DNA from: Gemmata massiliana
GTDB taxonomy: Bacteria > Planctomycetota > Planctomycetia > Gemmatales > Gemmataceae
Reading direction: 5' to 3'
Assembly: GCF_901538265.1 (NCBI RefSeq)
Contig: NZ_LR593886.1
Location: forward strand, 2,836,843-2,900,842
Length of the DNA stretch: 64,000 nucleotides
Each line of letters opens with the position of its first letter. Position 1 is the first letter of the stretch. Of this stretch, positions 1 to 64,000 are shown piece after piece. A program made the translations under genes and the position numbers. The notes under the pieces are model-generated. The model ran no database searches and was not told the origin of the DNA. It was given only the letters and a program-made list of their open reading frames with translations.

Positions 1-1303
1 ACAAGGGAAGTCTGCTCTGGTGCCGTGAGGCAACGCCGAACCCGTGAGGGCCAGCGGCGGCCGGGGCAGATGGCGGATGGGCCTGTAGTACCGTCGAAGC
101 CGGGTAACGCCGGTGGAGGGAAGGGGCCCTGATTCGGATCGAACGCACGAAGGGGCAACAGCGTCGGGGATTGACGATGAGTCTACCAGCCCTGGTTCCT
201 GGCGTTGCAGGAGGAGTTGCGGCGGCAGGAGTATCGCCCAGCCCCTCCCTCGGGTGTGGATCGCCAAGAGTAACGGCGGGCCGCGCCCGCTGGGCATACC
301 GAGCATCCGCGACCGGGTGGCGCAGGTGGCGGTGCTGCTGGTCATCGGGCCGATCTTCGAGGCGGACCTGTGCGATGAGCAGTACGGGTTTCGTTCCGGG
401 ATCGATGCCAAGATGGCCGTGCGGCGGGTGTACTCCAACGTCACCGAGCGGGGGCTACGAGAGGTCGTGGCCGCGGACCTGTCCGACTACTTCAACACGA
501 TCGCGCACGGCCCGTTGATGCGGTGCCTGAGCCGGCGAATCGCGGACGGTAGCGTGCTGTCGGTCGTCAAACGCTGGCTTCAGGCGCCGGTGGCGGAACG
601 GCATGAGCGGGGCAAACGACGCACGACGGTGGCCGCGGATACCAACCGCGGTACACCACAGGGCGGAGTCGCCTCACCCTTGCTGGCCAACCTGTACTTC
701 CGGCGATTCGTTCTGGCGTGGAAGCCGTTCGGTCGCGAGCAGCGTCTCCGGGCCCATGTGGTCAACTACGCGGACGATCTGGTCATCAGTTGCCGGCCCG
801 GCCGCAAGCTGATCGCCCGGCTGGGGCTGAGCGTGAACGAGCGGAAGACTCGACTCGCGACGTTGCCGGAGGAGTCGATTGACTTCCTCGGCTATACGAT
901 CGGGCAATTCCACGGCCGGGGCGATCGACCGTACATCGGCACCCGGCCGTCAAAGAAGTCGGTATGCAAGCTCCGGGCTAGAATCCACGAGGAGACGTCG
1001 AGCCGCTGGAACTGGCAACAACCCGCGGAGCGGGTCGAAGTGCTCAACCCCATCCTTCGTGGCTGGTGTGGGTACTTCAACCAGGGTCCGGTGGTCCGGG
1101 TGTACCGTGCGGTCCGTGCGTACATCGAGCGGCGTTTACGCAGGTGGTTGATGCGTCGGGAACAGCGGCGCGGTACGGGGTACAAGCGTTACCCGGGCCG
1201 CTACCTGGATGAGGAACTGGGGCTCTTCCGGTCCCCGACCAACGCGCGACTACGCCGAATGCGAAGGCTTGAAGGTCCGAATGAGAGCCGGCCGCGGCGG
1301 TAG
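1..1303 (+). mobile_element. Decayed group II intron (RNA leader plus ORF), cut by the window start
   Basis: The first ~170 bases have the look of a bacterial group II intron leader (GTGAGGCAACGCCGAACC, then GCCGGGTAACGCCGGTGG) just before a reverse-transcriptase/maturase frame. The 5' boundary lies outside the window. I could not find a convincing domain V after the ORF; the sequence passes directly into an IS66 scrap. That the leader is intron RNA is inferred from sequence style and position, not from a folded structure. Confidence 0.6.
181..1303 (+). pseudogene. ltrA: Group II intron reverse transcriptase/maturase, frameshifted
   Basis: The frame reading RVWIAKSNGGPRPLGIP, YGFRSG, GTPQGGVASPLLANLY and YADDLV is unmistakably a group II intron-encoded reverse transcriptase, and NPILRGWCGYFNQG near the C-terminus is the maturase domain. 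It is broken. The residues expected just upstream (WFLALQEELRRQEYRP) lie in another frame, with the shift near position 240 and a stop further upstream in that frame. Between VISCRPGRK and LIARLGLSVNE about 20 residues of the usual spacing are missing. The N-terminal RT region is therefore lost although the YADD box survives. Unlikely to be functional. Confidence 0.85.
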
Positions 1304-1540
1304 TGCGCGTTCGGTCGCGTACAACTTCCCGATCAGTTCCAGTTGCCGGGCCGCGCGCCCGTCGCCCGCCTCGGTTGCGGCCACGAACTTGCGCCGCACG
1401 TGCTTCACCCTCCCATCGCGGTACAAACCCTCGTACTGGGCCAGCGTGTCCGCCTGGAAGTAGCCCGCTTAGCCGTCGAAGAACTGCTCCGGCTCGTCGG
1501 CCGTGCAGTTGGTCATGAAGTCGAACACCACATACGGGTG
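1297..1540 (-). pseudogene. IS66-family transposase fragment
   Basis: Reading the minus strand from about 1540 gives HPYVVFDF, then EQFFDG, an in-frame TAA, then AGYFQADTLAQYEGLYRDG and HVRRKFVAA, followed by LELIGKLYATERAL. This order matches the central catalytic part of IS66 TnpC (HPYVVFDFT, GYLQADAYAGYD, HARRKF, IRELYAVE), with the usual GCWAH stretch before the HARRKF-like motif missing. No complete transposase or terminal inverted repeats are visible. It abuts the intron pseudogene, so this is layered mobile-element debris. Confidence 0.7.
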
Positions 1541-1609
1541 AACTGTACGGTTGCGGTGACGACCTATGCGAGGACCGATGAACTGTAGCCGTGCTCATCC
1601 GCCCCCAGG

Positions 1610-1815
1610 GTTGTTCGCAGGGGGGAATAAGTCCCGCCGGCAATCGGGGCAGTGGGTGATGGGCTCGGCCTATTGGATTGTGGCCACCCGTGCGGTAAGC
1701 TCGTGCATACGGGGTCGGGTGAGGCAAAGCCACCCACATTCGGGGCAGGGTTGCTCGCGTGGGAGCTTGTCGGCTTGTTGCTGGAGGAGCAGTTGGATGT
1801 TCCTGCAGTGAGCTC
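1610..1815 (-). pseudogene. Zinc-ribbon fragment of an ISKra4-like transposase
   Basis: The minus strand reads QPCPECGWLCLTRPR, then ELTARVATIQ, an in-frame TAG, then AEPITHCPDCRRDLFPP. Two CxxC pairs separated by about 30 residues and ending in CPDCRRDxFP resemble the N-terminal zinc ribbon of ISKra4-type transposases common in planctomycetes. The in-frame stop and absence of a catalytic domain mark it as a remnant. The family name rests on motif memory only. Confidence 0.45.
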
Positions 1816-2391
1816 TGGGCGGCCGCGGTGGCGGTCGGCTTGAAGGTCCGGAAGTCGACATCCAGACCCGGTCCGTCGTTGCCGAACGCTCGTTTGGAAA
1901 CAATGTGTGATCAGCGGGCCGCCGAGTCGTGAAGCTCTTGGAGTTCCTCCGGGCTAAATCGTGGAGTGGCTATTGTCCGTCCTACCTTGGAGTTGCGACC
2001 GGACCGAACGAGCGATTTACTATCCCAACGCCCGAACTACGCAACCCGTCTCACAAAACGTGGCGTGGCCTCTTTTAAGGGCTTTCAGAGGTTGTGTCAG
2101 AGCCTCTTAAACAGTATGGTTGCTGGGTAAGGCTAGTGATTAATAGTACATAGCTTCGTGCATATTAATGATTAAGAGACTCTGGCGCAGACTCATCAAA
2201 TCGCTGATTTTCGAGGTGTTTTCGAAGTTGTGTCAGGGCTTCTAAGTTTTGACCCTGATTGCCTGTAACTATTGTCGTCGGTGGCCACGGCGGTAGTCTG
2301 GCGGACCCTACTAATCTCAGTATTGTAATGATTTGTGGTTCGCTTAAGTGTTGCCAGCGGGAATCGTAGTTGTTTAGCACTAGGTGGATTT
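1816..2391. other. Intergenic stretch without a recognisable gene
   Basis: GC content falls sharply from about 2,000 onward compared with flanking mobile DNA. Only short, unconvincing frames occur. The last bases before 2,392 carry an AGGTGG Shine-Dalgarno-like element for the next gene. Confidence 0.5.
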
Positions 2392-3198
2392 ATGAGGATA
2401 ACGAACAGGTGGATTTCGCGATTTGTTTTCGGTGTTGCTGGCGTCATATTGTTGATTGCATGTATAATGAAAATATTGAGCGAATGGTCGGGAAATGTAA
2501 ATTACGACGGGCGTTATTTTGGCGGTCGTTTGTTGGTGCCTCTGGTTGCCGCGGAGGCCACACTGGGTCTATGGTTGTGTCTTGGTCTGTTCCCTAGGGC
2601 AGCTCGTTTAATTTCCGCTGCGATCTTTGCGATCTTTGCAATTTTCTCAATGTATCAATACGCTATAGGGAAATCATCATGTGGTTGTTTTGGCTCAGTA
2701 TCTATTATGCCTCTCGCGACGGCAGGGCTGGATTTGTTGATTGTGTTTGCGATGATAATAATTAATCCTCCCGCGCTTCCTAAGTATAAGAATCAAGGCT
2801 GGCAAATTGTCCTCATTATTCTTGGTGCGGTGGCTGCTGGGTCCGTTGCGGCAATTGCAAAGACATCGAAAAATAATCCTGAGAACGTGCTCGACCCAAT
2901 AGTTCACTCGCTAGGTGTAGTAATTCAAGGTCAAGTAATTGAATCAAAGATTAACATTAAAAATATATCTGATAACAAATGCGAAATATCTCATTTCCAG
3001 TCGAGTTGTCCATGCTTGAGTATCCATCCTGAATTTGTCGCGATAGATCCCGGCCAAACTGTATCTATTGATATTCGGATTGATTTAGCGAAAGAGCCGG
3101 ATTTTTACGGCAATCTTTCTGTAGAAGTCGTGGCGGCTGGGCGAAATGGTGAGCGGTTGTCTAGATTTGCTATTGATTTATCAATAAGTAAAAAATAA
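2392..3198 (+). CDS. MauE/DoxX-like membrane protein with C-terminal DUF1573 domain
   Basis: A 268-residue protein. ATG 2392 is preceded at a good distance by AGGTGG; an upstream in-frame start has no such site. Residues ~8-150 hold four hydrophobic segments with a CGCF motif (SSCGCFGS), as in MauE-type integral membrane proteins linked to disulfide or thiol chemistry. The C-terminal ~100 residues (GVVIQGQVIESKINIKNISD, SSCPCLSIHP, IDPGQTVSIDIRID) match DUF1573, an Ig-like periplasmic domain. The gene is much more AT-rich than its neighbours and uses A/T-ending codons, which suggests recent acquisition. A role in cell-envelope redox or surface assembly is inference. Confidence 0.75.
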   Translation: MRITNRWISRFVFGVAGVILLIACIMKILSEWSGNVNYDGRYFGGRLLVPLVAAEATLGLWLCLGLFPRAARLISAAIFAIFAIFSMYQYAIGKSSCGCFGSVSIMPLATAGLDLLIVFAMIIINPPALPKYKNQGWQIVLIILGAVAAGSVAAIAKTSKNNPENVLDPIVHSLGVVIQGQVIESKINIKNISDNKCEISHFQSSCPCLSIHPEFVAIDPGQTVSIDIRIDLAKEPDFYGNLSVEVVAAGRNGERLSRFAIDLSISKK

Positions 3199-4081
3199 TT
3201 TATTGTTGATGTTTAACATATAACATTTGCGTGGCTTGCTTCTGGCGGTCGACTGCGATCTTATGATTGTTTGCTTTATGACGCACTCGTTGCCGCATCA
3301 CAGCGCGCCGCAAGGGGCAAGAGGTTGCCCGCCTATCCGATGTTCAGGCTCTTCAGGTATAGCCGCGACCTGCCTTGCGCTTAAGTGCCATGCCGCCACG
3401 ATAACGGTTCCCGCCCGGCAAATCACGTAATTGACTGGTGGGCTATCTTCGAGTTTGGTTTTGCAGCACTCCCAAGGAATCTCCGATGAATGAGTCCGTA
3501 GTCGCTCCCGATCCGGTTGGCCATACGCGTTCTGTATGAAGTCGGCGAACCACGTTGCTCTCGACGTAATACTCGAAGCCCGCGGACTGCACGAAATCAG
3601 CATATTTTCGCGTCGGCGACACCCGACCGTGACAGTTGACCGGCGAACCAGTGGACCGGGAGGTGGCCTGCGAACTTGGGCGTGTGCGAGCAGTCCCGGG
3701 CCGCACAGCCCGCTTGGCGACCGGGCCTCCGACGGCCGCTAACTATTCGCCATTCGAGGTGGGAGCGGAGACCAGGATCCTTCTTCCTTCGCGCAGAGTA
3801 TGCTTCGCGAACCATGTTTAAGATGAACTTTACGCGTCGTGAAGCCGACCGGCTGGCATGCAGCTTGCAATACAGCCAGCCAGCTGGCCGTTTTCTGCAT
3901 GATTGTTGTGACTGATAAAAAACGTTATCATTCCCTAATTAACGAGCGGCGGATTGGTGAGTCCGCCGCTCGTTTGCCGACCAGGGCGCGAAAACGCTTG
4001 ACAGGTTCGGGGTTTTTGTTGCAATCTAATTTATGTCGAATCAATACGTTGTGGTTAAATCGTGACAAATTATACTTATAT
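3199..4081. other. Gene-poor region with degraded coding-like minus-strand sequence
   Basis: No intact gene is supported. Between about 3,300 and 3,750 the minus strand has protein-like stretches (KYADFVQSAGFEYYVESN) that change frame, suggesting an old unrecognised pseudogene. From 3,890 to 4,081 the sequence becomes AT-rich. A TTGACA hexamer lies at 3998-4003, but the nearest -10-like hexamer is poorly spaced, so no promoter is called. Confidence 0.4.
3942..3973. repeat. Perfect 12-bp stem-loop, possible bidirectional terminator
   Basis: The arms ACGAGCGGCGGA and TCCGCCGCTCGT are perfect complements around an 8-base loop. No long T-run follows on either strand. The ACGAG/CTCGT arm ends resemble the hairpin at 41606-41633, so this may be a terminator style used by this genome. 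Confidence 0.55.
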
Positions 4082-4312
4082 ATGACTAGGCGAGGGTCGC
4101 CGTGTCACCATCCCCGCTAAAGTCTGCACCCGGCTCGGACTCGCCGCGGGCGAACCCCTCGTCTTGGAAGAGGATCACGGTACGCTCCGTCTGATCCCGT
4201 GCGACCACCTGCTCCGCGACGTTCAAGCCGCATTCGCCCCGTACCATACCCCCGCGAATGCCTCGTCGACGAACTCATCGCCGAGCGACGGGCCGAGGCT
4301 GCTCGTGAGTAG
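4082..4312 (+). pseudogene. AbrB/MazE-like antitoxin, frameshifted (vapB remnant)
   Basis: One frame reads VTIPAKVCTRLGLAAGEPLVL, the swapped-hairpin AbrB/MazE fold used by VapB antitoxins. The C-terminal toxin-binding tail continues in another frame as ECLVDELIAERRAEAARE and ends at TAG 4310-4312, so a frame change lies near 4,256. The only plausible start, ATG 4082, is in the frame of the tail rather than that of the DNA-binding part, implying a second lesion near the N-terminus. The stop overlaps the toxin's GTG start, as in classic antitoxin-toxin operons. Confidence 0.7.
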
Positions 4313-4685
4313 CAGTGTTCTCGACGCCTCGGCATTGATCGCGTTCCTGTTCGAGGAACCCGGAGCCGATACCGTAGCTACCCATATTCCCGGGGGCCTC
4401 GTCTCGGCCGTCAACCTGTCGGAGGTGGCGGCACGAACTCTCGAGAAAGGGATGACCCTGGACCGGTTCGATTACGAACTCGGGCGCCTGTCCCTGACTG
4501 TTGTCCCGTTCGATGCGACCCTCGCCAAGGTCGCAGCCGCGCTTCGGGCTCCGACTCGCGCCCTGGGGCTTTCGTTCGCGGACCGCGCGTGCCTCGCCCT
4601 ATGCCTAGTTCGCGGGATCCCGGCCGTCACCGGGGACCGGGACTGGACCAAGGCGAACGTCGGGGTAGAAGTCGTCGTGTTCTGA
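4305..4685 (+). CDS. vapC: VapC-type PIN-domain ribonuclease toxin
   Basis: A 126-residue PIN protein starting at GTG 4305, which overlaps the antitoxin stop (GTGAGTAG). The four acidic active-site positions are all present: D7 (VLDASAL), E40 (NLSEVAAR), D93 (FADRACLAL) and D111/D113 (VTGDRDW). VapC toxins are Mg-dependent endoribonucleases that typically cut tRNA or rRNA. The frame is intact although the antitoxin is not. Its TGA overlaps the ATG of the recombinase gene by one base, so antitoxin, toxin and integrase look like one former mobile operon. Confidence 0.85.
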   Translation: MSSSVLDASALIAFLFEEPGADTVATHIPGGLVSAVNLSEVAARTLEKGMTLDRFDYELGRLSLTVVPFDATLAKVAAALRAPTRALGLSFADRACLALCLVRGIPAVTGDRDWTKANVGVEVVVF

Positions 4686-5283
4686 TGACCGACTTGACCC
4701 CACTCGCGCCTCGTTCGCACCTGAATGCATTCGGCGAACCTGCGCTACCGGCGTGCGTAGCTGAAGCGGGGCCGCACGCACGGTTCGCGTGGGACGAGTT
4801 CTTTTGTGGTGTGCTCGCCAACACGCACACCCGGCGCGCGTACGCCCGGGCTGTGCGCGACTTCTTCGCCTGGCTTGCGCCGTCCGGTACCCAACTGCCC
4901 GATATCACGCCCGGTCTCGTGGGCCGGTACTTCTTCCAGCACCCGGGCAGTATTCCGTCCCGGAAACTGGCTCTCGGCCCTGCGTACCTTGTTTGGTGTG
5001 ATGGTCCAGCGGCACGTCATGCTCCTGAACCCGGTCGCCTCGGTCCGGGTCGAAAGGTACCGCGTGATCGAGGGCAAGACGCCCGAGATCACGGTGCCCC
5101 AGGCCCGGTGCCTGCTGGCCTCGATCGAAACCGGCACGCTCATCGGCAAGCGAGACAAGGCGCTCATCGCCCTGCTCGCCTACACGGGCGCGCGGCGCGG
5201 GGCCGTTGCCCAACTCCGCATCCACGACTTCCGGGATGACGGTACCCAGTGCCTTCTGCGGTTCCGTGAGAAAGGCGGAGTAA
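4685..5283 (+). pseudogene. Tyrosine recombinase/integrase, frameshifted and truncated
   Basis: The N-terminal SAM-like core-binding domain is clear (WDEFFCGVLANTHTRRAYARA, split here as WDEFF and NTHTRRAYARAVRDFFAWL). The frame shifts by one near 4,972, after which SALRTLFGVMVQRHV and ALIALLAYTGARRGAVAQLR follow. The latter contains the box I arginine. After the LLRFREKGG segment the similarity ends abruptly near 5,283, so the downstream HxxR, H/W and the nucleophilic tyrosine are missing. This is a dead integrase linked to the VapBC remnant. Confidence 0.8.
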
Positions 5284-5331
5284 AACATGGTCCCCCTCGG
5301 ATGTGTCGCCTCTGGCCGTCATCGCCGCGCC

Positions 5332-6012
5332 CTAGATTGCTGTCCGAGCAAGAGTGACCACCTGAAGGTATTGTTGTTCATCAAGGGATAAAGCTGCGAG
5401 GTGAGTATTGGTTTCAGCGACGTTCCCTCGATACTTGCGAACGTCAGGGTATCTTGTTACCAACATTTTCCGCGTGCCCAGGGCTTTGCGGTAGTTCTCC
5501 GCCGCCTCTTGAGGCCGGTGCATGTCACGCAGCAGGTGCCCCAAGTTACTGTAGGTGAGGGCCGACTTGCCCCAATATTCTGGGGCGTCGGGGCGCTGGC
5601 GGGTCAGTGGCTTCAGGACGACCAGCACCTCGTTGTACTTCTTTTCCGCCTCCCTGAGTTGGGTCAGGGCGCGGGATAGGTTCGCCAGGTTGATGAGGCT
5701 CGAAGATTGATCGTTCATGTATTCGGGGTTCTTGGGAAACTCCGCCACCAGTCACTCGCGAATGACTAGCCCCTTACGGTAGTGTTCCCCTGCCTCCTGC
5801 AGGCGGTCGAGGTCGCTCAGTAGGACACCAAGGTTCGAGTGGGTATTGGCGAGGAGAACCCGGTACTCGGGGACATCAGCGCACTTAGTCGTCAATTCTT
5901 GGAAGATGGCCAGGCCCTTGAGGTAGTGCCGCTCCGCTTCCTTCATTTGTCCCCTGTTTTTCAGCACTAGGCGGATTCGGAGTATCCCACTGCCCACGGT
6001 TTGCTTGGGCAC
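5332..6012 (-). pseudogene. TPR-repeat fragment with in-frame stop
   Basis: Reading downward from 6012, TPR units follow one another: MKEAERHYLKGLAIFQELT, LANTHSNLGVLLSDLDRLQE, then a TGA within VIRE-LVAEFPKNPEYM, then further units (LINLANLSRALTQL, LTYSNLGHLLRDMHRPQEA, ALGTRKMLVTRYPDV). The two halves are in the same frame, so a single nonsense codon at 5752-5754 separates them. Such tandem TPRs usually form the C-terminus of planctomycete Ser/Thr kinases. No kinase part is present here. Confidence 0.65.
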
Positions 6013-6156
6013 GCCCTTCAGAAAACCGGGGACATTCCCGGATCAAGAGCCGCACTCAACGAAGTCGTCCGACTCGAACCGCTCAACCCGACGTGGAAGA
6101 AATTGCTCGCGAACTTACCACCCCTCCAAATTGCCCCGCCGCCACGGGAGAACTAA
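5977..6156 (+). pseudogene. C-terminal TPR fragment on the opposite strand
   Basis: In one plus-strand frame the sequence AHGLLGHALQKTGD, AALNEVVRLEPLNPTW and KLLANLPPLQIAPPP ends at TAA 6154-6156. This matches the typical end of a Gemmata-type TPR protein (alternating helices, then a proline-rich tail). The N-terminus is missing. It abuts the minus-strand TPR fragment head to head, pointing to a rearrangement between TPR genes. Confidence 0.5.
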
Positions 6157-6340
6157 CGGACTGAAGGGTTACGCGCCCCTCGAGTGCTGATCGCAACTCA
6201 CGACCCTTAGGCCCGGAGCGGCCCGGGGGACGGGAAAGGATTGGGCGGTCGAAAGGGCGGCAAAGCTCGAACCAGCATTGGTGGGCGAACGGCGCGGCGG
6301 CGGTAGTCATTCTTAAGCGATAGAAACCTGAAACGACAAG

Positions 6341-6373
6341 AGCCCCCGGCCCGCTGAAGCGGAACCGGGGGCT
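6341..6373 (-). terminator. Rho-independent-like terminator
   Basis: A GC-rich hairpin with 9-bp arms AGCCCCCGG and CCGGGGGCT. The loop contains a further short inverted pair (CCGCTTCAGCGG). On the minus strand it is followed by CTTGTCGTTT, a weak T-rich tail. It lies just downstream of a minus-strand stop codon at 6390, supporting termination in that direction. Confidence 0.55.
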
Positions 6374-6389
6374 CGTTAGTTGCCTGACG

Positions 6390-6547
6390 TTACTTCGCGA
6401 ACAGTTTGGCGATGCTGACCACCCGGTCGACCCCGAGCATGTCCACCAGTGACTTGATGGCTTCGACCTGTACCGCCCGCCCCGCCGGGCCACTAGATGG
6501 CACGAGCCGTTCAAGGCAGCACCTTCTGCCGCAGCCGACATGTACAT
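6390..6547 (-). pseudogene. Small unrecognised gene, apparently frameshifted
   Basis: A strong AGGAGGTG lies upstream of ATG 6547, which opens MYMSAAAEGAALNGS. The protein-like tail VQVEAIKSLVDMLGVDRVVS, continuing IAKLFAK and ending at 6390, lies in a different frame. Start signal, amphipathic helical tail and downstream terminator suggest a real gene of about 50 residues with a frame error near 6,490-6,510. Family not recognised. Confidence 0.35.
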
Positions 6548-6826
6548 TTCGTGACGCACCTCCTGCACTCTAGCAGCGCGCGAAAGTATCGAACGCGGAT
6601 GCCGGTAGGCGCGATGGCAACTCGCCCGAAGGTCACTGCTCGGCAAACGGGTACGCTCTGGCGTAGCTCAGGCTCCGACTTTAGAATTTCGCCTGTTGCT
6701 GCTTCAACTTGGATCATTCAACAACAAACTTGAGCGCACCCGCCTCGCACACGCGGCCGGCATAACAGCAACGCCTGATAAAAGAAATCGATAGATATCT
6801 GAAAATATTCATCTCTGGAGCAACTC

Positions 6827-8704
6827 ATGGATTCGGACGCCCATCCGAGTGATGACGCCATCCGCTTTTATTTGAGCGGCGGCACCCAACCGTCTGGGAT
6901 CGAACCACTCCGGCATCACCTCGGCTCTTGTGCCTACTGCCGTGCGCGTGTGGCGGCGATCAAGAACCAGGCCACCAGGCCACCGGTGCCCGATCCGACA
7001 GACACGCCGCCGGCCACCGAGGACGGGGCACTGGCCGCCCTGCAACAACTGGGCGGGTACACGAACGTCCGCGAGCTCAAGGCCGGAGGGATGGGTGTCG
7101 TGTACCTGGCGCGCAACATCGACTTCCAGCGCGACGAGGTGCTCAAGGTGATCAAGCCGACCGAACAGATGAGCGCAGAAGCCCGAGCCCGCTTCCGCCG
7201 GGAGATCGAAGCGATGGGCCGGCTCAACCACCCCAACATCGTTACCCCGTATGTGGTGCGGGAGGTCGCCAGCGTGCTGGTTCTGATCATGGAGTTTGCC
7301 GGCGAGAGCCTCGAGTCGTTTGTCCGACGGCGCCGGGGTGTACCGCCCGCGCTAGCCTGTCGGCTCATCGCCCAGGCGGCGGACGGGTTGCAGCACGCCC
7401 ACGAGCGAGAGGTGGTTCACCGGGACATCAAGCCGTCCAACATTCTCGTCAGTGAGGTGAGCGGCCGGCTACAAGTGAAGATCGCGGATTTCGGGCTGGC
7501 CAAGGCGAGACTCGAAGCCGGTTCGAAGACGATCAAACCAGGGCCGGAGCTGACCGAAACAGGCATCGGCATGGGAACACCCCCGTACATGTCCCCGGAG
7601 CAGGCTGTGGACAGCAAATCGGTCGACATCCGCACCGACATTTACGCCCTCGGCTGCACCTTATACTTCACGCTCACACAGCAGCCCCCGTACCAGCGGG
7701 GGACTATCACGGAGTACCTCATCGCGCACGCCCAGGAGTCGGTCCCGCCGCTGGGTGCGATCTGCCCAAACGCGCCGCCGGCGCTCGCCGCGATCGCGGC
7801 CAAAATGATCGCCAAGGATCCACGCCAGAGGTACCAAACTCCCGCCGAGGTCGCCGCTGCGCTCCGGGACGTCGGTGACTCGGACGCAACGACCGAGTGG
7901 TCCCCGCTCCGGCCCCGGAGGCGGAAATACGTTGCTGTGGTAGGTGCCGTGCTGTTGGGCCTGTTGGGAGCGGTCGCCGCAGTCGCGCTCGCTCCGGTGA
8001 AGAAGGGGGCACCCGAGGGCCAAGGAGTTCCGCCGGACCCGGCCGCTCGTGAGGGAGCCGACTCCGATCACGCGCGCGAGGTGACGAACGCCCCCGCCCC
8101 CGCTTTGAAGTCGCCGGGTGAGCCAGTAACAGGCGGCAAGGCCGAGTTTGTCCCGCTGTTCAACGGTACCGACACCAAGGGCTGGGAACAACTCGGCAGC
8201 ACGCACGGGGTTTGGAAGGTGGCGAATAAGGCGCTGGTCGGAACGATGCCCGAGGGCGTGGAGGAGGTCAGCGTGCTCAAATCGACGCGCTCCGATTTCC
8301 GGAATTTCCACCTCCGCCTGCGGGTGATGGGGACACGGGACGGCGGCGAAGCGCGGGTGCTCCTTCAGGCCCCAACGAACGGGAAGACGGAAGGTAAACC
8401 GGCCGTGTCACGTTATCGGGTCATGCTCGGTTCCCCACAGAACCGTTCGGGAGAGGAGGTCGGACGGTTGGTGTTCCGGAGGGACGACGCGCAGCCGCTG
8501 CTAGCGGACCCGAAGGTGCGCCCCCGGACTTGGTTCACCGTGAATGTGGTTGTGGATAACGCCCGGATCACGGCCGAGGTCAACGGCGTGCGCACGGGCG
8601 AGTTCGTCGATCCCGAGCGCCCTGCGTTCCCATCCGATATCCGACTGTTTCTGCGGGGGCGGAGCGTTCAATTTCAAGCCATTGAGGTGAAGGAGTTGCC
8701 GTGA
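6827..8704 (+). CDS. Membrane Ser/Thr protein kinase with C-terminal DUF1080 domain
   Basis: 625 residues. An N-terminal H31-x3-C35-x2-C38 motif resembles the zinc-binding anti-sigma module often placed before planctomycete kinases. The kinase domain spans ~76-345: glycine loop KAGGMGVVYLA, candidate ATP-binding lysine K107, HRDIKPSN with catalytic D200, DFG with D221, and GTPPYMSPEQ. A single transmembrane helix lies at ~368-389. Residues ~440-624 begin FVPLFNGTDTKGW, the start of the DUF1080 (3-keto-disaccharide hydrolase/concanavalin-like) fold. Topology predicts an inside kinase and an outside carbohydrate-recognition-like domain, so a sensory kinase is inferred. No partner sigma factor gene is adjacent. 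Confidence 0.9.
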   Translation: MDSDAHPSDDAIRFYLSGGTQPSGIEPLRHHLGSCAYCRARVAAIKNQATRPPVPDPTDTPPATEDGALAALQQLGGYTNVRELKAGGMGVVYLARNIDFQRDEVLKVIKPTEQMSAEARARFRREIEAMGRLNHPNIVTPYVVREVASVLVLIMEFAGESLESFVRRRRGVPPALACRLIAQAADGLQHAHEREVVHRDIKPSNILVSEVSGRLQVKIADFGLAKARLEAGSKTIKPGPELTETGIGMGTPPYMSPEQAVDSKSVDIRTDIYALGCTLYFTLTQQPPYQRGTITEYLIAHAQESVPPLGAICPNAPPALAAIAAKMIAKDPRQRYQTPAEVAAALRDVGDSDATTEWSPLRPRRRKYVAVVGAVLLGLLGAVAAVALAPVKKGAPEGQGVPPDPAAREGADSDHAREVTNAPAPALKSPGEPVTGGKAEFVPLFNGTDTKGWEQLGSTHGVWKVANKALVGTMPEGVEEVSVLKSTRSDFRNFHLRLRVMGTRDGGEARVLLQAPTNGKTEGKPAVSRYRVMLGSPQNRSGEEVGRLVFRRDDAQPLLADPKVRPRTWFTVNVVVDNARITAEVNGVRTGEFVDPERPAFPSDIRLFLRGRSVQFQAIEVKELP

Positions 8705-8773
8705 TCCGCACCGCGACGTCACCCCGACACTCATCGACGGGGATGCCGATGAGTTGACGGACCGTCCAACGGC

Positions 8774-8960
8774 TTAGTTCTGGGTCGTGGTGTGGGTTGC
8801 GAATTGGCGGGGTGCGAGGTGACCGATGCCCGAATGCTTCCGCCCGAACCTATAGTACCTCACATATTCTGCGACGACCGTCCGGTCCGCCGCGGCACGG
8901 TCGTACTCGGCCACGTCGAGTTCCCGCTTGTTGGAAACCCCGAGATACCGCTGACGCTCG
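8774..8960 (-). pseudogene. Possible IS3-like transposase C-terminal scrap
   Basis: The minus strand ends with YVRYYRFGRKHSGIGHLAP followed by RQFATHT, resembling the end of rve-type integrase cores (YN..R.HS.LGY..P..F). Upstream sequence in the same frame is not convincing, so only a short remnant is claimed. Confidence 0.35.
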
Positions 8961-9446
8961 TCGGCATCGGGCGGGCGTTGCAGCAGTGGCTCCGGCCAGT
9001 AGCCAAAGCCCCGTTCCCGAACCGGGCCGGTTCGTGAGAACGCCTGTTCCCGTGGCTCGTCTGTCCTTGAGTGGCTGAGTGACTGCGGCCGCAGTTTGAT
9101 CGCTGGTACCTGGGTCCGGTTCGTAGGGGATTTTTCATGCACGGAATGTGCATGGAATAGTATGCAAAGTGTAATTTTTTGTGGGTTTTGTGCGATCGGT
9201 GCGAAGTCGCAAATTGTTCATCACAAGCAATTTACGTTATCACTCGCCTCTTGGTCTGGACCCCCGCGTTAAATTGAGAGCCGGTACGGGCGCGGGGTTC
9301 ACGTGAACCGCCCGCTCGCACGGCGTGGACATGATACGAATTGCGGGAACCGGCAGGGTAAGTGCCGTGCGACAAAGGTGATCGGGTTCGTAGGAGTCGC
9401 GCCGGACGTGTTGGCACACGACGCGGTTCCCTGCTGTGCCGTTGGG
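8961..9446. other. Intergenic, no gene recognised
   Basis: Only short overlapping frames occur. An AT-rich patch lies around 9,160-9,240. No repeat or RNA gene could be supported. Confidence 0.4.
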
Positions 9447-10052
9447 CTACGACTTGCCGAGCACCAGATCCAGCGCCCAGCAGCCCCGAACGTGCCGCCC
9501 GTTGCTGCGCAGGTGATTCAGCAGGTCGTCGGAGTTGCAACCGGCGTCTTGGAGTGCATCGGCGAGGACGGGAAGTCGGTCAAAGGCTTTCTCGGCGTAG
9601 ATGCCGGTGGCGAGGGCGAGGACATCAGAGGTGAGCCATTCGGGGGCAACGGCGACGGGGCGGAAGGGGTTACCGAACAGGTCACAGAGAACGGTCTGGG
9701 CTATCGGAAACGGCACCGGTGATATTGCTCCAGAGCGTTGTGCTTGAGAACTGTAGAGTTCGGCGTAGTGGACGGCACTGCGGGCCGCATGAAAGCCGTC
9801 GTAACGTGCCGCGGTACGGGGCGGCTTCTTGGTCCGCTGCCACGCTCGGAGCAAGTCTTCACGGGTACTCGAACCGTCCGCGTACATTTCTGCAATCTCG
9901 ACGGCCTCCCGGCACCAGCGGCCGAAGAATGGCAGCACCACTCGCCAACAGGCACAGGCCAGCAACCGCAATTGCCGGTCGCTTGCTCTAGCCCGCAGAA
10001 ACTCCAGCATCGGCATCGGATCAGTCGCCGTCAGCCACTCCGATTCCGTCAT
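9447..10052 (-). CDS. Repeated-family protein, copy 1 (DRAF/LR subtype)
   Basis: 201 residues from ATG 10052, chosen because the family start motif MTESEWL begins there. Conserved blocks in order: MTESEWLTATDPMPMLEFLR, a basic/cysteine block SDRQLRLLACACWR, EIAEMYADG, a variable middle, then GNPFRPV, W-TSDVLALA-GIY, LPVLADALQDAGC, DLLNHLR and HVRGCWALDLVLGK. This copy has the Ala-Leu form (CWALD) and LR in place of CRG, like copies 3 and 4. Function unknown. It is divergently arranged to copy 2. Soluble, no signal peptide. Confidence 0.85.
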   Translation of the reverse strand: MTESEWLTATDPMPMLEFLRARASDRQLRLLACACWRVVLPFFGRWCREAVEIAEMYADGSSTREDLLRAWQRTKKPPRTAARYDGFHAARSAVHYAELYSSQAQRSGAISPVPFPIAQTVLCDLFGNPFRPVAVAPEWLTSDVLALATGIYAEKAFDRLPVLADALQDAGCNSDDLLNHLRSNGRHVRGCWALDLVLGKS

Positions 10053-10269
10053 TTCGCCGCCCTCGGAACCGTGTGACAGCAATGGTACCCGGTTCACCGA
10101 AAGCCCGAAACGGCTTTGAAACCACAGGGAACACAAAGAGCTGTTCCCGCGCTTCTGTGGTCTGGTGACGGTGACGCCGGTGTTCTCGGACAAGAACTGT
10201 CTCGTCACAACCGTTGGCGAGCGCCAACACCGGGTATCATGGGGCGAAAGGCGGTTCCGAGGGGTTGCG

Positions 10270-11136
10270 ATGTTCGGGTGGCTTTTCCGCAGGACACTTA
10301 CCGAAGCCGAGGCCGTGGCGAGCGCTTCCCGATTTCTGGTTGGGAACGAATACCGGGTTGTGAGAACCGAGAGCGATGAGAGCGGGGATGCTATTCCGGT
10401 TCTCTTTGAACGTGCTTCGCTCTCTGGTGAACGGTGGTGTGTCAGTTTCCGTCGGGTTTTCCCGCCGGGGGTGCTTTCGAGCCGTTCAAATGTCGAGATT
10501 TGGGTTCACGCCGAAACCGGTAAAGCCGAGTTCCCCCACTACGACAGGTACGTCAAGCCGAGGGAACTCCCGAGGAGTGAGATCGAGTGGCAGGCGTGTA
10601 CCGATCCAGCCACGCTGCTGGAGGTTTTCGAGGAAAAGGCGAGTGACAGGAAGTTCCGACTGTTTGCGTGCGGTGCTTGCCGACATCACCCCGCAATTCG
10701 ACATGATCTACCGTTGCAAGGCGCTATCCAATCAATGGAGCATTTGGCCGACGGGGTGATCCAAGAAGCCGAGCGGCCGTGGTACAACGATTTCCAGCAC
10801 CACAGCCTGATCTGCCGTCTGGGGGGACCAAGTGGTGTGTCGGCAGCCTTTGAAACAATTGGCTACCTTTCTGGTTGTCCGCTCAGCGATTTATGTCGGT
10901 GCGTCTTTGGTAACCCCTTCCGCCCTGTGACCGGCGATCCCTCTTGGCTGACGTCCACTGTCCTTTCGCTCGCCAGCCAGATGTACGCGAGCCGGGACTT
11001 CTCCCCGATGCCGATCCTTGCGGACGCCCTTCAGGATGCGGGATGCGGCTCCGACGACATCCTGACGCACTGCCGGGGCGCCGGGCCGCACGTCCGGGGC
11101 TGCTGGGTCGTTGACTTGATCTTGGGGAAGAGTTGA
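10270..11136 (+). CDS. Repeated-family protein, copy 2, with extra N-terminal domain
   Basis: 288 residues from ATG 10270. The first ~95 residues (MFGWLFRRTLTEAEAVAS, later WCVSFRRVFPPGV and VEIWVHAETGKAEF) form a separate alpha/beta domain that looks like small PepSY/immunity-type folds but is not identified. The family body then starts internally at EWQACTDPATLLEVFEEKA, with SDRKFRLFACGACR, GNPFRPV, SQMYASRDF, MPILADALQDAGC and HVRGCWVVDLILGK. The usual MTEAEWL start has been replaced by the fusion junction. Evidence that the C-terminal module travels between N-terminal partners. Confidence 0.85.
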   Translation: MFGWLFRRTLTEAEAVASASRFLVGNEYRVVRTESDESGDAIPVLFERASLSGERWCVSFRRVFPPGVLSSRSNVEIWVHAETGKAEFPHYDRYVKPRELPRSEIEWQACTDPATLLEVFEEKASDRKFRLFACGACRHHPAIRHDLPLQGAIQSMEHLADGVIQEAERPWYNDFQHHSLICRLGGPSGVSAAFETIGYLSGCPLSDLCRCVFGNPFRPVTGDPSWLTSTVLSLASQMYASRDFSPMPILADALQDAGCGSDDILTHCRGAGPHVRGCWVVDLILGKS

Positions 11137-11143
11137 GCCGCGC

Positions 11144-11623
11144 TCACTCCGGTTGCTTCTTCCGCTCGTGGATGCGCTCGAGCAGGTTGTCCCAGGTGAC
11201 CGCGGAGCGCGGGGCCGGGGTGCGGGTGCTCGCGGAGAGCGGGTTCGGCTTGGCGTGCGGGGTGAAGATGCGCTCCTCGCCCATGCGGTCCCACATCATG
11301 CGCGCGAAGGGGGTCGGTTCGATCGGCTCGTCCAAGTGCCAGCGCCCGGTTTTGCTAGGTCGGACGAACTTTCCTGCTCTAAGCCGGCGCAGGGTGCGGT
11401 GCGATTCGCCCTCACGCGAAAACTGCGGGAACACCGCCCGCACCGTGAGCGCCACGCCCGTGTGGTTCATGATGACGCGCAGCACGTCCCGCTCTTCCTT
11501 CCGGAGCTGCTTCGCGAGGGCGCGCATCTCGGACAGGAGCCACCCGAAATTCGCTTTGAGATCCCGGGCCGTGCAGCGGATCATCACCGCATCGACGTCA
11601 ATGTCTACTTGCGACGCTTTCAT
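11144..11623 (-). CDS. Winged-helix-like protein, paralogue A
   Basis: 159 residues from ATG 11623. It aligns along its length with the neighbouring gene at 11965-12507: VDIDVDAVMIRCTARDL against IDLDLGSVTMSCSTDEI, ERDVLRVIMNHTGVALTVRAVFP, then HRTLRRLRAGKFVRP and PFARMMWDRMGEERIF. The ERDVLR/IM helix followed by RTLRRLRAGKFVRP looks like a winged-helix DNA-binding unit. No named family is recognised. Converges with copy 2 at only 7 bp. A transcriptional or toxin-regulatory role is conjecture. Confidence 0.7.
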   Translation of the reverse strand: MKASQVDIDVDAVMIRCTARDLKANFGWLLSEMRALAKQLRKEERDVLRVIMNHTGVALTVRAVFPQFSREGESHRTLRRLRAGKFVRPSKTGRWHLDEPIEPTPFARMMWDRMGEERIFTPHAKPNPLSASTRTPAPRSAVTWDNLLERIHERKKQPE

Positions 11624-11874
11624 CCGGTTCTCCGTGCCGGTGCCTGCTCGCGCGAACGCGCCGAGCGGGGCGAGTACGAATTCGTGTGATGGGCGTGGTG
11701 GCGATGGGCGTTGAGTGTGCCACACACCTTAGTTGAGGATTTGACGTGAAGCAAATACGTGCGCGGTGTGAACGTGCGGATTGAGAGTGCAAGTGCGGTC
11801 GCGCATGAATTCGACACCGACTTCGTGTCGGAGTAGAGGCGGGTGTTTGTCCGCTAAATACGCGCGTTTTTTAC

Positions 11875-11934
11875 TCGTGGCACGGCCCTCCGGCCTGTGG
11901 AAGTTTTCTCACGGGCCGGAGGGCCGTGCCACGA
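11875..11934. repeat. Large perfect hairpin A (about 20-bp stem)
   Basis: Arms at 11875-11895 and 11914-11934 are exact complements (CGTGGCACGGCCCTCCGGCC and its reverse complement), separated by 18 bases. A few more pairs (TGTG/CACG) can extend the stem inward. It lies between the two winged-helix-like paralogues, downstream of neither on the plus strand. Confidence 0.9.
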
Positions 11935-11964
11935 AATCAAGGGCTGCCCGTAACCGCGGCGAAC

Positions 11965-12507
11965 TCACCCCTTGGTGTCTTCGTCGTTCAAGAAGTCCAG
12001 CACGTCGCCCTCGTCCCACTGTGCGCCCGCGCGCTTGCCCTTCCGGGCGGGCGCCGGTTCCGGCTCGGACTCTTCGACCGGGTCGTCCGCACCGGGGAGC
12101 GCGAGGTCGACGTCGTCCTCGTCCAGCGCGGGCGGGTCGCCGAACACGCCCGCTTCGCCGAGCCGGTCCCACACGACGCGCGCGAACGGGCGGATCTCGA
12201 TGTGCTCGTGCGGATCCCAACAGTCCCGGCCCGCGGGTCGGATGAATTGCGCGGTGCGCAACTTGCGGAGCGTCGTGTGCGCTTCGGAACCCCGTGCGAA
12301 ATCCGGGAACACCTCGGCCACCGCGAGCGCCCCGCTGTCGTGCGCCATGATCTGCCGGAGCACGTCCCGTTCGTCCGGGCGGATGAACGGGGCCGCGGAC
12401 CGCATTTCGCGGAGCAGGCCCGCGAGCACGGTCGCGATCTCGTCGGTCGAGCAGCTCATCGTGACCGAGCCCAGGTCGAGGTCGATTTCGGATTGGGTCA
12501 GATTCAT
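11965..12507 (-). CDS. Winged-helix-like protein, paralogue B, with acidic tail
   Basis: 180 residues from ATG 12507, preceded by GGGAGGACC. Core as in paralogue A: IDLDLGSVTMSCST, ERDVLRQIMAHDSGALAVAE, HTTLRKLRTAQFIRP, PFARVVWDRLGEAGVF. The C-terminal ~60 residues are acidic (ALDEDDVDLALPGADDPVEE) followed by a basic patch (RKGKRAG), unlike paralogue A. Tandem duplication with tail divergence is evident; function unknown. Confidence 0.75.
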   Translation of the reverse strand: MNLTQSEIDLDLGSVTMSCSTDEIATVLAGLLREMRSAAPFIRPDERDVLRQIMAHDSGALAVAEVFPDFARGSEAHTTLRKLRTAQFIRPAGRDCWDPHEHIEIRPFARVVWDRLGEAGVFGDPPALDEDDVDLALPGADDPVEESEPEPAPARKGKRAGAQWDEGDVLDFLNDEDTKG

Positions 12508-12758
12508 CCGGTCCTCCCAGTGTCGCTGGACCCGCGGAACGCACGACCGAACGCGGTCGCGCTCGCGAGTTGGTGAATGGAGTGGCGACGGGGGCGAGTG
12601 CGGGGCGAAAGATGGGCGGAGCGACGGGCAACGTAGCGATGGGCGAGTTAATATTAGTCTAACCAAAAGGCGGGGCCGACGCAAGTGCTTACCCGCGAAG
12701 CGTGTGAATCCGCTCCGCGGTCACCGAACGGTTTATCGGGAAGGGCTGCGATTACGAG

Positions 12759-14246
12759 TTATTCCTTCCACCCGCTCGTTTGTCCAACGACCTTCCACTG
12801 TTTGTCGACTTTACGGTACAGCACGCTGTAACCGTGGCCGAACCCTCTGGGATTGACATCTCGGAACCCGAATTCGACTGTGGCGAATCCGTGCGGGTGG
12901 AACGTGTGCGCGACCCGGATGCGCCATTTGCCGTCGTCCGATAAGTCCGCTTTGGGGCCGAACCGTGCTGCGTCGTCCACGTTCTTGAAAAACTCCTCTT
13001 CGGCCGCGGTTTGTTCTTTCGCGGTGAGTTTCCTTTCTTTCTGGTTGCGGAGCAGGCCGTCGATCACGCCGGCTGCGAAATCAGCGCCGCGTGGTTCGGC
13101 GTCGTACAGTTTGAGGAAAATGTCGAGGTGCTTTGGTTCTTTCGTGGACGTCCAGAATTCGAGGCACCGCGCTTTTGCTTCGCCGTCTTTTGCTCCGGTG
13201 TAAAGCGCCGACAGTGCCTCGTCGGTTCCGATCTTGTCGAGCGCCCGCACGGCCGCGCGGTGGAGGTCGCCGTCCGGGTGCCCGTCGGCGCCGAACCCCG
13301 CATCTTTCCTGGCGAGCACCTTTACCAAGGCGGGTATGGCTTTCGGGTCCGCGAAATCGCCCATTGCGGTCACGGCGGCCTTGCGCACCAGGATCGAGGG
13401 ATCGTCCGCGATCATTTTCAGAACGGCGTCGAACGAAGCCTTGTCCTTCTTGCGCCCGAGCGCTTCCACGGCGATCGTGCGGACGTCCGCGACTGCCCCG
13501 CGTGTTGTCGCCGGGTGAAACTGCCCCTGATCGTCGGTCGGCAGGTAATCGAGGCACTTCCGTAAGCGGGCGAGCGATTTTTCGTCGCCGAGCTTGGCGA
13601 AGAACTTGGCCGGATCGACGGGAACATACGACACGCCGCGCCTGTCGAGCTGTCGGCCCATGAACTCCGTCGCCCGCGGATCAGCGAACTCCGCAATGGC
13701 AGCGGCCGCGAAGTATTCGTTTTCCGGGCTGAGCTTTCCGCTTTCGACTGATTCCAGGATCACCGGAACGGAATCCTTTCCCGCGATCGCGGCCAGCGGG
13801 CGAAACGCGAGCAACGTTCGGTCCTTGATCTTGGCCGTGAACAGCGGGATCGCGGCCTTGGCTTTCGGTCCGAGATCGGCGAGACCGGCGCACGCATTAC
13901 GCCGCACCACGGGCGACGGGTCGTCAAGGGCCTTGATGAGTACAGGGACGGCCGCCTCGTGACGAACCGCGGCGAGGGCGTCCGCGACGTACTCGCGGAC
14001 GTAGTCGCTCTTGTGGGTCATGGATTCGGCCAGATCGGAAACGACCTCCTTCGCCGAAAGCGTGCCGATGCCGCGATAGTGAATCGCGTCCCAGAGCCCG
14101 TGCGCGGCTTTCTTTTGGTCCTCTTCTTGCCCGCTTTTCAGAGTGCCGAGGAGCTGATGGATTCGTTGCTCTTGGGTCGGCTCGTTCGATTTGCCGTGTT
14201 GCGCGGTAGTGACGACCGCGACGCCGCACAACAAGACGTGGTACAC
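12759..14246 (-). CDS. Secreted HEAT-repeat protein
   Basis: 495 residues from GTG 14246 with GGAGGGC upstream. An N-terminal hydrophobic stretch (VLLCGVAVVTTAQ) looks like a signal peptide. Residues ~50-400 contain at least six HEAT/PBS-lyase-type repeats (YVADALAAVRHEAAVPVLI, PVVRRNACAGLADLGPKAK, AAVTAMGDFADPKAIPALV, AAVRALDKIG). The C-terminal ~90 residues (WRIRVAHTFHPHGFATVEF, YSVLYRKVDKQWKVVGQ) form a small beta-rich domain. HEAT arrays are protein-binding scaffolds; a specific partner is not evident. It is separated from copy 3 by about 120 bp on the same strand. Confidence 0.8.
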   Translation of the reverse strand: MYHVLLCGVAVVTTAQHGKSNEPTQEQRIHQLLGTLKSGQEEDQKKAAHGLWDAIHYRGIGTLSAKEVVSDLAESMTHKSDYVREYVADALAAVRHEAAVPVLIKALDDPSPVVRRNACAGLADLGPKAKAAIPLFTAKIKDRTLLAFRPLAAIAGKDSVPVILESVESGKLSPENEYFAAAAIAEFADPRATEFMGRQLDRRGVSYVPVDPAKFFAKLGDEKSLARLRKCLDYLPTDDQGQFHPATTRGAVADVRTIAVEALGRKKDKASFDAVLKMIADDPSILVRKAAVTAMGDFADPKAIPALVKVLARKDAGFGADGHPDGDLHRAAVRALDKIGTDEALSALYTGAKDGEAKARCLEFWTSTKEPKHLDIFLKLYDAEPRGADFAAGVIDGLLRNQKERKLTAKEQTAAEEEFFKNVDDAARFGPKADLSDDGKWRIRVAHTFHPHGFATVEFGFRDVNPRGFGHGYSVLYRKVDKQWKVVGQTSGWKE

Positions 14247-14365
14247 GACGTTGCCCTCCGGACCCGAGAGTTGGTGACGGGCATTATGGACTAATGTGCG
14301 GGCGCGTTCCAGTGCGACGCACTGTCGGACGGTAACACGTTACATTCGGTGAGTCGACCGCCGGT

Positions 14366-15139
14366 TCATTCCTTACCGAGCACCAGATCGAGCGCCCAGC
14401 ACCCGAGGACGTGTGAAATCGGAGGTGGGTCGGATGCGCTGTCGATGTTCTCGCGGGGCACGAGGGCCGGGTCGCGTAGGTGATTCAGCAGGTCGTCGTT
14501 ATTGCACCCCGCGTCCTGGAGGGCGTCCGCGAGGATCGGCATCCGGTCGAACGCACGGTCGGTGTAAATGCCGTCTGCGAGGAGCATTACGTCCGACGTG
14601 CGCCACGCGGGGTTGAACGCGACCGGGCGGAACGGGTTGCCGAAGATTTCGCGCACGAGAGCGGCCTGGGCCGCTGTTTCGTCGGCCTTATATTCGTGCC
14701 CCTCATCGTCGAGGGCGTGAATGCTGTTAATCATCTCGTGGAGGTAGGCTTGGGCCGCGTAGTTAGCAGCTCTGGTCGCGAACGAGTCGGGCGGTTGGTC
14801 CGCACCCGGGATCGTTGCCGCATGTTCGCACGCGCTCGCGTGGACGTGAGCGATGTACGGTTCCAGCCCGTTGTGCTGGCGGAAATCGGTGTAGAGGTCG
14901 CCGACCGTCGTTGCGGCTTCTTTGCGGGCGGCTTCCAGTTTCTTGTCGGTGGTCAGCCCGTCGGCGTACAGTTCCGCGACCTCGACGGCGGTCGCCGCGT
15001 GGGTGTCTTCCACCCAGTGCCAGTGCCGCCGACAGCACGCGCACGCGAATAGCCGGCGCTTCCGGTTCCCGGTCCGGCTGTCGAGCAGCGCGAGCAACTG
15101 CCGGGGATCGGTTCCGCGAACCCAATCGGCTTCGGTCAT
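14366..15139 (-). CDS. Repeated-family protein, copy 3 (DRAF/LR subtype)
   Basis: 257 residues from ATG 15139 at MTEADWV. Blocks: NRKRRLFACACCRRHWHW, VEVAELYADGLTT, a ~90-residue variable middle rich in His and Ala, then GNPFRPVAFNPAWRTSDVM, IYTDRAFDRMPILADALQDA and CWALDLVLGK. A 14-residue insertion (NIDSASDPPPISHV region) sits between NHLRDP and GCWALD where other copies have only GPHVR. It starts 20 bp after copy 4 ends, so it is probably the last gene of the operon beginning at 18461. Confidence 0.85.
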   Translation of the reverse strand: MTEADWVRGTDPRQLLALLDSRTGNRKRRLFACACCRRHWHWVEDTHAATAVEVAELYADGLTTDKKLEAARKEAATTVGDLYTDFRQHNGLEPYIAHVHASACEHAATIPGADQPPDSFATRAANYAAQAYLHEMINSIHALDDEGHEYKADETAAQAALVREIFGNPFRPVAFNPAWRTSDVMLLADGIYTDRAFDRMPILADALQDAGCNNDDLLNHLRDPALVPRENIDSASDPPPISHVLGCWALDLVLGKE

Positions 15140-15159
15140 CGTCTTTCGCGCGGCCACGA

Positions 15160-15876
15160 TCACTCCTTGCCGAGTATCAAGTCGAGCGCCCAGCACCCGC
15201 GCACGTGTGTCGCGCTCGGGTCGCGAAGGTGACTGAGGACGTCATCATTATCGCACCCGGCTTCCTGAAGTGCGTCGGCCAGAATGGGCATTCGGTCGAA
15301 CGCGAGATCGGTATTAATGCCGCGTGCAAGCGCGAGCACGTCCGACGTGCGCCACGCGGGGGCGAACGGAACTTCCCCGTCGTGACCGTAACCCACGCTG
15401 TCCCACTCCGTACCCGGGATCAGGTGCTGGAGCCACTGCGGACTTGTGACGGCGATCACGCACGTGGCCGAGGGGCGCTCCTTGGTGTGCCACAAATTCG
15501 GGTCCGCGTCCCACCTCTCGTCGGCGATATTGGCCCACATTTCGTCGCAGTGCTGGTGGTCCACCATACCGACGCACGAAATGAATCGCCCGACGTTGGC
15601 CCGGTTCCAGTGTTCGTCGACCAAATCGCGGCCGGCCAGTTCTTTCCAGAGCGGCGAGGATCGCGTCATTCTTTCGACGCGCGCTCGCGGGATTCTGCGA
15701 CCGCTGGGTGCGCGGCCGGTCCGGTCCGGTGTCAGTGATTCCCAAAGAAAGTGGAGCGCCAGCGTTCGGGAGGGTATGAGGTACCATTGCCACTGTGAGC
15801 CGTAAACGTGATCGATATGGCACGTGAGGACCGGCCCGTTAATCGATTCCACGCGCACGCGGTTGATCGTCGTCAT
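15160..15876 (-). CDS. Repeated-family protein, copy 4: C-terminal module on an unrelated N-terminus
   Basis: 238 residues from ATG 15876 (MTTINRVRVESINGPVLTC). The first ~165 residues share nothing with the usual MTEAEWL/RKLRLFACACCR part. They contain YGSQWQWYLIPSRTLALHF and a His/Trp-rich segment (GMVDHQHCDEMWANIADERW). The C-terminus is the standard module: FAPAWRTSDVLALARGI, DRMPILADALQEAGC, HVRGCWALDLILGK. The GNPFRPV lead-in is lost. It starts 14 bp after the flavin monooxygenase gene, so the two are likely co-transcribed. Confidence 0.8.
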   Translation of the reverse strand: MTTINRVRVESINGPVLTCHIDHVYGSQWQWYLIPSRTLALHFLWESLTPDRTGRAPSGRRIPRARVERMTRSSPLWKELAGRDLVDEHWNRANVGRFISCVGMVDHQHCDEMWANIADERWDADPNLWHTKERPSATCVIAVTSPQWLQHLIPGTEWDSVGYGHDGEVPFAPAWRTSDVLALARGINTDLAFDRMPILADALQEAGCDNDDVLSHLRDPSATHVRGCWALDLILGKE

Positions 15877-15890
15877 GGCTGGCTCTTGTG

Positions 15891-16919
15891 TTACCGGCTC
15901 GGTCGAATTACCTCCTCCGCGAAGCGCTCCATTTCCTCCAATTGCGGGCTGCATTGCAAGAGCAGTAGGTTCACGCCCGCGGCCTCGAACGCCTTCACGC
16001 GGTCGAGGACTTGCTGTGGGGTGCCGATGAGCCCGCTGCGGAGCCCGCGGTTGGACACGGAGTAGTCTTCGAGCGACACGCGCTGTTCGAGCTGCGTGCC
16101 CGCGAGCCACTGCTGGTAGTTGTGGTACCCCGCGGCCGATTGCTTCACGTCCGTGATGCGGGTCAGCTCGTTCTTCGCTTCGGCCTCGGTGCCCCGCACG
16201 ATGCTGTACCCGGCCACGCCATAAATCATCGGCCCCAGACCGAGCCCCTCGCGGCGCCGGCGCATGTCCGCGATCTTCTCGGCGATGCGCTCGGGCGGGT
16301 CGCCGTGCATCACGTAGGCGTCGCAGGTTTTTGCGATCAGGTTCTTCGCGGTTTCCGACTCGCCGCCGGCGTAAATCACCGGGCGCGGCTTGCTCGCGGG
16401 CTTCGGCTGGAGCACGTTGTCCTGCACGCGGTAATACTTCCCCTCGAAGCTGAAGTGGTCCTGCTTCCACACGCCGTCGAGCACGGAGAGCCATTCGGCG
16501 GTCCGGGCGTAGCGGTCGTCGTGCTGCTCGAAGTGGACGCCGTACTTGGTGGCCTCGTCCTTCCACCAGCTCGAAACGACGTTCAGCGACAGGCGCCCGC
16601 CCCCGCCGATGTGATCAATGTTCGCGGCCTGTTTCGCCAGGAGCGCGGGGCTGTGGAACGTGGGGCGCACCGCGACCATCAGTTCCAGCTTGGACGTGAC
16701 CGCGGTGAGCGCCGCGGCCGTGCTCCACGCATCGAGGGACGGGGCCTCTTCGCCCTTGATGTCGTTGAGGTTCAGTTCCGCGACGAGCGAGAGGTCGAAC
16801 CCGATCTGCTCGCTGCGGATCGCGAGCCGCTTGCTGTACTCCCACGTGGGCGCCATGTTCTCGTCGCCGACGTTGCGCAGCCACCCACCGAACACGGGCA
16901 TCCAATAACCGTAGCGCAT
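15891..16919 (-). CDS. SfnG-like FMNH2-dependent (LLM-class) monooxygenase
   Basis: 342 residues from ATG 16919. MRYGYWMPVFGGWLRNV is characteristic of the SfnG (dimethylsulfone monooxygenase) branch of bacterial luciferase-like flavoproteins. Also seen: FDLSLVAELNLND, ANIDHIGGGGRLSLNVVSSW and GLIGTPQQVLDRV. Enzymes of this type use reduced FMN and oxygen to cleave C-S bonds in sulfones or alkanesulfonates, releasing sulfite or sulfinate for sulfur supply. No flavin reductase gene is adjacent. It is third in a tight operon (1-bp gap to the upstream gene). Substrate is inferred from family only. Confidence 0.8.
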   Translation of the reverse strand: MRYGYWMPVFGGWLRNVGDENMAPTWEYSKRLAIRSEQIGFDLSLVAELNLNDIKGEEAPSLDAWSTAAALTAVTSKLELMVAVRPTFHSPALLAKQAANIDHIGGGGRLSLNVVSSWWKDEATKYGVHFEQHDDRYARTAEWLSVLDGVWKQDHFSFEGKYYRVQDNVLQPKPASKPRPVIYAGGESETAKNLIAKTCDAYVMHGDPPERIAEKIADMRRRREGLGLGPMIYGVAGYSIVRGTEAEAKNELTRITDVKQSAAGYHNYQQWLAGTQLEQRVSLEDYSVSNRGLRSGLIGTPQQVLDRVKAFEAAGVNLLLLQCSPQLEEMERFAEEVIRPSR

Positions 16920-16920
16920 T

Positions 16921-17499
16921 TCAAGCTCCTTGGGCGGAAGGCATTTCCGCCACGATTCGTCCCGTCTCGATATCGATGCGATATGTCGTCTTGTAGAAGT
17001 CGGTCGCCTCGATGACTTCCCCGTGAATGGCAAACCCTTCCGAGAAGATGTCCCGTCCCGATGTTTGCCACGTAACCTTGCCATTAAGGTCGAAACGAGC
17101 GATTTCCAACTCGCCGTGCGAGATAAAACATTGGAATTCGGGCAGGTAGTGAACGCCGAAACAGGTTAAGGAATCGACCCGTGAACGCCACACGAGATCG
17201 AGCCCCGGCACCGAGAGGGCGCACACCGAGTCGCCCACCGCAACGTAGCACCTGCCGCCGATACACACGGCCGAGTGAGCGTGAACCCCGCTCGTCCCGC
17301 CCCCACCTATCAGCAGGCAAGCCTGAACGTCTTGTCCGTCCTCGATCACGGTGACGCGGTGACAACTGCTGGCCTGATACTTCTCGCCGTCGAGGTAGTG
17401 CGCAGTCGAGTAATCGGCGGGGGTAGTGCTCCGGTCGGCGTCGGAAACAACAACGCGATACGTGCCGCAGGTCAGATCAAGTTGGCGGGGCGGACTCAC
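16921..17499 (-). CDS. Conserved hypothetical, beta-rich protein in the ATP-grasp operon
   Basis: 192 residues from a GTG at 17499 that overlaps the stop of the ATP-grasp gene, indicating translational coupling. Visible are repeated beta-strand-like units (HSAVCIGGRCYVAVGDSVCA, FDLNGKVTWQTSG, YRIDIETGRIV) reminiscent of a partial beta-propeller. No signal peptide, no recognised catalytic motif. I do not know the family. Confidence 0.7.
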   Translation of the reverse strand: MSPPRQLDLTCGTYRVVVSDADRSTTPADYSTAHYLDGEKYQASSCHRVTVIEDGQDVQACLLIGGGGTSGVHAHSAVCIGGRCYVAVGDSVCALSVPGLDLVWRSRVDSLTCFGVHYLPEFQCFISHGELEIARFDLNGKVTWQTSGRDIFSEGFAIHGEVIEATDFYKTTYRIDIETGRIVAEMPSAQGA

Positions 17500-18461
17500 T
17501 TGGCCACTCCGACACCAGCCCGTGCCACCAGATAATCAACGAGCCGGGCGAACGGGTCAAATCCGACCACGTTCACCGCGTCGGCCACGAAGTTGGAGAG
17601 CGCGTTGACATCGTAATAGACGATTTTGCCGTCTCGATCGTCAACCATGTACTCGATCCCGCCGACGTCGATCCCGGCTGTCTGCATGATCTTCTCGCAC
17701 GCCGCGATCACCTCGGGCGGGGGCGTGTAGCCCTCCACCTTCAGCCCGGTTTTCGGTGCATCAATGGGGCACGCGGCGCGGACCAGTTCGACGCCGTCCG
17801 CGCGCTGGCAGATGTCCGCGGGGCACAGGTTGAACGATTCGCCGGTGGTGTAAACCTTGATCGCGTAGAGGAACTTTCCGCCGAGCGTTTCGACGCGGGT
17901 GATGTGCCCACCGCGTGCCGGCACGAACTCCTGCACGAGCGCGGTGTGGTCCACGCCGAAATCGAGCTGGTTCGCTTCGACCGCCGCCGCGAGAACGTCG
18001 CGCGACGCGAACTTCACGATGCCCGCGCCGCTCCCGCCGATGTTGGCCTTCACCACAACGGGGAAGCGCAAACCCTCGCTCGCCTCCACCGCCTTCGACG
18101 GGTGATTAATCACGCGCGCACGCGGGTACGGCAGCCCGAGCGATTCGAGCAGTGTGAGTTGCCGGGCCTTGGAAATCTCGGTGGAGAACCCGTTCAGCCC
18201 GTTCACGACCGGCACGCCGAGGCGCTCCAGGTGGGCCATGAACCCGACCGTGAAAAACATCCCCTGCACCCCGCCGCGCAGGTACGCGGACGGGCTCATG
18301 CGGTTGAACACGAGCGCGTAGGGCGACGAGTGCTCGCCCGGGTCGTAGACGTGTGCCCGCGGGTCGAGGCGCACGAACGGGATGTCCCGGCGCTCCAGTT
18401 CCGCGAACAGCGGGCGGAACCAGTCGGGGTGCTCGTGGTAGATGGCGAACGGCTTCCGCAT
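17496..18461 (-). CDS. ATP-grasp ligase, RimK-like
   Basis: 321 residues from ATG 18461. ATP-grasp signatures: FPVVVKANIGGSGAGIV (phosphate-binding lysine and glycine loop), ALVQEFVPARGG, and the metal site GIEYMVDDRDGKIVYYDVN (E/D and N). The N-terminal pre-ATP-grasp domain contains YALVFNRMSPSAY. Such enzymes join a carboxylate, activated as acyl-phosphate, to an amine or other nucleophile. First gene of the five-gene operon 18461-14366. The substrate is not predictable here. Confidence 0.85.
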   Translation of the reverse strand: MRKPFAIYHEHPDWFRPLFAELERRDIPFVRLDPRAHVYDPGEHSSPYALVFNRMSPSAYLRGGVQGMFFTVGFMAHLERLGVPVVNGLNGFSTEISKARQLTLLESLGLPYPRARVINHPSKAVEASEGLRFPVVVKANIGGSGAGIVKFASRDVLAAAVEANQLDFGVDHTALVQEFVPARGGHITRVETLGGKFLYAIKVYTTGESFNLCPADICQRADGVELVRAACPIDAPKTGLKVEGYTPPPEVIAACEKIMQTAGIDVGGIEYMVDDRDGKIVYYDVNALSNFVADAVNVVGFDPFARLVDYLVARAGVGVAK

Positions 18462-18919
18462 GTCGGACCCTCAAGGGATGCCAACGATTGTAGCTGCGGT
18501 GGCCGCTCGCGTCACGCGGGCGTAGTTTTCAATGTGAATAAAAATTCACTTATATTATTGTAGGCACTGAATTGATCGCGTAAAATACGGGATATCAACT
18601 CCTGGGTACACGGTCGGCGCGGGTCGGCTGGTGAAGCGACGTCCGCACCGTGCGGGTGGCGGTTTCAGAACGGGGGACACGCGCCGGCACGGTGTAGGTT
18701 CACCAGTCGGCCCGCGTCGACCGTGTACCCAGGAGCGATTGCGTTCCAAGAGATCGGCGAACGGCCGGTGTAAGCCGACCTGCAGGGCCGCCGGATCAAC
18801 TTACTCAACTCAGCGGTTGACTGTTCCGCATGGGCAATTCGCAGCCCGGGGGGTACGCTGATGAGGTGCGGGAGGCACGGTGCCGCTCGTGATCGTGTCG
18901 CCCGTGATGGACGGTGTGC
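18462..18919. other. Divergent intergenic region with a long inverted repeat
   Basis: Separates the ATP-grasp operon (minus) from the CNB/TrxR-like gene (plus). An AT-rich patch at 18,530-18,590 is a likely promoter zone for the minus operon. The remainder is taken up by the hairpin E repeat. Confidence 0.5.
18599..18735. repeat. Large hairpin E (37-bp arms, 3 mismatches)
   Basis: Arms 18599-18635 and 18699-18735 (beginning CTCCTGGGTACACGGTCG) pair with three mismatches. The 63-base loop contains a second smaller palindrome (CCGCACCGTGCGG). Three substitutions all preserve G-C/G-T pairing or replace single pairs, which suggests the structure matters or is recent. Confidence 0.85.
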
Positions 18920-20563
18920 ATGTCATCGGACGCCGACCTTTCGGCCTTCCCCAATCTGACGCCCACAGAGTTCCGGCTCCTGAAGCCCCTCGCGGATGTC
19001 GTTGAGTACGAGGACGGGGCGGTCGTGTTCCGCGCCGGAACTGCGGAAGTGGACCTGTTTGCCGTCGAAGAAGGGGCGATCGAAATCCGGAGCCCGACGG
19101 CTAACGACGCTCTGATTACTACCCACCACGCGGGCGGGTTTTCGGGCGACATCGATCTCCTGACCGGGCGCCCGGTGATTGTGAGCGGGTACGCACGCGG
19201 CGCGACGCGCGTGCTGCGCGTGCCGCACCGGATGATCCGAACGCTCCTCAACCGCGTGCCCAGTTTCGGAGAGAAGCTCATCAGTGCTTTCACCCGGCGC
19301 CGGGAACTACTCTCGAAAGTCGGGCGGCTCGGGATCACCGTGGTCGGCGCCGGGTACTGCAAGGACACGAACCTGGTCCGCGAGTTCTTACACAAGAACT
19401 TCGTTCCCTTTAACTGGCTCAACTCCGAAACCGAAGCGGGCCAGCTAGCACTCCGCGCCCAGAAGTCCGATTGCCCCAAACCGGTCGTCGATTGCGGCGG
19501 CGGGCAGGTGCTCTTTAACCCGACGCTCCGCGAACTCGCCAAGTGCGCGGGCGTTTGGCGCCCGTGCCCCGGGGAACTGGTGGACCTGGCGGTGGTCGGG
19601 GGCGGCCCCGCCGGAATCGCTGCGGCCGTGTACGCCGCGTCCGAAGGGCTCTCGACGCTACTATTGGACCGCCTCGGACCCGGCGGGCAGGCGGGTGGGT
19701 CGTCGAAGATCGAGAACTTCATCGGGTTCCCGGCCGGGTTGAGCGGCACGGAACTCGCGACGCGGGGCGTGCTCCAGATGCTCAAGTTCGGGGCACGGAT
19801 GGTCGCGCCCGTCGCGGTCGAGCGCATCGAAGTGCCCGCCGATCCGCGCGAACCGCGCCTCCTGCACCTCGATTGCAACACGGTCACCCGGGCGCGCGTG
19901 GTGCTCGTCGCCACGGGCGTGGGGTGGCGCAAGCTCCCGGCGGTCGGCGCGGAGCGGTTCGAGAGCGCGGGGATTCACTACGTTTGCACCGCGGTGGAAG
20001 CCGTTCTCTACGACGAGTCCGATGTCGTCGTGGTCGGCGGGGGGAACTCGGCCGGTCAAGCGACCATGCACCTCGCCGAGTGCTGCCGCACGCGCCGCGT
20101 TCACCTCGTCGTCCGCAGCCCGCTCGGAACGGGGATGTCGGAGTACCTCGTCAGCCGCATCCGCGGGGCCGCGAATGTCACGGTACACGAGGGAGCCGAG
20201 GTCGCGGAGGTCGACGGCGCGCACCACCTCGAGAGCGTCGTGCTCGCGCATGCGCCGAGCGGCACACGGGAGCGGCTCGCGTGCTCGGGGGTGTTCGTGT
20301 TCATCGGCGCGGACCCGGCCGCGCGGTGGCTCCCGCCGGAGGTCGCGCGGGACGATTCGGGGTACGTTCTCACCGGCTCGGACGCGCTCCGCTCGGGCCG
20401 CTGGCCGCTCGCCGATCGTTCCCCCTGCCCGCTCGAAACGACTGTCCCCGGGGTGCTCGCGGCCGGGGACGTGCGGGCGGGGACGACGAAGCGCGTGGGG
20501 TTCGCGGTGGGCGACGGCTCGCTTGCTGTCACGTGTACCCACCACCTGTTGTCTCTCCGATAA
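18920..20563 (+). CDS. Cyclic-nucleotide-binding domain fused to a thioredoxin-reductase-like flavoprotein
   Basis: About 547 residues (ATG 18920; GTG 18914 also possible). Residues ~20-130 form a cNMP-binding/Crp-type fold (DVVEYEDGAVVFRAGT, GGFSGDIDLLTGRP). ~135-210 resemble the linker seen in cNMP-TrxR fusions. ~220-545 are the FAD/NAD(P)H halves: LAVVGGGPAGIAAAVYA, VVVVGGGNSAGQAT, and the C-terminal FAD motif VPGVLAAGDVR. The redox CxxC of true thioredoxin reductases is absent: the equivalent region reads HYVCTAVEA with one Cys. Hence disulfide reduction as in TrxB is doubtful; ligand-gated FAD oxidoreductase is a safer description. Confidence 0.85.
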   Translation: MSSDADLSAFPNLTPTEFRLLKPLADVVEYEDGAVVFRAGTAEVDLFAVEEGAIEIRSPTANDALITTHHAGGFSGDIDLLTGRPVIVSGYARGATRVLRVPHRMIRTLLNRVPSFGEKLISAFTRRRELLSKVGRLGITVVGAGYCKDTNLVREFLHKNFVPFNWLNSETEAGQLALRAQKSDCPKPVVDCGGGQVLFNPTLRELAKCAGVWRPCPGELVDLAVVGGGPAGIAAAVYAASEGLSTLLLDRLGPGGQAGGSSKIENFIGFPAGLSGTELATRGVLQMLKFGARMVAPVAVERIEVPADPREPRLLHLDCNTVTRARVVLVATGVGWRKLPAVGAERFESAGIHYVCTAVEAVLYDESDVVVVGGGNSAGQATMHLAECCRTRRVHLVVRSPLGTGMSEYLVSRIRGAANVTVHEGAEVAEVDGAHHLESVVLAHAPSGTRERLACSGVFVFIGADPAARWLPPEVARDDSGYVLTGSDALRSGRWPLADRSPCPLETTVPGVLAAGDVRAGTTKRVGFAVGDGSLAVTCTHHLLSLR

Positions 20564-20850
20564 CGACCCGCGGCCCGTGCCGCAGCACGACTTTTCGCAC
20601 AACGAACGGTGAGCGACCTCTCCGCTCCGCCGCACTTCGTGATAGAGGGAATTCGGTGTGGCTCGGGACGTTCACCGTCAACAGTGTGATATTCCTGTGC
20701 GACTTCGACTACCCTGCTGAGGCAGGCTATTCCTGCCCGTACATGACATTCGTTGGTGCATTTTCATACAGCAAAGACGACGCCTGACCGCATCATTTCT
20801 TCATTGAGCAGGAGCAGTCAGGAACCATCGCACACGCGGGAGGACGGGTC

Positions 20851-21312
20851 GTGCCAGGTGGAACATACTTGTACCGGTGCGACCACTGCCCACTCATCCT
20901 CGAAGTCGGCGGGGGAACCGCCTGGAGAGAGGACGGGACCGTCATTCAGGAGGACGTTTGGGTTGCGTGTGGGGCGTGTGGCACCATGCACCGGTTGGCC
21001 GAGCGCGACGGCATCTGTCAGGTGACTGCCTTCCCCGGTCCGGTTCGAGGGATGCGGCCCGTGACCATCCTCGATGCGTGTGGTGACCCGGCCGAAATCT
21101 CCGAGTTCGCGGTGGAAGGAGAGCTGCGTCAGGTTGGGGAACATGCCGGCGGCATCGCGAACCTTGGTCAACTCCCGTGCGGTCACTGCGGACAGATCGG
21201 ACGGATGGTGACGGTAGCAGATTTGCGTGCTCCCGATGGTCGGTACCGCGATGTGGATTGCCCGGTTTGCGCCCACCCGCTGGACGGGTTCGGTTTGACG
21301 GATTGGATATGA
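20851..21312 (+). CDS. Small zinc-ribbon protein of unknown function
   Basis: 153 residues from GTG 20851. Cys pairs CDHCP, CGACG, CGHCG and CPVC are spaced as two zinc ribbons. No DNA-binding or enzymatic domain is recognisable. It precedes another unknown gene by about 110 bp. The upstream 290 bp (from 20564) shows no gene. Confidence 0.6.
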   Translation: MPGGTYLYRCDHCPLILEVGGGTAWREDGTVIQEDVWVACGACGTMHRLAERDGICQVTAFPGPVRGMRPVTILDACGDPAEISEFAVEGELRQVGEHAGGIANLGQLPCGHCGQIGRMVTVADLRAPDGRYRDVDCPVCAHPLDGFGLTDWI

Positions 21313-21423
21313 CCAACCACCCGAGTGATGCCGATCCGGTGTTACTTCTCCATTCGGCGGGTGAGTCGCTCAGTGCCGGATCGCTTCTACTTGTCGGTAC
21401 AAACAGTTTTGACGGGGTGTGGC

Positions 21424-21906
21424 GTGCAAATCCAACTCGTCTACCAGACCTGGGACGGGGGCGCTCCGGTCACCAAGTTCCTTCTCCCCGAAGAATACTT
21501 CGACCCGCTGGAACCGGGGGAGAGTTATGAGGTTGACGGCGTGCCCAAGTACAACCACACGTGGCAGTACCTTGACGTGCCTCCGCGTCGACTGAAGTGG
21601 ACGGTGGAGCGACGGTCGGGGACCGCGGACGACACGACGATACGCGCGCAGTACATGGACGGCGGGCAGTCCTGGATGACTCACCGAAGCGACCCGGATG
21701 GGTACGAGGAGATGATCCACTCTACCCAGATCGGTGACGGCCGATGTCACATCCTGCGAACCTGCCGGACCACGGGCGGGGGATGGGTGGTGCATCTCAA
21801 CACGGTCATTGAAGGCGGGGACGACGGCACACAGCGAGAGAAGCGACTGGATGGTCCGTGGTCGTTTGACGAAGCGATGGACTACGGCCGGTTCGGTAAT
21901 TCATGA
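21424..21906 (+). CDS. Hypothetical protein
   Basis: 160 residues if started at GTG 21424 (MQIQLVYQTWDGGAP); an in-frame ATG at 21325 would add 33 less protein-like residues. The sequence is rich in Trp and charged residues (NHTWQYLDVPPRRLKWTVE, GGQSWMTHRSDPDGYEEM) and soluble. Family not recognised. Downstream to 22,138 no gene is seen; this gap contains two TTAGCAT-type boxes resembling the CTAACAT repeat. Confidence 0.55.
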   Translation: MQIQLVYQTWDGGAPVTKFLLPEEYFDPLEPGESYEVDGVPKYNHTWQYLDVPPRRLKWTVERRSGTADDTTIRAQYMDGGQSWMTHRSDPDGYEEMIHSTQIGDGRCHILRTCRTTGGGWVVHLNTVIEGGDDGTQREKRLDGPWSFDEAMDYGRFGNS

Positions 21907-22138
21907 GCGACCGTGCCCACCGGCACTCAGTAGGGGCATTACTCGGGCTTGGGCAGGTCAACGAACAGGTGGCGCTCCGAAAACGTGATCAAATGTTAGC
22001 ATGGAACGGTTTTTATTGGAATTTACAGGGATTTATCGCGAAGCGCAGACACAAAAGACGGCAAAAACGGTAGCGCATGTTAGCAGCGCGGGGCAAAAAA
22101 TGTCGAGATTGTAGCAACTCACCGCCAGGAAACGGGCG

Positions 22139-23284
22139 TTACGCGGCCCTCGCGAACGGTCGCTGCGCGAACGTGTGAAGCTCCCATACCGCATCGAGCA
22201 TGGCGAAGAACCGCTCGCGCGAGTGGACCGCGGGGACTTGTGCCGCCCGCGTGCCCAGGGCCTTCCGCCAACCGGGGGCCGCGAGCAGTTCGCGAATCAC
22301 TGCGGCCGTGCCACTCGGGTCGGTTCGCATGTCGATCGAAATGGCCGCGTCGCCGGTCGCGTTGAGTGTACGCAGGCCGAGCGGCGTGGTGACGACAGCG
22401 CGCCCGGCGGCCATCGCGTCCATCGCGGAAACGTATGGGCCCATAGCAGAATGAGCCGGCGCAACGATCACGCGCGACGCTTCGTACACGCCGGTTGTTG
22501 AAGGGAGTTTGGTAACCCGGAGATCGGCCACCGGGAACCGGTCCGCGACCGAACCCGCCACCGTGAGCCGAACGCCGCACGCACGCAGGTGAGGCAGGTA
22601 CACGTGTCGGTAGAACCATTCGAGGTCCGCGAGATCACCGTTACACGCGCTGCCGCAAATGGTTATGTCGTGTTCTTCGTGTGCTTGCGACGGTGCCGCG
22701 TGCGCGGAACGCACCCAGAGGGGAACGTGGCGCGCGGACTTCACGCCGTGCTTGCGGGCCGCGTTCGCGTCGGCTTCGGTGGGGAACAGGACGTGGGTGA
22801 ACAGGCGGTACAGTTCCGCTTCCACGCGGCCGAACGTGAACTTGTACTCGGCTTCGCGCACGGCCTGCGGCACAAGCTCCGAGGTGGCCGCCCGGCGCGC
22901 GTAACTGTCACCGACCGCGAGCACCGTTCGCGTGGTGTGCGGCAGCGCGTGAGCGAACGGGGCCGCACACACGTCCGTGGTGAAGAACACGTCCCACGGC
23001 TCGGAAGCAAGTGTGCGGAACGCACGCTCATTTGCGGCCCGTTCGCTCGCGTAAAGCAACTGGGCGAGTGCGGTTCCCGGTTCGTGTGCGGATTCCGGCG
23101 TGCAGTCGAGCGTGACGGTGCGCTCGCCGTCCTGCGCCGTGACACCCCAGGCAGGGATTTGCTGCATGACGCAATGAACGTCCCAGCCATGCGCGCGGAA
23201 GTAGTCGCGTTGCGCGAGCGCGGTGTGGCTCGCGCCGCACGCGGAATCGAACCGCCCCCAGGGGTGATAGAGCAGTACACGCAC
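22139..23284 (-). CDS. Glycosyltransferase, GT4-like
   Basis: 381 residues from ATG 23284. The N-terminal half starts MRVLLYHPWGRFDSACGAS with the His and Gly pattern of GT-B enzymes. The C-terminal half holds HDITICGSACNGDLADLEWF, RVIVAPAHSAMGPYVSAMDA and MAAGRAVVTTPLGLRTL, matching the E/P/G-rich sugar-nucleotide-binding region of GT4 proteins. It transfers a sugar from an activated donor to a growing glycan. It follows the second glycosyltransferase by 30 bp on the same strand, within a heptose/glycan cluster. Confidence 0.8.
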   Translation of the reverse strand: MRVLLYHPWGRFDSACGASHTALAQRDYFRAHGWDVHCVMQQIPAWGVTAQDGERTVTLDCTPESAHEPGTALAQLLYASERAANERAFRTLASEPWDVFFTTDVCAAPFAHALPHTTRTVLAVGDSYARRAATSELVPQAVREAEYKFTFGRVEAELYRLFTHVLFPTEADANAARKHGVKSARHVPLWVRSAHAAPSQAHEEHDITICGSACNGDLADLEWFYRHVYLPHLRACGVRLTVAGSVADRFPVADLRVTKLPSTTGVYEASRVIVAPAHSAMGPYVSAMDAMAAGRAVVTTPLGLRTLNATGDAAISIDMRTDPSGTAAVIRELLAAPGWRKALGTRAAQVPAVHSRERFFAMLDAVWELHTFAQRPFARAA

Positions 23285-23314
23285 TCGGGCGCCCTCCGTG
23301 GCCGGTACTTGTTG

Positions 23315-24925
23315 TCAAACCGCGGTCCGCGCGCCGACTTTCGAGGTCGCGATGGTCGTTGGCTTCGTGCCGACCAACTGCGCGAGTAGGTTTTCCGGCG
23401 AGTGGTGGCTCAACCAGCGGGTGCGCGCTTCCGCCGCGGCCGCGCGATAATTCGGGTAATCGGCGACAACGTTCCGCAGCGCGCGGAGTAACTCGTGCTC
23501 GTCGCGCACGACTTCGCCGCTGCCGGCCAGTTGTTCGGAGGACATCCACGTGCCGGCCGAAACGATGGTCGGCTTCCCGGCCGCGACCGCCTCGGCGAAG
23601 ATGCCGGAACTGCGTGAGCGATAGGCTTTTGGGTCGTAAAAGCACAGCACGATATCGGCCGAACTGAGCAGCCGGTAGTAATCGTCGGCGGGCACGAAAC
23701 CGTCACGATACTGGCGCTCGACAACCGACTCCGGGTACGATTCCAGTTCCGCGAGGGCGCTGAGCATCGCGGGTTCGCGCTCTTCGGGGTGGATCGCGCC
23801 GGGCACGACGAACTGCACGCCCGTGCTCATCGCGCGCACGAGGGTGGGCAGTTTCGTGAAGCCTTTTTCCTTCCGCAAGTCGCCGAGGAACAGCACGCGG
23901 AGCGGTCCCGCTGTGGGCCGCAGAGGAGAAGGCGGGATCAGGTCGGCACGAAATGCGTGTGGGAGCACCCCGAATGGGAACCCCGCGAGTGTAGCGTAAT
24001 CGGCCGCGAGTTCGGCGGTGTCCGTGTAGAACCGCACGTTGCCGGTTTCGGGGTACGCGCGGCACGCATCGAAGTACGCGCGGTGCGTGCGCGTGTGGAA
24101 CGCCTCGACGGGCGACGGTTCGCGCTCCAGTTCGGAGGGCGAGAGCATCGTGTGCCGGTATTCGAGGTGGAACGTGGGCAGGCGCTCCGCGCCGACGCGC
24201 TGCACGAGCGCGAGCACCGCGAGCGCGTCGCGCCCGTAAGCCGTCGGGAAGTAGACGTGGTCGCTCGGCCCGGCCCCACTGAGCGTCAGGAATCGTTCGA
24301 GGTCGGCCGCGAACATCTGGTAGTGAACGAACTCGTTGTGCTCGGGCGGAATGCGCCCAAGTGCCCGCCGGAGCAGCCCTTCGGCGTCCGTTGAGAGCGG
24401 GCCGAAATGACCGGCGCCCGTCTCGAACGTCGGCACGGGAGGGAGTCCGCGGCGCTTGCGTGCGGTGGCGCGAACGTGATCGAACGCAGCGGGCGGAATC
24501 AGTGCTCGGAACACTCCGCTCACGACCGGTGGGAGCGCGCGCTTCGCGAAGTGAGCGAGTTTCGCCTTTAGGTTGCGTTTTGGTTGAGGCAGGGGAGCGA
24601 GTCGTGCGTCGAGTAATTCACGCAGCGTCGCGTGGCCATCGAGCACGGCTTCGATCGGGGTGTCGCAGAGCGGACCGAGTTCCCCGCGGAGGGGGATCGC
24701 CGACGGCTGAATCTCATCGACGATGTGGCCCCAGTGGTCGACACGGAACAGTGGGAGCGTCGGCAGATCGGCCGGTAGCCCGCGCCCGGTGCAGCGCGCG
24801 TGAACTCCCATCAGCACGTCGAACCCGCGGCGCCGGGCGGCCCGGGCGATCGCGACCCCCGTTTCCACGAAGTGCCCGCGCGCTTCGGTCATTCCGTTGT
24901 TCACGATCAGGAACTTGGCCGCCAT
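23315..24925 (-). CDS. Large glycosyltransferase
   Basis: 536 residues from ATG 24925 (MAAKFLIVNNGMTEARGHFV). The C-terminal ~220 residues are GT-B like: PLRVLFLGDLRKEKGFTKLP, then YYRLLSSADIVLCFYDPKAY, SSGIFAEAVAAGKPTIVSAG. The N-terminal 300 residues are longer than in ordinary GT4 enzymes and contain conserved-looking HNEFVHYQMFAADLE. Likely adds a sugar to the same surface glycan as its neighbour. It lies directly upstream of the shorter glycosyltransferase and downstream of the heptose genes, all on the minus strand. Confidence 0.75.
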   Translation of the reverse strand: MAAKFLIVNNGMTEARGHFVETGVAIARAARRRGFDVLMGVHARCTGRGLPADLPTLPLFRVDHWGHIVDEIQPSAIPLRGELGPLCDTPIEAVLDGHATLRELLDARLAPLPQPKRNLKAKLAHFAKRALPPVVSGVFRALIPPAAFDHVRATARKRRGLPPVPTFETGAGHFGPLSTDAEGLLRRALGRIPPEHNEFVHYQMFAADLERFLTLSGAGPSDHVYFPTAYGRDALAVLALVQRVGAERLPTFHLEYRHTMLSPSELEREPSPVEAFHTRTHRAYFDACRAYPETGNVRFYTDTAELAADYATLAGFPFGVLPHAFRADLIPPSPLRPTAGPLRVLFLGDLRKEKGFTKLPTLVRAMSTGVQFVVPGAIHPEEREPAMLSALAELESYPESVVERQYRDGFVPADDYYRLLSSADIVLCFYDPKAYRSRSSGIFAEAVAAGKPTIVSAGTWMSSEQLAGSGEVVRDEHELLRALRNVVADYPNYRAAAAEARTRWLSHHSPENLLAQLVGTKPTTIATSKVGARTAV

Positions 24926-24969
24926 GCCGTGTCCTCGTGTGTCGATGATGGGCGCGACGGTAGGGGAAG

Positions 24970-25506
24970 CTATCTCGAAGCCGCCCACAACTCGATTGCG
25001 GCGGTGAGGTCCGCGACCGCGTTCGGCAGCTCGCGCCCGTGGCCCGTGCGGACCAGGACCGATCGGCACCCGGCCGCGTCGCCGGCGCCCGAATCGCAGA
25101 CCTTGTCGCCGACCATCCACGATCGCGCGAGGTCGATGTCGAAGTCGCGCGCGGCCGTGAGGAGCATTCCCGGTTTCGGTTTGCGGCACGTACAGGTTAC
25201 GCGGTACGCGCCGATGCCCTCGGTGGGGTGGTGGGGGCAGTAGTAATAGGCGTCGACCTTCGCGCCGTGTGCCGCCAAGAGTTCCGATACGCGGTCGTGA
25301 ACGGCGCTCAACCGGCTCTCCGGGAAGTACCCGCGCGCGACGCCGGATTGGTTCGTGATGACGATGACGAGTACGCCCGCGTCGTTCAGTCGCCGAACGG
25401 CCTCGGCCGCGCCCGGGATGAGGCGCACTTGGTCCGGTGACGAGAGATGGTTAACCTCTTCGATCAGCGTGCCGTCGCGGTCGAGGAACACGGCTTCACG
25501 CGACAT
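24970..25506 (-). CDS. gmhB: D-glycero-D-manno-heptose 1,7-bisphosphate 7-phosphatase
   Basis: 178 residues from ATG 25506. HAD-family motifs: FLDRDGTLIEE with nucleophile and acid Asp, VIVITNQSGVARG, CRKPKPGM and MVGDKVCDSGAG. The zinc loop CPHHP...CTCRKP typical of GmhB is present. It removes the 7-phosphate from heptose-1,7-bisphosphate. Its start overlaps the end of the nucleotidyltransferase gene by 11 bp, so the two are translationally coupled. Confidence 0.85.
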   Translation of the reverse strand: MSREAVFLDRDGTLIEEVNHLSSPDQVRLIPGAAEAVRRLNDAGVLVIVITNQSGVARGYFPESRLSAVHDRVSELLAAHGAKVDAYYYCPHHPTEGIGAYRVTCTCRKPKPGMLLTAARDFDIDLARSWMVGDKVCDSGAGDAAGCRSVLVRTGHGRELPNAVADLTAAIELWAASR

Positions 25507-26236
25507 GGATCGCTTCCCGCTGCGCGACGAACCCGCGGAAGTCGTCCGGCGTGCCGATGTCATGGAACCCCGCGTCTTGTGAGAACGCGGCAAGTGTTAA
25601 ACCGTCGCAAAGCGCGGCCGGGAACACGTCGCGTTCCAGTGATACGACTTCGCCTGCGGGGACGCGAGCGAGGAGGGAGCGTTCGATGACGTACACGCCC
25701 GCGTTCACCCACCCGCTTTGCGCGGCGCCGGTTTCTTTCTCGCGGAATGCTTTCACGCAGGTACCGTCCGTATCGATGCTTCCGTAGCGGCTGGCGTCCG
25801 GCACACGTGCCAGTGTGAGCGTCGCTCCTACGTTGTGTCCCCAGCGGGTATTTGCGGCTGCGTGCGTGTGAGCAAGTTGGTGTAGGTCGACATCGATGTA
25901 CGTGTCGCCGTTTACCACAACGGCCGCGGGCGCGAAGAACCGCTCCGCGCGCTTCAGGGCGCCACCGGTGCCGAGCAGTTTCTCGCCGTCGTGGGAGTAG
26001 TCGATGCGAACGCCGAATCGCGAGCCGTCCCCGAATTCTGCCTCGATCTGGTCCGCCATGTGTCCGACACACAGCACGAATCGCCGCGCCCCGCGCTGGC
26101 GCAGTAGGTCGAGTTGCACCGCGAGGAACGGTTCGTTGCCGACGGGTGCGAGTGCTTTCGGGCGGTCGCTAACTGCGGACCGCAGGCGCGTCCCGAGTCC
26201 GCCGCAAAGCACTACAACCGGAAGATCGAGCGTCAC
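25496..26236 (-). CDS. hddC: Heptose-1-phosphate guanylyltransferase, HddC-like
   Basis: 246 residues from GTG 26236. The nucleotidyltransferase signature CGGLGTRLRS...RPKALAPVG lies at the N-terminus, followed by GTGGALKRAERFF and VVVNGDTYIDVD (metal-binding Asp). With gmhB it suggests the GDP-D-glycero-alpha-D-manno-heptose route used for S-layer or capsular heptose. GmhA and the HddA kinase are not in the window. A different hexose-1-phosphate nucleotidyltransferase cannot be excluded. Confidence 0.75.
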   Translation of the reverse strand: MTLDLPVVVLCGGLGTRLRSAVSDRPKALAPVGNEPFLAVQLDLLRQRGARRFVLCVGHMADQIEAEFGDGSRFGVRIDYSHDGEKLLGTGGALKRAERFFAPAAVVVNGDTYIDVDLHQLAHTHAAANTRWGHNVGATLTLARVPDASRYGSIDTDGTCVKAFREKETGAAQSGWVNAGVYVIERSLLARVPAGEVVSLERDVFPAALCDGLTLAAFSQDAGFHDIGTPDDFRGFVAQREAIHVA

Positions 26237-26472
26237 GCCAGCTCCTGCGCTGTTCTGTGGGCACTTGAGGGTGTTGCCGCTCCTGGTGAGATTAAACCCG
26301 AGCGGGGCAAGGATCTTTCAGGATGCCCGTGTGATGAGCACTAGTGGTACAGCGCAGCGAATCGACCTGTCAACGCGAACATGTTCGGGTCGAGTGCGTG
26401 GACGTGCAAACGAGGGGGCCTGTCCGGGTACACGGTTTGCTGCGCTGGGAGCGGTTGCCCGAGGAGTGAACC

Positions 26473-27078
26473 ATGCCCGGAACGAGCGAGAACTTACACG
26501 GAAGTGCACCGGACCGCAGCCCGGTGGCCCTGATTCTGGTCGATGTCATCAACCCGCTTGATTTCCCAGAAGCTGATCAACTGCTCCGGTTCGCAATTCC
26601 CGCCGCGGACCGGCTGGCCGAACTGAAGCATCGCGCGAAGCGGGCTGGGGTGCCGGTGGTGTACGCGAACGACAACTTCGGGCGCTGGCGCTCGGACCTC
26701 TCGGCCGTGGTCGAGCGGTGCCGGGAACCGGGGTGCAAGGGCGCCGCCCTTGTTGAGCGCCTCCGGCCCGAGTGCGACGACTACTTCGTGCTGAAACCCA
26801 AGCACTCGGCGTTCTTCTCGACCACGATGGACACGCTCCTGCGGTACCTGGGCGTTCGGACCGTGGTGCTGGGCGGGTTCGCGGCGGACATCTGCGTCCT
26901 GTTCACGGCCAACGATGCGTACATGCGCGACCTGCGCATTGTGATCCCGAGCGACGGTGTGGCCTCGAACGGGTCCGCGGACCGGGACACGGTCCTCGCA
27001 TTGATGCGCCGGGTGCTGAAAGCCGAAACGCCAAGGGCCGACGAGATCGACTTCGCCGCTCTCGCGAAGGAGCCGTGA
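26473..27078 (+). CDS. Isochorismatase-family cysteine hydrolase
   Basis: 201 residues from ATG 26473. The catalytic triad of the family is visible: D24 (LILVDVINPLDF), a Lys in VLKPKHSAFF, and nucleophile C141 (GGFAADICVLFT), with the cis-peptide GGFAAD before it. Family members hydrolyse isochorismate, nicotinamide, ureidoacrylate or similar amides. The substrate here is unknown. Followed 60 bp later by a DUF892 gene on the same strand. Confidence 0.85.
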   Translation: MPGTSENLHGSAPDRSPVALILVDVINPLDFPEADQLLRFAIPAADRLAELKHRAKRAGVPVVYANDNFGRWRSDLSAVVERCREPGCKGAALVERLRPECDDYFVLKPKHSAFFSTTMDTLLRYLGVRTVVLGGFAADICVLFTANDAYMRDLRIVIPSDGVASNGSADRDTVLALMRRVLKAETPRADEIDFAALAKEP

Positions 27079-27137
27079 TCGGCCCGCGAAGTGCTGAACC
27101 ACGCGCCGTTCGATTTCGCCCGCTACCGGAGCAACAC

Positions 27138-27704
27138 ATGCCTCTCGACTCGCTGCACGACTTGTACGTCAACGAACTCAAGGATCTGTACAACGCGGAG
27201 AACCAACTCATTAAAGCCCTCCCGCGGATGGCTAAGGCTGCGACCGCCCCGGAACTGTGCGCCGCGTTCACCGAGCACTTGGAGGTGACCCGCGGGCAGG
27301 TCGAGCGCCTGGACCGGATCTTTAATGGCCTCGGGGTCAGCCCGAAAGGGAAGAAATGTAAGGCAATGGAGGGCCTAATCGAAGAGGGCAAAGAGGTGAC
27401 GGACGAGGACGGCGAGGACGAGGTCATCGATGCGGCCCTGATCGCCGCGGCCCAGCGCGTCGAGCACTACGAGATGGCCGGTTACGGGTGCGTCCGCACG
27501 TTCGCAAACCTTCTCGGGTACGCGGACGCGGCGGCACTACTCCAGAAAACGCTTGATGAAGAAGGCGAGGCGGACAAGAAACTCACCGAACTCGCCGAGT
27601 CCGTCATTAACGTCGAAGCCGAGCAAAGTGACGGCGAAGAGCACGAACCTGTAAGTAAGGCTGCGCGAGGCGGGCGCTCACGGCCGAAGGTAACCCGGAA
27701 GTAA
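27138..27704 (+). CDS. DUF892 (YciE/YciF-like) ferritin-like protein
   Basis: 188 residues from ATG 27138. LHDLYVNELKDLYNAENQLI at the N-terminus, EHLEVTRGQVERLDRIF in the centre and AAQRVEHYEMAGYGCVRTFA give the E, ExxH and E/H positions of the four-helix di-iron bundle. DEEGEADKKLTELAE forms the last helix. A basic tail (GGRSRPKVTRK) follows. Such proteins are general-stress associated; the metal-site role is from family knowledge. Confidence 0.85.
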   Translation: MPLDSLHDLYVNELKDLYNAENQLIKALPRMAKAATAPELCAAFTEHLEVTRGQVERLDRIFNGLGVSPKGKKCKAMEGLIEEGKEVTDEDGEDEVIDAALIAAAQRVEHYEMAGYGCVRTFANLLGYADAAALLQKTLDEEGEADKKLTELAESVINVEAEQSDGEEHEPVSKAARGGRSRPKVTRK

Positions 27705-27774
27705 TCGTAACTGCCTCCGAGATGCGTCGGAATCGCGTCCCGCTCCATGTTCGCTTGGAGCGGGCGCGTCGCGT

Positions 27775-28095
27775 TCACACGGCGAGCTTTAATCCCTGGT
27801 ACCACTCCCGGTACGGCGTGTTGACCGCCATGTGCCGGTTGTAGTCCGGCGCGTCATCAGTCCACCACACCGGCCCGCGCTCTCCGAGTCCTACTTTCGC
27901 GGCCTGAACTTGGCGCCGCGCACGGCGTCGTTCCGCTTCTGGCGCGTGGGCGGATCGGCGCAGTGCAGCGCGGGCGCGCCCCAATTCCCCCATCAGGCGC
28001 TCGCGCTCGTCCGTCGTGAGCGCCGGGTTGGTCATCCGCCAGAGGCGCCCGCGGACGACGAAATACCGCCCGTCCGGGGTTGCGGGATACACCAT
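27775..28095 (-). CDS. Small conserved hypothetical protein
   Basis: 106 residues from ATG 28095 (MVYPATPDGRYFVVRGRLWR). The pattern YFVVRGRLWRMTNPALTTDE, a basic helix, GERGPVWWTDDAPDYNRHMA and NTPYREWY matches a widespread small bacterial protein without known function. Upstream alternative starts lack the conserved beginning. Confidence 0.7.
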   Translation of the reverse strand: MVYPATPDGRYFVVRGRLWRMTNPALTTDERERLMGELGRARAALRRSAHAPEAERRRARRQVQAAKVGLGERGPVWWTDDAPDYNRHMAVNTPYREWYQGLKLAV

Positions 28096-28185
28096 TGTTG
28101 ACCTTGCTTTCCGCTCACATCTGAGAACGTGCTGCATACCGGGCGAGAATTCCGGGAAAGCACTGGACTGAAGCCACCTCTCGCC

Positions 28186-28845
28186 TCACGACGCGAGCGG
28201 CGACTGGTCGAGGTGACGGGTCAGATCGGCCGGGTCGTCGAACACCGCATCGGCTTTGAGATCGGTATCGTTCCACCCACCGCACCGGAGCGCGATCACT
28301 CGCACCCCGGCCTTGCGCGCGGCTTCGACGTCGTAAGGTGTGTCTCCGAGGAGAACTACCGCATCCGGTGGAAGCTCGATCTCACCGAGGGCGGCGTGGA
28401 CGATGTCCGGGTCCGGTTTGGACCGGTCCGCGTCGTCCGAGGACGTGGCGGCTTCGATCACCCGGTCCGCGCCGCACACCTTGAGGAGCGGACCGAGTTC
28501 GTCCTTCGTGGCCGAACTCGCCACGGCCAGTTTCAGCCCGCGCTCCTTGAGTTGATGGAGCAGTGCCTCCGCGCCGCGGCACGCGCGCAGTTTGGGAAGG
28601 TATTCACTCAAGAAGATCGCGGCCCGCCGGTCACTGATCCGCTTCCCCTCTGGAGACTCGGCGTCCAATCCGCACACCTTCGGGAGCAACTTGTCTCCGC
28701 CCATCCCGATCAGTGGGCGGACAGTTTCAAACGCAACGGCCTTCCCACTCTCAGCGAGCGCCTTCACCCAGGCGTGCGCGTGAGCATCGTTGCTCTCAAC
28801 AAGCGTACCATCGATGTCCAGCAGTACCCCACGAACGGGTTGCAT
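28186..28845 (-). CDS. HAD-superfamily phosphatase (beta-phosphoglucomutase/Gph-like)
   Basis: 219 residues from ATG 28845. HAD motifs in order: VLLDIDGTLVESND (nucleophile and acid Asp), LKLAVASSATKDEL (motif II), the Lys in DRSKPDPDIVHAAL (motif III) and VVLLGDTPYDVEAARKAG (motif IV). The alpha-helical cap lies between motifs I and II. It likely dephosphorylates a small phosphosugar. It ends the minus-strand run containing the oxidoreductase pseudogene, 9 bp away. Confidence 0.85.
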   Translation of the reverse strand: MQPVRGVLLDIDGTLVESNDAHAHAWVKALAESGKAVAFETVRPLIGMGGDKLLPKVCGLDAESPEGKRISDRRAAIFLSEYLPKLRACRGAEALLHQLKERGLKLAVASSATKDELGPLLKVCGADRVIEAATSSDDADRSKPDPDIVHAALGEIELPPDAVVLLGDTPYDVEAARKAGVRVIALRCGGWNDTDLKADAVFDDPADLTRHLDQSPLAS

Positions 28846-28854
28846 CGGCGCCCC

Positions 28855-30010
28855 TCAGCGTTTGACTCTGACCGCGCGCCCGCTCGCCGCGGACTCGTAG
28901 ATTGCTTCGATCGCCAGCATGTCTGCGAGTCCCTCTTCGCCCGGCGTGACGGGTTCCTTGTTCTGGAGAACGCATTCGGCGAAGTAGTCCATCTCGGCCG
29001 CGAAGTGGTTCACCGGCTGTACCTTGAACTCCTCCCGACCCGACGGGCGCGCGACGGCGAGCTTCTGCCCGCGGTACCCGAATGCGTTCTCCAGTTCGAT
29101 GAACCCGGTGCTCCCGTTGACTCGGACCCACCGGCTCTCGGCTGCATCGAACCCGCAGTCGCAGTGGGCCAGGGCGCCGGACGGGAATCGCAGCTCGAAC
29201 GCGACGCTCCGGGGTACTTCGCGGAAGCGCGGATCGTCTTTCGGCTCGTCGGCAAACGCGGTGACCTCGACCGGTTCCTCGCGCGTGACATACCGAGCCG
29301 CATTCAGGCAGTAGATGCCCACGTCCCCGACCGGTCCGCCCCCCGAGCGTCTTGCTGAGCCGGATGTTCGGTGCTTTTGTGACTTGGCAGTTGGTCGCCA
29401 GAATGGTGCGCACGGCACCAATGGTTTTGTCGGCACACAGCTTCATCACGGTCCGGTTGAACGGCTCGCAATGGAGCCGGTACGCGATCATCAACTTCCG
29501 TTTCGCTTCCTTGGCTGCGGCGATCATCGCCTTGCAGTCGGTCGAGTTCGTCGCCATTGGTTTTTCGCACAGCACGTGCTTGCCCGCCTTGAGCCCGCGG
29601 ATCGTATATTCGGCGTGCATGCTGTTGGGCAGCACGATGTAGATGGCATCCACGGCGGGATCGTCGCGGAGCCGGCCGTAGCTCTCGTAGTCGTAGATGT
29701 GCTTCGGGTCGATACCGTAGGCCGCCGCGACTCGCTTCGCCTTGTCCGGGTGCCCGCTCACGAGCGCCGTGGGGCGCGCGAGTTTGCATTGTGCGAACGC
29801 GGGCATGATCTCTTCCAGGGCCAACTGACCCAATCCCACGATCGCGAACCCGACCGTTTTCTCGACCAGTTCGGGCAACTTCAGATCGGGCGGTTGCTTG
29901 TCCGGCGGGGCCAGGGGCGGCCCCGCCGCGCCCGCGAGGAGCCCCGTCCCCATGAGTCCGGCAGATGCAGCCATAAAGGTACGGCGCGTGTGATCGGTGG
30001 AAGCGGCCAT
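28855..30010 (-). pseudogene. Tat-exported Gfo/Idh/MocA oxidoreductase, one frameshift
   Basis: From ATG 30010 the protein begins MAASTDHTRRTFMAASAGLM, a twin-arginine signal, then FAIVGLGQLALEEIMPAF (NAD-binding) and VLCEKPMATN (catalytic lysine region). The frame is lost in a run of six C at 29339-29344. In the next frame the sequence continues without a gap as GGPVGDVGIYCLNAARY to the end (ESAASGRAVRVKR). Removing one base of the run restores a full ~384-residue protein. The rest of the sequence is intact, so it is either a very recent mutation, phase variation at the homopolymer, or a sequencing error. Confidence 0.85.
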
Positions 30011-30395
30011 AACGAACGGACCTCGCGTTGGGCAGGGGGCCGTGTGCAACTCCCGCGCCCCGGTCCCATCGCGGCGGTGAGTATGGCGAACCCTGTGGGA
30101 CGTGTCGTATTTCAATCGCAGCCGTTAATGTGCGCACCGAACGACGAGTGGGAACGCTCGTGCTCATTTCGTGTGGCAAGGGACACGAGATCCGCAACGC
30201 GGGTCGCTAAAAACGCTCAGCGTGTGTTGGTACGAAAAACAGTCGCCCGATGACTACGGGCGAGACCGTTACTTTTGGGCGAGTTCAAGGAGATCGTGGG
30301 GCCACCCGAGTGGACCGAAATCGAAGAGCACTTCGGTGGCGAGTCACTCCTGGGAGTCACCCGTGCGGGTCCGTATTCGCGTTGGCCTGAGTGCC
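30011..30395. other. Intergenic, no convincing gene
   Basis: Between two minus-strand genes. A short plus-strand frame at 30275 reads FKEIVGPPEWTEIEEHFGGE and looks protein-like but has only 60 codons, no start signal and overlaps the next gene. Confidence 0.4.
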
Positions 30396-30947
30396 TCAAT
30401 ACGGAGTGGCCGGAAGCGCGTTGCCGGGGATCGAGATTTCGGCCGACGGGCGGTTGATCGCGCCGTACTCGTCCAACAGGTTCCGAACATGAGTGGCGTT
30501 CATTGTGCGAACCGTTACGACCACGTGCCCGGTTTCCAGTTCGGATGCGTGCCACTGGGCTTCGTCTTCGGGAATCCCCGCTCCCACCAGCGCGCCGACG
30601 ACTGTGCCGATGCTCGCACCGGCCACAGAACTGGCAAGTAGCGCGACAATGGCACCGCCCGCGATCACCGGTCCGAGCGGAGACATCAGCCCCGCGGCGA
30701 CAGCCGTTCCGAAGCCCAGCCCGGTGATCCCACCGACCGCGGCACCGATCCCGGCGCCGTCCTCCCATTGCGTGTTGGTTGAGTCGTCCGAGAAACTCGA
30801 CCGGTCGTCCGGCCCGAACACGCCGATCTGCTCGTTCTGGTACCCCGACCCCCGCAGCGCCTCAATTGCCCGGCGAGCTTCTGCATAGCCGGGGAACACC
30901 CCAACCACTGTGACCATTTCCGCACTGCTCATATTGCTCTTTTTCAT
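30396..30947 (-). CDS. General-stress-protein-17M-like membrane protein with glycine zipper
   Basis: 183 residues from ATG 30947 (MKKSNMSSAEMVTVVGVFPG), preceded by GGAGAAC. The N-terminal domain (VVGVFPGYAEARRAIEALRG, then GYQNEQIGVFGPDD) matches the YflT/GS17M stress-protein fold. A ~70-residue Gly/Ala-rich hydrophobic segment (GIGAAVGGITGLGFGTAVAA) follows. The C-terminus (HVVVTVRTMNATHVRNLLDE) repeats the small alpha/beta unit. A stress or membrane-integrity role is inferred. Confidence 0.75.
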   Translation of the reverse strand: MKKSNMSSAEMVTVVGVFPGYAEARRAIEALRGSGYQNEQIGVFGPDDRSSFSDDSTNTQWEDGAGIGAAVGGITGLGFGTAVAAGLMSPLGPVIAGGAIVALLASSVAGASIGTVVGALVGAGIPEDEAQWHASELETGHVVVTVRTMNATHVRNLLDEYGAINRPSAEISIPGNALPATPY

Positions 30948-31065
30948 GTTGTTCTCCTTCTCACCAACCGCGGAGCCGCGCCGCGTAAGAAACGCGAACC
31001 GCTCCACTCAATTGGTGTGCAACATGGGCGACGTGTTCGCCGAAGTTGTCTTTTCGGAACCGGTA

Positions 31066-31302
31066 TCATACTCGGTCGCGTAGTGCAGTCGCACCGACGT
31101 GTTTAGCGCAATTCGCACAGCAATAAACGGTTCCATCGTGCTCGACACCATGACCAACGACTCGGCAGCCGCAATGTGCGCACTCCGGGGCCAGCGCGTG
31201 AATCGCGCACTCGAACGAGTCGAATGTGTGCGATTCGCCGCTGGTTTCTGTGACGGTGAAGGCTTTGTCGTACTCGTTCCCGCACACTTCACACTTCCCC
31301 AT
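31066..31302 (-). CDS. Cysteine-rich small zinc-binding protein
   Basis: 78 residues from ATG 31302 (MGKCEVCGNEYDKAFTVTET). Cys motifs CEVCG, CAHCGC and CCANCAKH plus HTFDSFECAIHAL match a small conserved protein found in many bacteria with metal-binding potential. Function unknown. Confidence 0.7.
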   Translation of the reverse strand: MGKCEVCGNEYDKAFTVTETSGESHTFDSFECAIHALAPECAHCGCRVVGHGVEHDGTVYCCANCAKHVGATALRDRV

Positions 31303-31860
31303 TGTTCGTCCTCCGTAGTGGTGGTCGCAAGGGCGACCCGTTCCACGCAATAACAGCCACGAGCATAGCGCAGCAAATCACGCGCCCGCGGATCTATGGC
31401 CAGTGCGAAGATCCGGGCCGTGGATTTGAACGAGGTGACGTTCGTCTGCACCGAGGGACATTACCAGATCAGTAAGGCAGCGCGGCCGCCCTGTCCGAGG
31501 TTGCGGCCAAGCGCTGACCAGTTGCCCGCAGTTCGATAGCGAGCCGTCGCTGGACTTTTAATGCGAGTGTTTCGCCCGAAGAGGTGTCCTCGGTCAGGCG
31601 CGAGGAGGGGCAACCGTTGTGGGTCACGCTGGATGTGCAGAAAGAGGCCGACCGAGTGCTTCCAGCCCGGTACGTCCCGGCCGGTGTGGACGAAACGGCG
31701 ACGTGTTCCAGTTCCGCGGGCGTACCACGTCGTACCCGGAACTGGCGCTCGCCGGGACGTTCGCGGAAGAAAACTTTGTTGGAGTGAATGAATCGGAAAA
31801 GTATCCCCCTGGTTTCCCAAGGGGTTGAGGGTAATCGGGGATTGCCGAACACATTTGGAG
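31303..31860. other. Gap with weak coding-like remnant
   Basis: No intact gene. A plus-strand stretch at about 31,560-31,700 (ASVSPEEVSSVRREEGQPLW) looks like part of a decayed gene, but it has no start and is interrupted by stops upstream. No repeat is seen. Confidence 0.35.
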
Positions 31861-31949
31861 CGGAGAGGGCGGGATTCGAACCCGCGGTGGGGTTTTACCC
31901 CCACGCCGCTTTAGCAAAGCGGTGCTTTCGACCACTCAGCCACCTCTCC
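31861..31949 (-). tRNA. tRNA-Ser (anticodon GCU)
   Basis: The minus strand folds as a class II tRNA: acceptor GGAGAGG pairing with CCTCTCC and a G discriminator, D-arm GGCTGAGTGGTC, anticodon stem CCGCT/AGCGG with loop TTGCTAA (anticodon GCT), a long variable arm GCGTGGGGGTAAAACCCC, and T-arm GCGGGTTCGAATCCCGC. The 3' CCA is not encoded. The long variable arm confirms the serine type. Confidence 0.97.
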
Positions 31950-32245
31950 AGGTGCTTACTTTCCTAGTTTTTCTACGTTTCAGCTCGCTTTTAGTCTCTG
32001 CGCTGTCGATCACTTCTCGTCGCCAAGTACGCCACCGAGCCCTTCTGCTGAGTGACGCATGGAAAAGGATACCGGTTCGCGCCCCCCTCGTAAAGCCCTC
32101 GATTGACCGAAGATGGTGGTAAGTGGATGAGGAAGGGGTGGGCGCTATTCACGACTTCAGTGCCTGGGGACGCTGGGGCACGCGGGTCGTGAAACTCTTT
32201 GATCTCGACCGCGGTTCGCGATCGGTCCCCGAATTACACCCTCGC

Positions 32246-32623
32246 TTACTGCAGTGGGTACCGCGCGACTACCGGAGCGTCGCCGAAGTGCTCCTTCCGA
32301 CGCTTGGTTTTGCGCCGAATGACGCACACCAACTGCCGCCGGTTGCACTCGCCCGCGTAGGTCTCGAATGCGTCCCGGAGTTCGTCGCGCCGGCGCCGCG
32401 CGCTCGACTTGAGGTGGAACGTGAGCTGGTTCTTGTGCCACTTGGGGCGCTTCATGTTGGTCCCCGGCGGGCCGTAGCGCCGCACGAGTTCCTGGAACCG
32501 CACGAGCGCCCCTTCCAGGGATTCGCCCTCGCGAACGGTCACTTTTACACCCACTACTTGTGCGTCTTGACGGCCGACGCGGGGCCGGTTGAAAGGGCCG
32601 CTTGGGGCCGAAACAGAAATCAT
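32246..32623 (-). CDS. rpsU: S21-like (bS21) ribosomal protein
   Basis: 125 residues from ATG 32623, or about 102 from GTG 32554, the more usual S21 beginning (GVKVTVREGESLEGALVRFQ). This N-terminus matches bS21 (VxVREGExxExALRRFKR), and the C-terminal half is strongly basic (SSARRRRDELRDAF, RRKTKRRKEHFG). It is longer than the ~60-70 residues of the standard protein, and the central segment is unusual. bS21 sits on the 30S platform near the 16S 3' end. Which start is used decides whether it carries an N-terminal extension. Confidence 0.75.
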   Translation of the reverse strand: MISVSAPSGPFNRPRVGRQDAQVVGVKVTVREGESLEGALVRFQELVRRYGPPGTNMKRPKWHKNQLTFHLKSSARRRRDELRDAFETYAGECNRRQLVCVIRRKTKRRKEHFGDAPVVARYPLQ

Positions 32624-32736
32624 CTCGCGCTGTTAAGAATACCGTCGGGGCGCGAAAGAACAACGAACTCGGGCGCGACAGTTCAACTTTACTGCCACCG
32701 CGCCCGTGCGCTTCGGACCCGTTGCGGGCCGAGGAC

Positions 32737-33897
32737 TCATTTGGGGAACACCTTCGTGGCCGTCTTGAGGAACAGATCGCGGGCCGCCCACTGGTCGCCG
32801 CTCGTGCATTGCACCATGAAAACCGCCACCATGCCCGTTTTGGGGTCGACGGACAGGTCGGTGCCGTAGGCCCCGTCGTGGCCGAACATGCCGTTGCGCA
32901 GGTGGTACCCCAGGCTGTAATTGACCTTGGTCTTCCCGGTTTGCTCCTTGCGCAGTTCATCCATCGCGGCGCGCGACAGGTAGCGCTTGCCGTCCAGTTC
33001 GCCGTCGTTGGCCAGCACCAGCCCGTAGCGGAAAATGTCGTGCGTGGTGGAGAACAGACCGCCCCCGGCCTCGGGGAACCGGCGCGTCCGGTCGCTCAGC
33101 GGCTTGGTCAGGAAGCCGACGTCGCCCCGGGCGTACCCGTTCTTCTGCTTGTTAGGGCCGTATGCGCCGGCCAACCGAGCGACCTGCGCGTCGCTCGGCC
33201 AAAAGGTAGTTTCTGTCATCCCCAGCGGGTCGAAGAAGCGCTTCTGGAGGAACGTCTCGTAGGGCATACCGCTGACCACTTCGACAACGCGCGCGGCGAC
33301 GTTCATGCCCTGGTTGCCGTAGGCGTACTTGTCGCCGGGGTGTGACTGGAGCGGCCCTGTCACTGAACTTAGCGCGCGGGCCTTCAGCGGGGCGCTGTCC
33401 GAACCCGTGACTTGTTGAAGCTCGGACGAACCAGCGAGGCCGCTGGTGTGGCTGAGCAGGTGCCGGATCGTAACCGGGCGCGCCGGGGGTTTCAGCAGGA
33501 CGTGAGCTTGATCCCGTTCTTCGACGACCATCCACTTGCCGAGTTGCGGGATGAACTTCGTCACCGGGTCGTCCAGGCTGACCTTGCCCTCGTCCACCAG
33601 CATCATGATGGAGGCACCGGTGAACATTTTCGTCATCGACGCGATCCAGAAGACGTTGTCCTCGCTGATCGCCTTCTTCGCCTCGACGTCCGCGAACCCC
33701 ATCAAGTTCTTGTAATGAACCTTCCCGGTCTTGTCGGCGACGATCCCGATGATCCCCGCGATCTTGTAGTTGTCGAGGTACGGCTGCATCGCCGCGGTGA
33801 TCTCGGGGCTGGCCGGGGGCGCGCCATCGGCAGCGCAGGCAAGTGCGGGCGAAACGAGCGCCACAAGAACGAATGCGGGCGTGAATGCGACCTTCAT
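32737..33897 (-). CDS. Secreted serine hydrolase, beta-lactamase class C/PBP fold
   Basis: 386 residues from ATG 33897 with GAAGGGAACC upstream. A signal peptide (AFVLVALVSPALACA) precedes the mature domain. The active site S87-x-x-K90 is in FWIASMTKMFTGASIMM, the Tyr motif is YAYGNQGMNV, and the third box is likely GHDGAYGTD. Members hydrolyse beta-lactams, D-amino peptides or esters; here a periplasmic esterase or peptidase is most likely. It lies 58 bp downstream of the permease gene on the same strand and may be the last gene of that unit. Confidence 0.85.
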   Translation of the reverse strand: MKVAFTPAFVLVALVSPALACAADGAPPASPEITAAMQPYLDNYKIAGIIGIVADKTGKVHYKNLMGFADVEAKKAISEDNVFWIASMTKMFTGASIMMLVDEGKVSLDDPVTKFIPQLGKWMVVEERDQAHVLLKPPARPVTIRHLLSHTSGLAGSSELQQVTGSDSAPLKARALSSVTGPLQSHPGDKYAYGNQGMNVAARVVEVVSGMPYETFLQKRFFDPLGMTETTFWPSDAQVARLAGAYGPNKQKNGYARGDVGFLTKPLSDRTRRFPEAGGGLFSTTHDIFRYGLVLANDGELDGKRYLSRAAMDELRKEQTGKTKVNYSLGYHLRNGMFGHDGAYGTDLSVDPKTGMVAVFMVQCTSGDQWAARDLFLKTATKVFPK

Positions 33898-33955
33898 GCG
33901 CGGGTTCCCTTCGCGTGAGAGAGGTGCCGTTCCGAACCTCTGTTGCGGTGCGCGG

Positions 33956-35254
33956 TCACACGTGCCGGAGCGCTTCGACCGGGTCGAGGCGGGCGGCCCG
34001 GCGCGCCGGGAGCACACCGGATATCAGCCCGACCACCAGCGCCACCCCGACCGCCAGCAGCGGCGACCACAAGCGGATGATCGTCGGCAGCCCGATCACC
34101 CCGCTCACCACGAACGCGAGTCCGATCCCCAGTGCGACCCCGACGATCCCCCCGCACCCCGACAGGAGAACAGCCTCAGCCAGGAACTGCGAGGCGATGT
34201 CGCGCTGTCTGGCCCCGAGCGCGCGGCGGATGCCGATCTCGCGGGTGCGCTCGGTTACCGTTGCGAGCATGATGTTGACGATCCCGATCCCGCCGACCAG
34301 GAGCGAGATGCCGGCGATCGACCCGAGGATCAGCGTGAACAGCCGCTGGGTCTCCTCGGCCTTGCGCAGGAGGTCCAACGGGACGCTGAGCGTCACGTCC
34401 TTGCGCGGGTGGAACTGGTCCAGGAGCGACTGGAGGGCCTTGGCCGTGCGCGGCACGTCGGCCACGTCCCCGACGCGCACCGTCACCTGACTGATCTCCA
34501 ACTTCTCGACCGAGAACGACCCGGCCTTCATGGTCATCAGCTCGACCCCGAGCCGAACCCGGTCCGTCTGGAAGGGGATGAACATCACCTTGTTGAAATC
34601 GGCGTCTCCGCTATCGGCCCCGGCCGCGGCCAGTGTCTTCGGCGCGGCGATGCCGATCACGGTGAACGCGCGCGACCGGTCCGGGCTCTCCAGGGTGACG
34701 GCCCGGCCGATCGGGTCTTGGGTCGGGAACAGGGTCTCCGCCGCCGCCGAGCCGAGGACCGCGACCGGCGCGAAGGACTCATCGTCGCCCCCCTCGATCC
34801 CGCGCCCCGCGGTGAGCCGGATGTTGTGCTGACGCAGGAAGTCCGGAGTGACCCCGATCACCCGGACCTCCATTTTCTTGTCCAGGTTGCGGACCGTTTT
34901 GCGGTACTCGCGCATCGGGGTGGCCGCGGTCACGGTCGGCACGGTCGCGCGGATGCGCTCCAGATCCCGGAACGTGAGGCCGTAGGCGAGCAGGTCCACG
35001 CCCTGGCGCTGGGTCGGTTCATCGGTGGGCTTGACGCTCCGCAACAGGATCGTCGTGGCCCCGAGGTCTTCGAGCTGCTTGAGCGCCTGGTACCGGGCCG
35101 CTTCGCCGACGGCCAGCATGACGATCACCGACGCGACCCCGAGCACGATGCCGAGCGCCGTCAGTAGCGTCCGCAGCCGGTGGGCGGCGAGGCTCCGCAA
35201 CCCGAGCTTGAGCGGGTGAATGAACCGGGACGGGATCGTCGGCAGAAATTTCAT
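33956..35254 (-). CDS. MacB-type FtsX-like permease, without ATPase domain
   Basis: 432 residues from ATG 35254. The first TM segment is in LLTALGIVLGVASVIVMLAV, followed by a large periplasmic domain (about 55-300). The three C-terminal TMs lie in LGSIAGISLLVGGIGIVNIM, SGCGGIVGVALGIGLAFVV and LLAVGVALVVGLISGV. ERTREIGIRRALGARQRDI is the FtsX/MacB cytoplasmic motif. Normal MacB has an N-terminal ATPase of ~230 residues, absent here, so a separate ATPase must be encoded elsewhere. It follows the adaptor gene by 76 bp and is presumably co-transcribed with it. Confidence 0.85.
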   Translation of the reverse strand: MKFLPTIPSRFIHPLKLGLRSLAAHRLRTLLTALGIVLGVASVIVMLAVGEAARYQALKQLEDLGATTILLRSVKPTDEPTQRQGVDLLAYGLTFRDLERIRATVPTVTAATPMREYRKTVRNLDKKMEVRVIGVTPDFLRQHNIRLTAGRGIEGGDDESFAPVAVLGSAAAETLFPTQDPIGRAVTLESPDRSRAFTVIGIAAPKTLAAAGADSGDADFNKVMFIPFQTDRVRLGVELMTMKAGSFSVEKLEISQVTVRVGDVADVPRTAKALQSLLDQFHPRKDVTLSVPLDLLRKAEETQRLFTLILGSIAGISLLVGGIGIVNIMLATVTERTREIGIRRALGARQRDIASQFLAEAVLLSGCGGIVGVALGIGLAFVVSGVIGLPTIIRLWSPLLAVGVALVVGLISGVLPARRAARLDPVEALRHV

Positions 35255-35330
35255 CGCGGGGCACGCGAAGGGCCGTGGGGAGGAACGGTACGGGAGGGCC
35301 AGCTTTTGTTGCCGGCTCTACTCCGGTCGG

Positions 35331-36953
35331 TCACTTCGGCTTCGCGCTCTTGTCCTTGTTGTCCTTTGCGGCGTCCGGTTGCGCGGACGGGCCGGTGCCC
35401 GCTTCGCCGGACGCCCGACTGCGGGCATCAAGGGCGACGCGCTCGCCGGCGCTCAGCCCTTCGAGCACCTGGACGAGTTGGTCGCTCCCGTCGCCGATGG
35501 TGACCTCGCGTCGCTCAATGTCGGCGCCTGTGACCACGTAGCACACGTGCCGGCCGCCGGACTCGGTCACCGACTGGACCGGGACGGTCAGCGCGCCCGG
35601 TATCGTCTTGGCCAGGATCTTGACCTCCGCCGACATGCCCGGGCGCAGCCCGGAGTCCGTCGGCAGGTCCGCGATGGAGACGACCGTCTCGTATTCCTTG
35701 ACCCCGGACCCGCGCCAGTCGTCGCCCTGCGCGAGCGTGGCGACCGACACGACCTTGCCGTGCAGCACGTGGCCCGGCAGCGCGTCGATCTTCATCGTCG
35801 TCTGCAATCCCGGGCGGACCTTCTTCACCACCGACTCGTGGACCTTCATCTTCACGTTCATCCGCCCCAGGTCCGGGAGGTTGAAGATCGGCTGCTGGAA
35901 GAACACCTGCGCGCCGGGGCGGATGCGGGACGACTCGTCCCATATGCGCTTGAAGTAGATGACGATGCCGCTCCCGGGGGCTTTCACCTCGCACTTGCCG
36001 AGCTGCTCCTTGAGGCGCCCGAGCTGGCGCTTCTCCAGTTCGGCGGTCTTGCGGGCGGCGCTCACCTCGTTGGTGGCCTTTTCGGTGGCCGCGGCCTGGC
36101 TCTTGATCGTCCGCTCCAGGTCGCGGATCGTGTCCTTGGCCTTGGCTTCCAGTTCGGTCGTCTTCCGCCTCTTTGTGAATTTGGTGAACACTGTGAGGTC
36201 GGTTTCCTGCTGCAGCACGCCGTACTTCTTCCCCTCGAACGCCAGTTCCATCACCCGGACCTGCTCCAGTTGCGTGAACCCCTTTTTGGCCATCGAGCGG
36301 GTGAACGTCAGGGCGTCCTCGGCCTCTTTCAGCTCCTTCTTGCCGATCTCCAGCGTGCCCTTCCGCTTATCCAGTTCGGCTTGGTACTCGCTCTGGTACG
36401 CTTCGAGGTCGATGTCGGCGAGCGTGCGGGCCAGTTCCGCCTTCGCGATCTCGCTCTCGGCCTTGTTCTTCTGGACCTCGAGCTCGCTGACCGCGGCCTT
36501 CACTTTGCCCTCGGCCTGCTCCCACTTCACCTCTTGTTCGTTGATGCCCTTTTGGAGCACGTCGGTGTCGAACCGGGCGACCACGTCGCCCTTCTTGACG
36601 GGCGTTCCCTCGGGCAGAATGGTGGTGATCTTGCCGCCGCCCTCGACCTCGCACATCACCTGGACCGACTCGGCGCTCTCGAGCTCGCCCTTGTCCGATA
36701 CTACGATGTCGAGGTCGCCGACGGAGGCGGTGGCGGTCAGCACGTCTTCGACGCGGTGCTTGGGCCAGAGTTTGGGAGCCCCCCAGCCGATCGCGGTGAC
36801 CACGAGGGCCGCGCCCGCGAGGCGCACGGTGCGCGCGGACCGGCCGGGCTTACGGGCCGGGCGCACCGGCGCGGGGAGCGGGGGCCGGCGCGGCGGGGCC
36901 GGGTCGGTCGGGGCTTCGAGGGGCAGCATTGGTTGGGAACCCCCGGTCATCAA
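35331..36953 (-). CDS. MacA/HlyD-type periplasmic adaptor
   Basis: 540 residues from ATG 36953. A proline/arginine-rich N-terminus leads to one TM segment (LAGAALVVTAIGWGAPKLW), then a barrel-sandwich half-motif (VMCEVEGGGKITTILPEGTP), ~200 residues of coiled coil (KWEQAEGKVKAAVSELEV to EKRQLGRLKEQLG), and the second half-motif VKAPGSGIVIYFKRIW. The C-terminal membrane-proximal domain has LRPGMSAEVKILAK and VPVQSVTESGG. It should link the permease to the TolC protein. The start codon lies within the end of the TolC gene, a 104-bp overlap in another frame. Confidence 0.85.
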   Translation of the reverse strand: MMTGGSQPMLPLEAPTDPAPPRRPPLPAPVRPARKPGRSARTVRLAGAALVVTAIGWGAPKLWPKHRVEDVLTATASVGDLDIVVSDKGELESAESVQVMCEVEGGGKITTILPEGTPVKKGDVVARFDTDVLQKGINEQEVKWEQAEGKVKAAVSELEVQKNKAESEIAKAELARTLADIDLEAYQSEYQAELDKRKGTLEIGKKELKEAEDALTFTRSMAKKGFTQLEQVRVMELAFEGKKYGVLQQETDLTVFTKFTKRRKTTELEAKAKDTIRDLERTIKSQAAATEKATNEVSAARKTAELEKRQLGRLKEQLGKCEVKAPGSGIVIYFKRIWDESSRIRPGAQVFFQQPIFNLPDLGRMNVKMKVHESVVKKVRPGLQTTMKIDALPGHVLHGKVVSVATLAQGDDWRGSGVKEYETVVSIADLPTDSGLRPGMSAEVKILAKTIPGALTVPVQSVTESGGRHVCYVVTGADIERREVTIGDGSDQLVQVLEGLSAGERVALDARSRASGEAGTGPSAQPDAAKDNKDKSAKPK

Positions 36954-39141
36954 GTTGCAGTTCCTCTAAATCTAACAAGAGCTGCAGCCGGCGCTGCTCG
37001 AAAAGTACGAAATTCGCGGCCAGCGCGTTGCGCGCCGCTTGCAGGGCGCTCAGTGCCTGGATCAGTGCGAGTGTGGTCGAGTCGTTGGCCGTGCGCCGGT
37101 CCTTTGGGCCGATCAGGTTGAGGCGCGAGTTCTCGTACTGGCGGGCCGCGGAGAGCACCTGTTGCCGCGCGATCGCGAACGACGCGCGAGTCCGTTCGAG
37201 TTCTCGTATGTCCTGGCGGATCTGGAACTCGATCCGGTCGGACAACTCAACGACCGAGCGCTTGGCCCGCTGGTAGGTAATCAGGCTCAGGCGGTAGGCG
37301 TTCCGCTCGGCCACCCGGTTGAGCGGGCCGTCGAACTGGAGCCCGACCGTGTACGTGCTCAGTTCGGAGGAGAACCTGAGCGGCTGGTTCCGCTCCGGGT
37401 CCGTGGTCAGGTTCGCGGACGCGACCACGTCCACGCCCCCGCGCAGCGCGTTCGCGGCGACCGTCACTTTGCGCCAGGCGTCCGTGGCCTGTCCGAGCCG
37501 GTTCTGGAGGTCGAGCCGGTTCTCCTTGGCGAACGCCAGGGCCGGCCCCTGGGACACGTTCACTTCCGGTAGCTCGATCCGGTAGATCCGCGCCTGCGTT
37601 TGAACCGCGATCACCCCGTCGAGCGCGGTGAGGAACAGCTTCGCCCCCTCGACTGACGCCTCCCACGCGGCCTTGCGGGTCTCCTCGGTGACCCCGGCCG
37701 CGTCGCGCTCGATCCGGGCCGTGGCCTTCTCCAGGTCCGCGGCCTCCTCGGTCAGTGCGGTCTTGAGGGCGGTGTAGGTGGCCCGGTCGCGCGCCCGCTG
37801 CTCGGGATCGTCCGTGGGTCGGGCCGGGTGGTCGAGCTGGCGCCCGAAGGCGTCGAGATCGGCCCCGGCGGAGGTGACCGCGCTCGGCCCGTTCTTCGCG
37901 AGATCCCGGAGCGCGGTGAACACCCGGCGCAGCACCTCGACCGACGGCGGCGCGTCGAGTTCCTGCAACCGGGCGCGCTGGAACGCCTCCAGGTCGTCCC
38001 GGAGCTGTTCGAGCTTGGGGTCGGTGAGGACGAACGGGTCGAGCGGGGTCACGTCGAGTTCGATCGGCAACCGCGGGGGCAGCCCGAGAACCAGTTTGAA
38101 CTGGTCCTTGGCCCCCTCCAGCGCGACCCGGGTGTTGAGGACGTCCTGCCGAGCCCCCTGGAAGCTCTGGTAGAACTGGTCCACTTCGACGACCGACGCG
38201 CGCCCGCCGCGGAACAGTTCCGCGTACAGCCGGTACGTCTCTTCCTGCCGCTTCAGGTTCGCTTCGGAGTTGCGCAGCGTTTGCACGGCCAGCAGCAGGT
38301 CGAGGTACCCGCCGCTCTGCACCGCCACCGACACGTAAAACGACTTGCGGAACCGGGCGAAATCGCGGACCGCGTACAGCACGTCCCGCTCGGACTGCGT
38401 CAGCCCCTCTAGCCGGACCTTGCGGCCGAAGTTGCGCAGCAGCGGCTGGGTCAGGTTGAACAGTAGGTTCGAGCGCACCTGGGGGTTATCCCCGGTGGAC
38501 GTGTAAACGATGCTGTTGGCGAAATCGATGAGCAACTGCCCCCCGGCGGCGAAGTTGCGGTTGAACCCGAGGTCCGAGTTCGAGGTCAGAGTGCTCGACC
38601 CGTTCGGTTCCGGGAGCCCGGCGTGGTTGAAGGCGGTGGCGTTGCGGCCGAACCAGCGGAGGTCGAACTCGAACCGGTTGAGCGTGAGCGACAGCGCCGA
38701 CAGATAGACGTCTTCGAGCGCAGTCTGGTATTCGCGGCTGTTGAGCAGCGCGACCTCGGCGGACTTGTTCTGGTTCAGGTAGACGGTGCCCCGGTCGTCC
38801 GGGGCGAGCGCGGCCTCCCACCCGACCGGTTCGATCAGGTCCGTGTGCCCGTCCTTGCCCCACCAGCGCGAGCCGTGGAACTTGTACGGGTGGTCCATGA
38901 GGGCGCCGGCCGCCCGGTCGTCCGGCGGTTTGGGCGGGTGGTCGGGGTTGAACGGGTCCGCGAGCCGCGACCCGGGGGGCGGTTCCAACTGGAGCCGGCC
39001 GATCCCGTAGCCCGGCCCGAGCGCTTCCCGGTCGGCCACGATCGGGTACGCGGCGCGGTCGGCCGATTTGCGGTAGTGCGCGCGCGTGCAACCGACCGCG
39101 AGGGTAATCGCTATGAGGACCGGTAGCGCGGCGCGACGCAT
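36850..39141 (-). CDS. TolC-family outer membrane efflux lipoprotein, long
   Basis: 763 residues from ATG 39141. The signal ALPVLIAITLAVGC ends in a lipobox cysteine. Typical TolC repeats: LLFNLTQPLLRNFGRKVR, SVAVQSGGYLDLLLAVQTLR, and the second repeat SLITYQRAKRSVVELSDRIE with RQVLSAARQYENSRLNLIGP. A ~120-residue region between the repeats (FVLTDPKLEQLRDDLEAFQR to VTEETRKAAWEASVEG) makes it much longer than the 420-490 residues of ordinary TolC. It has a Pro/Ala-rich tail that overlaps the adaptor gene. First gene of the export operon. Confidence 0.85.
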   Translation of the reverse strand: MRRAALPVLIAITLAVGCTRAHYRKSADRAAYPIVADREALGPGYGIGRLQLEPPPGSRLADPFNPDHPPKPPDDRAAGALMDHPYKFHGSRWWGKDGHTDLIEPVGWEAALAPDDRGTVYLNQNKSAEVALLNSREYQTALEDVYLSALSLTLNRFEFDLRWFGRNATAFNHAGLPEPNGSSTLTSNSDLGFNRNFAAGGQLLIDFANSIVYTSTGDNPQVRSNLLFNLTQPLLRNFGRKVRLEGLTQSERDVLYAVRDFARFRKSFYVSVAVQSGGYLDLLLAVQTLRNSEANLKRQEETYRLYAELFRGGRASVVEVDQFYQSFQGARQDVLNTRVALEGAKDQFKLVLGLPPRLPIELDVTPLDPFVLTDPKLEQLRDDLEAFQRARLQELDAPPSVEVLRRVFTALRDLAKNGPSAVTSAGADLDAFGRQLDHPARPTDDPEQRARDRATYTALKTALTEEAADLEKATARIERDAAGVTEETRKAAWEASVEGAKLFLTALDGVIAVQTQARIYRIELPEVNVSQGPALAFAKENRLDLQNRLGQATDAWRKVTVAANALRGGVDVVASANLTTDPERNQPLRFSSELSTYTVGLQFDGPLNRVAERNAYRLSLITYQRAKRSVVELSDRIEFQIRQDIRELERTRASFAIARQQVLSAARQYENSRLNLIGPKDRRTANDSTTLALIQALSALQAARNALAANFVLFEQRRLQLLLDLEELQLDDRGFPTNAAPRSPDRPGPAAPAPAPRAGAPGP

Positions 39142-39402
39142 AGGCGATCTTCGGCTGCTGGCGGTACTGAGAACCGGCGGAATAGCACGCGGGGCACCCA
39201 ATTGCAACCCGGTTCTGACCAGGGCAGGGTTGTTTCATTCTGGTAGTTGCATGATTTCACCTGCGCGCTGACACTCGCAGGTGGCGCCCCGCTTCTGCCA
39301 CCCGGCACTAAGCGGCCTTGTTGCGTCCTCACGGCGCGCGTGGTCTAATACCCAACCTGCCCAGAACCCCACCGCGTTCGTTTCTCCCCTGTAGGACGTC
39401 AC

Positions 39403-40833
39403 ATGCTCGCTGCCCTGGTGCTGTTCGCACTCGCTGCGCCCCCCGTCCCGATCGACGTCGGCGACCGCAAACAGCTCTTCATCGACGACCGGTTCATCGC
39501 CGCACGCGACCGCGTCGAACTCCGGATCAACCCGCCCCAAAAACTCGGGGCGCTCCGGGACGAGAAGGACCAGCTCTTAAAGGGACACATCAGCCGCGTC
39601 ATCGACGACAGCGGGAAGGTGCGGCTGTACCTCGGGGCCAAAGACGTTCAAATACTCGAAAGCGACGACGGGCTGAAGTTCCGCCGCACCGGGACCAAAC
39701 TCCCCGGCGGCTGGTTCCCGACGGTCTTCCTCGACCCGCACGAGACCGACCCGGCGAAGAAGTACAAGCTGTTCCACCTCGAATTCAGCGAACCGTTTGA
39801 CCCCGCCAAGCACGGCGTGTACGCGAGCTACTCGGCCGACGGCGTGACGTTCACCAAGGTCGGCCGCGTGCTCCCGTTCTTCACCGACAACCCCGCCATC
39901 GTCCACTGGGACGAGCGCCTCAAGAAGTACGTGATCTACACCCGCGCGTTCGACTACGATTCGGAGAACCAGCGCCGGATCGGGCGCATCGAAACGGACG
40001 ACCCGCTCAAGCCGTGGCCGTACACGAAGACCGCCAAGCACCGCACGTTCCCGTCGATCGAGAACATTCCGGTTGTTTACTCTGCGGACAAAGAAGACGA
40101 CCCGCACTCGGACGTCTACTACAACGCGGCCGGCGCGTACCCGTGGGCCGACAGTGTGTATTTCATGTTCCCCGCGCACTTCCGGCACTTCTCCCCGCAG
40201 CGCCACCCGTTTGTCCGCCCGCGGGTGAAGGGGCAGTGGGAGGACTTCGGGATGCTGGAAGCGCAACTAGCCGTCAGCCGTGACGGGGTGACGTGGACCC
40301 GCCCGGACCGCAGTGCGTACATCCCGACCGGCCTCGCCGACGAGTGGGACCGGTGGTACACGGTGGCGGCCCCGGGGTTCGTGCGCCGCGGGAGCTACGT
40401 GTACCAGTACTACTACTCGTCCGGCCGGCTCCACGACTCCGCGGTCTTGCGCCCCGAGTACGACACGGTCGCCAAACAGGAGGGCGGTGTCGGCGTGGTG
40501 CGCCAGCGCCTCGACGGGTTCGTGTCGGCCGACGCGGACCACAAGGGCGGGTGGCTCCGGACCCCGCCGGTCGTGTTCCGCGGTTCCCGGTTGCGCCTCA
40601 ACATCGACACCGGGTCGATGGGGACCGCGTTCGTCGAGCTACAAACGCCCGACGGCAAGCCGGTCCCGGGGTTCGCGTTCGCGGACTGCGAGGAGGTCGG
40701 TGGGAACTTCATCGATCAGTGCGTGTACTGGAAGGGGAAGGCCGACGTCTCCGCGCTCGCCGGCCGCCCGGTGCAAATCCACATCCGCTTGAAACGCGCA
40801 AAACTGTATGCGTTCCAATTCACGCCGAATTAA
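39403..40833 (+). CDS. Secreted GH32-like beta-propeller protein
   Basis: 476 residues from ATG 39403. A short signal (LAALVLFALAAPP) is followed by VDVGDRKQLFIDDRFIA, the usual opening of planctomycete proteins with a GH32/GH43-like five-bladed propeller. Further blades: VRLYLGAKDVQILESDDG, YASYSADGVTFTKVGRVL, FTDNPAIVHWDERLKKYVIY and LAVSRDGVTWTRPDRSAYIP. A C-terminal beta-sandwich (LRLNIDTGSMGTAFVELQ) completes it. Sugar-chain hydrolysis is plausible but the catalytic residues were not assigned. Confidence 0.75.
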   Translation: MLAALVLFALAAPPVPIDVGDRKQLFIDDRFIAARDRVELRINPPQKLGALRDEKDQLLKGHISRVIDDSGKVRLYLGAKDVQILESDDGLKFRRTGTKLPGGWFPTVFLDPHETDPAKKYKLFHLEFSEPFDPAKHGVYASYSADGVTFTKVGRVLPFFTDNPAIVHWDERLKKYVIYTRAFDYDSENQRRIGRIETDDPLKPWPYTKTAKHRTFPSIENIPVVYSADKEDDPHSDVYYNAAGAYPWADSVYFMFPAHFRHFSPQRHPFVRPRVKGQWEDFGMLEAQLAVSRDGVTWTRPDRSAYIPTGLADEWDRWYTVAAPGFVRRGSYVYQYYYSSGRLHDSAVLRPEYDTVAKQEGGVGVVRQRLDGFVSADADHKGGWLRTPPVVFRGSRLRLNIDTGSMGTAFVELQTPDGKPVPGFAFADCEEVGGNFIDQCVYWKGKADVSALAGRPVQIHIRLKRAKLYAFQFTPN

Positions 40834-41263
40834 TTGTAACTTCCGCCCGAATTCCCGCGACCCGGTTCCGGGGGCGGCTAACAATTGCTAACATCTCCGG
40901 GGGCGAACTGTTCGTTCTTCGATTTCGCTGGGGAAAACGAACATTGTTCCCCCCGGCGGCTAACATTCTCGCTTGCCCTTCGCTCATGTATTTGCGAATG
41001 ATCGCCCCACACTGGTAACGCATCGAAACGCGTTTTAGGATTATTGTAGCCGTTCGACTGTTGCGGCATCAAGTGGAAATGTGAAAATTTGTCCAGATTG
41101 CGGCCCGGTCCAGGGGGCGCGTTACGCTGCCTCACAACAGCCCTTGGGACCGACCCGCTACGAAATCGCGCTTGAAGTCATTTTCTTTCGCGATTATGGC
41201 CACCGCTCATTGGCACCCGGATTGCACGAAAGAAAGAGGCGCTCGCATTTTGAGGACCGTTGA
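40834..41263. other. Intergenic region containing a CTAACATT-box repeat
   Basis: Apart from the repeat at 40872-40985 no gene is evident. The stretch 41,000-41,260 carries only short frames. Confidence 0.5.
40872..40985. repeat. CTAACATT-box dispersed repeat, copy 1
   Basis: GGCTAACAATTGCTAACATC, then TTTCGCTGGGGAAAACGA, then CCGGCGGCTAACATTCTCGC. The same order of boxes (GCTAACTTTTGCTAACATTC, TTTCGCCAGGGGAAACGA, GGCCGGCTAACATTCGCGC) recurs at 61028-61135, with similar spacing. Box identity is well above chance while the spacers differ. Confidence 0.75.
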
Positions 41264-41536
41264 ATGAACTGCCGAGTTTGCGGAAAGGACATGGAGCCCG
41301 CCCCCGTGGGACCGGAACCGGAGGAGCTGACGCGGTGGGTGTGCGTGAACGCGAGCTGCATCGCTCACCACCGCGCACGCAAGTGTACAATGTGCGGACA
41401 CCCGGTGGTGACCGTGGCCACCAGCAGCAACGGCGCGCGAACGCTGGTTTGTCAGCAGGGCCACGACTGGATGGACGCCCCGCCGCGCGAAGAGCAACTG
41501 GAACTGTCGGCCCACGAATCGGGGAGCGAAGCGTAG
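41264..41536 (+). CDS. Small zinc-ribbon protein
   Basis: 90 residues from ATG 41264. Cys pairs CRVCGKDM, CVNASC and CTMCGHP give a zinc ribbon; the tail is acidic (EEQLELSAHESGSEA). Presence of a downstream hairpin terminator on the same strand (41606) supports a real short transcript. Function unknown. Confidence 0.65.
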   Translation: MNCRVCGKDMEPAPVGPEPEELTRWVCVNASCIAHHRARKCTMCGHPVVTVATSSNGARTLVCQQGHDWMDAPPREEQLELSAHESGSEA

Positions 41537-41605
41537 GTCGCGGCAAACTGCCGCCGCGCCGCTCATATCTCGGCCGGATTGCGGCGCAGACTTCCCAATA
41601 ACGAC

Positions 41606-41633
41606 ACGAGCCAGGGAGCAATCCCTGGCTCGT
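41606..41633 (+). terminator. Hairpin terminator with 12-bp perfect stem
   Basis: Arms ACGAGCCAGGGA and TCCCTGGCTCGT are perfect complements with a GCAA tetraloop. It lies 70 bp after the small zinc-ribbon gene. The following bases (AGTGTTCC) are only weakly T-rich. Confidence 0.65.
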
Positions 41634-41991
41634 AGTGTTCCCGTGTTGTCTACTTCCCGACCTGGAGCGCGGAACACTCACGGCAACGCCGGGCGGCCGA
41701 CAATTCGGCCGTTAACGGAACCACGACACGCGAGGTTGTACCAGACCGTTAACGGCCGAATTGTCGGCCGCCCGAAAGCGGTGCTGGAACAGCGTTCCCC
41801 GCGGTGAGCGTGGCGGAATGTGCTCGGACGACGCAACATCGTCCTGCTGCAGAGCAGCGAGCTAAACCGACCACGGGAACACCCACAGCGTACCCGCGTG
41901 CGTGCCCGGTGCAAGAGGGCAGGTCACCGGTAGCTATCGGAGCTTGCCCTGGGCGCCACACTCGATCATGCTGGGGGCGGAGGTAAGGTCA
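41634..41991. other. Intergenic region with hairpin C, upstream of copy 5
   Basis: No gene. It holds hairpin C at its start, and the strong GGAGGTAAGG ribosome binding site of copy 5 at its end. Confidence 0.5.
41690..41774. repeat. Large perfect hairpin C (29-bp stem)
   Basis: Arms 41690-41718 and 41746-41774 (starting CGGGCGGCCGACAATTCGGC) are exact complements around a 27-base loop. Contains GTTAAC near the loop end of each arm. Unrelated in sequence to hairpins A, B, D and E. Confidence 0.9.
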
Positions 41992-42669
41992 ATGACCGAG
42001 GCGGATTGGCTTAACCCGCACGCGACCGTCCAGGGGCTGACGCACGGACTGCCGAAGACCCCGGTCGGGCGCTCGAAGGCGGGGCGGCGCAAGTTCCGGC
42101 TGTTCGCGTGTGCGGTGTGCCGACTCTTCTGGGATCGTCTCCCGGAAGAATGTCTGCGGCGCGCGATCGAGGGTACGGAGTTGGTCGCAGAAGGCGCACT
42201 GCCCAAGGAATATTTGGACTCGGCGCACCGGGTGGCTCAAGAGGCCGGTTTGAACAGTTTCGTCGCGCCCGGCGGTGACGAGCCGCAGAAGCGACTGGCG
42301 TTCGCGCTGATCGACGCGCTGACGCGCCACGAAGCGCCCCGCGTGGCGTTCGGTGTCGTCAGTTACGCGCTCCCCCTCGCCGACCACCACGGTCCACCCG
42401 ACGCCCACGCGCTCATCATCCGTCTCCTCCGCGACGTCTTCGGCAACCCGTTCCTCAAGGTGAAGTTCGACAAGAAGTGGCGCACCGATACCGCCGTCAC
42501 TCTGGCCCGGCAGATGTACGAGTCCCGCGATTTCTCTGCGATGCCGATCATGGCAGACGCGCTGCAAGACGCGGGTTGTGACAACGCTGATGTGCTCGAT
42601 CACTGCCGCGGTGATGGGCCGCACGTGTACGGGTGTTGGGTTGCCGATCTGGTGCTCGGGAAACAGTAG
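41992..42669 (+). CDS. Repeated-family protein, copy 5 (MYESRDF/CRG subtype)
   Basis: 225 residues from ATG 41992, which has the best ribosome site of all eight copies (GGAGGTAAGG). MTEADWLNPHATVQGLTHGL opens it, with a longer insert before RRKFRLFACAVCRLFWDRLP, then TELVAEGALPKEYL. The C-terminal module reads NPFLKVKFDKKWRTDTAV, RQMYESRDFSAMPIMADALQ, DVLDHCRGDGPHVYGCWVAD and VLGK. It shows the most drift in the otherwise rigid module (FLKV for FRPV; VYGCW for VRGCW). Confidence 0.85.
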   Translation: MTEADWLNPHATVQGLTHGLPKTPVGRSKAGRRKFRLFACAVCRLFWDRLPEECLRRAIEGTELVAEGALPKEYLDSAHRVAQEAGLNSFVAPGGDEPQKRLAFALIDALTRHEAPRVAFGVVSYALPLADHHGPPDAHALIIRLLRDVFGNPFLKVKFDKKWRTDTAVTLARQMYESRDFSAMPIMADALQDAGCDNADVLDHCRGDGPHVYGCWVADLVLGKQ

Positions 42670-42684
42670 TTGCGCGGAAGAGTA

Positions 42685-42765
42685 TTCACCGCAGAGGGCG
42701 CAGCGAACGCAGAGATGAAGCGCGATTGGTTCTTCTCCGCGCCCTCTCGTGCTCTCTGCGGTGAA
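42685..42765. repeat. CCGCAGAGGGC dispersed repeat, copy 1
   Basis: Begins TTCACCGCAGAGGGCGCAGC and ends CTCTGCGGTGAA, so its ends are inverted. It lies 15 bp after the copy 5 stop. Related copies are at 60968-61001 and 61291-61321. Confidence 0.75.
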
Positions 42766-42845
42766 ATCTTCTTCACTGCGACCGCGTGTTCGCGCACTAT
42801 CGCGTTGCTGCAAGCGCATTCAGGTTCCGAGCGTCGGGGGGCGGG

Positions 42846-43313
42846 ATGGGGTACGACGTCCACATTCACCGGGCGGACGACTGGCACGCGAGCGAGAGCC
42901 GGCCGATCTCCGCGGCCGAGTGGATGGCCGTGGTCGATGCGGACCCCGAGTTGCGCCCCGACCCGGACCACGAGTTCTTCGCCCTCTGGCCCGGTCCGTG
43001 CCGGTACCCCGGCGGGACGTGGTTCGCGTGGTCCGACGGCGAGATCCACACCAAGAACCCGGACCGCGCGATCGTCGCCAAGATGCTCCAAATCGCCCGC
43101 GAACTCGGGGCGCGGGTCCAGGGGGACCACGGCGAGTTCTACAACCGCTCCGAGGACATGCCGAGCGAGGAACAACTCGCGGAGCTACACAACCCGAAGC
43201 CGCTATTCGCGCACCCGTGGCTCGTGGCACTGGGGTGCCTGCTCACCAGTTCCGTGTTGTTGTTCGTTTTCGGGGTCGGAGCGCTCACGATCTGGCGCTG
43301 GCTGTGGGGCTGA
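42846..43313 (+). CDS. Conserved hypothetical protein with C-terminal membrane anchor
   Basis: 155 residues from ATG 42846. MGYDVHIHRADDWHASESRP and ISAAEWMAVVDADPELRP belong to a widespread small bacterial protein of unknown role. A single TM segment (WLVALGCLLTSSVLLFVFGV) ends it. The middle contains WFAWSDGEIHTKNPD. Confidence 0.7.
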   Translation: MGYDVHIHRADDWHASESRPISAAEWMAVVDADPELRPDPDHEFFALWPGPCRYPGGTWFAWSDGEIHTKNPDRAIVAKMLQIARELGARVQGDHGEFYNRSEDMPSEEQLAELHNPKPLFAHPWLVALGCLLTSSVLLFVFGVGALTIWRWLWG

Positions 43314-43544
43314 GCGACCGGACTGAGGTCGGCCGATTGTGATGACCGCAGTAACACGTTGGCAACAGTCGCCCACCGGCCGTTCGCCGATCTCTCGGAA
43401 CGGTGCGGGTGGAGGTACGTAACGACTCTGCACACCCCGCCGGGGACACTTGTCAGAGCGCGCGGGCTGGGGTACGTTGTGGTGGCTTCGCAACGGCTCG
43501 GTCCGACGGACGAATTTCGATGCCCCCTTTCCCCGGAGGTCGTG

Positions 43545-44342
43545 ATGAGAGCCACACCCGTGGTACTGCCCGTCGCGCTCGCGGTCCTGATGGTGTTCGG
43601 CGCGGGGGCGAAGTTTCTAGCGCCCCCGGAGCAGTCGGTCCGCGCGCCCAACCCGAACCCGCCGCCGCCCCCGGTGCTAGTGGCCACCGAGACGTTCAAC
43701 GGCAAGTTCCAACTGCGCTGGAAGCCGGTCCGCCCCGACGAGGACCACGTCTCGTGGACGAAGAATAGGGGTGCGCTGACGATCACGACCCAGCGCGGCA
43801 CGATCCACGGGGACGAGACCGGCAACAAGGAGTCGCAGGCCCGGAACATTTACCTCATCGATAACCCGCTGCCGGACGACGCCGATTTCGAGATCGTCAC
43901 CTGTATCGCGGGCTTCGCGCCCAAGCAGCAGTACCAGCAGGCCGCGCTGATCCTTTACAACGACGACGACAATTACGTGAAGTGGAGCTACGAGTTCAGC
44001 TACGTCAACAACGGTTCCGTCGCGCTGGGCCTCATCCGCGAGACGAAGGCGAAGCCGGAACACGACCACGTCGCGGTGCCCGAAAAGGCCGACGAGAAGT
44101 TGTGGCTGCGGCTGACCAAGCGAAAGAACAGCTACGAGTACGCCAGCAGCACTGACGGTAAGGAGTTCGCGGTCCACGGCGAGCGCGAGTGGGGCGATAA
44201 GGGGCCGCAGCGGATCGGCATCCTGGCGAAGAACGGCGGCCTGGCCGACGTGCCCGAGGTGGACGTGTGCTTTTCGCGCTTCGAGTTGCGCTCGCCCCCG
44301 GCGCCCCGGAAAGGCCCAGCACCGGACCGCAATCAACAGTAA
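43545..44342 (+). CDS. Secreted LamG/DUF1349-like protein
   Basis: 265 residues from ATG 43545 with GGAGGTCGTG upstream. A signal peptide (VLPVALAVLMVFGAGAKFL) and a proline-rich linker precede a concanavalin-like sandwich: LRWKPVRPDEDHVSW, FEIVTCIAGFAPKQQYQQAA, LILYNDDDNYVKWSYEFSY, LWLRLTKRKNSYEYASSTDG, RIGILAKNGG. This resembles DUF1349, the C-terminal lectin-like fold of GH43 enzymes. It probably binds polysaccharide at the cell surface. Confidence 0.75.
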   Translation: MRATPVVLPVALAVLMVFGAGAKFLAPPEQSVRAPNPNPPPPPVLVATETFNGKFQLRWKPVRPDEDHVSWTKNRGALTITTQRGTIHGDETGNKESQARNIYLIDNPLPDDADFEIVTCIAGFAPKQQYQQAALILYNDDDNYVKWSYEFSYVNNGSVALGLIRETKAKPEHDHVAVPEKADEKLWLRLTKRKNSYEYASSTDGKEFAVHGEREWGDKGPQRIGILAKNGGLADVPEVDVCFSRFELRSPPAPRKGPAPDRNQQ

Positions 44343-44402
44343 GCGGCGCTGACCCGGTGCGGCCCGCGCCCTCGGATCACTCAGGCACACGAGGGCTCGC
44401 GG

Positions 44403-44813
44403 ATGGCGGACGCGGTTGCACTCCGACAGGCGCTCGCCGCGTTCCTCGGCGACACTCAGTACCGGAAGTTCGTTGCGCGCGGAATGTACCGCGGGCGGAT
44501 GGCGTACTGGCAGGAGCAGGAGTGGACCCGTTTTACCACCGCCCACCCGGAGTTCGCCGTCGACCTCAACGAGTTGGCGGCTGCGCTGTTGGTCTGCCAC
44601 CTGCACGGCGACGAGCTGAAGCCGGACACGGCCGAGGTGTTCCACGGGTGTATGGACCTGGCCCGGTGGTACGTTGAGGCCCGCAGCCGATTGTTCCCAT
44701 ACGCGGCCCAAGACGTGATATCCACCGAAGGGCGGCCGTTCGAGGGTGACCGGATCGGGGTGTTGTTCTGCCCGGCCTGTCGGGTCGCTCGGGCCGGATG
44801 GAGGCGGCGATGA
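44403..44813 (+). CDS. Hypothetical protein coupled to the TIGR02996-SUKH gene
   Basis: 136 residues from ATG 44403. Visible features: a helical start (AVALRQALAAFLGDTQYRKF), FAVDLNELAAALLVCHLHGD and a C-terminal FCPACRVARAGWRRR. Family not recognised. Its TGA overlaps the next ATG (ATGA at 44810), so both are produced together. Confidence 0.65.
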   Translation: MADAVALRQALAAFLGDTQYRKFVARGMYRGRMAYWQEQEWTRFTTAHPEFAVDLNELAAALLVCHLHGDELKPDTAEVFHGCMDLARWYVEARSRLFPYAAQDVISTEGRPFEGDRIGVLFCPACRVARAGWRRR

Positions 44814-45607
44814 TCGGCGGTGAGCACGAGGCATTTCTGGGAGCGATTTTCAAGCGCCCCGAAGACGTGACCAACCGACTGGTCTACGCCGACTGGCTCG
44901 ATGAACACGACCACCCCGGCGGTGAGTTGATCCGGCTGCGCCAGCAACTGGCGCTCCCCGACCTTCCCAAAGCAAAACGCACCACACTCGCCGCACGCGA
45001 GCGGAAGGTGCTCGCGAAATGCGACCGAGACTGGCTCGTCCTGCTCGAACGCGCCGACTGGAAGCAACGCTACCTCCAGGTGCGACCGGCGAACGAGTAC
45101 GTGGCCGATTGGCAGAGCCGGCGGAAGCGCCTCTGGTCGGCCCCCGCTCAGAAAGCGATGAGTCGCGCGTTGGCCGCGTTCGAGGAGGAAATCGGTTTAC
45201 CGTTACCCTGTTCTTGGAAGGCGTTCGCGCACGCCTGCGGTGGCGGTCGGTTGTGTGGCGACTGGATTTGGGTTCCCACCAAAGGCGGCGATATGGGTCA
45301 ACGGCAGTGGTCGGTGTGGAAAACAGCTACCAATGAGCAATTTGACAGATTAAATGTTACTGCTGAGGTCCGTTCCTGGATTCGTAGTTCTGTGCGATTC
45401 GGAAACGGCTCCCACGGCGACATCCTTGTTTGGAATACGTCCCGGGTCACGGACCCTGTGCGGGTGGAGTACGAGGTCGTTTGGCTGACTTCTCCGTATC
45501 AGGACCGCATTGAGACTTTCGAGTCGTTTGAAGCGATGTGGAACACGCGGGTGGCAGAAACGCGGAATGCGGATGGTGACGAGGCAAGGCCCTTTGAGCC
45601 GGAGTAG
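44810..45607 (+). CDS. TIGR02996 domain protein with SUKH (SMI1/KNR4-like) C-terminus
   Basis: 265 residues from ATG 44810. N-terminal repeat-companion domain (TIGR02996): EHEAFLGAIFKRPEDVTNRL, VYADWLDEHDHPGGELIRLR. From ~residue 120 a SUKH-like fold: ALAAFEEEIGLPLPCSWKAF, AHACGGGRLCGDWIWVPT. SUKH proteins are frequent immunity proteins against polymorphic or contact-dependent nuclease toxins. No toxin is next to it; the coupled upstream gene is unknown. Immunity is therefore an inference. Confidence 0.75.
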   Translation: MIGGEHEAFLGAIFKRPEDVTNRLVYADWLDEHDHPGGELIRLRQQLALPDLPKAKRTTLAARERKVLAKCDRDWLVLLERADWKQRYLQVRPANEYVADWQSRRKRLWSAPAQKAMSRALAAFEEEIGLPLPCSWKAFAHACGGGRLCGDWIWVPTKGGDMGQRQWSVWKTATNEQFDRLNVTAEVRSWIRSSVRFGNGSHGDILVWNTSRVTDPVRVEYEVVWLTSPYQDRIETFESFEAMWNTRVAETRNADGDEARPFEPE

Positions 45608-45703
45608 GCCGAAGCCAATTACCCCTCGCACCTCGTACCGGGCGCGTCGTGTGTGAAAGTGGCAGGTGCCCCCACCCTTGCGAGTGGGGCACTCGTAGCG
45701 CAA

Positions 45704-46765
45704 TTAAGCGGCCTGCTTCAGTGAGGCCATGTCGATGACGAACCGGTACTTCACGTCGCCCTTGAGGAGCCGGTCGTAGGCCTCGTTGATCTTCTGGATC
45801 GGGATGAGTTCCACGTCGCTCGTGATCCCGCGCTCGGCGCAGAAGTCGAGCATCTCCTGCGTTTCCGCGATCCCCCCGATGGCGGACCCGGCGAACTGGC
45901 GCCGCGGCATGAGCAGGTTGAACGCCGCGACCGGGAGCGGCTTCTCCGGCGCCCCGACGAGGCACAGCGTGCCGTCGAGCTTCAGCAGCGACAGGTAGGC
46001 GTTGATGTCGTGCTCGGCCGAGACCGCGTCGAGCACGAAGTCGAAACTGCTCGCGTGCTTCGCCATGTCCGCCGCGTTCTTCGACACCACCACCTCGTGG
46101 GCGCCGAGGCGCTTCCCGTCCTCGATCTTGTTCGGCGAGGTGGTGAACAGCACCACGTGCGCGCCGAACGCGCGGGCGAACTTCACCCCCATGTGCCCCA
46201 ACCCGCCGAGGCCCACGATCCCGACCTTCTTGCCGGGGCCGGCCCCCCAGTGGCGCAGCGGCGAGTACGTGGTGATCCCGGCGCACAGCAGCGGGGCCAC
46301 CGCCGCGAGGTTCGCCTTGTCCGAAACCTTCAGGGTGAACGCTTCGTCCACCACGATGCTCTCGGAGTACCCGCCGTAGGTGACGCCGCCGGAGCGCTTG
46401 TCCTGGCCGTTGTAGGTGAGCGTGGGGAAGTGGTTGCAGTACTGTTCGAGCCCGCGGGAGCAACTCGGGCATGTGCGGCACGAATCGACCATGCACCCGA
46501 CCGCGGCGAAATCGCCCGCCTTGAACTTCTTCACGTCCTTGCCGACCTTCGTCACGCGGCCGACGATCTCGTGCCCGGGAACGCACGGGTACACGGTGCC
46601 CGCGAACTCGCTCCACTCGTTGCGCGCCTGGTGCAGGTCCGAGTGGCACACGCCGCAGTACAGGATCTCGATCTGTACGTCGGTGGCGAGCGGTTCCCGG
46701 CGCGCGAACGAGAACGGCGCGAGCGGGGTCGTTGCGCTATGGGCCGCGAAAGCTCTTGTGCTCAT
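45704..46765 (-). CDS. Zinc-dependent alcohol dehydrogenase, YahK/CAD-like
   Basis: 353 residues from ATG 46765. Catalytic zinc site: CGVCHSDLHQARNEW and GHEIVGRVTKVG. Structural zinc site: CRTCPSCSRGLEQYC. NAD(P)-binding GLGGLGHMGVKFARAFGA. The overall pattern (YPCVPGHEIVG, TYGGYSESIVVDE) matches aldehyde reductases of the YahK/cinnamyl-alcohol type, which reduce aldehydes with NADPH. A divergent AraC regulator 303 bp away is the probable controller. Confidence 0.9.
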   Translation of the reverse strand: MSTRAFAAHSATTPLAPFSFARREPLATDVQIEILYCGVCHSDLHQARNEWSEFAGTVYPCVPGHEIVGRVTKVGKDVKKFKAGDFAAVGCMVDSCRTCPSCSRGLEQYCNHFPTLTYNGQDKRSGGVTYGGYSESIVVDEAFTLKVSDKANLAAVAPLLCAGITTYSPLRHWGAGPGKKVGIVGLGGLGHMGVKFARAFGAHVVLFTTSPNKIEDGKRLGAHEVVVSKNAADMAKHASSFDFVLDAVSAEHDINAYLSLLKLDGTLCLVGAPEKPLPVAAFNLLMPRRQFAGSAIGGIAETQEMLDFCAERGITSDVELIPIQKINEAYDRLLKGDVKYRFVIDMASLKQAA

Positions 46766-47068
46766 TGCGAAATTTCCGTTCGAGTTAAAAAAGGGACGTA
46801 GCCAACCGAGAATGGTGAACGCCGACACAAACTCTGAACCGCGCGAGCGTTACCCGATACCGCGCGGATCGCCCCGTTTTACACCACCAGAACGCGGCGC
46901 CCGATCGGGCCGGTTATTCACCGGTGGTGCCGGTTCGTATGGGGAAATCGTAAGGTCGGGGGGCGGAAGCCGGTAACCTGATCGTGCGGGATCATTGCCT
47001 AATCCTGCACGACCTGCCGAACCGGGGTTCGGGACCGGTTCCGAGCGAAACTTCTGTGAGGAGCGATT
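46766..47068. other. Divergent promoter region between adh and the AraC gene
   Basis: No gene. Carries ribosome binding sites for both directions (GAGGAGCG before the regulator). No inverted-repeat operator is obvious by eye. Confidence 0.5.
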
Positions 47069-47968
47069 GTGGGTGACCAAAGGTTGAAGGACTTGGGCGC
47101 GGCGATCGACCGACAAACGCGCACGGACGGCGTCCACCCGACGGTCGTACCCGAACTGACGCTGTACCGGTTCTCCGCCCCGACGCAACCGACCGCGGTA
47201 CTTTACGAACCGTCACTGTGTCTGATCGCGCAGGGCAGCAAGGTCGTCCACCTCGCGGATGAACTATACCGCTACGATCCGGCGCAGTTCCTGCTCGTTT
47301 CGGTGGATCTGCCGGTCACCGGGAAAATCATTGAGGGATCGCCGGAGTTACCCTACCTCGCGCTGCGGATCGGTTTAGACGCCGGCGTGGTCGGGGAACT
47401 GGTAGCTGACGGTGCCGCGCCGGAGTCGCGTGCGCCCGATCGGGGGCTCGCGGTCAGCCCGGTCGAGGCGCCGTTACTGGACGCCGTCGCGCGGCTCGTC
47501 GATTTGCTGGAACAGCCGCGTGACGTGACGGCGCTCGCGCCGCTCGTGCTCCGCGAGATCACTTACCGGATACTGACGGGGGAGCAGGGCACGCGACTGC
47601 GCCAGATCACGGCCGTGGGCGGCCCGGCGCAGCGGATCGCGCGGGCGATTCGGTGGCTGAAGGACCACTTCGCCGAGCCGCTCAGCATCGACGCGCTGGC
47701 ACGCGAGGTCCGCATGAGCGCCTCAGCGCTTCACCACCACTTCAAACGGGTGACCGCGCTCAGCCCGCTCCAGTACCAGAAGCGGCTCCGGCTCCAGGAG
47801 GCCCGGCGCCTGATGCTCGGCGAGGGACTGGACGCGGCATCGGCGGCGTTCCGCGTGGGGTACGAGAGCCCGTCCCAGTTCAGCCGCGAGTACCGCCGAC
47901 TCTTCGGCGCGCCGCCGAAAGCGGACGTCGTGTCGCTCCAGCAGGAGCCCGTGCCTCTGCGCGTGTGA
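47069..47968 (+). CDS. AraC-family transcriptional regulator
   Basis: 299 residues from GTG 47069 (GAGGAGCG upstream). The N-terminal AraC_N-type domain contains YEPSLCLIAQGSKVVHLADE. C-terminal double helix-turn-helix: IRWLKDHFAEPLSIDALA, MSASALHHHFKRVTALSP, GLDAASAAFRVGYESPSQFS. This arrangement (AraC_N type next to a YahK-like dehydrogenase, divergent) recurs in bacteria; regulation of the dehydrogenase in response to aldehydes is inferred. Confidence 0.85.
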   Translation: MGDQRLKDLGAAIDRQTRTDGVHPTVVPELTLYRFSAPTQPTAVLYEPSLCLIAQGSKVVHLADELYRYDPAQFLLVSVDLPVTGKIIEGSPELPYLALRIGLDAGVVGELVADGAAPESRAPDRGLAVSPVEAPLLDAVARLVDLLEQPRDVTALAPLVLREITYRILTGEQGTRLRQITAVGGPAQRIARAIRWLKDHFAEPLSIDALAREVRMSASALHHHFKRVTALSPLQYQKRLRLQEARRLMLGEGLDAASAAFRVGYESPSQFSREYRRLFGAPPKADVVSLQQEPVPLRV

Positions 47969-48012
47969 ATCGCTCGTGGTGGTTTGGTGGCTCTCGTTGG
48001 GCGCGCAACCCG

Positions 48013-48687
48013 TCAGCCGATCATGCTCACCATGACCGCCGGGGGCGGGCTCGTCGATAACATGCTCACGTAGATGGGCACTTTGCCCGTGTCCGTGCCG
48101 TTGACGAACCGTGGTGCTGCGCCACTCGACCCGCTGCCACCTTCACGGCGCTTGTACTTCTTCATCGCTGTTTGCCCCTTATCATCAATCGCCTTGGCGC
48201 TGTGCAGTTCCTGAACGAAGTCGTCCCAGCTCATCTGGGTGCCGCCCATTTCGAGCGCGAGGCGCTTGACGTCGAGCGGCGTCCAGATCGCGTGGTGCCG
48301 GGTCATGCCGCCCTTCTTGCTCCCCTTCTTCAGAACACGCGCGGCGACGGTCGCGCAGTTCTTTCGCACCAGTTTGTAGTGGACCTTGCTCTTGCTGCGG
48401 ATCTCGTTCCACTTCGCGAGCATTTTGTTTTCGTCCAGCCCGTGAATCCGGATGATGTGATCGGGGACGTAGCCCTCGATGTCGAGGGCGGCGAAGAAAT
48501 TGGGTGTCGGCTCGGCGTGGCGCGTCTGCATCAGCTTCGCGGAGCCCTCGGGCCAGAAGCTCGCGTAGTACGGCAGGCTCGCAGTTTGAACTGGGTTCCA
48601 GTAGTCGGTGATGTTGATCGCCGCGTGCCCGACGATGCTGTGGCCGAACGTGAAGAGGTTGTTGTTCCAGATGATGACGGTTGCCAT
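48013..48687 (-). CDS. Permuted papain-like (NlpC/P60/PPPDE-type) protein
   Basis: 224 residues from ATG 48687. His21 in GHSIVGHAAINITDYW and Cys111 in HYKLVRKNCATVAARVLKKG come in His-then-Cys order, as in circularly permuted NlpC/P60 and PPPDE/LRAT proteins. YYASFWPEGS is the aromatic block often seen between them. No signal peptide. The C-terminal ~60 residues are low complexity and include RREGGSGSSGAAPRF. Similar folds serve as secreted effectors with amidase activity, but this is not certain here. Confidence 0.6.
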   Translation of the reverse strand: MATVIIWNNNLFTFGHSIVGHAAINITDYWNPVQTASLPYYASFWPEGSAKLMQTRHAEPTPNFFAALDIEGYVPDHIIRIHGLDENKMLAKWNEIRSKSKVHYKLVRKNCATVAARVLKKGSKKGGMTRHHAIWTPLDVKRLALEMGGTQMSWDDFVQELHSAKAIDDKGQTAMKKYKRREGGSGSSGAAPRFVNGTDTGKVPIYVSMLSTSPPPAVMVSMIG

Positions 48688-48835
48688 GAGTTCTGCCTTG
48701 GGAGCGGTGCGTGATCGGCGAACTCTCGCCGCTCGCTCCCAATGCGAGATCCCGATTGAGACCTGGCCAACATTTTCTCTTTTTCGGCGCCTCGCCCCCG
48801 GATCGAATGGCAGTGATACCGTTTCGTTTTGCTTG

Positions 48836-48915
48836 TCTTCTGTAGCCGGCCTCTGTGGGGCCGGGGAGCCACAAACCGTGGATGCCCCGGCCCCACAGAG
48901 GCCGGCTACAGAAGA
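48836..48915. repeat. Large perfect hairpin B (31-bp stem)
   Basis: Arms 48836-48866 and 48885-48915 (core GTAGCCGGCCTCTGTGGGGC) are exact complements with an 18-base loop that itself contains CCAC/GTGG. Same loop length as hairpin A. It lies between divergent genes (48687 minus, 48977 plus). Confidence 0.92.
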
Positions 48916-48976
48916 TCACTCGTCAGCACGATTCGGTGTGAGTGATGCCTTCCTGTTCTCTGTTGGGGAGGTGCTG

Positions 48977-49492
48977 ATGGACCCGTTCAACTTGAGGGGA
49001 GAGCTGTTGCCCGAGGAGCAGGTGTGGCAGGACATCCTGGAACGCGCTTACGCGGCGGTCGACGCGCACGACCCGGCCGGCGCGATTGCGGCAGTGACCG
49101 GTCACCCGCGGTTCGCGAGCACGTTCTGGTCGCTTCCGCTGCTTCAGTACGCGATCGAATCCGGTGCCGTCGGTGCGGTAGGTGCCCTGTTGCGCGCTGG
49201 GGTATCGGCCGACGCGGTGGACGAACTCGGGGCGACCCCGCTGATGATCGCGGCAGCGGTGGGGAACATCGAGATCGTCCGGTTGCTACTCGATGCCGGT
49301 GCCGACCCGAACGTCCTCCCGGAGCAGCACGACCGGGACGTCGATCCGGGTCAGTGCGGTCGCAGCGCCTTGTACGAAGCCCTCATCAGGGAGCACCGGG
49401 CGGTAATCGATTTGCTTGCTCCGGTCACTCGGCCGGATATCCGCGCTCTGGCCGAGGAAGCCGCTGCGCGCGATCGCCCTCCGCGCAACTAA
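48977..49492 (+). CDS. Ankyrin-repeat protein
   Basis: 171 residues from ATG 48977 with GGGGAGGTG upstream. About three ankyrin units: WSLPLLQYAIESGAVGAVGA, LLRAGVSADAVDELGATPLM with IAAAVGNIEIVRLLLDAGAD, and QCGRSALYEALIREHRAVID. No signal or enzymatic domain. Bacterial small ankyrin proteins often act as immunity or inhibitor partners; no partner is identified. Confidence 0.8.
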   Translation: MDPFNLRGELLPEEQVWQDILERAYAAVDAHDPAGAIAAVTGHPRFASTFWSLPLLQYAIESGAVGAVGALLRAGVSADAVDELGATPLMIAAAVGNIEIVRLLLDAGADPNVLPEQHDRDVDPGQCGRSALYEALIREHRAVIDLLAPVTRPDIRALAEEAAARDRPPRN

Positions 49493-49500
49493 CTGCTCGC

Positions 49501-49851
49501 TCACGACGGGCCGGGGTTCACGCGCACGTCCCAAACGCACTCGACGCGGTTGCGGTCCACGAACACCACTCCGGACTCGTCACCCAGTTCGCCGCCGTTG
49601 CCCCATCGCAGTTGCCCGGACACCACGCACCCCCACGGCTCCAGGTAGTCGCGGATCAGTCGCTCCAGGGCGCTCGCCTGCCGGGTGACGAAGTGCCAGC
49701 CGCCCCGCAGACCGATCTGCGTGCCGTCGGCCGAAACCTCCCACGGGCGCTCCCACGGCTGCTGCCGGTGCGCGTGGTCCACGTCGTCCCGCTGCTCGGC
49801 CGTGAGGGGCGGGGTCACGGTCAGCCGCCCGGAGAACCACACGGACCCCAT
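49501..49851 (-). CDS. Small protein resembling DUF6205
   Basis: 116 residues from ATG 49851 (MGSVWFSGRLTVTPPLTAEQ). SADGTQIGLRGGWHFVTRQA, RLIRDYLEPWGCVVSGQLRW and SGVVFVDRNRVECVWD give the alternating pattern I associate with DUF6205-type proteins. It is convergent with the ankyrin gene. Function unknown; the DUF assignment is from memory. Confidence 0.55.
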   Translation of the reverse strand: MGSVWFSGRLTVTPPLTAEQRDDVDHAHRQQPWERPWEVSADGTQIGLRGGWHFVTRQASALERLIRDYLEPWGCVVSGQLRWGNGGELGDESGVVFVDRNRVECVWDVRVNPGPS

Positions 49852-50036
49852 CACGGCGCCCTCCGCTGCGAACTCTTGGTGCCTCGACCGCGCGATTATC
49901 CCACGAGCGTTACGGTCGCGCCAATCACGCGTTGCCCCGTCCCGCTCGACACGCGCTTCGTGGCGGACGCTTGCGGGGCTGCTTGCACCGGGCGCCGGAT
50001 CGGGCATTATGGGAGAGCGGATTCAGGGGAGAATCG

Positions 50037-50699
50037 ATGACCGAAACGGAATGGCTGGCATCAAGCGATCGGAATTCGGCGCTAGATTTCCTACGGGACC
50101 GAGTAACGGATCGGAAACTGCGACTTTACGTCTGTGCCGGATGTCGAGCCATTTGGCCGCTTCTCGTGCGGAGCCAGAGTCGAAAATCCGTCGAAGTGGC
50201 GGAACGCTTCGCTGACCAACTGGACTCGGCAGATGAATTGGAGCGCGCAGCGTACTTCGCTGAAGCCGATACCTTTCGTGAAGTCGAGACGGAACCGGAT
50301 AGCCCTTCTTTCGCCGCGGCTTGGCTGGCCCACTTTGCCGCAAATGAGGTACTGTTTGGCCGAGACTCCGAAGGCGAAGATTCTTACAGATTTCACAGTT
50401 GGACTTCTGGGATGCTCGCTCGGATGACGAAGGTTCCTTGGCCGGGGCAGTGGCTCGTTCGTGACATCTTTGGCAACCCCTTTCGCTCGGTTGTTTTTTC
50501 CCCATCGTGGCGCGCCTCGACCGCAATCGCGCTTGCGGGGCAGATGTACGAGTCGCGTGATTTCAGCGCGATGCCGATCCTGGCGGACGCGCTCCAAGAC
50601 GCCGGATGCGACAACACCGATGTGCTGGATCACTGCCGCGGTGAGGGGCCACACGTGCGCGGGTGCTGGGTCGTTGATCTCGTGCTCAACAAACAGTAG
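50037..50699 (+). CDS. Repeated-family protein, copy 6 (MYESRDF/CRG subtype)
   Basis: 220 residues from ATG 50037 (MTETEWLASSDRNSALDFLR). TDRKLRLYVCAGCRAIWPLL, KSVEVAERFADQLDSADELE, a variable middle with a Trp-rich stretch, then GNPFRSVVFSPSWRASTAIA, GQMYESRDFSAMPILADALQ, DVLDHCRGEGPHVRGCWVVD and VLNK. It is close to copies 7 and 8 in the module but not elsewhere. The ribosome site is weak (GGGGAGAATCG). Confidence 0.85.
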   Translation: MTETEWLASSDRNSALDFLRDRVTDRKLRLYVCAGCRAIWPLLVRSQSRKSVEVAERFADQLDSADELERAAYFAEADTFREVETEPDSPSFAAAWLAHFAANEVLFGRDSEGEDSYRFHSWTSGMLARMTKVPWPGQWLVRDIFGNPFRSVVFSPSWRASTAIALAGQMYESRDFSAMPILADALQDAGCDNTDVLDHCRGEGPHVRGCWVVDLVLNKQ

Positions 50700-50841
50700 C
50701 GGCGCCCGTCTGAATAGCCGAATGACTGTCTTGTGTTAGAGCACCGAGGCCGGTACAGTTCCGCCCGCGTGAGTTCGTGTCGGTCAACGGCGCGATCTGA
50801 TCGAAATGTGCCCGTGCCGAACTGCGTGGAGGGGTACGCCG

Positions 50842-51228
50842 ATGGGAAATGTGAGTCGTCGTTTGGTGGTGCGGGGCGCTACGGTCGGGGCCGTGGCTCT
50901 TGGTGCCGCGATCCTCGACGGCACGGCCCTAGGCAACGAGCCGAAGGCCCCGAAGCTGTGGACGCTGGAAGGGGAACTGAAGGTTCACCCGAAGTACATC
51001 TACCGCTACTACCTCGTGTTCGGCGACGGGCAGAAGTGCGCCTTATACGGGAGCGATCACGGTCGTGATCCCGAACGACTGAAGCGCCTTGATGCCCCGG
51101 TTCGCGTCCGGGTGAGCGGGGCGTTGGGAACCGCTCATCACGCCGGCGGTACTAAAGAGAACCCGTCCCCGTTCGGCCCGACGTGGGTCATGTACATGGA
51201 CGTCCACGAGGTCGAGGTGCTGAAGTAG
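50842..51228 (+). CDS. Small exported protein
   Basis: 128 residues from ATG 50842. SRRLVVRGATVGAVALGAA is an export signal with adjacent arginines, possibly Tat-type. The mature part has LEGELKVHPKYIYRYYLVFG, YGSDHGRDPERLKRLDAPVR and MYMDVHEVEVLK, an all-beta small domain. Not recognised. Convergent with the next secreted gene. Confidence 0.65.
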   Translation: MGNVSRRLVVRGATVGAVALGAAILDGTALGNEPKAPKLWTLEGELKVHPKYIYRYYLVFGDGQKCALYGSDHGRDPERLKRLDAPVRVRVSGALGTAHHAGGTKENPSPFGPTWVMYMDVHEVEVLK

Positions 51229-51265
51229 CTGCGGTAAGCGAACGCTGGCTCCGGTTCGCGAGTGA

Positions 51266-51715
51266 TTACGGCGCGGGCGGTTTGGCGGTGTGTTCGCGTG
51301 CGCGGATCACGAAGTCGTTCTCCTTCGACTTCCCGGTCATGACGAGTTCGCCGTCCGCGGTCTTGACCAGCCGGATCTGATACAGGTCGGCCCATTTCCC
51401 GCCCGGAGCGCCGGCCGCGCCTAAGCGCCGCCACTCAAAGAACCCGCGGTACTCTTTCTGGGCCTCGTCATACGAGGCATACGCGACCCACCCGTTGATA
51501 CCGCGGACCTCGACTATGTTGGGCGTCGCCTCTGCCACCCGGAGCAGGAACCGGGCGTTCGGAACGCCCTTCTCGTCCACCTCGATGTACTCCTTGGCCA
51601 GAAGTCGACCGGTGCCCGCCGGCTTCGCGTCGGGCTTGTCGTCCCCATTCGCGGCGACTCCAGCCAGAAGTAGCCCCGCCAACGTCAGCCCAAGAACGGA
51701 AAAGTAACGCACCAT
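51266..51715 (-). CDS. Small secreted protein
   Basis: 149 residues from ATG 51715. Signal peptide VLGLTLAGLLLAGVAANG. The mature part (NIVEVRGINGWVAYASYDEA, YRGFFEWRRLG, YQIRLVKTADGELVMTGKS) is beta-rich and resembles short planctomycete surface proteins without a name. No catalytic motif seen. Confidence 0.6.
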   Translation of the reverse strand: MVRYFSVLGLTLAGLLLAGVAANGDDKPDAKPAGTGRLLAKEYIEVDEKGVPNARFLLRVAEATPNIVEVRGINGWVAYASYDEAQKEYRGFFEWRRLGAAGAPGGKWADLYQIRLVKTADGELVMTGKSKENDFVIRAREHTAKPPAP

Positions 51716-51901
51716 CGCGGGCTCCCTCGGTGAGTCAATTTCGGCGGGACGAGTCATCGGATTTGCGAGCCAACGGATACGCTCAAGTGACGGGGTGGTC
51801 AAGCCGAGCTCGCGCGCCGTTAGCTTCGGGCAACCCCACCGGTAGAGCAGATCGTTCAAGTGCCCGAATTGTGGGTACAATCGCAGCCGGAGGGCACACG
51901 A

Positions 51902-52633
51902 ATGACGGAAGCCGAATGGCTGGTGTGCGAAGACTCTCACAAGCTGTGCGAAACTGTACTCGAAGCAGAGGTGACGAGCCGGCGCAAGTTGCGTCTCCTG
52001 GAAGTGGCCCGTTGTCGAGATAGTTGGCATCTTTTCTCGGATGAACGAAGTCGAGCGGTCGTCACTGTTGTCGAGCGCTACGCGGATGGGCTCGCAACTC
52101 ATGCCGAGCTATCAGCCGCGAGACACGCGGCCTGGGATGCACTCGCAGAGCTCCGGCGCGCCGCTGAAGCCGAGCTGGAAAAGGCCGGGGGAGAAGAGCA
52201 TCCGTCCGTAAGGGATGCGTTTATGCGAGCTGGTGCCGCCGCAATCGCCAACATTTGGTCCGGCTTTACTTTTACCGGCGGCGCCGGCTTGGACTTGGAC
52301 ATGAGCGGGCGTGGCGGGTGGTCCGATGATCGATCTTTTCGCCTTGCCCACGATGTTCTCAAAGACGCCTTCGCCCTACGAAGCAACCTGATCCGTTGTA
52401 TCTTCGGCAACCCGTTCCGCCCCGTTACCTTCCTACCCGAGTGGCGCACCTCCACTGTGGTCGCGCTGGTGGGGCAGATGTACGAGTCGCGTGACTTCGG
52501 CGCGATGCCGATCCTGGGCGACGCGCTCCAGGACGCGGGGTGCGACAGCACCGACGTACTGGAGCACTGCCGCGGACCGGGGCCGCACGTGCGCGGGTGC
52601 TGGGTCGTGGACTTGGTGCTCGGCAAGGAGTAG
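51902..52633 (+). CDS. Repeated-family protein, copy 7 (MYESRDF/CRG subtype)
   Basis: 243 residues from ATG 51902 (MTEAEWLVCEDSHKLCETVL). SRRKLRLLEVARCRDSWHLF has the RKLRL block but lacks the usual two extra cysteines (LEVARC instead of FACACC). VVTVVERYADGLATHAELSA follows, then a Gly/Asp-rich middle (FTFTGGAGLDLDMSGRGGW). C-terminal module: NPFRPVTFLPEWRTSTVVAL, QMYESRDFGAMPILGDALQ, DVLEHCRGPGPHVRGCWVVD and LGKE. About 140 bp ahead of the second TIGR02996 gene. Confidence 0.85.
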   Translation: MTEAEWLVCEDSHKLCETVLEAEVTSRRKLRLLEVARCRDSWHLFSDERSRAVVTVVERYADGLATHAELSAARHAAWDALAELRRAAEAELEKAGGEEHPSVRDAFMRAGAAAIANIWSGFTFTGGAGLDLDMSGRGGWSDDRSFRLAHDVLKDAFALRSNLIRCIFGNPFRPVTFLPEWRTSTVVALVGQMYESRDFGAMPILGDALQDAGCDSTDVLEHCRGPGPHVRGCWVVDLVLGKE

Positions 52634-52772
52634 AACTGGCGACCGTCCCGCGGCCGGTTGCAATGGGGCCACGTTTAGCGACGGTACCTCGACCGACCTG
52701 GTTCCCGGTTCGGCCACGGGGTAACGTACCGCCGAAACGGGTCGCACGACGATTACAACACGAGCCCACGCG

Positions 52773-53756
52773 ATGTCCGAAGAACGGCACTTCCTGAAAA
52801 GGATTCGGGCCAAGCCCGATGATCGCACGATCCGACTGGTTTACGCCGACTGGCTGGAAGAGCACGACAACTCGCAGGGCGAACTGATTCGCCTTGAGGA
52901 AGAGGTCCGGAACTTACCGATCTATTCGGACCGGTACTGGGAACTGAAGCCGCGCCGCCGGGCACTTCTGAAGTCGGCGAAGAAGCCCTGGCTCAAGCAG
53001 TTGGGTTACGGTGGTACCGACTACCGGCCCGTGTTCGCCGATGTCCCGGCCGATTGGAAGTCGCGCTGGCGGCTCATCCGCGAGTTCGCCGAGCGCTGGT
53101 ATCAGATCCCTGTGGACGACGTCGGCGGGCCGCTCAAACCCTTCCCGCGTGGGAAGGGAGAATCGTTGGAGGGAGGGGACAGCCGAACGGTGGATGCCGC
53201 GATGAGTGACCCGAACGTGCGCGACGGGCTGCCCCCGTCACTGCGCGAGTGGCTCTTGTTCATTCGCGATATGCAAATCGGGTTGAAGGGCTTCAACGAC
53301 GGCTCTGGGGACCGACACGTCTTTCACGATTCGGGGCCGCGGGTCGGCTTTCTCCAGGGGGACGGCGGGCGAGAGGGCTGCTTTGTCTGCGACGAGCACC
53401 GGCACGAGCCCGACCCGCCGGTGTGGTGGGACTGGACCACGCTGAACCCACTCCGCGATTCGGCCCGATCGATCGCGCCGCACGTGACGACGCTCGCACT
53501 GCAGTACCTCCTGACACAGTACGAGCCGCAGTTCGGGGAACCGCCCGCGGCCCAACGGATGACGAAGAAGGTCGCACACAAACTGGCGAACTATTTCCCC
53601 GTGCGATCGAGCTTCGACGAGATCCAGATCTTCGAGCGGCAGAACGTGATTGCTTTTTTCTTCCCGGAGTCGATGTTCAATATGGCCGGTCCCGCCCTGC
53701 ACGTGAAAGTGCGCCCGCCCGCGGACCCGGAGGAGGTCCGCGAGCTGTTTCGATAA
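52773..53756 (+). CDS. TIGR02996 domain protein with long SUKH-like C-terminus
   Basis: 327 residues from ATG 52773. MSEERHFLKRIRAKPDDRTI and RLVYADWLEEHDNSQGELIR are the repeat-companion domain; the lysine/arginine-rich link ELKPRRRALLKSAKKPWLKQ joins it to the next domain. From ~residue 150: GLPPSLREWLLFIRDMQIGL, HVFHDSGPRVGFLQGDGG and DPPVWWDWTTLNPLRD, which looks like a SUKH-type fold of larger size. Same architecture as the gene at 44810 but only the N-terminal domain aligns closely. Confidence 0.7.
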   Translation: MSEERHFLKRIRAKPDDRTIRLVYADWLEEHDNSQGELIRLEEEVRNLPIYSDRYWELKPRRRALLKSAKKPWLKQLGYGGTDYRPVFADVPADWKSRWRLIREFAERWYQIPVDDVGGPLKPFPRGKGESLEGGDSRTVDAAMSDPNVRDGLPPSLREWLLFIRDMQIGLKGFNDGSGDRHVFHDSGPRVGFLQGDGGREGCFVCDEHRHEPDPPVWWDWTTLNPLRDSARSIAPHVTTLALQYLLTQYEPQFGEPPAAQRMTKKVAHKLANYFPVRSSFDEIQIFERQNVIAFFFPESMFNMAGPALHVKVRPPADPEEVRELFR

Positions 53757-53951
53757 GAGGGGCACTCGGAAAGCGAATGCGCTACGCAGTAAGGTCCGGG
53801 TGGCTCGTGACCGAGGGCCACCAGCGGCCGAACTGCCGCTGCACCCGACCCGTCGGGCACGTAAGCTTTCCCAGGTGTCGCTCTCCGCGCCGGGCGAGTG
53901 AGACGTTTCGTTCGGCGTTACACCCTTGAGTCGTTTTGTTTGGAGTTCTTG

Positions 53952-54542
53952 ATGCGGTGCGCATTCGGCCTGTTCATGTTCCTTGCGTGTGTCGGTTGTG
54001 GCAAGAGTGGCGGGTCTTCGAGCGGTGCGGCTCCGGTTGCCACGACCTCGGGCTACGTCGTCAAGACCTGGAAACCGCACACGTCGAACCAGTACCTGTT
54101 CAGGGCGACGTTCCCACTCGGTGACCCAACGCACTACCCTGCTTTCTCCGGGAACCAGCCGGATTGCGTACAAGAGGGAACCGATTTCTCGGTGCAGGTG
54201 TTCACGAAGGAAACCGGCAACGAGAAGTCGGGCTGCTTCGGCATCCGCACGGCCCGGTTCTGGAAGGACGCCAAACCCGCTGCCCGGGAAGCGGTCTTTC
54301 CCACTTTGACGGGAGGCTTTCCGCCGGACCTGTTGAAATCGGAAGCCAAGACCGTGACGTGGGGCGGCCGGGACGCGCGCGAGTTGACGTGGAACGACCC
54401 GGCGAGTTCGACGAAGTGGGTGATGAGACACTTCACCACGGAGGGTGGCGTTTACATCGGCTACATCCGCGATCTGGGGAACCTCACGCCCTTCGAGAAG
54501 AACACGTTCTTCGATTCGTTCGAGATCATTCCCAAGCCGTAA
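53952..54542 (+). CDS. Lipoprotein of unknown function
   Basis: 196 residues from ATG 53952. Lipobox FMFLACVGCGKSGG. The mature domain (YLFRATFPLGDPTHYPAF, FSVQVFTKETGNEKSGCFGI, GRDARELTWNDPASSTKWVM, NTFFDSFEIIPKP) has the shape of small planctomycete proteins that judge a binding or stress signal, but the family is not named. No operon partner. Confidence 0.65.
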   Translation: MRCAFGLFMFLACVGCGKSGGSSSGAAPVATTSGYVVKTWKPHTSNQYLFRATFPLGDPTHYPAFSGNQPDCVQEGTDFSVQVFTKETGNEKSGCFGIRTARFWKDAKPAAREAVFPTLTGGFPPDLLKSEAKTVTWGGRDARELTWNDPASSTKWVMRHFTTEGGVYIGYIRDLGNLTPFEKNTFFDSFEIIPKP

Positions 54543-54878
54543 CGGGGCAAGGTTAAGTCGCCCGCCTACCGCATTCAGCGCGAGCGGAGTTGCTTTGATT
54601 CGACCCGTTTCGGCGGGCCACAAATTGTCGGAAGTCGTGGCGGATCGGGGCACGAAATTTGTTTCCCTCAACAGAAGTTCTTTCGTGCCCTCAACCGGAC
54701 CGCCTGAATTTTCTCGCGTCGAGGTAACCAAAGCGGCTTCCGAGATGTTGGCGGCGCGATCGTTTCGGATAGGCTCTTGCTCTGTGCGGTGCGGTCTGGT
54801 TCAATCGGTGTATCACTCGCCACCGCACCCGCGCGGGCCGTACACAGCTCGGTACGACATGACAGGCTGGGAACTACG
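54543..54878. other. Intergenic region before the sigma factor
   Basis: No gene. Likely holds the promoter of the sigma factor; no clear hexamers by eye. The start region GGGAACTACG supplies a weak ribosome site. Confidence 0.4.
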
Positions 54879-55700
54879 ATGAGCACTCTCGCACACAGTC
54901 ACACGTCGTTCACAACGTACCTGAGCGAACTCGACCACACGCCCCTGTTGTCGGCCGCCGAAGAGCGCGACCTCGGTACCCGCGTGCTGAACGGCGACGT
55001 CCAGGCCCGGGACCGCATGGTGCGCGCGAACCTGCGGCTCGTGGTCAACATCGCACGCGGGTACGTCGGGCGCGGACTGGCGCTCGACGACCTCGTGTCC
55101 GAAGGGAACATGGGACTGCTGCGGGCGGTCGAGGGGTTCGACCCGGCGATGAGCACGCGGTTCAGCACCTACGCGAGCTTCTGGATCAAGCAGAGCATCA
55201 AGCGCGCGATCGTGAACACCGCGAAGACGGTGCGGCTCCCGGCGTACATGACGGAACTGCTCATCAAGTGGCGCCGCGCGACCAACAAGTTGACCGACGA
55301 ACTGGGCCGCACGCCGACGCACGAGGAGATCGGCATCTTCCTGGGGCTGTCGAAGAAGAAGATGGCGATCATCAAGAAGGCGATCCGCGTCGCGAACGCG
55401 GGGTCGCAGGCCGATCAGGGGGAGGCCGGGTGGAGCATCGAGGAGATGCTCATGGACCCGCGCTCGGACGCGCCCGGCGCCGAGATGGGGAAGACCGACG
55501 ACCTCAAGCAGGTGTTCCAGTTCCTCGACAAAATGGACACGCGCGAGGCCGCCGTTCTGCGCATGCGGTTCGGGCTGAACGACGAACCGCCCAAGACGCT
55601 CAAGGAGATCGGCGAGTGCCTCGGGCTGACGCGCGAGCGCGTGCGCCAGATCGAGAGCGAGGCGCTCGCGAAACTGGCCGAACACATCGGCGCGGATTGA
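54879..55700 (+). CDS. Sigma-70 family RNA polymerase sigma factor, RpoD/RpoS-like group
   Basis: 273 residues from ATG 54879. Region 1.2: TYLSELDHTPLLSAAEERDL. Region 2: MVRANLRLVVNIARGYVGRG, LDDLVSEGNMGLLRAVEGFD, FSTYASFWIKQSIKRAI. Region 3: TVRLPAYMTELLIKWRRATN. Region 4: AAVLRMRFGLNDEPPKTLKE, IGECLGLTRERVRQIESEAL. No region 1.1. Length and lack of 1.1 fit a group 2/3 alternative sigma, probably for stress or growth-phase genes. Confidence 0.9.
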   Translation: MSTLAHSHTSFTTYLSELDHTPLLSAAEERDLGTRVLNGDVQARDRMVRANLRLVVNIARGYVGRGLALDDLVSEGNMGLLRAVEGFDPAMSTRFSTYASFWIKQSIKRAIVNTAKTVRLPAYMTELLIKWRRATNKLTDELGRTPTHEEIGIFLGLSKKKMAIIKKAIRVANAGSQADQGEAGWSIEEMLMDPRSDAPGAEMGKTDDLKQVFQFLDKMDTREAAVLRMRFGLNDEPPKTLKEIGECLGLTRERVRQIESEALAKLAEHIGAD

Positions 55701-55710
55701 CCTCTCTTGC

Positions 55711-57249
55711 TCACCCCTTGATCGTCATGAGCGGGGTGAGTTCCACCACGGGGCGTGCGATTCCGGCACCTGTCAGCGTGTTCACGACCGGGCCGATGCC
55801 CTTGTACGCGAACGGCGCCTCCTGCTTGATCTCTTCCAGCTTCTTGCCCAGGATGTCCGGGCGCTGGCGCACGTCCGCGCGGCGCAGGTCGGTCGGCGTC
55901 ACGACCCGGAACTCTTCCATGAACTTCCGGAACTCTTCATCGAACCCGCGCATCGCTTCACCGCGGCTGAGCGTCCGCCCGGCCCCGTGACTGGCGCTGG
56001 CCATCGATTCCGCGTTCCCCTGACCGACCAGTACGAAGCTACTCGCGCCCATTGAGCCGGGCACCAGCACCGGTTCGCCGTAGTGGGCGAACGGAGTGCC
56101 CGCCATCGCTTCAAACCCGCGTGCCGGCGTCGCGCCCTTGCGGTGCAGCACCACTTCCTCGCCATCCACCTCGTCCTTCCACACGAAGTTGTGCGGGGCG
56201 TCGTACACCAGGTCGCACCCCACGCGGTCCCCGAACACCTCGCGCATCCCGGCCACCGCCATTACTGCCAGGAACATGCGGTTGGCGTAAGCGAAGTTCG
56301 CGGCGTTGTGCAGCGCGTCCCAGAACGTCTCGGCGTGCTCGCGGTGGCGCGCGCCCTCGGGCAGCACGAACACGCCGTTGGCCGGGTGTTTGAGCTTCTC
56401 GGGGTGGATCTTCCTCACCACGTCCCGGTAGTGCCCGCCGCACAAGTGCCCGACGCCCACCGACCCGGTGTGAATCATGATCGTCACGGTGCCGGGCTTC
56501 AGCCCCCAGGCGTGCGCGACTGTCCCGTCGAGCACTTTCTCGACCCTCTGGATCTCGACGAAGTGGTTACCCCCGCCGATGCTCCCGATCTGCCCGTCGC
56601 GGCTCAGGCGGTCGTCGGTGCCCATGAAGTCCGACAAACCGAAAACGCGGCCCGCCGGGAGGCTGCCGCGCCGTTCGATCCGATCGAGTTGGTCTTCCGC
56701 GCCGAGTTCCCGGACCAGCGGCCACAGCCCTTCGTGGAGGTTCGCCGTGGCGTCGAGCACGGCTTCGAGCCCGCCGGTGAACATCGCGTGGCGCTGGCTG
56801 CGCGTCATCGGGATGTTGCGCCCGCCCTCGAAGTAGAGGTGCCGGAACGCGGTTTCGAGGCCGTCCAAGTTCGCCGAAATGTCGTCCGACTTGAGCGTGG
56901 TGGTGTGCAACCGCATGCCGCAGTTGATGTCGCTGCCGATGGCCTGTGGCACGACGAACCCGCGGGTCGCCAGGACCGTGCCGACCGGGATTCCGCGTGC
57001 CTTGTGGAAGTCGGGCGTAACGGCGACTCGGACAATCTCGGGAGCTTGGTCGAAGCTGTCGGGCGCGGCTTCGGCGACCTGCTGCACATTCTCTTGCAGC
57101 GCCAGCAGCTCGATCAGCTCCGTGACCGCGGCCGACTCGACGGGCACTTGCTCGTTGGCGAACAGCGTGGTGTCGACGTTGTGCGGGTTGTTGACCCGCA
57201 CGCGGTTTTCGTCGAGTCGAGTGAGTCGCGGATCAATCGGCACAGGCAC
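55711..57249 (-). CDS. rtcB: RtcB-family RNA ligase
   Basis: 512 residues from ATG 57249. Metal-binding Asp107 and Cys110 in QAIGSDINCGMRLHTTTLK; GSIGGGNHFVEIQRVE; guanylylated histidine in ASASHGAGRTLSRGEAMRG. RtcB joins 2',3'-cyclic phosphate or 3'-phosphate RNA ends to 5'-OH ends, with GTP and manganese. In bacteria it serves RNA repair. It is convergent with the sigma factor; no RtcA or RtcR is present. Confidence 0.9.
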   Translation of the reverse strand: MPVPIDPRLTRLDENRVRVNNPHNVDTTLFANEQVPVESAAVTELIELLALQENVQQVAEAAPDSFDQAPEIVRVAVTPDFHKARGIPVGTVLATRGFVVPQAIGSDINCGMRLHTTTLKSDDISANLDGLETAFRHLYFEGGRNIPMTRSQRHAMFTGGLEAVLDATANLHEGLWPLVRELGAEDQLDRIERRGSLPAGRVFGLSDFMGTDDRLSRDGQIGSIGGGNHFVEIQRVEKVLDGTVAHAWGLKPGTVTIMIHTGSVGVGHLCGGHYRDVVRKIHPEKLKHPANGVFVLPEGARHREHAETFWDALHNAANFAYANRMFLAVMAVAGMREVFGDRVGCDLVYDAPHNFVWKDEVDGEEVVLHRKGATPARGFEAMAGTPFAHYGEPVLVPGSMGASSFVLVGQGNAESMASASHGAGRTLSRGEAMRGFDEEFRKFMEEFRVVTPTDLRRADVRQRPDILGKKLEEIKQEAPFAYKGIGPVVNTLTGAGIARPVVELTPLMTIKG

Positions 57250-57375
57250 GCTCCCGGATAGTGGCTTTTAAGAGCGACACTCAGAACGTGGACCGGGTTC
57301 GCGTGTGCCGGGGGTAATTCGATTACGTTGCGCCGGTTGTTCCCCAGAGTGCGAGAACATTGGCGTGGATTGACC

Positions 57376-58002
57376 TTAACGCTTGAGCTGCGCCACGACC
57401 CACGCGACCATGACACCCAAAACACCGAGGACGACGTCCTGGTTTTCCGCCATTAGCGCCCAGTTGATCTGCGAAGCGGGCTTCGCTTCGGGCGCGGACG
57501 TGCGCGCGGCCAGTTCGGTCAACTTCGATTTCAATTCCGCGGCTTGCTTCCGATCCGAGCCGAACGGGAAGACGAAGCTTTTGGTGAGGGCCGCGCCCGC
57601 GAGCGAAACTTCAGCGAACGTCCCGCTGCGGCGAGCGTAAGCGGTTACTCCCGGGCCGATCTTTTTGTCTTTGTTGGTGGCTCGATCCAAGCTCTCGGCC
57701 GTGCGGAACACCAGCACCAAATCGACCGATTCACCGGTCCCCGTTCGCACGCCGCTGTTGAGCGTGACGAACGCTGGTTCGCTCCAACCGTTCTCGCGTT
57801 TCGCAAGCACCCCGCGGCCCGTCCAGCCGGGAGCGCTGCGTGTGGTACTCGCACCCGGAACGATCGCGACACCGTGAGCATCGGCCAGTGAGATTGGGGG
57901 AGGAAGTGTGTTGAGAACGTCGATCGCGGCCGGGAGCGTTTGGGCGCGTGCGGACGAGAGCGAAACGGTAACGGCGAGCGTGCCGAGTAAGTAGCGAACC
58001 AT
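57376..58002 (-). CDS. SYLF/DUF500-like protein, divergent paralogue with C-terminal TM
   Basis: 208 residues from ATG 58002. Signal LGTLAVTVSLSSARAQ. The SYLF/Ysc84 hallmark DAHGVAIVPGA and SVDLVLVFRTAESLDRATNK are recognisable, but other conserved positions are lost. A C-terminal TM (QDVVLGVLGVMVAWVVAQL) replaces the proline-rich tail of its neighbour. Known SYLF domains bind phosphoinositides or lipids. Downstream of the intact paralogue on the same strand, so a tandem duplication. Confidence 0.7.
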   Translation of the reverse strand: MVRYLLGTLAVTVSLSSARAQTLPAAIDVLNTLPPPISLADAHGVAIVPGASTTRSAPGWTGRGVLAKRENGWSEPAFVTLNSGVRTGTGESVDLVLVFRTAESLDRATNKDKKIGPGVTAYARRSGTFAEVSLAGAALTKSFVFPFGSDRKQAAELKSKLTELAARTSAPEAKPASQINWALMAENQDVVLGVLGVMVAWVVAQLKR

Positions 58003-58109
58003 TGGCGACCTCCGTGTCGGTAGTGGCACCGGAGGTGTTCGCAATCATCGGGCCGAGCGAGACGAATCGAGGAGGATTTGCGCCAATTGTTGGTCAAGCA
58101 ACGAAATCA

Positions 58110-58135
58110 GCCGGGTGAGTCCAAACTCACCCGGC
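58110..58135 (-). terminator. Hairpin terminator between the two SYLF genes
   Basis: Perfect 11-bp arms GCCGGGTGAGT and ACTCACCCGGC with a CCAA tetraloop, 25 bp beyond the stop of the intact SYLF gene. On the minus strand it is followed by TGATTTCG. It may separate the two transcripts. Confidence 0.6.
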
Positions 58136-58159
58136 CAAGAGCTTCACAGTCGCGTTACT

Positions 58160-58945
58160 TTACGGGCGTTGGGGAAGCGGGATCGTGAGCGGCGGCGGGT
58201 AGCTACTGGGGGCCGGCGTCGGGACCGGCCCACCAACCGCGGGCGGAACGGGAACCGGCGCTCCCAAAGTTGGCGGCGCGACCAGCATCGGCTTTTCCTT
58301 GCTCATGTCCATCAGTTTGGCCTTCAGGTTCTCGGCCAGCTTGCGTTCGGTTTCGCGGCCCGGTTGCTGGAGCATCGCGTTGCTGTTCGCGTTCGCGTGG
58401 ATCACGGCCCCGTCGAGCGACACACCGGCGAACAGCCCGCGGCTCCGCGAGTACGACACGATCTCCGCTTCGAGCTTCCCGTCCGTCGCGGCAGCGGCCA
58501 TCCGACCGACCGGCCCGGCGGCGATCGCGGCGTCGGCGCCGAGCGTCAACTTGCCCTTGCCTTCCAGGAGCCGGTCGAGGCTCTTGCGGTTGCGGAACAC
58601 GAGAACGACGTCCGTCGATTCGACGCCCGCCTGGAACCCGACGCTGGCCCCGCCGAGGTCAATGAACACCGGGTCGCCCCAGTTCCCGTCCTTGTCCTTC
58701 GCGAGCACGACCCCGTGCCCGCCGCGCCCGCCGAAGACGAACCCGGCCTTGATGACGCGCGGGATGATCGCCACGCCCTGGGCATCGGCCAGCAACTTGG
58801 CGGGAATGCCCTTCAGTGGGATCTTGGACAAGCTTTCGAGAACTTCTTCGGAGTTCTCAAGGGTTCGAGCGTTACTTGGCGGGAGCGCAGAAGCCGGCGC
58901 CACGAACAAGGCGAGGGTGAACGCCGCGAGTAAATAGCGACACAT
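58160..58945 (-). CDS. SYLF (Ysc84/DUF500) lipid-binding domain protein
   Basis: 261 residues from ATG 58945. Signal AAFTLALFVAPASA. SYLF core: LLADAQGVAIIPRVIKAGFV, FGGRGGHGVVLAKDKDGNWG, FIDLGGASVGFQAGVESTDV, VLVFRNRKSLDRLLEGKGKL, and GVSLDGAVI. Proline-rich C-terminus (VPPAVGGPVPTPAPSSYPPP). Periplasmic or surface location predicted; related bacterial proteins are associated with membranes and stress. Confidence 0.8.
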   Translation of the reverse strand: MCRYLLAAFTLALFVAPASALPPSNARTLENSEEVLESLSKIPLKGIPAKLLADAQGVAIIPRVIKAGFVFGGRGGHGVVLAKDKDGNWGDPVFIDLGGASVGFQAGVESTDVVLVFRNRKSLDRLLEGKGKLTLGADAAIAAGPVGRMAAAATDGKLEAEIVSYSRSRGLFAGVSLDGAVIHANANSNAMLQQPGRETERKLAENLKAKLMDMSKEKPMLVAPPTLGAPVPVPPAVGGPVPTPAPSSYPPPLTIPLPQRP

Positions 58946-59522
58946 TCGCTGTCTCCGTATGAGCTGTTTGGAGGAGGGGCGTGTGGCCCGTCGTCGGTAT
59001 GGTAATGCAAGCGCTGCGCCGAATCGCGCAATCCGTGCCGGCGCGTGAGATGACGGGCGCCGAGATGGGAGGATTACACCGATTGGGCGGACGGCGGAAG
59101 CCCAGTTCGACTACCCGAGCGGGCGAAATGGGTCAAGTTCGGGCCACCTCGTAAAGGCGCCGGGCGAATGGCCGGCGGCTAGCTGTTGTTTGTGAACCCC
59201 GCCCGCAAGGGTGGTGGGTCGTTCGGTCCCCACCTGTGCCTTCGTGCTTTCACCCGCCGCCCTTGCGGGCGGGGTTCGCCGCGCGCTTGCGCGGTCGGCT
59301 TCGCGTACCTCAACGGCCGTTCGCCCAGACGCACCGCGGTTCACCTTGTTCTCAGGAAACGTTCATAGTAAGTGGCGCGGGCTTACGACGCTTACATTGC
59401 CCAAATTGTACCCGGCGGTATGAGGCAATGTTACTCGGGGTGCGCAGTGCGGGCGGCACGATCGGTAATTGTTGCCGCCACCGCGTCCCGAAGGTTCGCA
59501 CCTTTGACTTCGGAAGTTGCGC
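58946..59522. other. Intergenic region with hairpin D
   Basis: No gene. Contains hairpin D (59194-59277) and, from 59,350, sequence without coding signal up to the patatin gene. Confidence 0.5.
59194..59277. repeat. Large hairpin D (26-bp arms, 2 G-T wobbles)
   Basis: Arms 59194-59219 and 59252-59277 (GAACCCCGCCCGCAAGGG core) pair apart from two positions that can form G-T pairs. Loop 32 bases. Located in a 570-bp gene-free stretch. Confidence 0.85.
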
Positions 59523-60911
59523 ATGGTCCGCACGTGTGCCGGCGGGCTTTTGGTTACCGCGATCGGGCTTCTGGTGCTCGGCCCGTCGTTCGGGTGCCGG
59601 CACCGGATGATCGAGAACTCACCGGCCGCGTCCGGGTTCAACACGCGCGACCTGATCGACTCCGCGTCCCAGACCGAGTCCGAAGAACTCACACCGGTCG
59701 ACCAACTCGCTGAAACGGCCGAACTGCTCCGCAAGGAGCGCCAGAAGAAGCTCGAAGAACAGTCCAAGAAAGAGGGCGGCGCGGCGGTCACGAAGCCCAA
59801 GCGGACCGTGCTCTGCCTGTCCGGGGGCGGGTCGTTCGGGGCGTACTCGGCGGGCGTGCTGGTCGGGTGGTCCGAGCGCGGCGACCGGCCGCAGTTCGAC
59901 GTCGTGACCGGCATCAGCACGGGCGCGCTCATCGCGCCGTTCGCGTTCCTGGGGCCGAAGTACGACCCGCAACTGAAGCGCTTCTACACCGAACTGGAGA
60001 GCCGCGACCTGTACCGGCTGCGCCCGCTGCGTGCGCTCGTGAGCGAGTCGTTCGCGGACACGTCGCCGATGGCCGCGCAGATCGACGGGTTCCTCACGCC
60101 CGAAGCAATGGCGGACCTGGCCGAAGCGCACCGCCAGGGCCGGCGCCTGTACATCGGGACGACCGAAGAAGAGGGCAAACAGTTCGTGGTCTGGGATCTC
60201 GGCGCGATGGCCGCGCGGAACGGACCCGGGGACCGCGCGCTGATGAAGAAGGTGCTGCTCGGCTCGGCCGCGCCCGCGGGGTTCTTCCCGGCGGCCAAGA
60301 TCGACGTTTCCGTGAACGGGCAGGTGTTCACTGAGCGCCACGTGGACGGCGGGGTGTCGCAGTCCGTGTTCTTCCGCCCGCCGTATGTCGCGCCCGAGCA
60401 GCGCTCGGACGTGGCCGCACGCGACCTGGCCGGAACGAAGGTGTACGTGATCGTAGCCGGGAAGCTGTACGCCGACCCGGAGGTCATCAAGCCGTGGTCG
60501 CTGGCCCAGGCGGGCAAGAGCGTGTCGACACTGATCTACGCCCAGACGCGCGGCGACCTCCAGCGCCTGTACACGATCTGCTTGCTCACCGGGATGGACT
60601 ACTACGTCTCGGCCATTCCCCAGGGCTACCCGGCGCCGCTCTCGAGCACGGAGTTCAAGCCGAAGGTGATGACGGCGATGTTCGAGGAGGGCCGGCGCGT
60701 GGTCGGCTCGTCGGAGCCGTGGCGCATACTACCTCCCGGTGTCGGTCCGGGCGAAAGCACACTGAGCCGGGCCGGACCGTGGCTGACGTTCCAGCAGCGC
60801 GGGCCGATTCTGCCGATCAGTGGCCGGAGGGGGATATCGGTTCCGCCGCAGTACCCCGTTTCCGATCGAGGGAGCATTCCGGCCGGTCCGCTGCAACCAC
60901 CGGAGAAGTAA
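59523..60911 (+). CDS. Patatin-like phospholipase, lipoprotein
   Basis: 462 residues from ATG 59523. Lipobox VLGPSFGCRH gives outer-membrane or periplasmic anchoring. Residues ~70-90 are a charged helix (LLRKERQKKLEEQSKK). Patatin motifs: oxyanion GGGSFGAYSAGVL, nucleophile in VVTGISTGALIAP (GxSxG), catalytic Asp in ERHVDGGVS. Predicted to cleave acyl chains from phospholipids. The C-terminal tail is proline/glycine-rich. No accessory gene nearby. Confidence 0.9.
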   Translation: MVRTCAGGLLVTAIGLLVLGPSFGCRHRMIENSPAASGFNTRDLIDSASQTESEELTPVDQLAETAELLRKERQKKLEEQSKKEGGAAVTKPKRTVLCLSGGGSFGAYSAGVLVGWSERGDRPQFDVVTGISTGALIAPFAFLGPKYDPQLKRFYTELESRDLYRLRPLRALVSESFADTSPMAAQIDGFLTPEAMADLAEAHRQGRRLYIGTTEEEGKQFVVWDLGAMAARNGPGDRALMKKVLLGSAAPAGFFPAAKIDVSVNGQVFTERHVDGGVSQSVFFRPPYVAPEQRSDVAARDLAGTKVYVIVAGKLYADPEVIKPWSLAQAGKSVSTLIYAQTRGDLQRLYTICLLTGMDYYVSAIPQGYPAPLSSTEFKPKVMTAMFEEGRRVVGSSEPWRILPPGVGPGESTLSRAGPWLTFQQRGPILPISGRRGISVPPQYPVSDRGSIPAGPLQPPEK

Positions 60912-60967
60912 CCGCGAACGCGGTCGTCCTCGGGCATTGTGGTGCAGAGGATTTCACTACAGCAGAT

Positions 60968-61001
60968 TTCACCGCAGAGGGCACGAGAGCGCGCGGAGAA
61001 G
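60968..61001. repeat. CCGCAGAGGGC dispersed repeat, copy 2
   Basis: Reads TTCACCGCAGAGGGCACGAG, close to the reverse complement of the right half of the element at 42685-42765 (CTCGTGCTCTCTGCGGTGAA). Together with the copy at 61291 it forms an inverted pair about 350 bp apart. Confidence 0.7.
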
Positions 61002-61027
61002 AACAAGAACGGGATCGCGCCGAGCCG

Positions 61028-61135
61028 CGGCTAACTTTTGCTAACATTCCGGGACTACGACCGCCAGTACCTTCATTTCGCCAGGGGAAACGACGATTCC
61101 CCGCTCGGGCCGGCTAACATTCGCGCTGACTTCCC
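61028..61135. repeat. CTAACATT-box dispersed repeat, copy 2
   Basis: CGGCTAACTTTTGCTAACAT, then TTTCGCCAGGGGAAACGA, then GGCCGGCTAACATTCGCGC. Same box order and similar spacing as at 40872-40985. Confidence 0.75.
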
Positions 61136-61290
61136 CTTCCCGCAAACGCTCCGTACCACCTCTGCGCGCAGTATTCCCACGCCGGGCATTCTACTCAAAC
61201 AAGACACACTCTATCAAGATCAGTAGTGGAAATAAAGACAATAATTTTCTGCGCCGCTATCAATGCCGATAACCCGTGAGTTGTCTTTTA

Positions 61291-61321
61291 ACTCTGCGCT
61301 CTCCGCGCCCTCTGCGGTGAA
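61291..61321. repeat. CCGCAGAGGGC dispersed repeat, copy 3 (inverted)
   Basis: Reads CTCTCCGCGCCCTCTGCGGT followed by GAA, the inverse orientation of copy 2. Confidence 0.7.
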
Positions 61322-61446
61322 ATGCTCTTGTTTGCGGTAAGGTTTCGACACTCTTCCAGTGGACACTTTCAAAGAGTCGCATGAAATCGGCGCCGTGGCC
61401 CGCCGTCTTCTCGTTGTTCGGCCGGCTGGCGAAACGGAGGAATACC

Positions 61447-62364
61447 ATGCGGTTCCTTGTTGCTCTGGGCTGCGCTCTCGTCGTTGGGGGTGAAGTTACC
61501 GCGGTCGATTACGACAAGGTCGAGCGGCGGCTCACGAAAGAACCTGTGTATCAGACCAAGAAGCCGAGGTACGCGCTGCTCCTCTTCGGAAAGGACGCGA
61601 AACTCCCGGTCTGGGTCGTACTGGACGGCGAGACGGTGTTCGTGGACCGCAACGGCGACGGGGATCTGACCGGGGAGGGCGAAAAGTTCGCCAAAGAAGC
61701 CGAGTGCAAAGCCATTGAGATCAAAGATCCCGACGGGAAAACGCGCTACACCATCGATCGCATCCAGACGGACCACTCCTTTTACACGGCCAAGGTGCGA
61801 CAGGAGCGGGAAGGCAAGGGCGTACCCCCGGGCCTCATGGCATATGTTTCGATCAAAGGAGCGGCCGAATACCAGCAGTATTGTGACATCGTTGAGATGC
61901 GCGATTCGCCGAAGGAGGCGATGCTGGCTCACTTCCACGGCCCGTTGACGATCGCGCCGATGACGATCAACTGGAAACTCCCCGCGAGCACTGCTCTCCG
62001 AAAGGGCAAAAATCCCCCGGAGTTCATCGCCAACATCGGAACCATGAGCGAAAAGCACGGGTGCTGGGTGGTGGTCCGAACGTGTGACGAAAAGGAGTGC
62101 GCGTTTCCGGCCGGGGTCCGTCCGATGGCCGAGGTCGAATTCCCTGCGGCCACACCCGAGGGCGCTCCGATCAAGAAGACGTACACCCTGAGTGGCTACC
62201 GCTGTGGCGCGGCCTTTCGAGAGAACCTGCAAGTTCCCGACGGGGTCGGCGCGGGCAAAGCGAAGGTTCGGCTGTCCTTCGACGCCTGGAAAGACGGCCG
62301 CGTGGCCCCGAGCACGTTCGAGATCCCGGTCCGCGAGCCGGAAGTGGATACGAAAGACAAGTAG
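61447..62364 (+). CDS. Secreted protein with EF-hand-like loop
   Basis: 305 residues from ATG 61447 (GGAGGAATACC upstream). Signal FLVALGCALVVGGEVTA. DRNGDGDLTGEGEKF resembles a calcium-binding EF-hand loop. The remainder (YTIDRIQTDHSFYTAKV, FHGPLTIAPMTINWKLP, HGCWVVVRTCDEKECAF, RLSFDAWKDGRVAPSTFEIP) is beta-rich and occurs in planctomycetes as an unnamed exported protein. Function unknown. Confidence 0.7.
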   Translation: MRFLVALGCALVVGGEVTAVDYDKVERRLTKEPVYQTKKPRYALLLFGKDAKLPVWVVLDGETVFVDRNGDGDLTGEGEKFAKEAECKAIEIKDPDGKTRYTIDRIQTDHSFYTAKVRQEREGKGVPPGLMAYVSIKGAAEYQQYCDIVEMRDSPKEAMLAHFHGPLTIAPMTINWKLPASTALRKGKNPPEFIANIGTMSEKHGCWVVVRTCDEKECAFPAGVRPMAEVEFPAATPEGAPIKKTYTLSGYRCGAAFRENLQVPDGVGAGKAKVRLSFDAWKDGRVAPSTFEIPVREPEVDTKDK

Positions 62365-62431
62365 TTTTTAGTTGAGCGCGTTGATCCGGATCGTGTCTCG
62401 GTCACCGGACCGCGAATCTGATAGCCGCCGA

Positions 62432-63091
62432 TCACGCCTTCCCGAGCACGAGGTCCACGACCCAGCACCCGCGCACGTGCGGCCCCTCACCGCGGCAGTG
62501 GTCCAGCACATCCGCGCTGTCGCACCCGGCGTCTTGCAGCGCGTCCGCCAGAATGGGCATCGTGCCGAAATCGCGCGACTCGTACATCTGCTGAGCCAGT
62601 GACACCGCGGTGCCCGTGCGCCATTCCGGAGAGAATGTGATCGGGCGGAATGGGTTCCCGAAGGTGTCACGTAACGTAGTGGTCTGACGCGCGTGCTCGG
62701 ATTGAACGATTTTTTGCCACTCGGTTCGTCTGTGGTTGAGGGATTGGAAGGGAACGGTCTGGAAGCCCACTACTCTTGCCTCATCCGCCACACGCTCATC
62801 GACCCATCTCGTATTCGGCGATCGGATAAGGAGATCGATGTGTATCGCGTCGATACCTTCCTCCGGGTCATAAAGTGCTTCGAGCAACTCGTTACGTTCC
62901 TTGTCGACCGCCAAACCGTCCGCAATGTCTTCAGCAACCCGCAGTACTCGGTTTGTCTGCTCCGCGTTCAGATGAGTTTGCCGCACACATCCGCACACGA
63001 ACAACCGCAACTTTCGGTCACTGGCACGGCCCCGTAGGAACTCCAGCATCGGTGCCGGTTCCGCACACGTCAGCCATTCCGCTTCGGTCAT
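62432..63091 (-). CDS. Repeated-family protein, copy 8 (MYESRDF/CRG subtype)
   Basis: 219 residues from ATG 63091 (MTEAEWLTCAEPAPMLEFLR). SDRKLRLFVCGCVRQTHLNA, VLRVAEDIADGLAVDKERNE, a variable middle, then GNPFRPITFSPEWRTGTAVS, QMYESRDFGTMPILADALQ, DVLDHCRGEGPHVRGCWVVD and VLGKA. Only copy on the minus strand after 40 kb. The start fits the family; further upstream codons are not conserved. Confidence 0.85.
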   Translation of the reverse strand: MTEAEWLTCAEPAPMLEFLRGRASDRKLRLFVCGCVRQTHLNAEQTNRVLRVAEDIADGLAVDKERNELLEALYDPEEGIDAIHIDLLIRSPNTRWVDERVADEARVVGFQTVPFQSLNHRRTEWQKIVQSEHARQTTTLRDTFGNPFRPITFSPEWRTGTAVSLAQQMYESRDFGTMPILADALQDAGCDSADVLDHCRGEGPHVRGCWVVDLVLGKA

Positions 63092-63367
63092 CGGGCGCTC
63101 CGTGTCGATTCGATTTAAATAATGATCGAAAAAACAATCTTGCGATAAGTTATTTGACGTTGCGCGGATCGCGTTTTTGGCTGTGTACCGGTGATCCACA
63201 CTTAAGTTACTCGGAGACCGCGTGAGCGCCCGAGGTCTCTTTCCAGCTCTGCGCCTGACGCTCGGGCTCGGCTACGATGGAGGGCATTCGGCTTTTCGCG
63301 CGATCGTCGCGGCTCCGGCCGTTCTAACTACAGTGAGCGAGACGGTCATCCCAAAGGAAGCCAGCAG
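63092..63367. other. Intergenic, divergent promoter region
   Basis: Between copy 8 (minus) and the partial gene (plus). AT-rich from 63,110 to 63,160. No gene seen. Confidence 0.4.
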
Positions 63368-64000
63368 ATGAATCCATCCACTTGGCAACCGTTCGAGCAC
63401 GCCCTTGGCCGGGAACTTGCCCCCGACGAGATCGGGTCGGTTCATAACCTTAACGCCTTTCCGCCGGCGCTGATCGCGGAGGCATGCCGGTTGCCGACGC
63501 TCTTGCGGCGCGACTACCTTCGCGCGCTCGTCGACCGGGCCTCGCGCGGCAACGTGATCCCTTTCGAGGATGCGGTATTTAACAGGGGTGAAGATCCAAA
63601 GACGTGGTGCCGGGGCGGGGTTATTGGCCCCTGGCTTACCACGCACGCGGAACTCGGGTCGCTCAGCGTCGAAGAGATCCTGGCGCCGCTCGGTCACCCG
63701 CGCGGCGAGCCGTGGGTGCGGATGTCCATCGACGTGAGGGAGTGGCGTAACCGCAATTCCTTCGCGGGCGCGCCGGTGATACCGTGCGAGGACGCAGACT
63801 ATCGCACTGTCTTCGCGCCGCGCACAATGCGACTGCTACCATCACGCCCGCCGCTCCCCTCGCTCCCACCGCTTTTGCCAGTTACTGACATAGCCGTGGC
63901 GACTCGTCGATGGCTGGCGTCACAACTCGCCCAAGTGGGGCGGCCTCGCGAGCGCCTCGACGACCCCGTGACCGTGGAGGAACTCTGCGACCGTATCGGC
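63368..64000 (+). CDS. Unknown protein, truncated by the window end
   Basis: An open frame from ATG 63368 runs to the last base without a stop (211 codons). The beginning reads MNPSTWQPFEHALGRELAPD, then LNAFPPALIAEACRLPTLLR and SLSVEEILAPLGHPRGEPWV, with a proline-rich stretch (LPSRPPLPSLPPLLPV) around residue 160. High GC at third positions supports coding. A GAAG-type ribosome site is weak. Family not recognised. Confidence 0.65.
   Translation, partial: MNPSTWQPFEHALGRELAPDEIGSVHNLNAFPPALIAEACRLPTLLRRDYLRALVDRASRGNVIPFEDAVFNRGEDPKTWCRGGVIGPWLTTHAELGSLSVEEILAPLGHPRGEPWVRMSIDVREWRNRNSFAGAPVIPCEDADYRTVFAPRTMRLLPSRPPLPSLPPLLPVTDIAVATRRWLASQLAQVGRPRERLDDPVTVEELCDRIG

What the first reader, a model, noticed from the sequence alone, without database searches (positions are those of the whole stretch)
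4082..4685. Intact VapC toxin with a broken antitoxin
All catalytic acidic residues of VapC are present, but the antitoxin has at least one clear frameshift (near 4,256) and a mismatch of start frame. An active toxin without antitoxin would be harmful, so either VapC is silent, a second antitoxin neutralises it, or frameshifting or sequencing error is involved.
Basis: partly seen in the sequence, partly recalled or inferred. Interest (0 to 1): 0.5.

Follow-up and report, generated by a model that had tools for sequence, protein, structure and literature searches.

The report
Decayed copy of a vapBC operon
One copy of an ordinary bacterial toxin-antitoxin gene pair has lost its antitoxin to mutation while the toxin gene is still readable, which is unsurprising because the same chromosome carries two intact, nearly identical pairs.

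Summary
The window lies in a 10.1-Mb single-contig chromosome, in one genus with a genome named Gemmata sp. IIL30. At 4062-4685 is a vapB-vapC operon. VapC (4305-4685) is a full PIN-domain toxin with its four acidic residues and a confident VapC fold. Its AbrB-type antitoxin is broken, but not quite as described: the native start is the GTG at 4062, the ATG at 4082 is incidental, and the two lesions are an in-frame TGA at codon 8 (4083-4085) and a one-base loss near 4253. The integrase gene that begins at vapC's end is broken too (frame change near 4971-4978, last third missing), so decay is likelier than a sequencing slip. The same chromosome holds two intact vapBC copies (VapC 95% and 91% identical over 126 aa) and a more distant intact one; IIL30 has an intact VapB. 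Of 64 homologous loci, 61 keep an adjacent antitoxin ORF; this is the only full-length vapC without one. Best reading: a duplicate operon that lost its antitoxin, tolerated because near-identical antitoxins act in trans and/or because VapC is poorly translated without vapB translation; that tolerance step is inferred. Known kind (solitary toxin, degenerate TA locus); low interest.

The parts
4000..4061 (+). leader/promoter region shared with the other copies; contains a TTGACA motif (TTGACG in IIL30)
   Evidence: Conserved in the alignment with two own-genome copies and IIL30, but the consensus scan found no full sigma-70-type promoter (0 found, 0.3 expected in shuffles). 12 window-unique changes in 63 columns.
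4062..4312 (+). vapB pseudogene (AbrB/MazE-type antitoxin): GTG start 4062-4064, native stop TAG 4310-4312; broken by an in-frame TGA at 4083-4085 and a one-base loss near 4253
   Evidence: Alignment with three intact relatives; AbrB model TIGR01439 E 3.9e-06 (26.5 bits, just under its cutoff of 28.3) and PF04014 E 5.4e-05 (23.5 bits, just under its cutoff of 24.7) on the body read from 4086; own-genome VapB search hits it in two pieces with 1 TGA.
4305..4685 (+). vapC, PIN-domain toxin, 126 aa, intact; GTG start overlaps the native vapB stop by 8 bases
   Evidence: PF01850 E 6.7e-15; profile match to VapC30 (4xgq) E 3.8e-05; model pLDDT 96.5; Foldseek VapC structures. A single-sequence PDB search found nothing at E 0.1.
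4199..4312 (+). 37-codon ORF (GTG) whose last 18 codons are the VapB C-terminal tail in its native frame; probably chance residue of the pseudogene
   Evidence: ORF list; tail identical to that of own-genome copy a.
4685..5297 (+). tyrosine recombinase (integrase) pseudogene; start overlaps the vapC stop (ATGA); frame change near 4971-4978; last third missing
   Evidence: Five relatives of 323-378 aa align in frame +2 up to window 4978-5071 and in frame +3 from 4971 to 5279-5297, stopping at residue 206-252; PRK01287 XerC-type E 1.1e-11 on the second piece.

Best explanation
The locus is a decaying duplicate of a multi-copy vapBC toxin-antitoxin operon. The antitoxin gene has been knocked out by two mutations, and the integrase gene behind it is broken as well. 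The toxin gene is still open because little mutation has accumulated since the split from its nearest copy, so its intactness needs no special cause. The cell tolerates it because two intact copies elsewhere in the chromosome make almost the same antitoxin, which should bind this VapC in trans, and/or because the vapC start, which overlaps the end of vapB, is poorly used when vapB is not translated. Shown here: the lesions, the intact copies, the toxin's fold and residues. Inferred: neutralisation in trans, loss of translational coupling, harmlessness.
For: vapB carries a nonsense codon and a one-base loss, while copy a, copy b and IIL30 are intact at both places. The adjoining integrase is split over two frames and truncated. 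The own genome has copy a (VapC 95%, VapB intact), copy b (VapC 91%, VapB intact) and copy d (VapC 52%, VapB intact). The VapB C-terminal tail of copy a is identical to that still encoded here, and VapC w and a share 120 of 126 residues. Window-unique changes are denser in leader plus vapB (24 of 306 columns) than in vapC (7 of 373; Fisher p 0.0003), a pattern that copies a and b do not show and that is reversed in IIL30. For 6 random point changes the chance of no stop in vapC is 0.92, so an open vapC is expected. Of 64 non-redundant homologous loci, 61 have an antitoxin-like ORF of 82-184 aa ending -7 to +38 bases from the vapC start; the exceptions are this locus and two with partial vapC. 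Coupling of toxin to antitoxin translation is described for Kis-Kid (PMC3920265, passages).
Against: With the leader left out, the vapB-versus-vapC excess is weak (12 of 243 against 7 of 373, p 0.053), and a clump of leader changes at 4051-4068 may be one event. The w-a pair shows purifying selection on vapC (dN/dS 0.196; 6 of 17 changes nonsynonymous, P 0.005 if neutral), so vapC may have been kept; on the window branch alone 2 of 6 is not significant (P 0.083). A GAGG six bases before the vapC GTG could allow independent translation. M. tuberculosis VapB antitoxins are reported not to neutralise non-cognate VapC (PMC7354431, passage), though those pairs are far more diverged than these copies (recalled). 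No expression data.
Confidence: 0.77

Rival explanations
1. Assembly or sequencing error: the antitoxin is intact in the living strain.
For: The one-base loss abuts a run of C, a common site of long-read errors (sequence; error tendency recalled). Only one assembly was available.
Against: A second, independent lesion is a substitution to a stop; the integrase beside it has a further frame change and a truncation; the other three vapBC copies in the same assembly read cleanly.
Confidence: 0.08
2. VapC has been kept as a deliberate solitary toxin controlled in trans by the other copies (a shared-antitoxin network), with selection keeping vapC open.
For: Full-length VapC with conserved acidic residues; low dN/dS between w and a (0.196); window-unique changes concentrated outside vapC.
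Against: The w-a dN/dS includes the time before the lesions and the branch of copy a; on the window branch 2 of 6 changes are nonsynonymous, P 0.083, and an open vapC is expected by chance with so few changes. No conserved solitary vapC of this family was seen in 64 loci.
Confidence: 0.1
3. A residual antitoxin function persists: the 37-codon ORF 4199-4312 yields a mini-antitoxin carrying the toxin-binding tail, or the AbrB body is fused in frame to VapC.
For: The 37-codon ORF keeps the 18-residue VapB tail in native frame and overlaps the vapC start; the AbrB body is open into vapC.
Against: Both are automatic results of a single one-base loss; the ORF's first 19 codons are not VapB sequence; no start signal was identified for either; time since divergence from copy a is too short for retention of the tail to be informative (dS 0.11 in vapC).
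Confidence: 0.04

Closest known systems
VapBC type II toxin-antitoxin modules with AbrB-type antitoxin (Shigella flexneri VapBC 3tnd, Rickettsia felis VapBC2 3zvk, Caulobacter VapBC1 5k8j)
   Same: PIN-fold toxin with D-E-D-D acidic residues, antitoxin gene upstream and overlapping, AbrB-like N-terminal domain in the antitoxin (the AbrB type of those three antitoxins is recalled)
   Different: Here the antitoxin gene is a pseudogene with two lesions; sequence identity of VapC to those structures is 12-24%
Solitary or orphan toxins and degraded TA loci (terms of PMC3874152; counts in marine genomes in PMC12654330, where VapC is among the commonest orphan toxins and Planctomycetota are listed)
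   Same: Toxin gene without a linked cognate antitoxin gene
   Different: Here the wreck of the antitoxin is still in place and intact near-identical copies exist in the same chromosome; those surveys define orphans by homology search only (passages)

Membership tests
VapC toxins (PIN-domain ribonucleases) | PIN domain of about 120-140 aa | tested here: met
   PF01850 E 6.7e-15, residues 5-117; fold match to VapC structures
VapC toxins (PIN-domain ribonucleases) | conserved acidic residues of the active site | tested here: met
   D7, E40, D93 invariant in 27; D111 column D in 24, E in 3. That these are the catalytic set is recalled from the VapC literature; structures of Shigella VapC D7 and D98 mutants are listed
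VapC toxins (PIN-domain ribonucleases) | Mg-dependent RNase activity and growth arrest | not testable with these tools
   needs expression and assay
functional VapBC module | intact antitoxin gene upstream of and overlapping vapC | tested here: not met
   in-frame TGA at codon 8 and one-base loss near 4253; 61 of 64 relatives meet this
functional VapBC module | antitoxin neutralises toxin and represses the operon | not testable with these tools
   no binding or expression data
solitary toxin / degenerate TA locus | open toxin gene without an open cognate antitoxin gene next to it | tested here: met

The most novel reading that the evidence does not exclude
The decay has left a minimal antitoxin: a 37-codon ORF (4199-4312) that retains only the VapB C-terminal toxin-binding tail, overlaps the vapC start, and could neutralise VapC without a DNA-binding domain, turning an autoregulated pair into an unregulated toxin-inhibitor pair.
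Probability: 0.03. Interest if true: 0.45.

Novelty: new member of a known kind. Interest (0 to 1): 0.15.

Why it matters
It is a clean snapshot of how a toxin-antitoxin operon is lost in a genome that carries several copies: the antitoxin can go first when a near-identical antitoxin is made elsewhere. It offers a natural test of cross-neutralisation between recent VapBC duplicates. It is not a surprise to a specialist.

Tried and rejected

Programmed frameshifting: rejected as sufficient, because the nonsense codon lies upstream of the shift and the three close relatives have no shift.

Firm synteny with IIL30: only partly supported. DNA similarity runs from window 3817 to 4891 (80% over 1088 columns), but the upstream MauE/DUF1573-like gene is only about 30% identical, so I do not claim orthology of the whole neighbourhood. 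In IIL30 the integrase behind vapC is also cut short; a different recombinase follows.

A sigma-70-type promoter: the scan found none. PADLOC gave no match for VapC or VapB. A weak NCBIfam hit of VapC to Sul1 (E 0.032, 14 bits against a cutoff of 600) is chance. A single-sequence PDB search gave nothing; the profile search gave two.

Literature: no paper held all of Gemmata, toxin-antitoxin and VapC, nor all of Planctomycetes, toxin-antitoxin, integrase and VapBC. Papers were seen as passages only: PMC7354431, PMC10453824 (not used in the argument), PMC3920265, PMC12654330, PMC3874152. Others were seen only as search listings. PMC3326315 was not held.

Full report
What is there. The window is G000:C1:2836843-2900842 of a 10,135,216-base single-contig genome. 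A genome of the same genus, G009, has a contig of the same length (565,681) and matching range as Gemmata sp. IIL30 scaffold00006, so the host is taken to be a Gemmata or close kin (inference). At 4305-4685 lies vapC: GTG start, 126 aa, PF01850 E 6.7e-15. In an alignment of 27 homologues D7, E40 and D93 are invariant, and the D111 column is D in 24 and E in 3. The AlphaFold2 model has mean pLDDT 96.5, and Foldseek ranks Shigella VapC (3tnd, E 7.4e-07) and other VapC structures at the top; 49 matches have E up to 0.001. A profile search of PDB sequences gives VapC30 (E 3.8e-05) and PAE0151; a single-sequence search gave none.

The antitoxin. A DNA search of the same genome found two further copies, at 8,788,203 (88%, 'copy a') and 1,155,614 (83%, 'copy b'). 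Aligned with them and with IIL30, the window's vapB starts at GTG 4062-4064, reads in the AbrB frame, meets a TGA at codon 8 (4083-4085), and later loses one base near 4253. The other three have open vapB frames ending in a TAG that overlaps the vapC start by 8 bases. The one-base loss puts the AbrB body in vapC's frame, one open stretch of 199 codons from 4086; no start for such a fusion is apparent. It also leaves a 37-codon ORF, 4199-4312, with the VapB tail in native frame.

Is it more than chance or error? Two lesions of different kinds hit vapB. The integrase gene whose ATG overlaps the vapC stop is also broken: five related recombinases (323-378 aa) align in frame +2 up to window 4978-5071 and in frame +3 from 4971, ending at 5279-5297, that is at residue 206-252, so the last third is missing. 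A sequencing error would have to strike several times in 1.2 kb of an assembly whose other three copies are clean. Decay is far likelier, though only raw reads would settle it.

How unusual is it? I collected 66 homologous vapC loci from 95 genomes of the family and from genome contigs plus the window locus, 67 records; three pairs are duplicates, leaving 64. 61 have an antitoxin-like ORF of 82-184 aa ending -7 to +38 bases from the vapC start. The three without are the window, L084 (only residues 62-124 of VapC matched) and L085 (vapC open for only 66 aa). The window is thus the only full-length vapC (62 of 64 are at least 120 aa) lacking a full antitoxin ORF. The sample is limited to relatives found by conserved peptide patterns or by protein search.

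Rates. Counting columns where one copy differs from the other three, which agree: the window has 24 in 306 leader-plus-vapB columns and 7 in 373 vapC columns (Fisher p 0.0003); copy a 6 and 7, copy b 12 and 16, IIL30 9 and 26 (p 0.022 in the opposite direction). Without the leader the window counts are 12 of 243 against 7 of 373 (p 0.053). A dense clump at 4051-4068 may be one event. VapC w-a: 17 differences in 378 bases, 120 of 126 residues the same, dN 0.0223, dS 0.1136; 6 of 17 nonsynonymous is unlikely under neutrality (P 0.005), but that includes the period before the lesions and the other branch. On the window branch alone, 2 of 6 are nonsynonymous (P 0.083), and six random changes would leave vapC without a stop with probability 0.92. 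So the open vapC is no evidence of use.

Why the cell tolerates it. Copies a and b encode intact VapB (84 aa from the aligned ATG); their VapC proteins are 95% and 91% identical to the window's over 126 aa. The 18-residue tail ECLVDELIAERRAEAARE, in the position of the toxin-binding end in VapB proteins (recalled), is the same in copy a and in what remains here. It is therefore probable, but not shown, that copy-a and copy-b antitoxins bind this toxin. Against this, M. tuberculosis VapB proteins are reported as specific for their own VapC (PMC7354431, passage), though those pairs are much more diverged (recalled), and the same review describes cross-neutralisation in other families. A second route is low translation: vapC starts inside the end of vapB, and coupling of toxin to antitoxin translation is described for Kis-Kid (PMC3920265, passage). 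A GAGG six bases before the GTG leaves independent initiation possible. Eight PIN-family genes are found in this genome.

Verdict. A real, recently decayed antitoxin beside an intact VapC, in a genome with intact near-identical copies. Orphan toxins, VapC among the commonest, are abundantly reported, also in Planctomycetota (PMC12654330, passages), and 'solitary toxins' are a named category (PMC3874152, passages). Ordinary; interest low.

Noticed in passing
window 4685-5297; G000:C1 1153869, 3099809, 8789469; L043:3797-4819: All four vapBC copies of this family in the genome have a tyrosine-recombinase gene within about 1.6 kb, and 25 of 70 locus records examined (duplicates included) have a recombinase hit in the flanks held, suggesting vapBC-recombinase cassettes that move together in Planctomycetes and relatives.
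   Followed up: partly
L005:1806-1940 and L043:3590-3777: Copy a and IIL30 share a stretch of sequence between the vapC remnant region and a downstream recombinase that the window copy lacks, seen by eye in the alignment and ORF translations; it looks like a second element inserted after vapC.
   Followed up: no
G000:C1:1153138-1153509: Another PIN-domain gene (43.6 bits) lies about 2.5 kb upstream of vapBC copy b, beside a recombinase.
   Followed up: no
window 5332-6055 (minus strand): TPR-like reading frames on the minus strand are split over more than one frame just after the integrase remnant, as if another gene there is broken too (judged by eye).
   Followed up: no
L085:2607-2930: In a Methylorubrum MAG the antitoxin ORF begins like a FitA/RHH-type protein and carries the same VDELLAERRGEA tail as the AbrB-type VapBs, hinting at exchange of DNA-binding domains on one toxin-binding tail.
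   Followed up: no
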